This document shows positions 1-32,891 of a DNA stretch of 32,891 nt, in pieces (position 1 is the first letter of the stretch; each line of letters opens with the position of its first letter). The translations under genes and the position numbers were made by a program. Under the pieces are notes generated by a model. The model was given only the letters and a program-made list of their open reading frames with translations. It did not search any database and had not been told where the DNA came from. This DNA comes from a virus. Location: positions 1 to 32,891 of the IMG/VR virus record IMGVR_UViG_3300044835_000065. One strand, written 5' to 3'.

Positions 1-348
1 GATGCCGGCCTTCCTCAATAGTTGCCGCACTCGTTCGCCCGATATGCCGTTCTGCGCTCCGATTGCTTCCAAGGTCTGACCCGACCGATACGCCAGCGCC
101 ATAGCGGCGTTGCGTTCAATATTTTGAGGCTTCGGCCCGCGTGACCTGCGACCGGGCGACTTTTCCAGCGCGGCGTTTAGCCGATACGGTTGGCGCGGGA
201 CGCCCGATAGACGCAAGGACGCTCTGACCGTCGGGATAGATACAGCAAACCTTTGGGCTAGATTGTTCAGCGTAATACCTGATTGATAAAAGGCGGCGAT
301 TAACGCGCGTTGCTCGTCTGCCAGCTTAAATGGCCTGCCGCGCATCAT
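1..348 (-). CDS. Partial DNA-binding protein with two helix-turn-helix segments
   Basis: The frame starts at ATG 348-346 (or 345-343) and stays open to the window edge, so the C-terminus is missing and at least 116 residues are present. It begins MMRGRPFKLADEQRALIAAF and has a Hin-recombinase-like HTH at about residues 10-45 (GITLNNLAQRFAVSIPTVRA). A basic linker follows, then a second HTH resembling sigma region 4 at about 85-115 (GQTLEAIGAQNGISGERVRQ). The start overlaps the stop of the upstream HTH gene by ATGA, so the two are probably translationally coupled. A transcriptional regulator or the DNA-binding half of a recombinase are both possible; no catalytic domain can be seen before the edge. 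Confidence 0.72.
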   Translation of the reverse strand, partial: MMRGRPFKLADEQRALIAAFYQSGITLNNLAQRFAVSIPTVRASLRLSGVPRQPYRLNAALEKSPGRRSRGPKPQNIERNAAMALAYRSGQTLEAIGAQNGISGERVRQLLRKAGI

Positions 349-548
349 GCCGCCCGTCCGCTGCGCCGCCGAGCGTAACGCAATGTCGCTCGCAGCTTCG
401 CTATTGCCGATTGAGTCGCCTTCACCCCGCGCAGGTCGTTCGACAGGCGCCAGATATACGGACGACTCAGGCGTGAATGATCGCTGATCGCCGCTTGCGT
501 CATCCCGAGGCGTAGACACTCTCTTACGATATCGTTTGGTGATTCCAT
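345..548 (-). CDS. Small helix-turn-helix regulator, probably leaderless
   Basis: This encodes a 67-residue basic protein starting MESPNDIVRECLRLG. The segment GMTQAAISDHSRLSRPYIWR (about residues 15-34) has the pattern of an HTH, and the C-terminus is rich in Arg. The ATG at 548 was chosen over a longer in-frame start at 656 because the longer version would run through the palindromic operators and has no better ribosome-binding site. No Shine-Dalgarno sequence precedes 548; instead an extended -10 (TGC-TATCAT) lies about 6 nt upstream, which would place the transcript start at or next to the ATG, as in lambda cI from PRM. The gene overlaps the next leftward gene by ATGA. Its position, diverging from the rightward operon, suggests a repressor or Cro-like control protein; the family is not recognised. 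Confidence 0.65.
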   Translation of the reverse strand: MESPNDIVRECLRLGMTQAAISDHSRLSRPYIWRLSNDLRGVKATQSAIAKLRATLRYARRRSGRAA

Positions 549-570
549 GCCGTATGATAGCACTTGATGG
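548..570 (-). promoter_or_regulatory. Leftward promoter, extended -10 and leaderless start
   Basis: On the minus strand the sequence TGC-TATCAT (bases 562-554) matches an extended -10 element. The ATG of the HTH gene begins six bases after it. No good -35 is seen at 17 bp, as is common for extended -10 promoters. The palindrome at 571-584 lies directly upstream, so a bound protein would touch the -25 to -37 zone. Confidence 0.5.
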
Positions 571-584
571 TTGCCGAGCGGCAA
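571..584. promoter_or_regulatory. Operator candidate O1, TTGCC-GAGC-GGCAA
   Basis: This is a perfect 5-bp inverted repeat around a 4-bp spacer, extended by flanking GG and CC to a 7-bp arm (GGTTGCC-GAGC-GGCAACC, 569-586). The same arms and spacing recur at 627-640. It sits in the divergent control region next to the leftward promoter. It could also form an RNA hairpin, but the second copy with a different spacer favours a protein binding site. Confidence 0.6.
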
Positions 585-614
585 CCGCCGTTCGTCGGTT
601 GGTGCGAAAAGTTC

Positions 615-643
615 TTGCGCGAATTGTTGCCTACTGGCAATAT
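615..643 (+). promoter_or_regulatory. Weak rightward promoter candidate
   Basis: TTGCGC (615-620) and CAATAT (638-643) are 17 bp apart and resemble -35 and -10 boxes only loosely. They are suggested mainly because they sit at the head of the rightward operon and are covered by operator O2. Confidence 0.28.
627..640. promoter_or_regulatory. Operator candidate O2, TTGCC-TACT-GGCAA
   Basis: This is the second copy of the palindrome, with identical arms and a different spacer. Its centre is 56 bp from O1. It overlaps the only plausible rightward promoter and lies 32 bp before the first rightward gene, which is where a repressor of that operon would bind. Confidence 0.6.
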
Positions 644-671
644 CCAACCTCATCAACCCGGAGGCTCAACA

Positions 672-1502
672 ATGAATCTCGAATTAAATGAAGCGATCGC
701 CAGCAAGGTGCTGGATACGGTTGACGCCGGACTAATCGCCGGTGTCGGTATTGCGGTCCCTGGTCAAATGTGCGTCGAGGCTGCGGTATGCTATGCCTAC
801 GGCCTGCCGCACGGAGATAGACCGCCGTGCGTTGGTAGCGCCGTTCGCCAGTTCAAAATTCGATTGAATGATGCGCGATGGTCGAGTAACGCCGCGCGTA
901 CCGTTGGAATGCGCGCGCTCGCCATTGCGCAACTCGGCAGCAATGAGATTGACCAGCAAGCGTTCCGCCGGATCGTCGTCGAGCAAACCATTCGGCGGGT
1001 CGTGCCGATGGCATTGCGCGCCGCCGAATCGCGCGCCAAAGAACCGCACAAAGCGGCACTGATCGCAGCCGCCGACCGCTGCGCGAAAGAAGGCACGACG
1101 GACTCGGCGAGCGAAGCGAGGCGAGTTGCAAAATACGCAGCCGCAGCCGCAGCCGCAGCCGCAGCCGCATACGCAGCCGCAGCCGCAGCCGCAGCCGCAT
1201 ACGCAGCCGCAGACGCAGCCGCAGCCGCAGCCGCAGCCGCAGACGCAGCCGCAGACGCAGCCGCAGACGCATACGCAGCCGCAGCCGCAGCCGCAGCCGC
1301 AGCCGCAGCCGCAGCCGCAGACGCAGACGCAGACGCAGCCGCAGACGCAGACGCAGACGCAGACGCAGCAGCAGCCGCAGACGCAGCCGCAGCAGCAGAC
1401 AAAGTACTGACCGTCGCCGCCGACATCGGCCTGCAGGCGCTGATCGAATTGAAATCGCCCGGCGTTGCGTATCTGTACCTGCTTGAGCCGGTAGCGGCAT
1501 GA
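672..1502 (+). CDS. Unknown protein with long Ala/Asp/Tyr repeat tract
   Basis: The gene encodes 276 residues. ATG 672 follows a clear GGAGG at 660-664. The N-terminal 150 residues look globular and mostly helical, with Cys-containing segments near QMCVEAAVCYAYGLPHGDRP. Residues about 156-243 are low complexity: every other residue is Ala encoded by GCA, and the alternate residue is Ala, Asp or Tyr. A normal-looking tail of about 30 residues follows (VLTVAADIGLQALIELKSPG). The tract is made of a tandem hexanucleotide, so length variation would stay in frame. The gene heads the rightward operon and its stop overlaps the next start (ATGA). The family is not recognised; the tract may form a long helix or linker, but that is conjecture. 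Confidence 0.75.
   Translation: MNLELNEAIASKVLDTVDAGLIAGVGIAVPGQMCVEAAVCYAYGLPHGDRPPCVGSAVRQFKIRLNDARWSSNAARTVGMRALAIAQLGSNEIDQQAFRRIVVEQTIRRVVPMALRAAESRAKEPHKAALIAAADRCAKEGTTDSASEARRVAKYAAAAAAAAAAAYAAAAAAAAAYAAADAAAAAAAAADAAADAAADAYAAAAAAAAAAAAAAADADADAAADADADADAAAAADAAAAADKVLTVAADIGLQALIELKSPGVAYLYLLEPVAA
1137..1401 (+). repeat. Degenerate hexanucleotide tandem array (GCAGCC / GCAGAC / GCATAC)
   Basis: About 44 head-to-tail 6-bp units lie inside the first rightward gene, with a few GCAGCA variants near the end. Units differ only in the second codon: GCC (Ala), GAC (Asp) or TAC (Tyr). Larger blocks such as four or five GCAGCC units followed by GCATAC recur, which points to growth by segmental duplication. 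The array leaves several other frames open on both strands; these are by-products. Confidence 0.95.
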
Positions 1503-1705
1503 TCCCGGCGATTTATCACTCCGACGCCCCAGCCGATCCGCTGGTCACCGAACATCAGGACTACGGCCATTTCGTCAGCGTGCGCCGCAGTCAACTGGGG
1601 CAATGGCGCAAGGGCCGGCCGCACTTCGGCGAGGACATGCGCGACGATGTGCGGGACGATCCGACGGAGCGGGATGAGGTTGCGGATGAGGAGGGGGCGG
1701 AATGA
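1499..1705 (+). CDS. Small hypothetical protein
   Basis: The gene encodes 68 residues and starts by ATGA overlap with the preceding stop. The N-terminal half (MIPAIYHSDAPADPLVTEH) may be folded. The C-terminal half is strongly charged with Asp, Glu and Arg, and the protein ends acidic (ERDEVADEEGAE). No family is recognised. It is supported by its tight packing between coupled neighbours. Confidence 0.6.
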   Translation: MIPAIYHSDAPADPLVTEHQDYGHFVSVRRSQLGQWRKGRPHFGEDMRDDVRDDPTERDEVADEEGAE

Positions 1706-1803
1706 ACCTTCAACCCCTACTGTCCTGGCGCCCCGCTTGGTGGCTGCACGCAATCGTATCGTTGAGGGCGCAGAGAGCCATCGCGGAAAAGAACGTGTTT
1801 TAA
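1702..1803 (+). CDS. Mini-protein, 33 residues
   Basis: The gene starts at ATG 1702 (ATGA overlap) and ends TAA at 1801-1803, directly abutting the next ATG. A GGAGGGGG run at 1690-1697 gives a strong ribosome-binding site. The peptide contains Trp-rich LLSWRPAWWLHAIVSL, which is amphipathic or membrane-associated, and a basic tail. Its function is unknown. The good ribosome-binding site and exact packing are the main support. Confidence 0.5.
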   Translation: MNLQPLLSWRPAWWLHAIVSLRAQRAIAEKNVF

Positions 1804-1917
1804 ATGCGGCTAATCCTCCAGCGCTGCGAACGCGAGTTGAAGGGCGTCGATTACGCGATCGAGCGCTTCGAGCGCGATGCGGTGGACGCTGGTATGGAAC
1901 TGCGGAGGCGGGCGTGA
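1804..1917 (+). CDS. Mini-protein, 37 residues, charged helix
   Basis: ATG 1804 follows the TAA of the previous gene without a gap. The product (MRLILQRCERELKGVDYAIE and on) is a charged, probably helical peptide ending in ELRRRA. The stop overlaps the next start (GTGA). No family is recognised. Confidence 0.5.
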   Translation: MRLILQRCERELKGVDYAIERFERDAVDAGMELRRRA

Positions 1918-1982
1918 GTGATCGCGCCGTTGTCTGTCTTGTCATCGCGCTCGGACTCGCCGTCGCGATTTTTATCAACTGA
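1914..1982 (+). CDS. Single-span membrane mini-protein, 22 residues
   Basis: The start is GTG, overlapping the previous stop by GTGA, with CGGAGG about 7 nt upstream. The peptide MSDRAVVCLVIALGLAVAIF followed by IN is almost entirely one hydrophobic helix. It could be a small inner-membrane protein. The size makes this less secure, but the ribosome-binding site and overlap fit the operon pattern. Confidence 0.42.
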   Translation: MSDRAVVCLVIALGLAVAIFIN

Positions 1983-1993
1983 GAGGGGAAGTA

Positions 1994-2179
1994 ATGAGCA
2001 GCTTCACGATCACCGTTACCGAAAACAAGCCGCTGTCCGATTTGATCACGCAGCAGGAACTAGCTGTCGAACGCTATCGGCAGACGGTCGACACGATCAA
2101 CCTGCCAGCAGTCATTGCTGCGATCAATCCGAAGCCGCCCCGCGTGCGCAGGGCGGCGGCGAAGGTGAAGGCGTCGTGA
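1994..2179 (+). CDS. Small hypothetical protein
   Basis: The gene encodes 61 residues. ATG 1994 is preceded by a strong GAGAGGGGAA. The protein starts with a short beta-like stretch (MSSFTITVTENKPLSDLI), continues with a helix containing ERYRQTVDTINLPAVIAAIN, and ends very basic (RVRRAAAKVKAS), which suggests nucleic-acid contact. No family is recognised. The stop overlaps the next start by GTGA. Confidence 0.65.
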   Translation: MSSFTITVTENKPLSDLITQQELAVERYRQTVDTINLPAVIAAINPKPPRVRRAAAKVKAS

Positions 2180-2574
2180 AGGCTTTTGTGGGGGCTCCAT
2201 TCGATCAATGGCGCGATCGATCCGCCGTCGTGATTCGGCATTTTGGTGATATCGGCGACCAGACATGCGGTGTATTCAATATGCCGGTCGGCGCCACGAT
2301 GCTTTTTATCGTCGCATCTACAGGTGAAGGTTGGGATCATGTCTCGGTGTCGCTGCCGAACCGTTGCCCGACATGGGAAGAAATGTCCGCAGTCAAACGC
2401 GCCTTTTTCCGGCGTAATGAGTGGGCCTGCGAACTGCATCCGCCGGAGTCCGATAATCTAAGCTTGTATCCCTATTGCCTGCATATCTGGCGCTGCCAAT
2501 TCGCTGACATGCCGCTTCCCGATTCAATCATGGTTGCGCCGTCGAAGTCGGTTATCGCGAGGATTGCATCGTGA
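2176..2574 (+). CDS. DUF7694-like phage protein
   Basis: The gene encodes 132 residues from a GTG start overlapping the previous stop. The core GWDHVSVSLPNRCPTWEEM at about residues 55-73, followed by KRAFF and by CLHIWRC at about 109-115, matches the pattern of a small conserved phage family (DUF7694-like: GW.HVSVS...R.PTW.EM...K..FF...LHLW). The biochemical role of that family is not known to me. It is coupled on both sides (GTGA overlaps). Confidence 0.78.
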   Translation: MKAFVGAPFDQWRDRSAVVIRHFGDIGDQTCGVFNMPVGATMLFIVASTGEGWDHVSVSLPNRCPTWEEMSAVKRAFFRRNEWACELHPPESDNLSLYPYCLHIWRCQFADMPLPDSIMVAPSKSVIARIAS

Positions 2575-2750
2575 CCCAAAACGAACGGCTGGCAATCGTC
2601 GGCCAGATGACCACCTTTGGGGGCGCCTTCATAAAAACCCTCGCCCAGCTACTGCTGCTCGCCGACGACGACAACACCGCGCGCATCGAAGCGGCATGGC
2701 CCGAGTATATGGCGAAGTATCGCAAGATCGCCAGCAAGGTGCAGCTATGA
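2571..2750 (+). CDS. Small hypothetical protein
   Basis: The gene encodes 59 residues from GTG 2571, overlapping the DUF7694-like gene. It has a helical, Leu-rich centre (AFIKTLAQLLLLADDDN) followed by EAAWPEYMAKYRKIASKVQL. The stop overlaps the next ATG. No family is recognised. Confidence 0.55.
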   Translation: MTQNERLAIVGQMTTFGGAFIKTLAQLLLLADDDNTARIEAAWPEYMAKYRKIASKVQL

Positions 2751-3025
2751 ACCGCGACGATTTTTTCGCAGCCGCATCCGCTGCCAATGCCATCCAGGTT
2801 GCGGGCGTGACGGCTGGGCAGGAGATTGCGCGGCGGGAACTGGAGCCGAAGATTGCCGAGCTGCGGGATGCGCTCGCGGGGCTGTACGGGCTGCTGGAAC
2901 TGCTATCTGGCCGCGACGATGTGCCGCCCGTCATGCGCTGGCGGGAATGGGAATCGAATCACCGCGCGGTTGAAGCTAGGCGGTTGCTGGCGGATTATGA
3001 ACAGCATACCAAGGTGACGGCATGA
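2747..3025 (+). CDS. Hypothetical helical protein
   Basis: The gene encodes 92 residues; ATG 2747 overlaps the previous stop (ATGA). The centre is a predicted coiled coil (ARRELEPKIAELRDALAGLY GLLELL). It directly precedes and is coupled to the exonuclease gene, so it may be made in the same amounts, but no function can be assigned. Confidence 0.6.
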   Translation: MNRDDFFAAASAANAIQVAGVTAGQEIARRELEPKIAELRDALAGLYGLLELLSGRDDVPPVMRWREWESNHRAVEARRLLADYEQHTKVTA

Positions 3026-3711
3026 CCATCACCTATTACAAAGAGACGATTCAAGGCTCCGAGGAGTGGATGGACCTCCGGAAAGGATTGCTGACCGCCA
3101 GCGAAATGCACCTGATTATCACGCCCACGCTCAAGGTCGCGTCCAACGAGAAGGAGCGCGCCCATTTGTATGAGTTGCTGGCGCAGCGGATCACCGGGTA
3201 CGTCGAGCCGAGTTGTGTGAGCGACGACATGCTGCGCGGACAAGAGGACGAGATTGACGCGATAGAGTTGTACGCGAAACGCTACGCGCCCATCCAACGC
3301 ATCGGCTTCATGTCGAACGACAAGTGGGGATTCTCGATTGGATATTCGCCCGACGCGCTGGTAGGCAACGATGGTCAGGTCGAGTGCAAGTCTCGCAACC
3401 AAAAGTTGCAGATCAAGACCTTCATTGAGTACGTTTCGCTGGGCGAGATCGACCCGTCATTTATGATTCAGGTGCAAACCGGATTGCTGGTGAGCGAGCG
3501 CGAGTGGTGTGATCTGATTTCGTACTGCGGCGGCTTGCCGATGGCCACGGTGCGCGTGCTGCCGGACCCTGCGATTCAAGAGGCGATCATCGACGCGGCC
3601 ACGGCATTCGAGAAGCGCATGGTGATCGCTCGGCAAAAGTTCGATGCGCTCATAGCATCCGAGGTGCGGCTGATTCCGACCGTGCGGAAAATTTACGAGG
3701 AAATGGTATGA
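3022..3711 (+). CDS. YqaJ / lambda-exonuclease-like recombination nuclease
   Basis: The gene encodes 229 residues. The motif order fits the YqaJ/lambda exo branch of the PD-(D/E)XK nucleases: QGSEEWMDLRKGLLTASE (residues 11-28), an LRGQEDEIDAIELY helix (71-84), then SPDALV with D111 and ECK with E121 and K123 as likely metal-binding and catalytic residues, and Q150/Q152 in MIQVQTGLL. These enzymes chew one strand of double-stranded DNA ends for annealing-based recombination, working with a ssDNA-annealing partner. The next gene, coupled by ATGA, is a plausible partner. The length is normal for the family. The ribosome-binding site is AAGGTG inside the previous gene. Confidence 0.85.
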   Translation: MTITYYKETIQGSEEWMDLRKGLLTASEMHLIITPTLKVASNEKERAHLYELLAQRITGYVEPSCVSDDMLRGQEDEIDAIELYAKRYAPIQRIGFMSNDKWGFSIGYSPDALVGNDGQVECKSRNQKLQIKTFIEYVSLGEIDPSFMIQVQTGLLVSEREWCDLISYCGGLPMATVRVLPDPAIQEAIIDAATAFEKRMVIARQKFDALIASEVRLIPTVRKIYEEMV

Positions 3712-4373
3712 GCGATATGACTACGGTGATCACCCCTCGTAGCGATCAACTGAACAGCGACGACTTGATCGCCGGCCCCATGACGATCGAGATTACCGGC
3801 GTGACGATTCGCCCCGGCCAAGAGCAGCCAATCTCAATTTCGTATGTGGGCGACAAGGGCAAGCCGTACAAGGCGTGCAAGTCGATGTGTAGGTGTATGG
3901 TCAACGCATGGGGTGCCGACTCCAAGAAGTACATCGGCCGCTCGCTGACTCTCTACCGCGATCCTGCTGTCAAATGGGGCGGCCTAGCTGTAGGCGGAAT
4001 CCGTATTAGTCACATGAGCGACATTGACTCCGCCCTCACGATGGCGCTGACCGAGACACGCGCCAGCAGAAAACCATTTACGGTGCGGCCCCTACTCGCG
4101 CCTAAAGAATCCGCAGCGTCGCATGGATCGGACGGTGCGACGGGATCTGTTGCGACGAAGATTGCCGCGAATCCTGCGCCCGCTGCGGACCTTATCACCA
4201 AGGACCAGATCGCGACGCTTACCACGCGCTGCGCCGACAACGGGATCGCGCTGGATGATCTGAAAGCGGCCGGGAAAATCGAACAGCTTGCAGACATGCT
4301 CGCGGACCGATATGCGGGCGCAGTCAAATGGCTCGACAAGCGGATCGCTGAACGCCAGCAGGCGCAGGCATGA
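3708..4373 (+). CDS. Probable ssDNA-binding or annealing partner of the exonuclease
   Basis: The gene encodes 221 residues and is coupled to the exonuclease by ATGA. The N-terminal half is beta-rich and reads like an OB-fold-type phage protein: MTIEITGVTIRPGQEQPISI, then KYIGRSLTLYRDPAVKWGG and VGGIRISHMSDI. A flexible Ala/Ser/Pro linker (about residues 125-160) follows. The C-terminal helical segment (ITKDQIATLTTRCADNGIAL) resembles the C-termini of phage recombination proteins. I do not recognise a named family with certainty; the role comes mostly from position and general make-up. Confidence 0.6.
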   Translation: MSDMTTVITPRSDQLNSDDLIAGPMTIEITGVTIRPGQEQPISISYVGDKGKPYKACKSMCRCMVNAWGADSKKYIGRSLTLYRDPAVKWGGLAVGGIRISHMSDIDSALTMALTETRASRKPFTVRPLLAPKESAASHGSDGATGSVATKIAANPAPAADLITKDQIATLTTRCADNGIALDDLKAAGKIEQLADMLADRYAGAVKWLDKRIAERQQAQA

Positions 4374-4471
4374 GACTAGCCGCCGTCATGCTGCTCGTCA
4401 CCATCGCCGGCCTGTTCGCGCTATGGGCGCTCGGCTGGATCATGCTGGTGCTGTCGGGCTGGATGCAATGA
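4370..4471 (+). CDS. Single-span membrane mini-protein, 33 residues
   Basis: ATG 4370 overlaps the previous stop, and its own stop overlaps the next ATG at 4468. The peptide has one hydrophobic helix (AAVMLLVTIAGLFALWALGW). Its function is unknown. The two overlaps argue that it is a real gene rather than a gap. Confidence 0.5.
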   Translation: MRLAAVMLLVTIAGLFALWALGWIMLVLSGWMQ

Positions 4472-4974
4472 GATACAACTACGAACGAATGACACAACAC
4501 GACCCCGCGACAGGCTGCTGGATCTGGCTCGGTCGCTTCTACCGTGGCGTTCCCATCTTCGGCAAGACGATGGTACGTCGCGCGCTGTTCCTGGAAAGCG
4601 GGGGTCGCATTCCGCAGGGCGGGCGGGTCACCTTCACTTGCGAGGACTCGCGCTGTGTCGCGCCAGAGCATACCAAGGCGCTGACGCTGCGCGCAATGCT
4701 GGCCGAATGCCACCAGCGCGGCATGGTCTACGACGCGCGTTGGCGAGCGCGCCAGACGGCCGGGCGGCGAAAAAGTCAAGGCGTTGCACTCGACATGGAA
4801 ACGGCGCGGCATATCCGGGCGCGTAGCGCGGGAGGCGTCAGCGCAATGCAGCTGGGTCGGGAGTTAGGCGTCAGTGCGTCTACCGTCGATCGCGTCATCC
4901 GCAACGAAGCATGGCGGGAGCTACCCACGTCACCCCTCGCGCTGATCGCGCACCAAGCGGGGATGCTACCGTAG
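4468..4974 (+). CDS. Degenerate HNH-type protein with C-terminal HTH
   Basis: The gene encodes 168 residues. Residues about 15-70 follow the layout of phage HNH homing-type proteins: GCWIWLG, then RRALFLESGGRIPQG, then CEDSRCVAPEHTKALT, with the zinc-type Cys pair and the PEH box kept. The positions usually held by His in HR.A and in V.H.C are Arg and Phe here (MVRRAL; VTFTCED), so cleavage activity is doubtful. Residues about 112-155 form an HTH of the type found after such domains (GVSAMQLGRELGVSASTVDR). It may now act as a DNA-binding regulator. It ends the coupled run; 55 bp follow before the next gene. Confidence 0.68.
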   Translation: MRYNYERMTQHDPATGCWIWLGRFYRGVPIFGKTMVRRALFLESGGRIPQGGRVTFTCEDSRCVAPEHTKALTLRAMLAECHQRGMVYDARWRARQTAGRRKSQGVALDMETARHIRARSAGGVSAMQLGRELGVSASTVDRVIRNEAWRELPTSPLALIAHQAGMLP

Positions 4975-5029
4975 ACCCGGCCGTTGATTAAACCCCCGCC
5001 GCATTGTCGGCATTCACAGGAGAAGCAGC

Positions 5030-5710
5030 ATGAGCGAACTAGCAGATGTAGCCGGTCACATGAGAGTACGTTTTCTGCCAGACGGCGGGCTGGTGTTGAC
5101 TAACCCGGACGGCACGGATTACACCAACGTCAAGCACGGCTCACTGGACTCGGTTTACGAGTCCGTGCAATTTTTGATCGACGACGCATTGGCGATCAAC
5201 TTCCCGAACGAGATCCGCGTCGACGGGCAGATCGAGCAGGCAGGGGCGCAACCGCCGGCCCTGTTCGGCTCGATTCCCGACGGCAAACTCGCCGGCTGGT
5301 TCCGCCACTTCGACGGGCCGATCACACCGCCGATCACGGTGCCCGCTGTCACCCCGGCAAAGACGGTTGGCGGCAACTGGGCTGTCACGCTCGATTCAAT
5401 CCCGCCGTCGAAGCAGATTCAGTTCTACACCTCGGGCGTCGGTGCGGGCGGGACGATCACGCTGGACATTCCGTCGGCGCCTGGTCGTGTGCGCGGCACG
5501 GAGAAGGCGGGCACTACGACCACCACGCGGCACGTCAAGCAGACGCACGACGGCGCGCTGGTGATGGATCAGGATACCGGGACGAGCCTCGACGGCGTGC
5601 GCATCAGCAACGGGCCGGGCCGCGATCTGATCGTCATCACGATGCCGGGCTACGACGGCTCGTTCGGATTTTGCGATATGACGCTGATCGTCGACTACGA
5701 CAAAACGTAA
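5030..5710 (+). CDS. Hypothetical phage protein, beta-rich
   Basis: The gene encodes 226 residues, with ATG 5030 after AGGAG (5017-5021). No family is recognised. The N-terminus may be helical or mixed, a Pro-rich stretch follows (DGPITPPITVPAVTPAKTV), and the C-terminal half looks like a beta domain (QIQFYTSGVGAGGTITLDIP). The last 24 residues, ITMPGYDGSFGFCDMTLIVD and on, recur in a 55-residue gene at 6115-6282. The gene is followed by a stem-loop at 5724-5748. Confidence 0.68.
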   Translation: MSELADVAGHMRVRFLPDGGLVLTNPDGTDYTNVKHGSLDSVYESVQFLIDDALAINFPNEIRVDGQIEQAGAQPPALFGSIPDGKLAGWFRHFDGPITPPITVPAVTPAKTVGGNWAVTLDSIPPSKQIQFYTSGVGAGGTITLDIPSAPGRVRGTEKAGTTTTTRHVKQTHDGALVMDQDTGTSLDGVRISNGPGRDLIVITMPGYDGSFGFCDMTLIVDYDKT

Positions 5711-5723
5711 CCCAACCCTTCAC

Positions 5724-5748
5724 CAGCCGCCTGCAATGCGGGTGGCTG
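5724..5748 (+). other. Intergenic stem-loop
   Basis: CAGCCGCC (5724-5731) pairs with GGTGGCTG (5741-5748) with one G-U pair, loop 5732-5740. It lies just after the stop of the upstream gene. There is no T-run after it, so it is not a canonical terminator; an mRNA-processing or stability role is possible. Confidence 0.45.
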
Positions 5749-5783
5749 CCTGAAAGTGGTTGCGTAACTGATTGGAGGGAATG

Positions 5784-6125
5784 ATGGCTATAGAGCAAAT
5801 GCAGCATTGTTTCAACTGCGGCGCAGAGCTTGGTGTCTATAAGCAGTTGCCGGGCGACTTCGATACTTGTGGTCGGGCTGATTGCGCCCGCGAGCAGCGA
5901 GCAATTTTCCGGCAGCAGCGCGAAGAAGCGCACGAAGCTCTTGCGGAGAACGCGACGCTACGGTACGCATTGTCAATGCTCGCAGACGCCGTGCGCACCG
6001 TGGACTGCCCCTGCTCTGTGGGTGAGCGCGACAGCGGCCATCACATCGACTGCTACATGCCGCGACTGGCGTTGGAGATGGAGTCTGTGCGCGCCGCGCT
6101 GAGTGGAGATACTGATGAGCTTTGA
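5784..6125 (+). CDS. Zinc-ribbon plus coiled-coil protein
   Basis: The gene encodes 113 residues. ATG 5784 was chosen over 5781 because GGAGGG (5774-5779) is then at better spacing. An N-terminal Cys4 site is formed by C9, C12, C29 and C34 (HCFNCG...DTCGRADC), typical of a small zinc ribbon. A charged coiled coil follows (EQRAIFRQQREEAHEALAEN). A second possible metal site lies near the C-terminus (DCPCSVGERDSGHHIDC, residues 74-90). The metal binding is inferred; no enzyme domain is visible. The next gene starts inside its last codons. Confidence 0.62.
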   Translation: MAIEQMQHCFNCGAELGVYKQLPGDFDTCGRADCAREQRAIFRQQREEAHEALAENATLRYALSMLADAVRTVDCPCSVGERDSGHHIDCYMPRLALEMESVRAALSGDTDEL

Positions 6126-6282
6126 TGAACAACCGGACGGCGATCAGCATGGCGAGTGCGCCGCTGAGATTCGCAGATTGACCGACGAAAACGAGCGGCT
6201 GATCAAGATCACGATGCCAGGGTATGACGGCTCGTTCGGCTTGTGTGATATGTCCATCATCTGCGACTGGGACAAGAACTGA
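6115..6282 (+). CDS. 55-residue chimeric mini-gene carrying a duplicated C-terminal module
   Basis: ATG 6115 overlaps the end of the zinc-ribbon gene by 11 bp. The first 30 residues form a charged helix (AAEIRRLTDENERL). The last 24 residues (ITMPGYDGSFGLCDMSIICD and on) match 18 of 24 residues at the end of the 226-residue protein at 5030-5710. The frame and stop are intact, so it may be expressed. It looks like a remnant of a second copy of that gene whose front has been replaced, or a compact derivative of it. Confidence 0.6.
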   Translation: MSFDEQPDGDQHGECAAEIRRLTDENERLIKITMPGYDGSFGLCDMSIICDWDKN

Positions 6283-6295
6283 TCCGCCTACCCGA

Positions 6296-6318
6296 CCGCA
6301 GGCGGGATTGTCCTGCGG
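6296..6318 (+). other. Intergenic stem-loop
   Basis: CCGCAGG (6296-6302) is a perfect match to CCTGCGG (6312-6318) across a 9-nt loop. It follows the 6115-6282 mini-gene, as another stem-loop follows the full-length copy. No T-run follows. Confidence 0.5.
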
Positions 6319-6330
6319 GAAATTGCAGTA

Positions 6331-6469
6331 CGTAGCGATGGTCGGCGGCGTGGAGCGGCCGGCGCAATGTGCTCTGTTGGGGAAGCAAAGATAACCGGCG
6401 TGGCAACCGGAAGCCGCAACTCCCTGGCATCAGAACGCGACCCGGCGATAGTCGCCGACCATCACTACG
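6331..6469 (+). ncRNA. Structured element bounded by 17-bp inverted repeats
   Basis: The arms CGTAGCGATGGTCGGCG (6331-6347) and CGCCGACCATCACTACG (6453-6469) are complementary except for one position. They enclose 105 nt with short internal inverted repeats such as GCCGG (6358-6362) and CCGGC (6395-6399). No ORF with a ribosome-binding site is seen inside. The element lies in the only larger gap (213 bp) of the rightward operon and stops 26 bp before the next ATG. A structured leader or small RNA is one reading; a MITE-like insertion is another. No tRNA or known riboswitch pattern is recognised. Confidence 0.4.
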
Positions 6470-6495
6470 CATTGGTAACCGAATAGGAGAACTGA

Positions 6496-6981
6496 ATGAC
6501 TACAGAAACCCTACTGCCGTTCACCATCGAGGCATTCAAGGCTGATCCAATGCGGGTGCGACTCGTCGGGAGTGGGCGGCCGGTCCTAGCAATGCTATGG
6601 GGCGAAGGAGTCGCAGTGCAGTGGACGGATGCAATGAGCATAGTACTTTATGGTCCACCGGCATTCACTTTGCTTCGGCTCTACAACCGCCAGAGGAGAG
6701 AAGCCATGAGCGATGAGCAGCGGCAAGAGCTATTGACGCTCGCAGGCAATTACGCATCGGTGCTGGATAGGTGCGGGCAGTCGATCGTGGATGCGCGCAA
6801 AAGGAAACTTGTCGCCTACGTCGATTCGCTCATTGCCGCCGAGCGCGAGGCATGCGCGGAGATGTGCGAATCAACGTACCCGGAAGTCGCTGACTCAGCG
6901 CAGAGACCAATGCGGACAATACAACTAGCTTGTTTCGATACGCCAGCAGAATGTGCCGCTGCAATACGGGCGCGCACATGA
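6496..6981 (+). CDS. Hypothetical protein, apparently two small genes fused
   Basis: The gene encodes 161 residues; ATG 6496 follows AGGAGA. Residues 1-70 resemble a small phage domain that usually stands alone (LPFTIEAFKADPMRVRLVGS). Residue 71 is a Met preceded in the DNA by AGGAGAG (6694-6700) at good spacing, so translation could also begin at 6706 and give a 91-residue product. The second half has a helix and the common phage ending EREACAEMCE...TPAECAAAIRART. No function is known for either half. The stop overlaps the next start. Confidence 0.65.
   Translation: MTTETLLPFTIEAFKADPMRVRLVGSGRPVLAMLWGEGVAVQWTDAMSIVLYGPPAFTLLRLYNRQRREAMSDEQRQELLTLAGNYASVLDRCGQSIVDARKRKLVAYVDSLIAAEREACAEMCESTYPEVADSAQRPMRTIQLACFDTPAECAAAIRART
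6706..6714 (+). promoter_or_regulatory. Internal translation start candidate
   Basis: ATG 6706 lies in frame within the 6496-6981 gene and is preceded by AGGAGAG five bases upstream. The ribosome-binding site is at least as good as that of the annotated start, so a shorter second product is likely or this is a relic of the former gene start. Confidence 0.45.
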
Positions 6982-7235
6982 AACCATCCGGCTATCTCGT
7001 CGTCGATCGCGGCGAGGATTGGGAGCAACCGTTGACGCTGCGCACGGGCGACCCGTTGCCGCCCGGTGGCGTCCTCAGTTGGGGAACGCCTGCCGCGATC
7101 TTCCCGGATCGCGCCACGGCTCGCGCAGCCATCGTGCGGACCCATTATTACCGGCTCGCCTTCGGATCGACTCAATTACCGGAGCGGAAGTCTTGCGAGA
7201 TCGTTCCGGCGCTGAACGTGAAGGCTACCAAATGA
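6978..7235 (+). CDS. Hypothetical protein
   Basis: The gene encodes 85 residues; ATG 6978 overlaps the previous stop (ATGA). It begins MKPSGYLVVDRGEDWEQPLT and includes PDRATARAAIVRTHYYR. It may be a compact alpha/beta domain. No family is recognised. The stop overlaps the MazG-like gene start. Confidence 0.62.
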   Translation: MKPSGYLVVDRGEDWEQPLTLRTGDPLPPGGVLSWGTPAAIFPDRATARAAIVRTHYYRLAFGSTQLPERKSCEIVPALNVKATK

Positions 7236-7969
7236 CCACCACCGCTATGCAAGCGGCTGACCTTCAATCCCGCGTTCAGCCTTGGCTGCTGGCGTGCTTC
7301 GGCGCCGAGATTTCGCGCGACAAGATCGAGCGCAATCATCGCTTTCTCGAAGAAGCGCTAGAGCTAGTGCAGGCGTGCGGCTGCACCGGGAGCGAGGCGC
7401 ATCAGCTCGTCGATTACGTTTTCGGACGCACGGTCGGCGAGCCATCGCAGGAGGCTGGCGGCGTGATGATCACCCTGGCGGCGCTCTGTCTCGCGCAGGA
7501 CATGGACATGCACGAGGCCGGCGAAACGGAACTGCGGCGCATCTGGATGAAGGTCGATCAGATCAGGGCGAAGCAGGCTGCAAAGCCGCGTCATTCGCCA
7601 TTGCCGGTAGCAACTCGGGACCGTGAAATGACCGCCCCGACCACGCCCCTATCGGCGGGAGTGAGTGAAACCCGCATCGCAAAACTGGAAGCCGCCCTAC
7701 GGGACGTGCGCGATGGCTTGCGTGCGCAGGCGGTCGGTCGCATGGAATGGCGCGTTGCCCGCGAGAACGGCGCTTACTGCATCAGTGACTCCCAGGAACA
7801 CGCGATCGATAAGTGGATCGCCGACCACCAAAGATACTGCGAGCGCGAAGGCTACCGGAAGGTCCACGTCCGCTACCTGAGCCCCAACGAAAACTACATG
7901 CGGGCGACTGCGGATTTTATCGACGCTGCGCTGAACGAGCAACATGCGGAACAGGATCAACCATGCTAG
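7232..7969 (+). CDS. MazG-like protein with extra C-terminal domain
   Basis: The gene encodes 245 residues. The N-terminal 125 residues follow the all-alpha nucleoside triphosphate pyrophosphatase pattern of phage MazG-like proteins: RFLEEALELVQACG with E40, E41 and E44, then VDYVFGRTVGEPSQEAGGVM with E74, then TLAALCLAQDMDMHEAGETE. The Asp normally found a few residues after the third Glu is not obvious, so activity is uncertain. The usual family ending KPRHSPLPV is at residues 118-126. Residues 133-245 form a second, unrecognised region with a Met (133) at its start. This suggests fusion with a former neighbour. The family removes or hydrolyses nucleotides; a role against alarmones is often proposed for phages. 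Confidence 0.72.
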   Translation: MTTTAMQAADLQSRVQPWLLACFGAEISRDKIERNHRFLEEALELVQACGCTGSEAHQLVDYVFGRTVGEPSQEAGGVMITLAALCLAQDMDMHEAGETELRRIWMKVDQIRAKQAAKPRHSPLPVATRDREMTAPTTPLSAGVSETRIAKLEAALRDVRDGLRAQAVGRMEWRVARENGAYCISDSQEHAIDKWIADHQRYCEREGYRKVHVRYLSPNENYMRATADFIDAALNEQHAEQDQPC

Positions 7970-8373
7970 CGCTATCCATCCGTCAGCCGTGGGCCTGGCT
8001 GATTCTCAACGCCGGGAAGGACATCGAGAATCGCTCTTGGCCAACGCGGTTTCGGGGGCGCTTCCTAGTCCACGCGAGCAAGGGCATGACGCAGGACGAA
8101 TACCACAGCGCCCTGTGGTTCTTTCGTAGTTGTGGCCACAATCCCGATGATGTGCCCGTGTTTGAGAAGCTGGAACGTGGCGGCATTGTGGGCGCGATCG
8201 ATATTGTCGATTGCGTCGGCCGTAGCGATTCGCCCTGGTTCGTCGGCGATTACGGCTTCGTCCTCCGCAATCCGGAGATCCTGCCGTTCCGGGCGTATCG
8301 TGGCGCGCTTGGATTCTTCGAAGTGCATCAGCCCGAACAGACGGACCCGCTGTCGAGGCTGACGTGTGGCTGA
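7963..8373 (+). CDS. ASCH-domain protein
   Basis: The gene encodes 136 residues and overlaps the previous gene by 7 bp. The N-terminus LSIRQPWAWLILNAGKDIEN followed by RSW, and RGRFLVHASKG at about 31-41, are hallmarks of the ASCH (ASC-1 homology) fold, a PUA-like beta barrel thought to bind RNA or modified nucleotides. A later GGIVGAIDIVDCV strand completes the barrel. Phages often carry such genes; some ASCH proteins act on modified cytidines. The substrate here cannot be read from sequence. Confidence 0.82.
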   Translation: MLALSIRQPWAWLILNAGKDIENRSWPTRFRGRFLVHASKGMTQDEYHSALWFFRSCGHNPDDVPVFEKLERGGIVGAIDIVDCVGRSDSPWFVGDYGFVLRNPEILPFRAYRGALGFFEVHQPEQTDPLSRLTCG

Positions 8374-8434
8374 TTCCGTCGTCAATTCAATCGCAGCTAC
8401 TGTCGCGCTTGTGCGGCGACTGATGGGGGAATAA
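8366..8434 (+). CDS. Possible 22-residue peptide
   Basis: GTG 8366 overlaps the end of the ASCH gene and the frame closes at TAA 8432-8434, four bases before the next ATG. The peptide is MADSVVNSIAATVALVRRLM followed by GE. It is kept because it fills the gap exactly and matches the overlap habit of this operon, but it may be chance. Confidence 0.25.
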   Translation: MADSVVNSIAATVALVRRLMGE

Positions 8435-8437
8435 GCC

Positions 8438-8605
8438 ATGCCAGCCATGACCACGAAGGTAACGATGATCGTCCTCTGGACCGACGAATTGCGGATCGCG
8501 GCGCAGGCATTGAAGCGGCTGAACGATTTGCCCGATGGTGCGCCCGACTTCGCACTCAAGTTTCGCGGAGCGAAGGGAACCATCACTACGATTGCGCCAC
8601 CATGA
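8438..8605 (+). CDS. Small hypothetical protein, last gene of the rightward operon
   Basis: The gene encodes 55 residues. ATG 8438 follows GGGGGAA (8425-8431). It contains VTMIVLWTDELRIAAQALKR and ends with a beta-like FALKFRGAKGTITTIAPP. No family is recognised. Its stop lies two bases from the stop of the convergent gene on the other strand, with no terminator between. Confidence 0.55.
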   Translation: MPAMTTKVTMIVLWTDELRIAAQALKRLNDLPDGAPDFALKFRGAKGTITTIAPP

Positions 8606-8607
8606 AC

Positions 8608-8787
8608 TTATGACGGAGCGTCAGGCAGAGCAGGAGTCGCCTTCGCATCCCGCAACTGCGCCTGCAGGGTCGCCAACTCGGAATCCGACTTCTGCATCAG
8701 CAGGGAGAGCAACTGCTGCTGCGTATTCCACAGCGCGCGACGGGTTTCGAGGTGTGCAATCTGTTCTTGGATCAGTTCAATGGTCAT
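8608..8787 (-). CDS. Small coiled-coil protein, last gene of the late operon
   Basis: The gene encodes 59 residues. ATG 8787 overlaps the stop of the tail-fibre gene by ATGA. The protein is one long Gln- and Leu-rich coiled coil (MTIELIQEQIAHLETRRALW and on). It may be a fibre chaperone or a minor virion protein, based only on position after the tail-fibre gene. Confidence 0.6.
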   Translation of the reverse strand: MTIELIQEQIAHLETRRALWNTQQQLLSLLMQKSDSELATLQAQLRDAKATPALPDAPS

Positions 8788-10598
8788 ACGTGTCCCTTCA
8801 AGAATGGTCCGTCTGCGTCGATCGGGTTGTAGGCGAGGTCAATGAATCCATACCGCGATCCGGTGCCCAATGGATCGCCGGGGTCGGTGCAGCGCCAGAA
8901 TTCAAGCCGCTCGCCCCTTACCTGCAATATGTTCACGACGAGGCCAGTGCCGCCGCCACTGGTTGCGGTAGTGCCGTTGTTCGCGTTGGTGAAGTACAGC
9001 GTACCCGGCGCCGTCAGTGACACCTGAGTCACCACGCCGCCGCTCTGAGCCACCACGTTGTAGGTTCCGCCCGTGCCATTGTTGATCGTTCCCGCGTTGC
9101 CGACTGCATATCCAGCGCCGCCGTTCGTGGGCGTCCCCTTCAGAACCTGTATTTCGCCGGTCGTGATCTCGTTGATGAAGCGCAGGCCGAAGTAGGTATT
9201 TCCGGTGCGCCAGAGCGTCACCCACGGATTGCCGCCGGCCAGATCCGAGCCGGCATCGGTCACGTCGAGGACGGTCGAGTAGGCTTTGGTCCGAATCTTG
9301 ATGTTCAAGGTCGTGCCGCCGGCTGGCGGGACAATCATGGTGACGGCGCCGCCGGCTGCGTTGCTCGCGCCCGATACGGTGTAGTCGACGCCCTGGACCT
9401 GGAGAACCGAGTTGAGCGTGACGATCAGCGAGGCATTGCTGGGGAACACGAAGCCGGTGGCGAACGCGGTCGATACTCCGTTGCCTGTGTAATTGACGTT
9501 GCCGATGAGCCCGCTGTTACCGCCCTCCCAGTCAAGGCCGGAACCGTAGCTGAAGTCGCCGACTTTGATGGCGATGTTCCAGCCGGAGCCGACGTTTGAC
9601 CATGCGGCGCCAGCGCCCGACGGACGTGCCTGACTGCTGATGTAGAGGGCATACGAGTTGTCGTTGTAGAACGGTCCGCTGGCGACTGGTGCCAGCGGAT
9701 GACTCGCGACATCCGAACGATTCTTGAATACCAGATTCTGCGCGACCGTCGGGTAGCCGTTGCCCGGCATCTGTGAAATGCAACCGAGTTCGCTGCCGAC
9801 CATCGTCACCGCGCCCAGCGGATTGCTCCATACTTCGCCGACGAAGTTCCAGATCGCCCCGACGTTGTTGTTGAAATGGGCGTTGTGATAGGAGTGGCCG
9901 GTGTAGTTGATGATCAGGTCCGTGCTGGTGGACCCGACGGGGTTGGTCATTAGCACCTCCCAGCCTTGCCAGTAACCGCCTGACGTGATCGGGATGTTGT
10001 AAGCAAGGGACTGCTGCCCCACCGCCGTCCAACTATTCGCGAGCCCAAGGACGGCGCGGGTGTCGATCTCGATCCGATTGCTGACGACATTGATATCGAC
10101 GGTGCCGTTGCCGGGACTGCTGATGGTGCGGAACTGCAACTGGACGCCGGCCTTTTGCCGGTAGACGCCGATGCCCCCGCCGAGATTGCCGCCGGTGTTG
10201 ACCTCGCCGCCCGCGCCCGCGGCCAGCACCGCATTGTCGATGTTGGACTGCAACTGCTGGCAGATCATGGTCAGCTTGTCGAGCGCCTTTTCGTGCGACT
10301 CGGCGGGAAAGGCATCGTCCTGCACGTAGTCGGTCAGTTGCGTGACGGGCACGACTCTGGTGATGGTGACCAGGGCGAGGGACGCAGGGGCGACAGCGAG
10401 GGTCGCGGTGCCGCCGGTCAGGAGGCCGGCGCCGGTCACCGTGTAGTCGCCTGCGCCGCTCAGAGTGACGGTGGTGCTGCCGGTGGTGATCGTGATGGTC
10501 AGATCGCTCGCCAACAGGAAGTAGAAGGGGATGCTGAATACGGTGGTGACGCCGTTGCCGACGTATTCGATGCTGCTGGCGGTAGTGGCAATGGTCAT
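8784..10598 (-). CDS. T7-type tail fibre protein
   Basis: The gene encodes 604 residues; ATG 10598 follows AAGGTGA. Residues 1-115 match the N-terminal virion-attachment domain of T7 gp17-like fibres: EYVGNGVTTVFSIPFYFLLA, then DYTVTGAG, then VVPVTQLTDYVQDDAFPAES and HEKALDKL, followed by a short coiled coil. The rest is a beta-rich, Gly/Asn/Thr-rich shaft and receptor-binding region. Residues 369-437 (NYTGNGVSTAFATGFVFPSN, then VDYTVSGAS) repeat the fold of residues 11-83, so the attachment-type domain is present twice. The C-terminus ends LEFWRCTDPGDPLG...GFIDLAYNPIDADGPFLKGHV. Host specificity lies here. Confidence 0.85.
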   Translation of the reverse strand: MTIATTASSIEYVGNGVTTVFSIPFYFLLASDLTITITTGSTTVTLSGAGDYTVTGAGLLTGGTATLAVAPASLALVTITRVVPVTQLTDYVQDDAFPAESHEKALDKLTMICQQLQSNIDNAVLAAGAGGEVNTGGNLGGGIGVYRQKAGVQLQFRTISSPGNGTVDINVVSNRIEIDTRAVLGLANSWTAVGQQSLAYNIPITSGGYWQGWEVLMTNPVGSTSTDLIINYTGHSYHNAHFNNNVGAIWNFVGEVWSNPLGAVTMVGSELGCISQMPGNGYPTVAQNLVFKNRSDVASHPLAPVASGPFYNDNSYALYISSQARPSGAGAAWSNVGSGWNIAIKVGDFSYGSGLDWEGGNSGLIGNVNYTGNGVSTAFATGFVFPSNASLIVTLNSVLQVQGVDYTVSGASNAAGGAVTMIVPPAGGTTLNIKIRTKAYSTVLDVTDAGSDLAGGNPWVTLWRTGNTYFGLRFINEITTGEIQVLKGTPTNGGAGYAVGNAGTINNGTGGTYNVVAQSGGVVTQVSLTAPGTLYFTNANNGTTATSGGGTGLVVNILQVRGERLEFWRCTDPGDPLGTGSRYGFIDLAYNPIDADGPFLKGHV

Positions 10599-10602
10599 GG
10601 CG

Positions 10603-13185
10603 TCACCTTACAATAGATCCGGTCTGCGGGCGGATGATGAAATGCTGTTGGCTGTCGCGCTGCATCTGCGCCTCACGCCGGGCGAGGAATCCCGGATTGA
10701 GCGCTTCCTGCACGCGGTAGTTGATCATGTAGTCTAACCCCCAGCGCGCCCAGAATAGGTTGTTTCCGGGCACGGCCGATTCCAACCCCTTGAATAAGCC
10801 GGCGCCGACATCGGGCTTGACTTCGCCCTTGCGCGACTCGTCGATGATCTTGACGATCCACTGTGCAGCGCCAGTCCCGCGTCCGACCACCGGCCCGAGG
10901 ATGGTGTCGCCGATTCCGCCGCCGGCACGATTAGCCTGGCCGAGCAGAAAGTCGCCGTAGATGCCCGCCCCACCGCCCTGCTGCGCGGCACGCATGATGA
11001 GCGCGACGCGCTGCGGATTGGTAAGTGTCGATGGATCTTGCGGCGCGATGCCTTTCGACAGATCCTTCGCCAGCAACGAGGCGTAGCCGAAAGCCGTCGC
11101 GATCAGCACCACATTGGCGAGCGCGGCCTGCTCGCCGTTCCTGCCGCCGCGTAGCGCGTCGAACACATTGTGCCAACTGGCATTGTCATATTCAAAACCG
11201 CGCCCGAACAGTTCGCGGCCGATGGTCTTGGTCATGAAGGCGGCATTGAAGCTCTTGAACAGCAGCACCGAGCGGGCGATTTCGCCTTTCATCGTTCCGG
11301 CCTGTCCACCGATGACGTTCAGCATCATCGCCCGCGTCTTGGCGTCCGGTTCGAGTTGACTGTAGGAAGTCTGGTCGGTGATCAGCGTGCGCCACTGGTC
11401 GGCGATTTTCTTGTCGCCGATATTCTCCGGCAGCAGGTACTTTGCGCCGCCGGACGTATGCAACTCGCTCGCGCGGATCACGTCCCATTCCTTCGGGCCG
11501 ATGTTGTACTGGCCGAGTACCCGTTGGGCGCCGGGATGCAGGTCAGAGAACGCCTTGCCCGCATCCTGTGCGAAATCGTTGCTGATGCCGGTTGCTGCCG
11601 CGAAGCGCATGTGCGAGTTCCACCAGTTCGCGCCGTTCACCTTGTAGAACCATTGCAGCATCTTCGAGGCGTCGCCCGGCACGTCAAAGGAACCGGCCCG
11701 CGCCATTTCGCCCATGAAGTTGTCGATCATCACGCCCAGCGACGCGGCCAGGCGCTGATTCTCCGGACCCTTGAGGCTGGTAAAGAGGCCGCTGAACGCC
11801 TCATGCAGTCCGCTCATGTAGCCCTTGCCGCGGTAGTTCGATCCGCTCATGTGCTGCGCCACGTCGGAGAATTGCGAGAGCAGCATGCCGCCCAAGTCGG
11901 CCAGTTGCGTCCACGTGCGCAGCGTCTGCCCGATCCTCGCTTTCATCGCGCTACCGACCTGATTGGTGCTGCCGTCGATGCCGGCCATGTACTGCTTGAG
12001 GTCGGGTTCACGCGCTTTCAGCAGGTCGAGATTCTTTTTCGCAGCCGCCGCGCCTTCGGTTCCGTGCGCCTCGCGCAGAATCTTGCGGGCATCCTCGATC
12101 AGCGTCTTGAGCAGGGCTTGCGGATTCGGTCCCATCACGCGCATCAGCCCGGTCGCCTGCGCCATGCCTTCTAGTTGCCGCGTCACAGAGTTGGCGAGCG
12201 ACTGCGTATTGACCGAGGTGCCGCCCCATACCATCTGCGGCGAGTAGGTGCCGCCGTATTTCTGGTTGTACTCCCACGCCGCGTCGGCATTCTTGAAATG
12301 CACGGTGCGCGATTGCGACAGCCCCTTGCCGATGTTCTGAGTGCCGACATTGCCGACTAGCGGATTGCTCTCCGTCTGGTGAACGTCGCTGGATAGCGTC
12401 TTGTACAACTCGCGCAGCATTGCATCCTGATCGACGGTGCCGCGCTCGCTCATCATGCGCGGCAGATCGAACAGGCGATTGGCGTCAGCGGTATAGGCCT
12501 GGATGCCCTTGTTGAAGATCAGCTCGGCGTTGTGCGTCTGCCGACCCGCCCAGTTGTCAAGTTTGCCGATCCATGCCCCGGCATCGTTGGCGTCGAGCCG
12601 CGCGTGTTCGGTCCAGTCGGCGAGAATGCGGGCGGTGGTGACAGCGTGCGGGTTGAGGTCTTTCAGCAGTTCCTTTTCGTTCGGATCGTCCAGCGCGTGC
12701 CACGCCTTGAACGTGTCTTTGTCGAATTCCTTGTCGCCCTTGATGAACAGTTCCCACACCCCGGCCTTGCGCATGTCCTGACCCATGCTGGCGAGGTAGC
12801 GCGTCTTGAGCATGTGCTGTTCGGCAGCGGCCGACATGCGCGAGCCCGTCTTGGCACTCTGGATGCCGACCATGATCGACTCGTAGCCGCGAGCGAAGTT
12901 GCTGCCAAAGTGCGCCTGGACCCAGGCCTGATGCTCGGTGCGCTTGGTCAGGTTCAATGCGGCGTTGCGCTTGGCGACGTAGGATTCCATCTTCGCGTGA
13001 TCGCCAAGCTCCTGCGCGGCCCGAACGCCAGCGGCGTAGTCGTCCAACCCAAGCGCGGCCTTCAGATAGGCTTTGCGGGCAGCGAGCGCGGCGAACATTT
13101 GTGCGCCGATGTCGTCGATCTCTTTGGCCGAGTGCGTTTCGGCCAGCGCGTCATTCAGTGCCCGCAGGCAGTCGTCGGTACTCAT
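10603..13185 (-). CDS. Large internal virion (ejection) protein
   Basis: The gene encodes 860 residues; ATG 13185 overlaps the previous stop (ATGA), and the tail-fibre gene follows 4 bp after. It is mostly helical, as is usual for podovirus core proteins ejected into the host ahead of the DNA. Visible segments include a charged N-terminal helical region, a middle part with AWEYNQKYGGTYSPQMVWGG, and a C-terminal part with hydrophobic VVLIATAFGYASLLA (about 695-710) and AGIYGDFLLGQANRAGGGIG near 760. It occupies the slot of T7 gp16 but no lytic transglycosylase motif was seen. The role comes from position, size and general similarity to BPP-1-group proteins. Confidence 0.65.
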   Translation of the reverse strand: MSTDDCLRALNDALAETHSAKEIDDIGAQMFAALAARKAYLKAALGLDDYAAGVRAAQELGDHAKMESYVAKRNAALNLTKRTEHQAWVQAHFGSNFARGYESIMVGIQSAKTGSRMSAAAEQHMLKTRYLASMGQDMRKAGVWELFIKGDKEFDKDTFKAWHALDDPNEKELLKDLNPHAVTTARILADWTEHARLDANDAGAWIGKLDNWAGRQTHNAELIFNKGIQAYTADANRLFDLPRMMSERGTVDQDAMLRELYKTLSSDVHQTESNPLVGNVGTQNIGKGLSQSRTVHFKNADAAWEYNQKYGGTYSPQMVWGGTSVNTQSLANSVTRQLEGMAQATGLMRVMGPNPQALLKTLIEDARKILREAHGTEGAAAAKKNLDLLKAREPDLKQYMAGIDGSTNQVGSAMKARIGQTLRTWTQLADLGGMLLSQFSDVAQHMSGSNYRGKGYMSGLHEAFSGLFTSLKGPENQRLAASLGVMIDNFMGEMARAGSFDVPGDASKMLQWFYKVNGANWWNSHMRFAAATGISNDFAQDAGKAFSDLHPGAQRVLGQYNIGPKEWDVIRASELHTSGGAKYLLPENIGDKKIADQWRTLITDQTSYSQLEPDAKTRAMMLNVIGGQAGTMKGEIARSVLLFKSFNAAFMTKTIGRELFGRGFEYDNASWHNVFDALRGGRNGEQAALANVVLIATAFGYASLLAKDLSKGIAPQDPSTLTNPQRVALIMRAAQQGGGAGIYGDFLLGQANRAGGGIGDTILGPVVGRGTGAAQWIVKIIDESRKGEVKPDVGAGLFKGLESAVPGNNLFWARWGLDYMINYRVQEALNPGFLARREAQMQRDSQQHFIIRPQTGSIVR

Positions 13186-15062
13186 GCAAGCCTCTGGCAG
13201 TTGGCAACGTCGCGGTAGGCTTTGGCCTGCGCTTCGGCTCGGGCTACTTCCTTGTCGGCGGCGATGATTTCGGGCGCGGGCTTCGGCTCGGGCGCTGGTT
13301 CTCCCGGCGCGGTCAGTCGGCGCTGCAACTCAGCGCGGGCACTATCGGCCTGCTGCGTCGCCTCGGTCATCCGAGCCTGTGCGTCTTGCAGGCGGGCGGT
13401 CAGTTCCGGGTTGGCGCTTTCGGTGGTCGCCGCAACCTTCGGCTCCGTGCGTGGCGGCATGCCGTCGCCGTCGAGGACGCTGCGGGCGCGGTTGGCGGCG
13501 ATGGCGGTGCGGGCGTTGGCCGTAGCTTCCTCGGGCGTTGGGCCGCGCCCTTGTATCTGCGGCAACTTGTCGTCGAAAACGACATAGTTGCGAGTACCTT
13601 CGCCTGCGGCACGTGAATTTTGATCAAGGTATTTGATGCCTTTGATACCAATCGAATCCAAATGTTTGGAGGCGTTCTCTGGGTCTTTCAAAACACCAGT
13701 TCTTTCGGCTTGCGAAATGTAATCTTCAATCGCCCTATAGATACCTTCTCCAGTAGGATCGTTAGTCGCGCTCTTGCCCGTCAAAGCAAGTCCATCCTTA
13801 AACTCCCGCGACGACTCAAGCAGGTTCTTAACCGCTGGCGTCTGCTGACTTAGCGGCTTATCCCAATCAATCATTCGGTCAATGGCATCCTGCGAAATCG
13901 ATGCTTTGTATAAGGTAGGCTTGGGGCCTTCCCTTGTCAGTTGTTGGTTTATCGCTTCGATGGCTTTTGCTTCTGCGGCGCTTCTTGAGGGATCAACGTC
14001 CCAGTTGCGAATCCAATCACGCCCGTCCTGCCGAACGGCGGCCATCGCCTCGCGGGCGGTGTCAAACCCAAGATTGTCTAGTTCCTTAAACCCCTCCATT
14101 GCCTCGGGCGAAATCTTTAGCGGCTTGCCAGCCGTGTGCGCGTAATAGGATGCCGTGCCCGGCGACTCGGCGAAATACAGGCCGTGCCCGTAGGCTTGCG
14201 CTCCCTCTCCAGTCCCGATCTTGCTGGCATCGAAGGCGTCGAACGTGTGCGGCGATCCATGCCACACGTCTTGGTACAAGTGATCGACCGCGACCGGCTG
14301 ATCCTGCAAGGTCTGCGCGAGGGCCGTGCGGGCAGCGGCGTCGTTGACTTCGGGAGGCGCGCCCTTGACAGTCGGCGGTCGGTAACGATCAGCGATAGCC
14401 CCGCCAATGCCATGCAGCGCCCCGCCAATGACCGCGCCCGCGAGGATGTTAGTCAGTGAGTCGGTAGCCGTGTAATCGTCGTGTAGCGCAGCGGCGAGCG
14501 GTTGCTGCACTACTTCCAGCGCCGCCATGCCAGCCGCGCCCTGCGTCGCACCCTGCACGGCGCGCGTGCTGAATTTTGACGCGCCGGCCGCGATCCGGCT
14601 GGCCGCCCATTCCTCGCCCAGCCCCGGCACGAACATCGCTGCCAGATTGAGCGGGTCGGCCATCATCGTTGCGGCACGGGTCAGCGCACGTACCGGCGTC
14701 CCACCCCAACTGTACGGCGTGCGCGAGTCAATATCGGCGGCGATCTGCGCCTGCCGGTGGCGCTCGATTATCGTCGTCGCCTGCTCGTTGGTGTACTGGC
14801 CCGCCGGCAGTGCTAAGTCGGTAACGCCCGCGCCCTTGATGAGATCGTCGAGTGCGTTGGCGTCGAGCTTCGGCACTGCGCCCAGGCCCGGACCCGGCCC
14901 CCACTGCTGCGACTTGCCCCACTGGTAGAAGCGCGTCGCCGGATTGTCAGCCCACGTCGCTGCCGCCGCCTCGCCGACGGTGTATCCCAGCGGAGGCGTG
15001 AAGTCCTGCAGCGTCGTGCGCTGGGTGCCGATCGACTCGTTGTCCCAACGGATCGCGCTCAT
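13182..15062 (-). CDS. Internal virion protein with ADP-ribosyltransferase domain
   Basis: The gene encodes 626 residues, coupled on both sides by ATGA. Residues 1-230 are a structural-type region with hydrophobic, Gly-rich helices (LAGAVIGGALHGIGGAIADR) that may cross the membrane during ejection. Residues about 266-505 match the ADP-ribosyltransferase domain seen in phage polyvalent proteins: VWHGSPHTFDAFD (267-279), then GEGAQAYGHGLYFAES (285-300), and at the end IGIKGIKYLDQNSR with RNYVVFDDKLPQI (471-503). The rest is a Gln/Ala/Glu-rich coiled coil. Base composition is visibly poorer in GC at 13615-14110, inside this domain, suggesting later acquisition. If ejected with the genome, it could modify a host protein at once, as T4 Alt does. 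The target is unknown. Confidence 0.78.
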   Translation of the reverse strand: MSAIRWDNESIGTQRTTLQDFTPPLGYTVGEAAAATWADNPATRFYQWGKSQQWGPGPGLGAVPKLDANALDDLIKGAGVTDLALPAGQYTNEQATTIIERHRQAQIAADIDSRTPYSWGGTPVRALTRAATMMADPLNLAAMFVPGLGEEWAASRIAAGASKFSTRAVQGATQGAAGMAALEVVQQPLAAALHDDYTATDSLTNILAGAVIGGALHGIGGAIADRYRPPTVKGAPPEVNDAAARTALAQTLQDQPVAVDHLYQDVWHGSPHTFDAFDASKIGTGEGAQAYGHGLYFAESPGTASYYAHTAGKPLKISPEAMEGFKELDNLGFDTAREAMAAVRQDGRDWIRNWDVDPSRSAAEAKAIEAINQQLTREGPKPTLYKASISQDAIDRMIDWDKPLSQQTPAVKNLLESSREFKDGLALTGKSATNDPTGEGIYRAIEDYISQAERTGVLKDPENASKHLDSIGIKGIKYLDQNSRAAGEGTRNYVVFDDKLPQIQGRGPTPEEATANARTAIAANRARSVLDGDGMPPRTEPKVAATTESANPELTARLQDAQARMTEATQQADSARAELQRRLTAPGEPAPEPKPAPEIIAADKEVARAEAQAKAYRDVANCQRLA

Positions 15063-17755
15063 TTCGGCGATATCTCATTGCGCATCTGTTTCAGCGTCGG
15101 CCGGCCGGTCGGGTTACTCGTGCTGTACGCCGGCTGATCTTCGACCTGCCCGCGCAGTGCGTCGAAGCTGTAGCCGAATTGCTGCCCGCTTGGCGTCATC
15201 ACGCGACGCGGCGTATTCCAGCGATCCACGGTCGACAGGATCAACCCGCTGCCATCAGCACTGATCGACCAGACAGGGTTCGCCGTCACGTCGGCCATCC
15301 ATTCCTTCTGCGCCTCGTCGGGTTTGTACCGCTTCGACAGGTCAGGCGGCACCGGCAGATTCAACTTCGGCAACTGAGCGACCACCATCTGCGCGCCGCG
15401 CGCCACCTTTGCCGGCTCCTGATCGTTGGGCACCATGAATTGCGTGTTGGATTGCCCGACACCCTTGTTCGGGAAGTAGGTATACATGCCCACGAAGGGG
15501 GCGGCATTGTCCTTGGCTGCGGTATCGGGCGAAAGGTTGGCATTGCTGCGCAAATCGGCCAGCGCGCCCTTCAGCGCCGTTTCCATGAGTCCTGCGAGCG
15601 GCGTCTGATTGCCGGCGGTGACGCCAAGGCTCGCGAACATCGGCGCAAACTCGCGCAGAATCGCCGCCTTCGCCGTCGTGACGTTGACTGGCGTGACCTG
15701 CTTTTCCAATTCCTTGACATCGTAGGAGGCCAACTGCGCGGCCTTGGCCTGCGCGAACGGCAGATTGGTGCCGATCGATCCATAGAACCACGCCGGGATG
15801 CTGGCCTTTTTATCGGCCTGCACTTCGCTGGCGATCTCGGGGAAGTTGGGGCCGAATTGCGCGGATATCTGCTTCGCGCGCTGCGCCGCCGTGTCGTTGT
15901 CGGTCAGCGGCGAGTTGAGCATTGCCGTGATGCCGGCGCGATCGGCCGCCGTGGTCAAAGAATAGGTGCCGGTCAGGCGCAACTGCTCGGCCTTGCTCGC
16001 CTGGAAATAGTTGTTCCAAGCCAGCGGCGTGTTGTCCCTTTGCGCCTGCGCATACAGCGCGCCGATCGATCCATTGGTCTGCGCGACGAAGCCGGCCGGG
16101 TCTTTTTCTCGCGCCTTGGCGATATCGTCGGCTACCTTGCTGACCAGCGTATGCCGCCCGGCTTGCGCGATGGTGTCGGCCGATTGCGGGGCGACGGCCT
16201 GCGAATCGACGTAGGCTTGCAGTGCTTCACCCGACATGCCCGGCATGGCGACGCGCGTTTTCCAGACATCGAGGTCTTTGCTGTAGGCGGCGTAGTCATC
16301 CTTGGACAAGCCGGCATTGGTAAAGCGGCTGATGGGCAGCGGGCCGCCCGGATCGAAGCCGGAAAGCGCCTTCTGCATCTGCTCCTGCATGTCGTTCTGC
16401 AGCGCCGCGGCCTGTTCCTTGTTTGTGCTTCGCGCCAGCGCCGACACCATGTTGAAGGCTTCCCACTGTCCCGGCGTGCCAATTCCTTTCGGGCGCAGCG
16501 TCCCGGCCAGCGCGAGATTGTCGGCATCCGGCTGCGCGATCATCTGCCGCGCGACGTGGGCGGCTACCTGCATGCTCGCAAAGCGATCCTCTTCGCGCGA
16601 ATTATCGCCGAAGTTCTGCACGAACCAGCTATGCGGCTTTGGATTCGCGTCGGGGATGAAGTTCTTGGCCGCCGTTTCCGCATCGTGCAGGTATTGCTTT
16701 GCGCTGGTCAGGTCGACGGCGCCTTTCTGGTTAAGCAGGGTCGTGGCCTGGTTGCGGAAAGTCTGCTGGGGCTCGGGCGTGAGGTACTTCCATGCCGGAA
16801 TCTTGGCCGTGATCTCCTCGTCGGTCGGCGGCTTTGACGGCGACTCCACCGGCGGCGAACCAGTTGGCGGCGGATTGATGAGCACGCCTTTGACAAAGAC
16901 CGGCTGCTTCGCGGCTTCGGCTGCCATATCAGCGAGCGCGTTGTCGACGCCGATGGGCGTACCGACAATCTCCGGCGCGGCGACATAGGGCGCGGTGCCA
17001 TTGGCGACGCCCGCGAGTGCCGCCTGCTTTGCCAGCGGTCCTTTCGTTGCCACCGCGATATCGGCCGGATTCTGCCGCATCTGCGTATTCACTGCCGCCC
17101 ACGCATAGCGCGTCTGCGCGCTGTTCCATGCCTTGAGCCGCAATTCGTAGGGCAGGTTTGCCGCGCTGTCGATCGAATCCTTGGTGAGGTTCAAGTAGGT
17201 GTCGAACATCGACGGGTCTTTCGACACGCCAGCCTCGCCGTTCGTCACCGTCGACGCGATGTTGTTCAGCCCATAGTCGGTGTACGCCTTGGCCTGCATG
17301 GTCCGAACGTGATCCAGCACCTTCAGCCCGGTCTGCGCCATATGCTCGCGCGCCATGTCGGCACCCTGCGGCGTCGAGGCTTGGCTGACCAGCGTGTTGG
17401 TCATGTCAGTCAGGGTTTTGTGGTACTTCGGCACCAGATCCTTGAAGTCGTTTTCGTTGAAGCCATCCGGGTTGTTGAAAATCTTGTTGCTATCGTCGGC
17501 AGTCTGCTGCTGCAGGTCGCCCATCGCGCCGGTGATTGCCGCTCCCATGCGCGTCTTGTCGGCCTGGATCATCGAGCGTTGCAGCGCATCCTGCTGGACC
17601 TGCAAGCCGCTTGCGATACTCTGCTCGCCTTGAGCGATCGACTGGAGACCGGAAGTCAGCGAGGAAACCCGGTCGACTTGCGGGCGGATGTTGGCAACTG
17701 GAACCGGCCCCAGTTGGATGCCGGTATCTCTAGGCTGATACTGCGGGATCTCCAT
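15059..17755 (-). CDS. Internal virion protein
   Basis: The gene encodes 898 residues. The start is ATG 17755, which shares one base with the previous stop (TGATG); a TTG three bases earlier is less likely. It begins MEIPQYQPRDTGIQLGPVPV, then has a helical region rich in Gln, Ala and Asp that continues through the protein, with a Pro-rich linker near PPPTGSPPVESPSKPPTDEE (about 298-317). This composition and its place between the gp14-like gene and the ADP-ribosyltransferase gene fit a podovirus core protein such as T7 gp15. No enzymatic motif was seen. Confidence 0.68.
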   Translation of the reverse strand: MEIPQYQPRDTGIQLGPVPVANIRPQVDRVSSLTSGLQSIAQGEQSIASGLQVQQDALQRSMIQADKTRMGAAITGAMGDLQQQTADDSNKIFNNPDGFNENDFKDLVPKYHKTLTDMTNTLVSQASTPQGADMAREHMAQTGLKVLDHVRTMQAKAYTDYGLNNIASTVTNGEAGVSKDPSMFDTYLNLTKDSIDSAANLPYELRLKAWNSAQTRYAWAAVNTQMRQNPADIAVATKGPLAKQAALAGVANGTAPYVAAPEIVGTPIGVDNALADMAAEAAKQPVFVKGVLINPPPTGSPPVESPSKPPTDEEITAKIPAWKYLTPEPQQTFRNQATTLLNQKGAVDLTSAKQYLHDAETAAKNFIPDANPKPHSWFVQNFGDNSREEDRFASMQVAAHVARQMIAQPDADNLALAGTLRPKGIGTPGQWEAFNMVSALARSTNKEQAAALQNDMQEQMQKALSGFDPGGPLPISRFTNAGLSKDDYAAYSKDLDVWKTRVAMPGMSGEALQAYVDSQAVAPQSADTIAQAGRHTLVSKVADDIAKAREKDPAGFVAQTNGSIGALYAQAQRDNTPLAWNNYFQASKAEQLRLTGTYSLTTAADRAGITAMLNSPLTDNDTAAQRAKQISAQFGPNFPEIASEVQADKKASIPAWFYGSIGTNLPFAQAKAAQLASYDVKELEKQVTPVNVTTAKAAILREFAPMFASLGVTAGNQTPLAGLMETALKGALADLRSNANLSPDTAAKDNAAPFVGMYTYFPNKGVGQSNTQFMVPNDQEPAKVARGAQMVVAQLPKLNLPVPPDLSKRYKPDEAQKEWMADVTANPVWSISADGSGLILSTVDRWNTPRRVMTPSGQQFGYSFDALRGQVEDQPAYSTSNPTGRPTLKQMRNEISPK

Positions 17756-18495
17756 CAATAACCGCCGTAGCCGTATCCGGCACCAGCCATCCCACGCTGT
17801 CGCAAGTACTGACCCTTACCCTGCTGGTAACTTCCAAACACCGACAGCGGCGTATTGACCGCCGACAGGTTTGCATTTTGGGTGAAAATCTGGCTCTGCC
17901 TGGTATCGAGTTCAGACTGCGCGAGGAGCCCACGGCCGGTCAGCAAGCCCTGGTAGCGGATGTTCAGCGCGTCCAGTTCCGCATTGCGCGAGGATTGCTC
18001 CTGCACCAGCAACCCGGTGCCGCTACTCGGATCGACGCCAGAGCCAGCAAAGGCGGCTCGCTGCTCGCCCAGCACGAGGCTGGCCTTGCGGCGCTGCGCA
18101 TCCTCGGCAGCACCGGCCTGCATACTCGCGAGTTGAGCATTGGCGACACCGAGTCCAGCGTTGTACTTCGCGGCCTCGGCCTGATTGGTCGCGGACTGGT
18201 AGGCACCGACACCGCCGAGTGCCTGCGCCGCCATTGCCGCATAAGTTGCGTATGAGTTGGCGGCGGTCGCACCACCGGCCAGGCTGGATGTTGCTGCCGC
18301 GTCAGCGAAGGTCGTGGCGCCCGCTGCGCCCGCAGCTTCGGCACCGACCCCGGCAGCAGCACCAGCCCCTTCCGCCGCAGCAGCAGCGCCGCCCTCGTAG
18401 GCAAGGCTCGATCCAGCAGAGAAATAGGCAGCGACAGCGGTGACGACTGCCGCACCGACTGCGCCCCATGTGCCCCGATTATTGTGGAATGACAT
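17755..18495 (-). CDS. Internal virion protein, T7 gp14-like
   Basis: The gene encodes 246 residues. It has a hydrophobic N-terminal segment (GAVGAAVVTAVAAYFSAGSS), a long Ala/Gly-rich region, then the conserved-looking block SLVLGEQRAAFAGSGVDPSS followed by GTGLLVQEQSSRNAELDALN, and a Gly/Tyr-rich C-terminus. This block is typical of the internal virion protein B family of podoviruses, which inserts in the outer membrane to help form the ejection channel. It is coupled to both neighbours by TGATG overlaps. Confidence 0.75.
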   Translation of the reverse strand: MSFHNNRGTWGAVGAAVVTAVAAYFSAGSSLAYEGGAAAAAEGAGAAAGVGAEAAGAAGATTFADAAATSSLAGGATAANSYATYAAMAAQALGGVGAYQSATNQAEAAKYNAGLGVANAQLASMQAGAAEDAQRRKASLVLGEQRAAFAGSGVDPSSGTGLLVQEQSSRNAELDALNIRYQGLLTGRGLLAQSELDTRQSQIFTQNANLSAVNTPLSVFGSYQQGKGQYLRQRGMAGAGYGYGGY

Positions 18496-18920
18496 CAGCG
18501 CACCTTGGCGTACAGCCAGCAGTCACGACCATGCGTGGTGTACTTGCGCATCAGCCCTTCGCGCTCGAATCCCAAATGCTGCATCCACCTAGCTGCGGCC
18601 TCATGCTCGATATCAACAACAGCCTCTAGCCGGCGGTAATCGTAGGTCGCGAGGAACCGCAGCACCGCCTTATGGATCGGACCGAAGCGAGTCAGTGCCT
18701 CGGGCGATATTACCGCCCACGCAAGTCCGCGGCCCGTATCGCACTCAGCGATACCGGCAAGTGCAATTGGTATATCCCCGTCCATCGCGGTGTAGACCGG
18801 CCCCGCAGCACCGAGATCGCGCGCATTTTCTTCGTTACGCAGTGCTTCATCGGCAATCCTCTGCAGCGGCTGCACCGCGATGGTCAACAGATGCGAGAAA
18901 TGGTAGGGAACGACTAGCAT
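18495..18920 (-). CDS. GNAT-like protein, T7 gp13-like internal virion protein
   Basis: The gene encodes 141 residues. The C-terminal half has the GNAT acyltransferase layout: YDYRRLEAVVDIEHEAAARW followed by MQHLGFEREGLMRKYTTHGR, as in proteins related to T7 gp13 (DUF2833-like). The acetyl-CoA-binding Q/RxxGxG/A loop is not clear, so it may be structural rather than catalytic. In T7, gp13 is needed for assembly and lies just before gp14, and the same order is kept here. The ribosome-binding site is weak. Confidence 0.72.
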   Translation of the reverse strand: MLVVPYHFSHLLTIAVQPLQRIADEALRNEENARDLGAAGPVYTAMDGDIPIALAGIAECDTGRGLAWAVISPEALTRFGPIHKAVLRFLATYDYRRLEAVVDIEHEAAARWMQHLGFEREGLMRKYTTHGRDCWLYAKVR

Positions 18921-18941
18921 TCGGGCACTTTACTCTGTTCC

Positions 18942-19550
18942 CTACTGCTTTGGCGACGGAACCAGCGTTCCGGGCGCTACCGGCGTGTAGTAGACCGGCG
19001 ATGGTGCGGGTGTGCCGTGACTCAGAAATACGAACGAGCCGATGGTTATCAGCGCGACCGCCACCGTAACCAGGCTGACGATCATTTTGAAACTTTCGCT
19101 CATTCCCTCGCGCTTGCCGATCCCGGTTTCGGAAGATGAGCGCAGAGTTTTCACTTCCTCCAGCAGTTGCGCGATCATCGGGTCTTTGACTTCCTGCCGG
19201 CCGACGCTCTGGTAGGACGTTTGTTCGAGGATAGAAATTCGATTGCTGATGCTGTTCAGAACGCCCTCAAATTGAGCCCGTACAGCTTCGATGCTGGCCG
19301 CTGTGCGCAGTCCCGCGGCGCGTTCCATCTCGTGCATTTCGCGGTCACTGATGGCATGCTGCTCGGCGCGATCTTTTGCCCACGCGGAGCGAATATCGGC
19401 GATCTTCTCGACGTAGTAAATCTTTACATCGCGCAGATCATCCTGCCGCTTGATCGCGGCGTCGACCAACTGCAATACGTTGGCGGTAGGGTCAATCGCC
19501 GGGTTCCCGGAGGCGTCCACAGCAGCGCCGCCTGGCTGTCTACCCTGCAT
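18942..19550 (-). CDS. Coiled-coil protein with C-terminal membrane anchor
   Basis: The gene encodes 202 residues. Residues about 25-145 are charged helix or coiled coil (SNRISILEQTSYQS; MIAQLLEEVKTLRS). One hydrophobic helix follows at about 157-178 (MIVSLVTVAVALITIGSFVF), then a Pro/Thr/Ser-rich tail (TPAPSPVYYTPVAPGTLVPS). It lies among small membrane genes between lysis and ejection genes; it may be a lysis accessory or a virion membrane protein. No family is recognised. Confidence 0.6.
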   Translation of the reverse strand: MQGRQPGGAAVDASGNPAIDPTANVLQLVDAAIKRQDDLRDVKIYYVEKIADIRSAWAKDRAEQHAISDREMHEMERAAGLRTAASIEAVRAQFEGVLNSISNRISILEQTSYQSVGRQEVKDPMIAQLLEEVKTLRSSSETGIGKREGMSESFKMIVSLVTVAVALITIGSFVFLSHGTPAPSPVYYTPVAPGTLVPSPKQ

Positions 19551-19557
19551 GGCGGCA

Positions 19558-19719
19558 TTAGCGGATAACGCCCACCAGATGCGGGACGCTGGTCATCAGG
19601 AACGCCAGCAGGCCGAATGAAAACATAATACGTCCGATCTCCGACAACTTGCCGTCCGTGCAAAGCGCGTACATCAGGAGGCCGATGATGCAGACAAGAG
19701 CGCTGGTATAGATGATCAT
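19558..19719 (-). CDS. Two-span small membrane protein, holin-like
   Basis: The gene encodes 53 residues; ATG 19719 follows AGGAG at good spacing. Two hydrophobic helices (IYTSALVCIIGLLMYALC and MFSFGLLAFLMTSVPHLVGV) are joined by a short charged turn (TDGKLSEIGR). Small proteins of this make-up are common in phage lysis regions, and a holin or antiholin role is possible, but the larger holin-like protein next to the endolysin is the better holin candidate. Confidence 0.65.
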   Translation of the reverse strand: MIIYTSALVCIIGLLMYALCTDGKLSEIGRIMFSFGLLAFLMTSVPHLVGVIR

Positions 19720-19728
19720 TGGATTCTC

Positions 19729-19881
19729 CTATCGGAGCAGCAGGAACAACAGCACCACAACCGCGACCAGCCCCAAGCCGCTTGGCCCCCAACCGTAGCC
19801 GAAACCTTGATGCGGCCAAAGCGGAGCGCCGCCGATGGAAAGCAACAGCGCCACAATCAACACGATCCAAAGTATGTTCAT
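19729..19881 (-). CDS. DUF3309-like small membrane protein
   Basis: The gene encodes 50 residues. Two hydrophobic helices flank LWPHQGFGYGWGPSGLGL, which fits the small DUF3309 family found in bacteria and phages (hydrophobic helix, W-P motif, GYGP.G, hydrophobic helix). ATG 19881 overlaps the stop of the HNH gene by ATGA and is preceded by GAGAAGG. Its function is unknown. Confidence 0.72.
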   Translation of the reverse strand: MNILWIVLIVALLLSIGGAPLWPHQGFGYGWGPSGLGLVAVVVLLFLLLR

Positions 19882-20381
19882 AGCCTTCTCATTTCACTGT
19901 GAAGTTGCTTGTGGTGTGCCCGACATAGCCATACTACAACCAAACGCATATCTGGTGCGTAAGATGGATGATGCGCCTCAGCTCTAGCCCCGCACTCCCA
20001 ACAGGGTAATGGCGTCACCCTTCCGTCGGCCAGCGCGTTGTTGAGCGCTACATGCGCCTTGCGACTGTCCGGGTGAGCACTACTCCATCTTTTCGTACTT
20101 GCCGTGCGCCTGTCCGGATGGGTTTCAGCATAGCGTCTGCTTGATTCAACCGCTCTTTCTGGATGGTTCTTCCGATACCGCTTGCTGGACTCGGCGGCAG
20201 CCGCCGGATGCGCTTCCTTGTATCGTTGATACGACCCCTTCCGTTCCTCAGGGTGCGCGGAAGCCCAATTCTGTCCGCATGCCTTGCAACAGTACTGCAG
20301 GCCGTCGGGCGCTCTTGCGTACTTATGAAATTCCGATGTCGGTTTGACAAGCAGACACTTGTTACAATGCTTGAAGCTCAT
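19878..20381 (-). CDS. HNH endonuclease with zinc finger and 15-residue repeats
   Basis: The gene encodes 167 residues; ATG 20381 follows CGGAGG. An N-terminal Cys4 finger is formed by C6, C9, C32 and C35 (KHCNKC...CCKAC). It is followed by four repeats of 15 residues (51-110), each with an aromatic-basic start and an HP dipeptide, e.g. SKRYRKNHPERAVES and SRRYAETHPDRRTAS. The C-terminus has the HNH box: CWEC (127-130), AHH (136-138) and WLCRAHHKQLH (151-161). Such free-standing nucleases are often mobile. It lies in the lysis region after a 74-bp gap, which breaks the otherwise overlapping gene chain and supports insertion. Confidence 0.8.
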   Translation of the reverse strand: MSFKHCNKCLLVKPTSEFHKYARAPDGLQYCCKACGQNWASAHPEERKGSYQRYKEAHPAAAAESSKRYRKNHPERAVESSRRYAETHPDRRTASTKRWSSAHPDSRKAHVALNNALADGRVTPLPCWECGARAEAHHPSYAPDMRLVVVWLCRAHHKQLHSEMRRL

Positions 20382-20412
20382 ACAGCCTCCGATAAGGTTG
20401 TGTGGCAGGGGG

Positions 20413-20433
20413 CGCGATGCGCTCAACATCGCG
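20413..20433 (-). other. Stem-loop before the HNH gene
   Basis: CGCGATG (20413-20419) and CATCGCG (20427-20433) form a perfect 7-bp stem with a 7-nt loop. It lies in the gap between the end of the 98-residue gene and the HNH gene. No T-run follows on the minus strand, so it may trim or dampen late transcription rather than end it. Confidence 0.45.
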
Positions 20434-20455
20434 TACCCCGATTGTACTCCCGCGG

Positions 20456-20752
20456 TTAGCCGCCGTTCTTTGCGAGTTGAGCGGCAGCGGCCACCGCATT
20501 GTTGTGCAGGGTGGCACTGTCCGCCGCGATCTGCTGGTCGAGCAGCGCGATATCCGCCGCGGTCGGACCCTTCCCCGACTGCATCATTCCGATGACGGAC
20601 TGAACGAGGGCAAGTCCCGCAGGTTCCAGGCGCGCGATCATGGCGACAGCGGTTCCGGCGCCGGGGAAAAATCCCGCAACCTGCGCGGCGAAGGCGATTC
20701 CGGCCTGGATCTCGCTGATGGTGGTCGAAACGGGTTGCGCGGCGGCGCTCAT
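20456..20752 (-). CDS. Small Ala-rich protein of the lysis region
   Basis: The gene encodes 98 residues; ATG 20752 overlaps the previous stop by ATGA, with AAGGTG as the ribosome-binding site. It has a hydrophobic helical centre (AGIAFAAQVAGFFPGAGTAV) and a helical, Ala-rich C-terminus. It may be membrane-associated. No family is firmly recognised; similar small proteins occur next to phage lysis genes. Confidence 0.6.
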   Translation of the reverse strand: MSAAAQPVSTTISEIQAGIAFAAQVAGFFPGAGTAVAMIARLEPAGLALVQSVIGMMQSGKGPTAADIALLDQQIAADSATLHNNAVAAAAQLAKNGG

Positions 20753-21114
20753 GGTTGCACCTTTGGCGTCTGGGCGGAAAGGGTGCTCGTTGCCGCGGAA
20801 GCAGCATTGATCAGGACCACCGCGTTCGCGGCGCCGGCCTTGACTGCATCGTCGGCGGCCTTGATCGCGCTCACCGCCGCCTGATTCATGTTGTCGATTT
20901 TGATCACCGTCGCAGGGTCGGAGCATCCGGTCTTGGACCCTGCCGCCGCAGGTGAGCCGCATAAGGGGTTGGCCTCGTACAGCAGCGCGGCCTTCTGCGC
21001 CACGTTGTATCCCTGCTTGACCGAGAAGAGCATGGTCGCGGGGTCGGTGCTTGTCGGTGTGGTGCCGCAGGCGGCGACGATGATGCTCAGTGCGAGGGTG
21101 AGAAAGGCTTTCAT
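20749..21114 (-). CDS. Small lipoprotein
   Basis: The gene encodes 121 residues. The N-terminus MKAFLTLALSIIVAACGTTP is a lipoprotein signal with the lipobox VAAC and the lipidated Cys at 16. The start was placed at 21114 because the longer frame would put the signal peptide in the middle. The mature part is helical (MNQAAVSAIKAADDAVKAGA) with a Cys pair (PLCGSP and TGCSDP). It may act as an outer-membrane spanin-type component or in superinfection exclusion; the place in the lysis cluster supports the first, but no inner-membrane partner was identified. Confidence 0.72.
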   Translation of the reverse strand: MKAFLTLALSIIVAACGTTPTSTDPATMLFSVKQGYNVAQKAALLYEANPLCGSPAAAGSKTGCSDPATVIKIDNMNQAAVSAIKAADDAVKAGAANAVVLINAASAATSTLSAQTPKVQP

Positions 21115-21374
21115 TGCGGCGCCTTCGTGAAATCGACGTAGAACTTCTGGCCGACCTTGAATTGACCCCACAGCGCAGGGTTCGCGACAGTAATCGACAG
21201 GTCCGCTTGCGGCGTCCATTTCGCATAGGAGTTGTCCTCGTCGCTGCCGTCAGCCGGGTAGCCGTCGTTCTTCGCGACGGCGCGGAATGTCAGCACCTCG
21301 GCCGACTTGGTTTCGCCTGCGCTCCAGCGATTTTCGATTCCGCACACTTCCATCTTTGCTCGCATATTGCTCAT
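21111..21374 (-). CDS. Hypothetical beta-rich protein
   Basis: The gene encodes 87 residues. It begins MSNMRAKMEVCGIENRWSAG and ends GQFKVGQKFYVDFTKAPQ; the strand-turn pattern suggests a small beta barrel. The start lies 4 bp after the holin-like gene stop, with GGAG a little far upstream. The stop overlaps the lipoprotein start. Such small proteins are found in phage lysis modules, but its role is unknown. Confidence 0.62.
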   Translation of the reverse strand: MSNMRAKMEVCGIENRWSAGETKSAEVLTFRAVAKNDGYPADGSDEDNSYAKWTPQADLSITVANPALWGQFKVGQKFYVDFTKAPQ

Positions 21375-21378
21375 GGTT

Positions 21379-21837
21379 TCATCGCTCCGGTTGTAGGGAT
21401 GTGACTGGTGTTGCAGTATGCGCCTGTTCTGGCAGGACTGCCGCAGCAGCCAGCGCAGCCGGCGAGGGTAGGTTTGTCGCTGTCGGCGAAGCGGCGGACG
21501 CTACTGCCGCAACTGCGGTGTCGACGCGCGCCGTGTCTACTGCTCGCGCCGTGGGTCCAACCGTCGCATCAGCCACGACGACACCAGCATTGTAGGCAGA
21601 CACCTTCTGCACCGCAGTGGCCGCAGCGACCCACTTCTTGTCGAGAATAGACCAGCCGATGCCAAGCAGGGAGATCGCAACGCCGCTTACCGCCGTCCAG
21701 ATCACGCCCCACGTCGCGGCATCGGTGATTCCCTTCGCCGTGGCGATGGCACCAAGGGACGCGCCGCCCGCAACCAATAAATTGCGGAGCAGTGCGGTGA
21801 GTTGCGTCTTGAGTAATGCTACGTCGTCTGGATTCAT
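21379..21837 (-). CDS. Holin-like membrane protein
   Basis: The gene encodes 152 residues; ATG 21837 overlaps the endolysin stop (ATGA). Two hydrophobic helices (LLVAGGASLGAIATAKGI and VIWTAVSGVAISLLGIGW) flank a short loop, then SILDKKW. This matches holins of the Pam3 gp28-like type. A long Ala/Val/Thr-rich C-terminal tail (about residues 70-152) is unusual for a holin. Its direct coupling to the endolysin gene is the best evidence for the lysis role. Confidence 0.7.
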   Translation of the reverse strand: MNPDDVALLKTQLTALLRNLLVAGGASLGAIATAKGITDAATWGVIWTAVSGVAISLLGIGWSILDKKWVAAATAVQKVSAYNAGVVVADATVGPTARAVDTARVDTAVAAVASAASPTATNLPSPAALAAAAVLPEQAHTATPVTSLQPER

Positions 21838-22331
21838 GGATTGCTCGCTCCGGTTATCAGTGCGCCGCCTGCCGCCGCATAGGCGTTGTAGGCGAACTGG
21901 ATGGTGCGCCTCGGCTGCGGATAGTGGCTGGCAGGAAGCGATGCCCAGATGCCAGCGCACTTGTCCATCGCCGACTGCACGTGGCCCGACTTCACATCGC
22001 CCATCGCGCCCGCTTCGGCGATCAACTCGGCCGCAGCCCGGTCCTGTGATGCGGGCGAGAAGTCCGGCAGCTTCAGCTTCGCCTTGAGTCGGTCCCATGT
22101 CGCAGCAATGAGCTGGTAACGTCCAGCAGCACTCGAATAGTTGACGACGCCGTTGGTCTGTGTGAATGGAAACTTCTGCCGCGGGTGATCTGCGAAACTG
22201 GTGAACGTGCGCCCGTGCATCGGGTAGCCGAACATGGCGTTGTATCCATCCGTGCCGGCAGTACCTTCGCACGCGGCCAGCATCGCCAGAAACGCCCGCA
22301 GATTCGTCGCCGACCCGCTGGCCGCACTCAT
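21834..22331 (-). CDS. Endolysin, lambda R-type lytic transglycosylase
   Basis: The gene encodes 165 residues. The order of motifs matches lambda R: NLRAFLAMLAACEGTAG with the catalytic Glu at 22, SFADHPRQ (45-52), SSAAGRYQLIAATWDRLK (66-83), DFSPASQDRAAAELIAEAGA (90-109), and CAGIWASLPASHYPQ (125-139). It cleaves the glycan strand of peptidoglycan by transglycosylation. No signal peptide is present, so release depends on a holin. It is coupled to the tail tube B gene before it (ATGA). Confidence 0.9.
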   Translation of the reverse strand: MSAASGSATNLRAFLAMLAACEGTAGTDGYNAMFGYPMHGRTFTSFADHPRQKFPFTQTNGVVNYSSAAGRYQLIAATWDRLKAKLKLPDFSPASQDRAAAELIAEAGAMGDVKSGHVQSAMDKCAGIWASLPASHYPQPRRTIQFAYNAYAAAGGALITGASNP

Positions 22332-24745
22332 ACGCCCGGCCGGTCGCGCACAGCGAAGGTCGGGATCAGCGCGACCACGGTCATCGGCAGCGGCTGGTCC
22401 TGCAGTACATAGACGCGCAACTGGCCCTCATAGCTGCCGGGGAAGTCGACGCGCTTGTCGCCGGTGAAAAATGGCACGTAGGTATCCATCCGGGTATGCG
22501 GGGTTCGGTAACGCAACTGTTCTAGGTGCTGCGCGTCAGGCCCGACGTAGCCGCCCACCGACTGCAGGAAGCGTGCGACGACCCATGAGGCACGCTTCAA
22601 CTTGCCAGCGCTGGTGCCGTCCGGCGTCGGGGCGGCGATCTCCATCGTTTCGAGGATGGCAGGACTGTTCAGCCCCACATGAACCGTGTAGGCCGGCCGA
22701 TCGAGTGTGATAGCACCGCCCACCACGACGCAATCGGGGTGCGGGGCGCCATCGGCCAAGACCTGCACGACTAGATTCTCCAGATGATCGAGGCCGGTGA
22801 CGGTGGCCACGGTATCGGGCGCATGCGGGTCGGCGTAACGCAGCGACGGCGTGCGCGATAGTCCGCCGTCGACGTAGAAGGCATCGAGTTCCCACAAGCT
22901 GCCGTCGTTGAGCCGATCCCAGGGCAGCGTCAGTTCGTTGCGGATGCCAGTAATCTGGCCGCCGCCCCAAGGCGTGTTCAGAACCTCTGTCTGCACCGGC
23001 TGCCCGATCCATTCAACGTGCCGGTTGTCGCCGCGCCGCACCACGAGCCACAAGTCCTCCTGCGTGCCATCGGGCGAGGCGATAGCACAGACAGACTCCA
23101 CGATGCCCCAAAGACCGCCCTCGCCGCTGGTCTGGTAGCCGAGCTTATGTCGGTGCCAGCCGGTCACATCCTGCTCGCGATTGTAGGTGAAGCCGAGTAG
23201 CACGCCGTCAGCACGAACGGACCACAGCACATGATCCGGCCGAGTAGCGAAGGTCCAGTCGAGAATGCCATCGTAGCCGTTGGGTTGCCGCGATGGTGAT
23301 ATGCCCGTCGTCTTGGTAACGTGCTCGGCAAGCACCGTCACATCGACCGACTGATACTGGCTCTGGCGAATGTCGAAGGACATTTCGCGCACCCGGCGCC
23401 CACCTTTTTCGAGGAACAGCACGGCGGCGCCGACAGTGATCGGGACGATGGCGCGCGAACCGAACAGCGACTGTCGCTGGGCGCGGACATTGGCCGGTCC
23501 CAGCGGTGCCCCATTGCTGTACTCGCCGACCGCGAATTCTCCGGATGCCGTGCCGACCAGCAACTGCGACTCGGCTTTCATCCACTCGATCTGATCTTTC
23601 TTGTCGGCAGCGATGGTCATCACGATGGCTGAGTCAGCCAGTACCTGCCCGCCCTCAAGAGCGGAGAAATTCTCGAAGTCAGCGGCCACGCTCATCCAGA
23701 TCGTCTGCCCGCGCGAGAACACCAGGCGCTCCCGGAAAAAGCACACCGACTCGGGAAAGCCGTCGTTGGCGGTCCATGCCGCCGGCGCCCAGCGATGCGT
23801 CGAGCCGCCGGGCGTGGCAGTGATGCTGTAGGGCAGGCGCTTGATGACGGTGGCGTTGACGACGCTGGTCGGCTGCGCCCCCACCAGCGAGGTAATCAGC
23901 ACCACGCCGGTTCCGTCGTCGGTGTAATCCCACTGCGCCCCAGCATCGCCATCGAAGCGACTGCCGCTCAGATGCGTCGGCTTCACATTGCCCGTCGTCA
24001 CCGGATAGGTCGCGCCCGCCAGCGATTCGTAGTTGATCGAGTTGCTGCGACGACGCACGCCAGCCGCGGCGATGACCTTGTTGAATTCCCACTGCGGCAC
24101 CAGAATCTTCGTGCCCTCCTGCAAGTAGAAATACTTGCCGACCATGCCATCAAGGAAGATGCCGGTGGACGCGCTGAGCGTGATATTGCCGGTGTCGCTG
24201 CTCGCGCTGATCTGAATCGACTCGTCGGAGTTGAGATCCTTGAACGGGCCATTCTTGGACACGCCGACCGCGTTAGCAATGAAAACGAAAGTGCCGACGC
24301 CCGTGCGCTCCAGCTTCGCGGGCGCGTACAGCGGATGCACGATGTAGAGAATGTCATTGCTCTGGATCATCTGCAGCGCGCAGGTTCCCTCGTCGGTAGT
24401 GAGGTCGGCGAGGAGGTAGGGCGTCGCGAGCTCGTAGATGCCGCCGGAACTGTTGAGGAGCTGGCCGTGGTCGGTGTAAAAGCGAATGTACCTATCACCG
24501 AACTCGCAGGTGTATTGCTCGATATTTGAGGCTTGGAACGGACGCAGCCACGCCTTGCCATTGTTCTTGGTGCTGGCGACGTAGCGGCTGCCTTGGCGAC
24601 GACGTGCGGGGCCTTGCACCAGCGGAATAAAGTTCTCCATCTGGCGACAGCCGTTTGAATACTTGCTCAAATCCGTGCGGCCTTCCAACAGGCCGCTCAT
24701 TTCCCCGGCGTTGAAGGATGTCTTAATATCGCTCGCTTGAGGCAC
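22328..24745 (-). CDS. Tail tubular protein B, T7 gp12-like
   Basis: The gene encodes 805 residues from a GTG start at 24745. The N-terminus DIKTSFNAGEMSGLLEGRTD and the block QMENFIPLVQGPARRRQGSR are hallmarks of podovirus tail nozzle proteins. The remainder is beta-rich with motifs such as PESVCFFRERLVFSRGQTIW and EWMKAESQLLVGTASGEFAV. It forms the lower tail tube and contacts the fibres. The start codon has a weak ribosome-binding site, but the next in-frame Met would lose the conserved N-terminus. Confidence 0.88.
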   Translation of the reverse strand: MPQASDIKTSFNAGEMSGLLEGRTDLSKYSNGCRQMENFIPLVQGPARRRQGSRYVASTKNNGKAWLRPFQASNIEQYTCEFGDRYIRFYTDHGQLLNSSGGIYELATPYLLADLTTDEGTCALQMIQSNDILYIVHPLYAPAKLERTGVGTFVFIANAVGVSKNGPFKDLNSDESIQISASSDTGNITLSASTGIFLDGMVGKYFYLQEGTKILVPQWEFNKVIAAAGVRRRSNSINYESLAGATYPVTTGNVKPTHLSGSRFDGDAGAQWDYTDDGTGVVLITSLVGAQPTSVVNATVIKRLPYSITATPGGSTHRWAPAAWTANDGFPESVCFFRERLVFSRGQTIWMSVAADFENFSALEGGQVLADSAIVMTIAADKKDQIEWMKAESQLLVGTASGEFAVGEYSNGAPLGPANVRAQRQSLFGSRAIVPITVGAAVLFLEKGGRRVREMSFDIRQSQYQSVDVTVLAEHVTKTTGISPSRQPNGYDGILDWTFATRPDHVLWSVRADGVLLGFTYNREQDVTGWHRHKLGYQTSGEGGLWGIVESVCAIASPDGTQEDLWLVVRRGDNRHVEWIGQPVQTEVLNTPWGGGQITGIRNELTLPWDRLNDGSLWELDAFYVDGGLSRTPSLRYADPHAPDTVATVTGLDHLENLVVQVLADGAPHPDCVVVGGAITLDRPAYTVHVGLNSPAILETMEIAAPTPDGTSAGKLKRASWVVARFLQSVGGYVGPDAQHLEQLRYRTPHTRMDTYVPFFTGDKRVDFPGSYEGQLRVYVLQDQPLPMTVVALIPTFAVRDRPGV

Positions 24746-24779
24746 GATGGTTACACGTGAAACGTCGGCACGATCTTAC

Positions 24780-25388
24780 TCACAGCCGAGACATTTCCCA
24801 AGAGCTAGACGCTATCGGCACAGGGGGCAATTCGAGCGCGTTGGCGCGGGCAGCTTGGGCCAATACAGCCTTGAATTCCTTGCCCGCGAGTTCTTTGAGC
24901 GTGTCACTCTGCGTGAGCGTGTTCGATATTTCGACCGCCAACTTGCAAGCCATAGCTTCATCGAACAGGCTGTCCCACAGCGTCGTGTCGGTCACGCGGC
25001 GCACGTATCTGATATCCAGCGGCCCCGTATTGACGTAGATCGCAGACAGCAGCATGCGCCCCTCGATACGGTACTCGGCATCGGGCGCGTTGATATAGTT
25101 CGCCAAATTGAGCCCAACGTAACAATCCCCTACCTGCACCAGCCGCAGCAAGTCGGCGGGCAATTGGTACTGGACTTTGTACTGAAAAAGCGGAACGGAA
25201 ATGAGCGCGGCGAGTTGTGCACTGGCTAGAGAAAAACTCCAGATATGACTGCGCAGCATCGCGTCACGCACGCGCGGAAATGCCTCCTTCAGTGCCCGCG
25301 CAGCCTTGCTCTCATCATCGAAGTCGATGACGAACCCCGCGCCTAATTTGGCCAGAGCGGAATTGCCGATCGCGACCATCGAGAGCAT
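24780..25388 (-). CDS. Tail tubular protein A, T7 gp11-like
   Basis: The gene encodes 202 residues. It opens IGNSALAKLGAGFVIDFDDE and SKAARALKEAFPRVRDAMLR, then YQLPADLLRLVQV, the typical pattern of the tail gatekeeper that caps the portal. The helical C-terminus DEAMACKLAVEISNTLTQSD also fits. ATG 25388 was used; Met 4 is an alternative. A 34-bp gap separates it from tail tube B. Confidence 0.85.
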   Translation of the reverse strand: MLSMVAIGNSALAKLGAGFVIDFDDESKAARALKEAFPRVRDAMLRSHIWSFSLASAQLAALISVPLFQYKVQYQLPADLLRLVQVGDCYVGLNLANYINAPDAEYRIEGRMLLSAIYVNTGPLDIRYVRRVTDTTLWDSLFDEAMACKLAVEISNTLTQSDTLKELAGKEFKAVLAQAARANALELPPVPIASSSWEMSRL

Positions 25389-25404
25389 TAGTCAGTTCTC
25401 GGAA

Positions 25405-25692
25405 TTACGTCGGGTCAAAGTTTGCTGGGGGAGCAACAGCGTCGGTCGCAGCCTTTACCGCAACCTGCTGCTCCTGCTGCCAAACCAGTGAGCGCAGGGT
25501 GTCGATGACGAACTGTTTTACCTCGGCGGGCGTGGCCGGGCGTGGCACACCAGGAACAAGCGGCGTGACGACCTTGCCTTGTGCATCAAGCACGGCCGGC
25601 GTATCAGGAGTCCGCAGGTTCCGCGCGTTGCCTAGTGCGGCCTGTGCGCGAGCCAGCATTTGCGGGGTGAAGGTCAAAACTACGTCGGTCAT
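25405..25692 (-). CDS. Hypothetical protein of the tail region
   Basis: The gene encodes 95 residues; ATG 25692 follows a strong AAGGAG. It has a helical N-terminus (PQMLARAQAALGNARNLRT), a Pro-rich linker, and a C-terminal amphipathic helix (VKQFVIDTLRSLVWQQEQQV). No family is recognised; its place between the collagen-like protein and gp11 suggests a minor virion or assembly role. Confidence 0.65.
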   Translation of the reverse strand: MTDVVLTFTPQMLARAQAALGNARNLRTPDTPAVLDAQGKVVTPLVPGVPRPATPAEVKQFVIDTLRSLVWQQEQQVAVKAATDAVAPPANFDPT

Positions 25693-25776
25693 GTTGCGCT
25701 CCTTGCGGTCGGTGTTAGGCTGGGTCGCGTCACCCTCCCGTTACTGACGCAAGCACCGAATTTTCTGTGACATGGA

Positions 25777-27180
25777 CTAACCATAAAGCCAACTTGCCCC
25801 ATCGCTGTAAACCGGAACCTTGTTTGATCCACCGCCGGACACTGCGAGACCGAGGCCAAGGACCAGCGTCGTGCTGGCGTCGGTGACGAATGCGGTAGCA
25901 CCCGCGCCTGATGTAGCAGCCGATGGCAGCCCCGCCACAGTGAAACTGCCCAACTTAATCGTGCCGCTCGCGGTCAGGTTGGTCATGCTCAGTGCCCCCG
26001 CAAACGTCGCCAGCTTCGTCGAATCAATCGTCAGCGCCGCCGCCAAACTGTTCTGGCTCGTCCCCGTAGTCCCCGCAGGCGCTACCCGAACGATGAACGA
26101 GCCGCCTGCGCCGGTGCCTGTGCCGACTGGCGCGTCTATTGTGAGGTTGGGTGCACTGGTATTTGAGGTGCCCGAGGCGACACTTTGAGCAGTAAGCGTT
26201 TGTGCGACTGGACTGGCCGCCGCTGCTGCGCCGAGTTGGAGGGTGGCGGATACAGGGACGCTAAGAAAGGTTGTAATCGAGTTGCTATTGTTCATCAACT
26301 GAAAATTGCCATCAGCCGATGATCCAAATGCGGAGCGATTCGCCCAGTAGAATTGCCCTGTATTGGCGATGCGAACCCCGCCGCCATCAACAAGCAGTGT
26401 TGCTGCTGGAAGGACCACGTTACCGGTCTTAACTACTGCCAGCATCTCTGTTGTACCGGATGCGCCGCCGTTCACTGAAAGAATGCGTGTATTGGCATCA
26501 GTCGCTGTAACTGTGGCTGCGATGTTGACGAAATTTGTCAGTCCTGTTCCGTTCAGTGTTCCGCTGATTGCCACCGCGCCGATTGTGTTCGTTGACGTTA
26601 CGGACGCTCCAGAGATATTGAGAGCGAGACTGTTTGCGGCTGGAGTAATGGCCGCCGTCCCCGTCACCGCCAGCGCATTACTACCTATCGTTGCGCCGCC
26701 GATGGCTAGGCTCGTTCCTGTGGCGACTCCGAGAACGGGGGTGGTGAGGGTCTGAATCCCCGTCCACGTCTGCGCATTGGCGAGCAGTGACGCATAAGGC
26801 AGGTCGGTCGCCACGATGTACCAGATGCCGCCGGATGCCTTGTACTGCAGCACCAGCGATTCGCCGTTCAGCGTGATGACGCGCGAGGTCGAGCCCGAGG
26901 TGCGATTGATGGTGTCGGTGCCGCCGCAGGCGACGGTGACGGTATTGGTGCCGCCGCGGATGACCTGCTTGACACCTACCTGCGTGGTATCAGCGGGCGC
27001 GGTAGGCAGCGTGATGGTGACGTTGCCGCTGGTCGTATCCACCGGCACAAAGTCGTTGGCGACCGCGTTGTAGGCGCTGGTCTTGACGGCGGTCGGCTGT
27101 AGCACGATGCCCGAGGCACCGGCCGCGCCAGCAGCACCCGTCGCCCCGGTGGCGCCGGTCAGCGGAAAGCCCCAACTCAC
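25777..27180 (-). CDS. Collagen-like fibre or decoration protein
   Basis: The gene encodes 467 residues from GTG 27180, overlapping the previous stop (GTGA). Residues about 8-24 are a short collagen-like stretch of Gly-X-Y triplets (GATGATGAAGAAGASG). A beta-rich domain of about 100 residues follows (VPVDTTSGNVTITLPTAPAD), then a long Ala/Thr/Ser/Gly-rich shaft, and the ending SGGGSNKVPVYSDGASWLYG, which is common at the C-terminus of phage tail or head fibre proteins. It is probably a trimeric accessory fibre. Confidence 0.7.
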   Translation of the reverse strand: MSWGFPLTGATGATGAAGAAGASGIVLQPTAVKTSAYNAVANDFVPVDTTSGNVTITLPTAPADTTQVGVKQVIRGGTNTVTVACGGTDTINRTSGSTSRVITLNGESLVLQYKASGGIWYIVATDLPYASLLANAQTWTGIQTLTTPVLGVATGTSLAIGGATIGSNALAVTGTAAITPAANSLALNISGASVTSTNTIGAVAISGTLNGTGLTNFVNIAATVTATDANTRILSVNGGASGTTEMLAVVKTGNVVLPAATLLVDGGGVRIANTGQFYWANRSAFGSSADGNFQLMNNSNSITTFLSVPVSATLQLGAAAAASPVAQTLTAQSVASGTSNTSAPNLTIDAPVGTGTGAGGSFIVRVAPAGTTGTSQNSLAAALTIDSTKLATFAGALSMTNLTASGTIKLGSFTVAGLPSAATSGAGATAFVTDASTTLVLGLGLAVSGGGSNKVPVYSDGASWLYG

Positions 27181-27464
27181 GGCAGCGCTCGCACGACGGT
27201 GGCGTACATGCCCGAGGGTGGACCCCCAGCGACGAGGGCGCGAATAGTGCAGGGCGGCAGATAGAAGTTGCCGCCCCCAGCCGCGGTCACGGTGCAGTCG
27301 GCGCTGACCGCGACGTAGGTCGTGCCGTCAGGCATCAGCACCTGCAGGGTGACGGTCGAGCCGGAAAACGTCCCGGCGGCGAAGAACGAACCGAAGCCGC
27401 CCGGATATGGCGTAGCGGCCCCGGTCGCCGTGGCATTCGACAACAGGTCAAGACGCAGACTCAT
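27177..27464 (-). CDS. Small beta-rich virion protein
   Basis: The gene encodes 95 residues; ATG 27464 follows GAGGGG. Strands such as STVTLQVLMPDGTTYVAVSA and the ending PPSGMYATVVRALP suggest an Ig-like or jelly-roll fold like phage decoration proteins. The stop overlaps the start of the collagen-like gene. No family name is certain. Confidence 0.65.
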   Translation of the reverse strand: MSLRLDLLSNATATGAATPYPGGFGSFFAAGTFSGSTVTLQVLMPDGTTYVAVSADCTVTAAGGGNFYLPPCTIRALVAGGPPSGMYATVVRALP

Positions 27465-27474
27465 GGGCGACCCC

Positions 27475-27666
27475 TCAGGCCGGCGGCCAGATATTGCGGA
27501 TCAGGTAGTTCTCGATCTTTTCCAGCGCCAGGATCACATCTTCCTTCGACAGGATCTTGGCGAGGTCGACGGTCAGTTCGATGCCGGTCGTCGTGCCCGA
27601 TCCCGCAGCATCGACAATCTGGTACTCGTTCTGACCGAGGTCGTAGGAGTACTTGCGCGTGGCCAT
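27475..27666 (-). CDS. Small hypothetical protein
   Basis: The gene encodes 63 residues; ATG 27666 shares a base with the previous stop (TGATG). It begins MATRKYSYDLGQNEYQIVDA and ends with a helix (EDVILALEKIENYLIRNIW). It is packed in the head-protein run; its role is unknown. Confidence 0.65.
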   Translation of the reverse strand: MATRKYSYDLGQNEYQIVDAAGSGTTTGIELTVDLAKILSKEDVILALEKIENYLIRNIWPPA

Positions 27667-28097
27667 CAGCCATTGCTCCAGTAGGTGTCGATCACCAGGG
27701 TGCCCGAGGCCGGCATGGTTGCCGCGGCGATGGTGATGAACACGGTGGCGTCCGAGGTGATGGGCGCTGCCGCTCCCGCCTGCACGGCAAGGCCGAACAG
27801 GAGCGGCGTGTTGGTCGCCGTCTGCACCGCCGCCGCGTAGTAGCGGCCGGTCGCGCCGGTGACGCCCACGGCAATCGTGGAGCTGCCGAGCGAGGTGTCG
27901 GTGTTGATGATTCCGAAGGCAAACATGCTGCCGGCGGGGACGACCGCGACGACAATCGTGTCCGAGGTCGTCTGCGAGGCCAGCGTGATCGTCGCGCGGT
28001 AGCGACGCAGGCGGGCGCCGTAGCCTTTGGTCGCATCGGCCTTGATCGGCGGGGTGGCGGCGATGCTCGCCAGTTCGGTGCTGTAGAAAACGGTCAT
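27666..28097 (-). CDS. Probable head decoration or head protein
   Basis: The gene encodes 143 residues; ATG 28097 follows AAGGAG. It is beta-rich and hydrophobic (TIVVAVVPAGSMFAFGIINT, then STIAVGVTGATGRYYAAAVQ). It is the first gene after the major capsid protein, a usual place for a decoration protein, and its fold pattern fits. No family name is certain. Confidence 0.62.
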   Translation of the reverse strand: MTVFYSTELASIAATPPIKADATKGYGARLRRYRATITLASQTTSDTIVVAVVPAGSMFAFGIINTDTSLGSSTIAVGVTGATGRYYAAAVQTATNTPLLFGLAVQAGAAAPITSDATVFITIAAATMPASGTLVIDTYWSNG

Positions 28098-28106
28098 GGC
28101 GGCTCC

Positions 28107-29015
28107 TTAGTCCAGGCTGGCGATCTGCACGACTTTTTTCTCCTGCAGGCGCGTCGCGCCGTAGGTCGCCGTGATGTAGACCTGCCACGAATTGCGCTTG
28201 TCCGGGCGGCGGTCGATCGACGTCGTCACGTCGTTCCAGATGCCGAGCTTCATGCCCGACTTCGCCCACATCGGCGAGTAGCGCGTGCCGCTGATGTCGT
28301 TGACCGCGGACGAATCGTAGGCCGTGGTATCGGTGTACTCCACCTGCACGAAGTTCACGCCCATGAAACGGGAGATCGCGCCGTCGACCAGCACCGGCTT
28401 GCTGTTGTAGTCGAGGCTGATCATCTGCGCCTCGTTCAGCAGGTTGTCGCTGTCGGCGGAATTGATGACCATGTAAATCGGGTCGGTTTCGAAGTCGACG
28501 CCGTTGGCCTGCAGGATTTTCTTGCCGGCGCGCAGCTTGCTGATGTTGAGGCCGGTGGCCGCAGCGCCGCCCACGGTAGAGGCGACTTTCTGCCCGGCCG
28601 GAAAAGTGGTGCTGGTGGTGCCGTTCTCGCCGGTCATGCTGGTGGCGTAGAAGGCAGCGAGGATCACATCATCTTGCGCCCGTCGCATCGTTTCCACGCC
28701 GTTCATCACGTAGGGGCTCTGCGGGTCGATCAGCATGCGCAGGCGGTCCTGATTGTCGATCAGGTCGGCCCAGTCGAAGTCGGTGGGATAGGCCCAGCGC
28801 GCGTCGGACGGGGTGCTGATGAGGGGAGTGTCGGAGTGGCGGGCGAGGTTCTTGACCGGCTTGACGGGTCCGAACTGCTCGACCACTTTCGCGCCCTTGC
28901 CGTAGAAGTTCTCGACCATGACGTAGGGAGCGAGCTTGCCGCCCTTTTGTTGCAGCAGCATTTCGACGTTCGTCGTGTACTGCTGGACGAATGCACTGGT
29001 GATCTGGAATGACAT
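28107..29015 (-). CDS. Major capsid protein
   Basis: The gene encodes 302 residues; ATG 29015 follows TTTGGAGG. It fits the capsid family of the BPP-1-like podoviruses (HK97-type fold): MSFQITSAFVQQYTTNVEML at the N-terminus, then SDARWAYPTDFDWADLIDNQ, then IYMVINSADSDNLLNEAQMI, and near the C-terminus KLGIWNDVTTSIDRRPDKRN. The strong ribosome-binding site and 111-bp leader fit high expression. It is separated from the scaffold gene by the opposite-strand cassette. Confidence 0.86.
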   Translation of the reverse strand: MSFQITSAFVQQYTTNVEMLLQQKGGKLAPYVMVENFYGKGAKVVEQFGPVKPVKNLARHSDTPLISTPSDARWAYPTDFDWADLIDNQDRLRMLIDPQSPYVMNGVETMRRAQDDVILAAFYATSMTGENGTTSTTFPAGQKVASTVGGAAATGLNISKLRAGKKILQANGVDFETDPIYMVINSADSDNLLNEAQMISLDYNSKPVLVDGAISRFMGVNFVQVEYTDTTAYDSSAVNDISGTRYSPMWAKSGMKLGIWNDVTTSIDRRPDKRNSWQVYITATYGATRLQEKKVVQIASLD

Positions 29016-29077
29016 AGCGCCTCCAAAGCAAGAATAAAAACTTCCTGTTTCGAAGGCTTGCCACTACTGACGCGGAG

Positions 29078-29103
29078 GCAGTGAGCCCTACCCGCAGTGA
29101 GCC
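29078..29103. repeat. Two direct copies of GCAGTGAGCC in the capsid leader
   Basis: GCAGTGAGCC occurs at 29078-29087 and 29094-29103, a 16-bp period, in the gap between the capsid gene and the next gene upstream. It could be a late-promoter activator site or part of the untranslated leader. The rest of the gap (29016-29126) holds the capsid ribosome-binding site and no recognised terminator. Confidence 0.45.
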
Positions 29104-29126
29104 ATTCTCGCGTTGAGCGTTGCGCG

Positions 29127-29327
29127 TTACGCCTGGTCTTTCCCAGCGTCCCCGGAGGCGATTACAGCCTTGCCCGGCTTCGGAAACTCAACGGTCTGAC
29201 GACCATCTGCTTCCAACCTGACGTATGACTCCAGTTCCATCGCGAACGCAACAACTTGCTCGGGAGTGAGACCGGGCCGGCACGTCAATCTCAACAATTC
29301 TATACGCACTTCATAAAGTTCGTTCAT
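29127..29327 (-). CDS. Small hypothetical protein at the cassette border
   Basis: The gene encodes 66 residues. ATG 29327 has GGAAAG at good spacing; the longer frame from 29366 would run through the promoter repeats and is less likely. The protein has a helix-turn-helix-like part (RLTCRPGLTPEQVVAFAMEL) and a basic tail (PKPGKAVIASGDAGKDQA). It diverges from the 202-residue gene of the cassette, so it may belong to that unit as a small partner, or just to the late operon. Confidence 0.5.
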   Translation of the reverse strand: MNELYEVRIELLRLTCRPGLTPEQVVAFAMELESYVRLEADGRQTVEFPKPGKAVIASGDAGKDQA

Positions 29328-29340
29328 TTTTTTCTTTCCA

Positions 29341-29369
29341 TTTGACACGCTATGCCAATTTGACATAGC
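29341..29369 (+). promoter_or_regulatory. Divergent promoter and operator candidate of the cassette
   Basis: TTTGACA occurs twice, at 29341-29347 and 29359-29365, exactly 18 bp apart. The first TTGACA is a consensus -35 with TAGCAT (29366-29371) as a possible -10 at 18 bp. An inverted repeat GCTATG-N9-CATAGC spans 29349-29369. The layout suits a regulated promoter driving the 202-residue gene to the right. A further direct repeat, GCCGTGGCA at 29381-29389 and 29394-29402, precedes the ribosome-binding site. Confidence 0.5.
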
Positions 29370-29421
29370 ATCCTATTTAAGCCGTGGCATTCCGCCGTGG
29401 CAGCACTGGAGGTACTGAGGC

Positions 29422-30030
29422 ATGAGTAAGGTCGAGGCAATCAGAAAGACGGAGCCAACCAACGGCGGAGCCGAAACGATCTCAGCGAGCGAGCCGTACA
29501 GCGTTGTCGTCGCGCTCGAAGGTTCGGCGGATTTTCTCTTTCATCGCTGGAATGCGGAAGCGGTGGATACGAAGGCGAAAGCCGCCAAAAACAGCGTCGC
29601 CAAGAAAACGGATGACATTGAGTCCTACGTGTATCGGGATGACGCGGGTCGGCTGTGCATCCCCGGCGAGTATCTCCGGCAGGCGATTATTCACGCAGCG
29701 AAGTTTCGGCAAGACCCGCGCTCGCCGCGAAAGAGCGCGATGGATCTGTACAAGGCGGGCGTCGTGTCCCTGACCGCGCTGGCATCGCTCGGGAAGGTGA
29801 ATTGGGACTACGAGGACAAGAGGCGCGTAGTGATCCAACGCAGCGGCGTGAATCGCACGCGACCGGCCATGAAGGTTGGCTGGAAGGCGGAATTTCAATT
29901 GATGGTGATGCTGCCGGAATACATCGCCCGCGCCGATCTGCAAGACGTGATCGGCAACGCGGGCAGGTTGATCGGCCTCGGCGATTTTCGGCCGACGTAT
30001 GGTCGGTTCAACATCGTAAAGTTTGAATGA
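29422..30030 (+). CDS. Unknown phage protein, cassette core (RWN / DFRPTYGRF type)
   Basis: The gene encodes 202 residues; ATG 29422 follows GGAGG (29408-29412). It lies on the strand opposite to the late operon. Recognisable blocks are FLFHRWNAEAVDTKAKAAKN (38-57), RLCIPGEYLRQAIIHAAKFR (77-96), QDPRSPRKSAMDLYKAGVVS (97-116), RVVIQRSGVNRTRPAMKVGW (135-154) and the ending IGLGDFRPTYGRFNIVKFE. I recall similar unannotated phage proteins but no assigned function. The Gly-rich GDFRPTYGRF end and the PGEYLRQAI helix are loosely like nucleic-acid-binding RAMP or Cas7 folds; that is a guess. A repeat array and an HTH gene follow it directly. Confidence 0.7.
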   Translation: MSKVEAIRKTEPTNGGAETISASEPYSVVVALEGSADFLFHRWNAEAVDTKAKAAKNSVAKKTDDIESYVYRDDAGRLCIPGEYLRQAIIHAAKFRQDPRSPRKSAMDLYKAGVVSLTALASLGKVNWDYEDKRRVVIQRSGVNRTRPAMKVGWKAEFQLMVMLPEYIARADLQDVIGNAGRLIGLGDFRPTYGRFNIVKFE

Positions 30031-30037
30031 AGATTTC

Positions 30038-30142
30038 GGCTTGGTATGGAGCGGTAGTGCGAGCTGGGGTCGGGTCGGGTTCGGTTTGATATGGAGTGGC
30101 TGGATGGGGTAAGGTCGTGAATGGCGAGGTGGGGCAAGGTAA
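30038..30142 (+). repeat. GGYNN pentanucleotide array, first block
   Basis: This holds 21 consecutive 5-bp units. In most, the first two bases are GG and the third C or T; the last two vary freely. The phase is strict (GG at positions 30038, 30043, 30048 and so on) with a few single-base departures. Five-base spacing is not a multiple of three, so it is not a coding repeat. Confidence 0.85.
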
Positions 30143-30144
30143 CG

Positions 30145-30182
30145 CAGTGGGTTGCCGATTCACAAGAGTCGGCCTCCCAGTG
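30145..30182 (+). other. Hairpin between the two pentanucleotide arrays
   Basis: The outer stem CAGTGGG (30145-30151) pairs with CCCAGTG (30176-30182) with one G-G mismatch. After a 2/2 internal loop, GCCGATT (30154-30160) pairs with AGTCGGC (30167-30173) with one G-U pair, leaving the loop CACAAG. It is the strongest simple hairpin in this cassette and breaks the GGYNN pattern exactly in the middle. No T-run follows. Confidence 0.7.
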
Positions 30183-30188
30183 CGAAGT

Positions 30189-30298
30189 GGCGAGGAAAGG
30201 CGTGGTGAGGAAAGGCTAGGCGAGGCAAGATCAGGCGCGGTGAGGCATGGTCGGGTGTGACGAGGTTTGGCCTGCAAAGGTTTGGCACGGCGAGGCTT
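30189..30298 (+). repeat. GGYNN pentanucleotide array, second block
   Basis: This holds 22 units with GG in most (30189, 30194, 30199 and so on), one base out of phase with the first block. Units such as GGCGA, GGTGA, GGCAC and GGTTT share only GGY. The last units form the ribosome-binding site (GGCGAGG) of the HTH gene at 30301. Confidence 0.87.
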
Positions 30299-30300
30299 TT

Positions 30301-30468
30301 ATGAGCGGTTCAGAACTAAAATTGTTGCGCAAGAAACTCGGCCTGTCGCTGGCGCAGGCCGCACGGCAGGTCGAGGTTTCTGCGCGAACGTGGGCACGGT
30401 GGGAAGCCGGGAATCAGAGAATTCCAGAGGGCGCGGTAAAGCTGTTCCGGATACTGAATCCAGGCTAG
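30301..30468 (+). CDS. Small helix-turn-helix protein (XRE-like)
   Basis: The gene encodes 55 residues. ATG 30301 follows GAGG inside the last repeat units. The sequence SELKLLRKKLGLSLAQAARQ followed by VEVSARTWARWEAGNQRIPE is a clear Cro/CI-type HTH with the usual Q-A-A and RWE pattern. At this length it is a single DNA-binding domain. It is a likely regulator of the cassette promoter. The stop falls in the stem of the hairpin at 30468-30491, and it converges on the scaffold gene. Confidence 0.75.
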   Translation: MSGSELKLLRKKLGLSLAQAARQVEVSARTWARWEAGNQRIPEGAVKLFRILNPG

Positions 30469-30491
30469 CGCCTTCATTTTCTTGAAGGCGC
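30468..30491. terminator. Hairpin between convergent HTH and scaffold genes
   Basis: GCGCCTTCA (30468-30476) and TGAAGGCGC (30483-30491) form a perfect 9-bp stem with a 6-nt loop TTTTCT. It overlaps the last codons of the scaffold gene and the stop of the HTH gene. It could end the rightward cassette transcript or slow late transcription towards the capsid gene. There is no T-run on either side, so factor-independent termination is not certain. Confidence 0.5.
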
Positions 30492-31403
30492 GCCCAGGGA
30501 TTCGCGATATTGGTCCATCGTCATGCCGGCGGCAGCGGCTTGCAGCGAGGCCATGCGGTTTTTCGCGTCCACGTCGCCGGAAAGGTACTTCGCCGTGAAT
30601 TCCTTGTCCTTTTTCAACTCGTCCAACGCTGCGGCAGCGCCGGTGGCGGTCATCCCGAAGGTTTTCGAGCCTTCGCCGGTGACCACATGCTCGCCCATCG
30701 CCTCGCCGATGGCGGCAAAGCGGGTCAGCAGGGTCTTGGTGCCGAATTTTTCCTCGAAGGCGAGCAATTCCTCGTTATTGAAGCCGAATTGCTTGGCGGC
30801 GCGGCGCCCGAGCTCCAGCTTGGCGTCGAAGAGCGCACCTTGCTCTGTTTTGAACTGCTCAAGTTCCTGCGCGTTGCGGGTGGTGACCGCCTGCGTCTGC
30901 GCGGCGTTCATTCGACCGCCATATTCCTGATACCACTTGGCGATCTCGTTGGCCTGGCGCGTCGACAGGCCTGCGGCATGGAATGCTTTGGAGGCATCGG
31001 CGACGAAACCCTTATCGCCTTCGGCGGGCGCGGGCAACTTGTAGCCTTCCGGCGTTTCCGGACGGCCGGTCGCTTTGTAGAGCCTGGCCCAACCTTCTGC
31101 GTCAGCCTCGCCCTTGGGCAATACCACCTTGTCGCCGCCCAGCAGCTTTTCAAGGTGCATGTAGCCGTTCGCCACATCCTTGGGCGTCGCCCACTGCTTA
31201 CCCTGCACGTAGGTTTTCAGCGCCGGATCGTCAATGCTGTCCACCCATGTCTTTGTTTCGGCCGCTGCGGCCGCGGTGGTGACCGCAGAGAGCGAACTGG
31301 GCGCGGCAGTCGTCGTCGCGGCGGTGGTAGCCGGCGCGGCTGCCGCAGCACTCGCCGGGGCGGCGGTGGCTGGTTCACTCGATAGCAGAGCTGCTGCTGA
31401 CAT
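30474..31403 (-). CDS. Scaffold protein
   Basis: The gene encodes 309 residues. It has an Ala/Thr/Pro-rich, disordered N-terminus (1-50). A helical region follows with WVDSIDDPALKTYVQGKQWA, KDVANGYMHLEKLLGGDKVV and LPKGEADAEGWARLYKATGR, then ETPEGYKLPAP, typical of podovirus capsid assembly scaffolds. The C-terminus is charged helix (DELKKDKEFTAKYLSGDVDA). It overlaps the previous gene by 29 bp. In most relatives the capsid gene follows at once; here about 1.4 kb of other genes intervene. Confidence 0.8.
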   Translation of the reverse strand: MSAAALLSSEPATAAPASAAAAAPATTAATTTAAPSSLSAVTTAAAAAETKTWVDSIDDPALKTYVQGKQWATPKDVANGYMHLEKLLGGDKVVLPKGEADAEGWARLYKATGRPETPEGYKLPAPAEGDKGFVADASKAFHAAGLSTRQANEIAKWYQEYGGRMNAAQTQAVTTRNAQELEQFKTEQGALFDAKLELGRRAAKQFGFNNEELLAFEEKFGTKTLLTRFAAIGEAMGEHVVTGEGSKTFGMTATGAAAALDELKKDKEFTAKYLSGDVDAKNRMASLQAAAAGMTMDQYRESLGAPSRK

Positions 31404-31683
31404 TTCTGTTGTCCTCTCTCAGATCCATGATCTGTCCATCATCAAGGCGCAGGTACGCCTGTATTCGATTCCAAACTTCGCGACGACCTTCGGCAACCAT
31501 CGTCGCGTGCGTGTCAACGATTCTGGTCACCGGCGACACGACGAGCGTGCTGCGGTCGACGAAGCAGAATTTCTTGAGGTCGGCCAGCACCAGCTCGGCG
31601 TCGGGCTTGACATTGCCAGAACCATCGAGCAGCAGCCTGAGATAGGCGCGCTTTTTGTCCCGGTAGATTTCGGGCCATGGCAT
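31375..31683 (-). CDS. Bbp19-like phage protein
   Basis: The gene encodes 102 residues; ATG 31683 follows AGGAG. The pattern AELVLADLKKFCFVDRST followed by EGRREVWNRIQAYLRLDDGQ matches the Bbp19 family named from Bordetella phage BPP-1 (a DLxxFxxxxxT stretch, then a GRRxVxxRIxxxL helix). Its function is unknown; it is always found near the portal and scaffold genes, as here. It links this phage to the BPP-1 group. Confidence 0.75.
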   Translation of the reverse strand: MPWPEIYRDKKRAYLRLLLDGSGNVKPDAELVLADLKKFCFVDRSTLVVSPVTRIVDTHATMVAEGRREVWNRIQAYLRLDDGQIMDLREDNRNVSSSSAIE

Positions 31684-31691
31684 GAAAACTC

Positions 31692-32891
31692 CTATGCCTG
31701 GATCGCGAGTTGTATCGGCGAGCCGGTGGCGAACTTGATCATCAGTCGAGTCTTGCCGGCGCCGTTGTCGTCCAAGTACATGCGAGCTCCGTTGGCGATG
31801 GGAGAGGCTGGCTCGGCGATCTCGGTCTGCTCAAAGAATCCGGACGTGGTCAGGAATGCGGGGTCAAATCTGCCGTAGGCCACGCCCGCTTTGTTCCGGA
31901 ATATCGTTTGCACGCCGTCAAAGACATGCACGCCGGAGCCGTTGGCGTCGAGAAACACCGCCGTTGCCGCACTGACGCGCTGGAACATCGTGCCACCCCA
32001 GCCCGCATTGGTCTGCTGTCCATCGTTCGTAAAGTAGGGCAGCCCGGTCCCATTCGTCTCGGGTAATGGCTGACCATTGCTGGTCTGGTAGCCGTAGATG
32101 ACGGCGGGGTTTGATCCGGTCGTGCTTGGCTGATACCAGCCGCCGGCGCCGACTTGCAGATTGAAGAACGTGCATTCCACCGGGAAGCCGGTGTAGACGC
32201 CGGGATCGCAGTAGACGCCACGGCCATAGTCGGCGGGCATCGCCGTCGAAAACCCGGAGTCCGCGGTGTTGTAGGTGTAGGTCGTGGTCGTGTTGTCGGC
32301 GATCGTGGTCAGCAGGTAGTACGTGGCGCCGCCAGCGTGCGTTGCATAAATCTTGCGCGATACCGTCCCCGACGGGCCGGTCGGGATCGCTGTGATGGCG
32401 ATCTTCCCGTTCACAGTCTTGTCGGCCACGGTCACATCGGCCGAGTACTGGCTCACGTCCGTGGTCACCGCGCTGCCGTTGACGAACGCCACTTTGACCC
32501 GGTGCACGCCGTTGTCGACGTTGCCGGCGCCGGCACCCGCCAGCGCCACTGTCGGCGCCGCCGTCAGGGCAGGTCGGTAGATGTAGAAATCGGTGAACGT
32601 GACGTTATCGGTATCGCCCAGGATGACCGCGTGCGTCATCCCGTAATGATTCAGCCGGAGTTGCTGGAACGAGCCATGACAGGTATTTGCGCCCAGGCCG
32701 TCGGGCGGATAGGTGATCCCGGTCACTTCGAGCAGAGCGCGCTCGGTGCCTGTCACGTTCGCAATCGAGCAGTTCACCACATAGAACCAACTGTTCGTGG
32801 CCCGCGTTGCCTCGAACAGCCATTGCGCCAGCGTCGCGCCACGGATTTCCAGATCGCGGTAGTAGCCGCCCGCGCACGAATCGGTGACGAT
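31692..32891 (-). CDS. Fibre or spike protein, partial (start beyond window)
   Basis: The frame stays open from the stop at 31692 to the window edge, so the N-terminus is missing and at least 399 residues are present. The first visible part (LEIRGATLAQWLFEATRATN, then LRLNHYGMTHAVILGDTDNV) has the repeating strand pattern of a pectate-lyase-like beta helix. A domain of about 80 residues follows with VKVAFVNGSAVTTDVSQYSA and YYLLTTIADNTTTTYTYNTA, like fibronectin-type modules. The C-terminal end (EPASPIANGARMYLDDNGAG and LMIKFATGSPIQLAIQA) is common in phage fibre proteins. It is unusual for such a gene to lie directly before the Bbp19-like gene. Confidence 0.7.
   Translation of the reverse strand: MVTDSCAGGYYRDLEIRGATLAQWLFEATRATNSWFYVVNCSIANVTGTERALLEVTGITYPPDGLGANTCHGSFQQLRLNHYGMTHAVILGDTDNVTFTDFYIYRPALTAAPTVALAGAGAGNVDNGVHRVKVAFVNGSAVTTDVSQYSADVTVADKTVNGKIAITAIPTGPSGTVSRKIYATHAGGATYYLLTTIADNTTTTYTYNTADSGFSTAMPADYGRGVYCDPGVYTGFPVECTFFNLQVGAGGWYQPSTTGSNPAVIYGYQTSNGQPLPETNGTGLPYFTNDGQQTNAGWGGTMFQRVSAATAVFLDANGSGVHVFDGVQTIFRNKAGVAYGRFDPAFLTTSGFFEQTEIAEPASPIANGARMYLDDNGAGKTRLMIKFATGSPIQLAIQA

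Follow-up and report, generated by a model that had tools for sequence, protein, structure and literature searches.

The window analysed here is the whole 32,891-nucleotide stretch of IMG/VR virus record IMGVR_UViG_3300044835_000065, from a phage that encodes a T7-like tail and internal virion proteins. Within a long minus-strand late operon of this phage lies a self-contained plus-strand cassette (positions 29342–30468), with minus-strand genes for a capsid protein (phrog_3437) and a scaffold-like protein (phrog_3742) on either side. The cassette consists, in order, of a promoter with an operator-like palindrome, a gene for a 202-amino acid protein, a 21-unit array of GGYNN pentanucleotides, a hairpin, a 22-unit GGYNN array, and a small helix-turn-helix (HTH) gene – every element that the initial annotation had placed there. 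An inverted repeat at the cassette end (30468–30491), between the HTH gene and the convergent scaffold gene, could form a hairpin and is a possible shared terminator; the scan that identified the promoter did not score it as one. At the other end of the window, ~44 copies of a CGCAGC hexamer (1136–1398) lie in long overlapping frames that lack any family match.

An empty version of the insertion site is found in podovirus MW202898, which has the gene order scaffold, small ORF, capsid and no cassette. Since its scaffold and small ORF match their window counterparts (31% and 37%, respectively), the cassette can be placed between the scaffold gene and the small ORF. An IMG/VR contig, L062, carries a unit of the same layout within a different minus-strand structural operon, so the unit appears to be mobile. 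The initial description of a moron-like insertion with its own control is borne out.

The 202-amino acid protein (29422–30030, plus strand) matches PHROG family phrog_4652 (E 7e-18), which carries no function, and no family in Pfam, NCBIfam or PADLOC matched it. A profile of its clade had a sole match in the PDB, 36pp_D, ‘SUSP1 Vipr protein’ (E 2.8e-11, profile positions 26–196). Structure prediction of the protein alone, a suggestion of the initial annotation, gave an AlphaFold model (pLDDT 88.7) whose fold matches Cas7/Csm3 RAMPs – all 50 Foldseek matches listed were Cas7/Csm3-type RAMP subunits or fusions (TM about 0.5, E 4e-7). We conclude from these comparisons that the window protein is homologous to SUSP1 Vipr, with a predicted single-RRM RAMP fold, and refer to its gene as vipr. 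Relatives, which share a conserved G-D-F-R-P-x-x-G-R-F motif near the C terminus, occur in Felixounaviruses, Pseudomonas phages, a Mycobacterium abscessus prophage, phage DSL-LC04 and 58 IMG/VR contigs. An alignment-based search identified a further 31 loci on genome contigs (Thermomonas, cyanobacteria, Phycisphaerales, Alicyclobacillus and others), where a single-sequence search of the genome contigs identified none.

The DSL-LC04 homologue (OR003939.1 22429–23046; L001:5001–5618) is annotated as a helix-turn-helix transcriptional regulator, which is probably a misannotation. Phycisphaerales genomes (L076–L085, L089–L091, L097) contain a vipr of this clade that has arrays on both sides and lies in a conserved neighbourhood; this form may be chromosomal or domesticated.

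VIPR (Viral Interference Programmable Repeat) was described in a 2026 preprint and has seven published types (PMC13142463). The VIPR protein is a single-RRM RAMP with a glycine-rich loop and a thumb, and co-purifies with vrRNAs, in which GGY and NN alternate over 9–16 repeats and which have a structured 3′ tail (PMC13142463). Recognition of double-stranded DNA relies on NN pairs, with one base skipped between successive pairs, and the system represses competing phages; this mechanism was worked out in the SUSP1 and P. fulva VIPR systems (PMC13142463). The initial annotation had proposed that the 202-residue protein binds its own repeats as RNA. This is very probably correct, as its homologue with a solved structure is a Vipr protein, and vrRNA is reported to co-purify with Vipr (PMC13142463). 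The repeats are not merely binding sites, however: by homology they would be guides, with NN letters that specify DNA targets.

The window system resembles type II VIPR (Escherichia phage SUSP1 and a P. fulva prophage) in that it is phage-borne and occupies a short locus, with a Vipr of about 200 amino acids predicted to adopt a RAMP fold, GGY/NN arrays, a structured 3′ tail, and sister systems that have skip-1 matches in other phages. It differs from type II in that its Vipr is about 28–30% identical to relatives of the SUSP1 type, the cassette lacks a vap1-like second gene, the arrays reach 21–22 units and lie downstream of vipr, and an HTH gene is present together with its own promoter palindrome. 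The window thus has most of the VIPR features that could be checked, and the case for its membership in VIPR, as part of a divergent clade, is strong. In some more distant phage loci (L002:4411–4902, L003:4411–4974, L004:4240–4680, L005:4389–4847), a gene of about 146–187 amino acids directly 3′ of vipr is probably vap1.

The predicted fold also recalls the Cas7/Csm3 backbone of class 1 CRISPR systems, a repeating subunit on a guide RNA. Unlike those systems, the window locus contains no CRISPR array or cas operon (its only repeats are GGYNN, and its neighbours are capsid, scaffold and HTH genes), the repeat period is 5 nt rather than 6 nt, pairing would be non-contiguous, and sequence identity is about 10–17%.

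Array 1 (30038–30142, plus strand), the putative vrRNA guide region, maintains an unbroken 5-nt register over 21 units with the NN letters TT AT GC AG GA GG CG CG TC TT AT GT TG GG AA CG AT GA GG AA AA. Array 2 (30189–30298, plus strand) contains 22 units, with the NN letters GA AA GT GA AA TA GA AA CA GC GA AT CG GT GA TT CT AA TT AC GA TT, and has no tail hairpin. Of the 43 window units, 41 begin with G, 37 have G in second place and 37 have C or T in third place; positions 4–5 are mixed. The profile of the whole clade is similar: G at 95%, G at 88% and C/T at 90%, followed by two NN letters that are nearly random (near 2 bits of entropy). When both strands of the window were scanned, the array threshold was reached nowhere else. 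In a simple GG-phase measure the arrays score 32, against maxima of 8 for the rest of the window, 14 for shuffles (n = 2000) and 20 for first-order Markov versions of the region (n = 2000).

Arrays on the same strand flank 94 of 95 vipr homologues – all 63 phage and viral loci, 30 of the 31 genome loci, and the window itself – and the lone gene without one is truncated at a contig end. The expectation that homologues would regularly be followed by both arrays and a small HTH gene therefore held for the arrays and failed for the HTH gene, a homologue of which is found in only 2 of the 95 loci (the window and L062).

Array 1 runs directly into a hairpin (30143–30184, plus strand) composed of 4+4 bp, a 2×2 internal loop, 8 bp with GAUU/AGUC, and a tetraloop, which folds at −30 kcal/mol (z = −7.3). 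Its shape and GAUU/AGUC core are common to the post-array tails of four relatives (L023, L024, L028, L032). In a small alignment of these five sequences, which were selected by a motif within the stem such that the innermost pairs are favoured, 5 of 12 pairs changed on both sides and 96.6% of cells were paired, compared to at most 64% in slid controls; some of the covarying pairs lie outside the selection motif. Judged by folding and covariation, array 1 carries a structured 3′ tail and array 2 does not. No Rfam family matched above its gathering score in the window or 13 relatives, and so no hammerhead-interspersed array was detected.

These features bear on the view that the array DNA is a structural, recombination or packaging site, or a set of binding sites for the HTH protein, and that the 202-amino acid protein is unrelated to it. 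Such a role could account for the GG-rich, strand-asymmetric composition of the arrays and for the position of the HTH gene next to array 2. We nevertheless find it barely credible, because the arrays accompany vipr (94/95) and not the HTH gene (2/95), they lie on the vipr strand, their tail is a covarying RNA, and the only HTH-linked shared DNA site is the promoter palindrome. A guide RNA encoded with its Vipr is the reading that we follow below.

Array length and position vary within the clade. The window arrays, at 21 and 22 units, exceed both the clade’s modal length of 11 and the 9–16 repeats of published vrRNAs (PMC13142463). One relative (L010) has a 73-unit array upstream of vipr, and another (L042:1196–1887) has nine arrays, mostly of 10–12 units, with mainly short, AT-rich, hairpin-free spacers between them. 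In L015, L019, L023, L024, L028 and L041–L046, tailless arrays upstream of vipr end about 15–22 nt before its start codon. At least two tailless array families match phage genes (see below), and therefore a tail may not be required for guides, or the vipr 5′ UTR may stand in for it. Array 2 of the window may be a guide, a leader, or both.

We identified a sigma-70-like promoter candidate (TTGACA-18-TAGCAT; 29342–29371, plus strand) upstream of vipr that has 10 of 12 consensus matches, compared to a chance mean of 0.4 in the region. Between its −35 and −10 hexamers lies an operator-like palindrome, TATGCCAATTTGACATA (29351–29367), and a leader element, CCGTGGCATTCCGCCGTGGCA (29382–29402, plus strand), follows. 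The same promoter arrangement is found upstream of vipr in L062, where the palindrome is perfect (TATGCCAAATTGGCATA) and the leader element nearly identical. L062 also equals the window in tail position, second array and HTH gene. The palindrome TATGCCAAnTTGGCATA, with up to two substitutions allowed, occurs within the 890 kb searched only in the window and L062, in both cases between the −35 and −10 hexamers of vipr. By comparison, phage DSL-LC04 (OR003939), whose vipr is 63% identical to that of the window and whose arrays lie upstream, lacks both the HTH homologue and the palindrome.

The HTH gene (30301–30468, plus strand) encodes a 55-amino acid, Xre-like protein (Pfam HTH_31, E 9e-11) that is a candidate repressor, and the window and L062 copies differ by 22 synonymous and 10 nonsynonymous codons. 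The two loci that have this gene are also the only two with the palindrome, which makes it plausible that the HTH protein controls the cassette promoter, as had been suggested; with two cases to go by, such control is a reasonable supposition. The HTH gene and its operator look like an accessory local control module that lies outside the conserved system.

Searches with the guide seeds of the window against viral contigs returned no target or only chance matches. The first guide-2 seed matched eight viral contigs over the seed only (25–26 of 46, the same as unrelated loci), one guide-1 seed matched two viral contigs with no extension, and the remaining seeds matched none. Among 398 genomes searched per guide, guide 1 had no match and guide 2 had one 3-mismatch match, which is about the chance expectation. 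Guide 1 had no convincing match in 38 carrier contigs, and peptides decoded from the window guides had no tblastn match in phages. More broadly, cross- or self-targeting among vipr loci revealed no skip rule above shuffled guides, and one Alicyclobacillus guide had no target in its own genus.

Guides without a target in the viral contigs, genomes and carrier contigs searched, along with some array units that depart from GG, are what one would see in a VIPR copy that had decayed or fallen silent and persisted by hitchhiking, its guides no longer matching anything. This seems unlikely given that the vipr frame is intact and retains the family-invariant residues, that a promoter-like site and a conserved tail are present, and that the HTH changes relative to L062 are mostly synonymous. 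A lack of targets is, moreover, expected where host and competitors are unsequenced.

The leader arrays of two relatives, L019 and L023, begin with the same NN letters, even though DNA identity between the two vipr genes is only 80%. Their skip-1 pattern matched 33 viral contigs, all within one gene (phrog_2480; ...AARTVKTGKPSYRLALMKE) and with the skip at the codon wobble position. The L019 guide matches phrog_2480 at 10 of 10 NN pairs, including three letters outside the search pattern. The L023 guide matches L138 at 10 of 10 NN pairs and fits the alanine that L138 has instead of proline. Among the target contigs is one from the metagenome of L023 (3300016476), and the phrog_2480 match is absent from carrier contigs. 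In a selection-free test, all other guides were scanned on the phrog_2480 target contigs with a threshold of at least 17 of 18 letters. Skip 1 yielded 98 matches – largely on homologous contigs, and hence representing few independent events – compared to 0, 0 and 4 for skips 0, 2 and 3 and 0 for shuffled guides. Random guides (n = 300) reached at most 16 of 18 on the target contigs.

A second gene emerged from this comparison. The L032 guide, which was not used in the choice of contigs, matches at 9 of 9 NN pairs, antisense over the start of a neighbouring Sak4-like ATPase gene and with its skips at wobble positions, and the L024 guide matches at 8 of 8 NN pairs at the start of the Sak4-like ATPase gene. 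Both phrog_2480 and the Sak4-like gene belong to the early genes of temperate-looking phages and lie close to a LexA-like repressor, in keeping with the published systems (PMC13142463); the LexA-like and Sak4-like labels reflect a reading of the sequences rather than a family search. These temperate-looking phages (L112–L144; e.g., L131:5274–5753 and 6073–6969) have early genes matched by two independent guide families of the window’s clade. In all four guides (L019, L023, L024, L032), 8–10 consecutive earlier repeats are perfect and the last few repeats fit the target poorly, which hints at a fixed pairing length. What is new here, on the strength of sequence matches, is that the L019/L023 and L032/L024 guides, when read by the published one-nucleotide-skip code, match two early genes of one phage group.

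These matches also weigh on a possible autoregulatory role for the arrays. The sites of TRAP, the trp RNA-binding attenuation protein, consist of triplet motifs at 5-nt spacing (two-base spacers) bound by an oligomer, and the triplets of the arrays have the same spacing. In many relatives, too, no more than about 30 nt separate the end of a tailless array from the downstream vipr start codon, and in the window the gap between array 2 and the HTH start codon that follows it is 2 nt. A TRAP-like RNA-binding protein might therefore recognise GGY triplets in its own transcript and control vipr or HTH translation or termination, with no foreign target involved. We consider this account improbable – about as much so as a decayed copy, or marginally more. 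Vipr has a different fold from TRAP, no sign of attenuation was seen, and the spacer letters are informative, carrying target information: the L019/L023 and L032/L024 leader arrays match competitor genes by the skip-1 code. Programmable repression by vrRNA has furthermore been shown (PMC13142463). The notion that tailless leader arrays are purely autoregulatory is weakened, as two such families match competitor genes, and because both target-matching guide families are tailless leaders, tailless arrays appear to act as guides. Autoregulation may be a secondary role.

We thus regard it as highly likely that the cassette is a VIPR system, carried as a moron against competitors and equipped with its own repressor. 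Its parts, their homology and fold, the near-universal linkage to arrays, the covarying tail, the insertion relative to an empty site, and the competitor targets of sister systems are established by the present analyses. In the scheme that we propose, one promoter would drive the vipr gene, the vrRNA (array 1 plus tail), the second array and the HTH repressor. Cas7-like Vipr subunits would assemble along the RNA at its GGY positions, leaving the NN pairs free to bind double-stranded DNA of a competitor phage or prophage by the one-nucleotide-skip rule, and the DNA-bound complexes would block transcription of the target gene. RNA binding, the skip rule and repression were shown elsewhere for other VIPR members, and it is by analogy to these that we infer a guide function for the window arrays. 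The HTH protein, whose control we likewise infer, would most likely bind the palindrome over the promoter and keep the unit off or limit its own level.

A more elaborate variant, which we offer tentatively and think doubtful as a whole, has VIPR with built-in switching. The HTH repressor and promoter palindrome would travel as a mobile module, and through tailless array 2 at the HTH start the Vipr complex could exert feedback on the repressor. Pairing with DNA would, moreover, be confined to the first 8–10 guide repeats, with the last two or three forming a landing pad, a division suggested by the targets of L019, L023, L024 and L032.

VIPR represents a very recent claim of RNA-guided DNA recognition that is older than CRISPR (2026 preprint, PMC13142463), and the window, with its CRISPR-ancestor-like protein, adds a member from a divergent clade found across many phyla. 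Guides of this clade provide an independent check of the non-contiguous code, with two guide families leading to two genes of the same phage group. That two phages carry, at different insertion sites, a VIPR cassette that includes a candidate repressor and operator makes the regulation of such systems testable. By analogy with characterized members, the window cassette would be an RNA-guided weapon that probably shuts off the genes of competing phages.

Follow-up and report, generated by a model that had tools for sequence, protein, structure and literature searches.

A GGY/NN pentamer array beside a RAMP gene in a viral genome is very probably a VIPR locus, and arrays of its relatives support a gapped guide code

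We analysed a stretch of viral DNA of 32,891 nt (the whole of it is called the window below), taken from the IMG/VR record IMGVR_UViG_3300044835_000065. Near the end of the window, a gene for a small RAMP protein (P0001) is followed by two blocks of pentamers of the form GGY/NN, which are separated by a hairpin, and then by a short gene for a helix-turn-helix protein (P0002). The array begins 7 nt past the stop of P0001 and ends at the start of P0002. The features of this locus are listed in Table 1. In addition, the capsid protein of the window was nearest to Vibrio, Pelagibacter and other phage records, at less than 60% identity.

Table 1. Features of the locus in the window (positions are those of the window)
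Feature	Position	Strand	Basis
Putative promoter-like site ahead of vipr (TTGACA, spacer of 18 nt, TAGCAT)	29342..29371	+	One match in a consensus scan (0.4 expected); weak
vipr, predicted RAMP protein of 202 residues (P0001; phrog_4652)	29422..30030	+	36pp_D profile match; AlphaFold2 model; SUSP1 control
Guide block 1	30038..30142	+	21 GGY/NN units; phase test and arrays in relatives
vrRNA 3′ tail hairpin	30143..30184	+	Stems of 4 bp and 8 bp around a 2x2 internal loop, capped by a tetraloop; base lengthened by 4 bp in the window
Guide block 2	30189..30298	+	22 units; phase test; without recognised tail
Xre-type helix-turn-helix protein of 55 residues (P0002), candidate VIPR accessory gene	30301..30468	+	Pfam HTH_31, E = 8.9e-11

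VIPR (Viral Interference Programmable Repeat) has been described as a phage RAMP protein together with vrRNAs, which consist of GGY/NN repeats and carry a structured 3′ tail (PMC13142463). The NN letters of the vrRNA pair with double-stranded DNA, one base being skipped per unit, and the system is directed against rival phages; the accessory genes are termed vap, and seven types have been published (PMC13142463). We found no literature on VIPR beyond this 2026 preprint.

P0001 had no match in Pfam. It is a member of phrog_4652 (E = 6.9e-18), and PHROGs gives this family no function, whereas one is proposed here. The profile of the clade matched one solved chain, PDB 36pp_D, which is titled ‘SUSP1 Vipr protein’ (E = 1.9e-11). 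Furthermore, the AlphaFold2 model of P0001, made with 33 sequences, had a mean pLDDT of 83.9 and the fold of a Cas7/Csm3-type RAMP; among the matches listed by Foldseek for this model, all 50 were of the Cas7, Csm3 or Cas7-11 type. VIA-align placed the model at Z = 12.1 to 8yhe_F, a subunit of a type VII complex (4.0 Å over 156 residues). Eight positions near the C-terminus (G181, G185, D188, R190, P191, G194, R195 and F196) were invariant in 34 sequences, and the vipr gene of the window is intact, with every clade-invariant residue. A single-domain RAMP with an RRM core and a G-loop, as in Vipr, was found in P0001 by profile and model. As a positive control, the clade profile was run against the SUSP1 record; among 109 long frames in 50 kb, its sole match was the SUSP1 vipr (E = 7.2e-15), a gene flanked by GGYNN arrays. 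Judged by profile and predicted fold, P0001 appears to be a Vipr protein, that is, a single-domain RAMP related to Cas7. One Vipr relative, in phage DSL-LC04 (L060, 6001-6618; OR003939), is annotated as ‘helix-turn-helix transcriptional regulator’, and the RAMP model of the family disagrees with this annotation.

The helix-turn-helix neighbour P0002 is not common to the clade: among 195 vipr loci, a gene of this type was found only in the window and in L058, in both cases adjoining the array. P0002 also matched the Aca2/YdiL model (E = 5.1e-06), and the Aca2/YdiL family includes anti-CRISPR-associated regulators.

The two blocks of the array keep a 5-nt register. GG was present in 16 of the 21 units of block 1 (GGY in 14) and in 19 of the 22 units of block 2 (GGY in 17), with five and three units departing from it; the pooled values were 35/43 for GG and 31/43 for GGY. 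The best 5-nt phase contained 16 GG in block 1 and 19 in block 2. The shuffled blocks averaged 7.1 and 6.0, with maxima of 11 and 10, and for each block the observed count was reached by none of 2000 dinucleotide-preserving shuffles. When GG/CC periods from 3 to 12 were scanned over the whole window, period 5 peaked at the array, with nothing comparable elsewhere at 5 nt. The other strong peaks of the scan, of period 3/6 at about 1120-1400, belong to a different simple repeat. Here, a 6-bp unit (CGCAGC) recurs about 44 times, with 89% matches, at 1136-1398 within an ORF at 564-1502, and this gives a long alanine-rich stretch.

A preliminary description of this DNA, made from its letters, had called the 5-bp GG pattern of the 43 units strict. 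The period and the register are real, but the word is slightly too strong for the counts given above. Its view that selection acts on the period and on GG, and not on copied repeats, was judged right. Meanwhile, block 2 starts 151 nt after the start of block 1, thus the phase is shifted by one base; the described reset around a middle hairpin is therefore real, as is the hairpin. In both blocks, stops interrupt each of the three forward frames. The array is thus non-coding in the sense direction, as had been stated, and a coding repeat was rejected.

The same period was found in related loci. With P0001 as the query, 58 viral loci were obtained. Their gene strands were segmented with a hidden-Markov model for GG spaced by 5 nt, and 57 of the loci had an array adjoining the gene; the exception was L053, which had the lowest identity in that listing. 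The preliminary description had staked its reading on an excess of the 5-nt period in homologous regions, and these arrays provide it. An array was present in phage DSL-LC04, too. The arrays of the clade precede the gene, follow it or flank it, and reach about 650 nt. In the Fourier analysis of GG spacing, which had been suggested as a check, the period-5 power of GG was at least 8.5 in 56 of the 58 viral loci and that of CC never exceeded 8.0, thus G lies on the strand of the gene. This statement about the strand rests on the Fourier analysis and on an array-first search.

In the array-first search, viral contigs were searched for ten GGYNN units without protein information, and at least 120 stretches were found. 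Among the 120 array-found loci listed, the clade profile detected a Vipr relative in 71, and all 71 had a co-oriented array within 2 kb. Of the remaining 49, five do not pass the array filter, and some are at the edge of their contig. These 49 loci (among L061-L180) have a GGYNN array and no match to the Vipr profile, and several of them are not at contig edges; such arrays may adjoin more distant Vipr types. The consensus over 11,105 units was G 93%, G 92% and Y 90%, with NN near uniform, and these percentages are upper values because the filter for blocks is biased towards GG and Y. For vipr genes with full flanks, 104 of 107 had an array, a count that pools protein-found and array-found loci and is thus biased, whereas that of the 58 loci is unbiased. 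The three genes without an array by the filter were in L053, L235 and L286. In L286, one block (7780-7849) close upstream of the vipr match was missed by the filter rule, and L053 and L235 are vipr relatives without a detected array nearby. The phrog_4652 clade gave 321 viral relatives in one scan, and members were also found in genomes titled Pseudomonadota, Cyanobacteria, Planctomycetes and Bacillota.

The hairpin between the blocks folded at −28.9 kcal/mol (z = −7.2) and was the most stable of six tails folded. Tails that fold alike were found between blocks in L019, L020, L024 (two) and L028. They share an outer stem, a 2x2 internal loop, 8 bp and a tetraloop, and one L024 copy closes the internal loop further. 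In the six tails, compensatory changes occurred at 6 of 12 pairs and 95.8% of cells pair; the covariation was 0.467, whereas shuffled versions gave 0.144 and slid versions did not exceed 0.133. In addition, a covariance model was searched against 113 sources, which are a selection of loci. Besides the six founders, it found seven copies with E < 0.03 in L015, L024, L037, L039 and L040, and one further copy in L257 (E = 5.7e-05). In L257 the parts follow in the same order as in the window, with vipr first, then a block, a tail, a second block and an ORF. Block 1 is closed by the hairpin, which is a conserved vrRNA 3′ tail. Given the covarying fold, the copies in relatives and the layout of L257, the break of phase is best read as the point where one vrRNA would end and the next block would start; the phase would restart after the hairpin because the hairpin ends the first guide block.

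The guide code was tested on 291 sequences (2.97 Mb, window included) with the arrays masked, using 797 distinct blocks and skips of 0-3 bases; the test omits L181-L183, which match a window guide, and uses only non-duplicate blocks with at least six distinct NN. A score of at least 20 was obtained by 9 of the 797 blocks for a skip of 1, against 0, 0 and 1 for skips of 0, 2 and 3, and against 0, 1, 0, 0, 0, 0, 0 and 0 in eight shuffles of the unit order. At a score of at least 22, there were five blocks for skip 1 and none in all 11 controls. Residual unmasked array would give matches such as the lone one for skip 3. A smaller first test of guides and targets had been only suggestive (score of at least 18, 2 against 0, 0 and 0). 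Furthermore, the skipped base was codon position 3 in all nine guide matches. For eight of them the position was taken from the longest frame and for the ninth (L203 on L266) from the exonuclease frame, and L209 and L281 were coordinate-checked.

There were seven distinct targets, because three of the nine blocks (in L188, L193 and L197, related Phycisphaerae loci) match one gene. The targets were a PDDEXK exonuclease gene (L266, phrog_412), a DUF669/SSB-like gene (L189, phrog_6015), a helicase gene (L279, phrog_16), an excisionase/AlpA-like gene (L209, phrog_66), a tail-like ORF (L281, phrog_584), and the vipr genes of L229 (22/22 bases, antisense) and L230. The test DNA was phage-rich by construction, so this list does not give the share of guides aimed elsewhere. 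These observations support that in this clade the NN letters read DNA with a 1-nt skip, that the wobble base is skipped, and that phages target phages, including rival vipr genes. Guides against other VIPR systems were reported previously, too (PMC13142463). As a separate observation, guides of L190 (score 21.5) and L202 (17.5, near noise) both decode to the excisionase/AlpA-like gene of L209, at about 2095-2391. A guide of L148 against the vipr of L008 was not counted; its score of 17 is at noise level, and the skipped base falls at codon position 1. Substitution rates by unit position were unusable, since blocks had been paired by NN identity and many of the pairs are chance.

From the array, the tail, the fold and the clade-wide association observed here, and from the 1-nt code and the phage targets observed in relatives, we take the region to be a VIPR locus, with a probability of about 0.94; for the window copy, we infer its transcription, binding and silencing. 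In such a locus, the periodic DNA would be transcribed in the direction of the gene to give the vrRNA. The GGY of each pentamer would be the step that binds protein and the NN would be the guide letters. Vipr subunits would coat the vrRNA, one per pentamer, and the NN pairs would read double-stranded DNA with the sense-strand pattern N1N2xN3N4x..., where the one base skipped per unit is usually the wobble base. Such binding would then silence genes of competing phages or prophages. The preliminary description had guessed at a filament of the 202-residue protein, with one protomer per 5 nt of single-stranded nucleic acid. This came close, and it fits a RAMP on GGY/NN RNA. Its interpretation is therefore supported in part, namely for the period, the non-coding nature and the filament, but the guide payload of NN and the identity of the hairpin as the vrRNA tail were missed.

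VIPR was described only in 2026, and until now its code had been tested mainly on two type II clades. What is new here is an independent computational confirmation of the 1-nt skip, of wobble skipping and of phage-on-phage targets in the phrog_4652 clade. A large VIPR clade is thereby opened, and a family of unknown function gains a testable mechanism.

The guides of the window itself were also searched for targets. In viral contigs, the 9-unit patterns of block 1 gave three stretches for units 12-20 and one for units 2-10, while those of the middle and the end of block 2 gave no match. These four exact matches were set aside as chance, as their extension outside the searched units was at about chance level. 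The decoded peptides of both blocks had no match by tblastn in phages, 11-unit patterns with three mismatches gave 0/50 twice in 50 phage records, and block 1 gave 0/7 in seven genomes. Matches with two mismatches, each in 1 of 398 genomes and in parA-like and dnaA-like host genes, were judged to be chance, without extension. In view of these searches and of the loss of GG in 8 of the 43 units, the array could be a decaying remnant, which once guided and now lacks a target or expression; block 1, with five non-GG units of 21, may be decaying. However, the vipr gene is intact, the tail hairpin is more stable than the other five folded, and databases would not be expected to include targets that lie in unsampled phages. 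We consider a remnant unlikely.

The position of the arrays raises a second alternative. In 52 of 91 genes, no more than 30 nt separate the end of the last upstream array from the vipr start, and in 43 of 93 genes no more than 20 nt separate the end of the last downstream array from the next ORF; both counts pool protein-found and array-found loci. In the window, GGCGAGG of block 2 stands 5 nt before the start codon of P0002 and is a putative ribosome-binding site. Such a placement would be understandable if the array were a cis-acting leader, with Vipr coating the mRNA of its own gene and of the next gene and stopping translation, and with NN being irrelevant. However, leaders carry trans guides, too. 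The group of L013, L015 and L019 has a leader block without a tail, and the tail-less leader guide common to L011, L013 and L015 matches a phage gene in L296 (phrog_2480). For L013 this match covers 20/20 bases with the wobble skipped, and the preceding unit of L019 matches as well; thus a tail-less leader can act as a trans guide. The match falls in the C-terminal motif RTVKTGKPTYK of the phrog_2480 protein. This motif is kept by the phrog_2480 relatives, which lie upstream of vipr in L184, L185 and L294.

A leader in which NN has no role is thus quite unlikely, but cis-leader and trans-guide roles could coexist. Any further cis role of the leader is speculation. We suggest, as a doubtful idea, that Vipr loading on the tail-less leader of an mRNA, either that of vipr or that of the gene after the array, might both make a guide complex and stop synthesis, which would be a self-limiting feedback. 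If true, the same RNA would be mRNA leader and trans guide, and such a feedback is absent from the main text of PMC13142463.

Another possibility is that the array is a site of DNA packaging, replication or loading, where a recombinase or an SSB-like filament would nucleate on single-stranded DNA of the phage at GG every 5 nt. Steps of 5 nt are known for some annealing proteins, and the arrays of L184 and L185 are near replication-module genes. However, the neighbour is a Cas7-type RAMP, the NN letters match genes of other phages at a 1-nt skip far beyond the controls, a covarying RNA hairpin ends the blocks, and the arrays are co-oriented with the gene. A loading site is thus very improbable. 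Finally, G-quadruplexes or simple slippage repeats, which the high G content and the GG tracts might suggest, are hardly credible given the fixed 5-nt register with two free, hypervariable letters, a tandem repeat finder report at the array of a sole 43-nt stretch of period 15, a whole-array RNA fold only modestly better than shuffles (z = −2.95, against −7.2 for the tail alone) and, for the clade, the guide-target matches, so that G-rich RNA structure as the main function, considered in the preliminary description, is unsupported.

Among the known systems, the type II VIPR of Escherichia phage SUSP1 (PMC13142463, PDB 36pp, KT454805) is like the locus of the window in several respects. Both have a small phage RAMP gene with a C-terminal GxGDxRPxxGRF, and both have gene-strand GGY/NN arrays upstream and downstream, a structured tail after a block and the 1-nt skip code, where the likeness in arrays and code holds at the level of the clade. 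However, the tail follows each block in SUSP1, whereas in the window it follows block 1 only and is of a different kind. The identity between SUSP1 Vipr and P0001 is low; SUSP1 was not among the tblastn matches of P0001 in the phage collection. In addition, the blocks of the window are longer, with 21-22 units against the 9-16 repeats reported (PMC13142463), and the Xre helix-turn-helix gene after the array is unlike SUSP1 VIPR. A hammerhead-interspersed VIPR array was rejected, since no Rfam hammerhead was found at 28500-31000 with E up to 5; no hammerhead ribozyme reached the Rfam gathering score in 20 related loci.

The Cas7/Csm3 backbone of class 1 CRISPR (types III and VII) shares the RAMP fold (Z up to 12.1), and its subunits coat the guide RNA at a regular step. 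However, class 1 CRISPR has a 6-nt step and a contiguous spacer (PMC13142463), whereas the window has pentamer units. Next to the array of the window, neither a CRISPR array nor any further cas gene was seen. A class 1 CRISPR array of identical repeats and unique spacers was rejected, as there are pentamers only and no long identical repeats. Meanwhile, long continuous arrays in L044 (3127-3678) and L014 (3092-3539) include rare units of 8 nt or units shifted by 3 nt, which move the phase and are possibly marks of guide boundaries.
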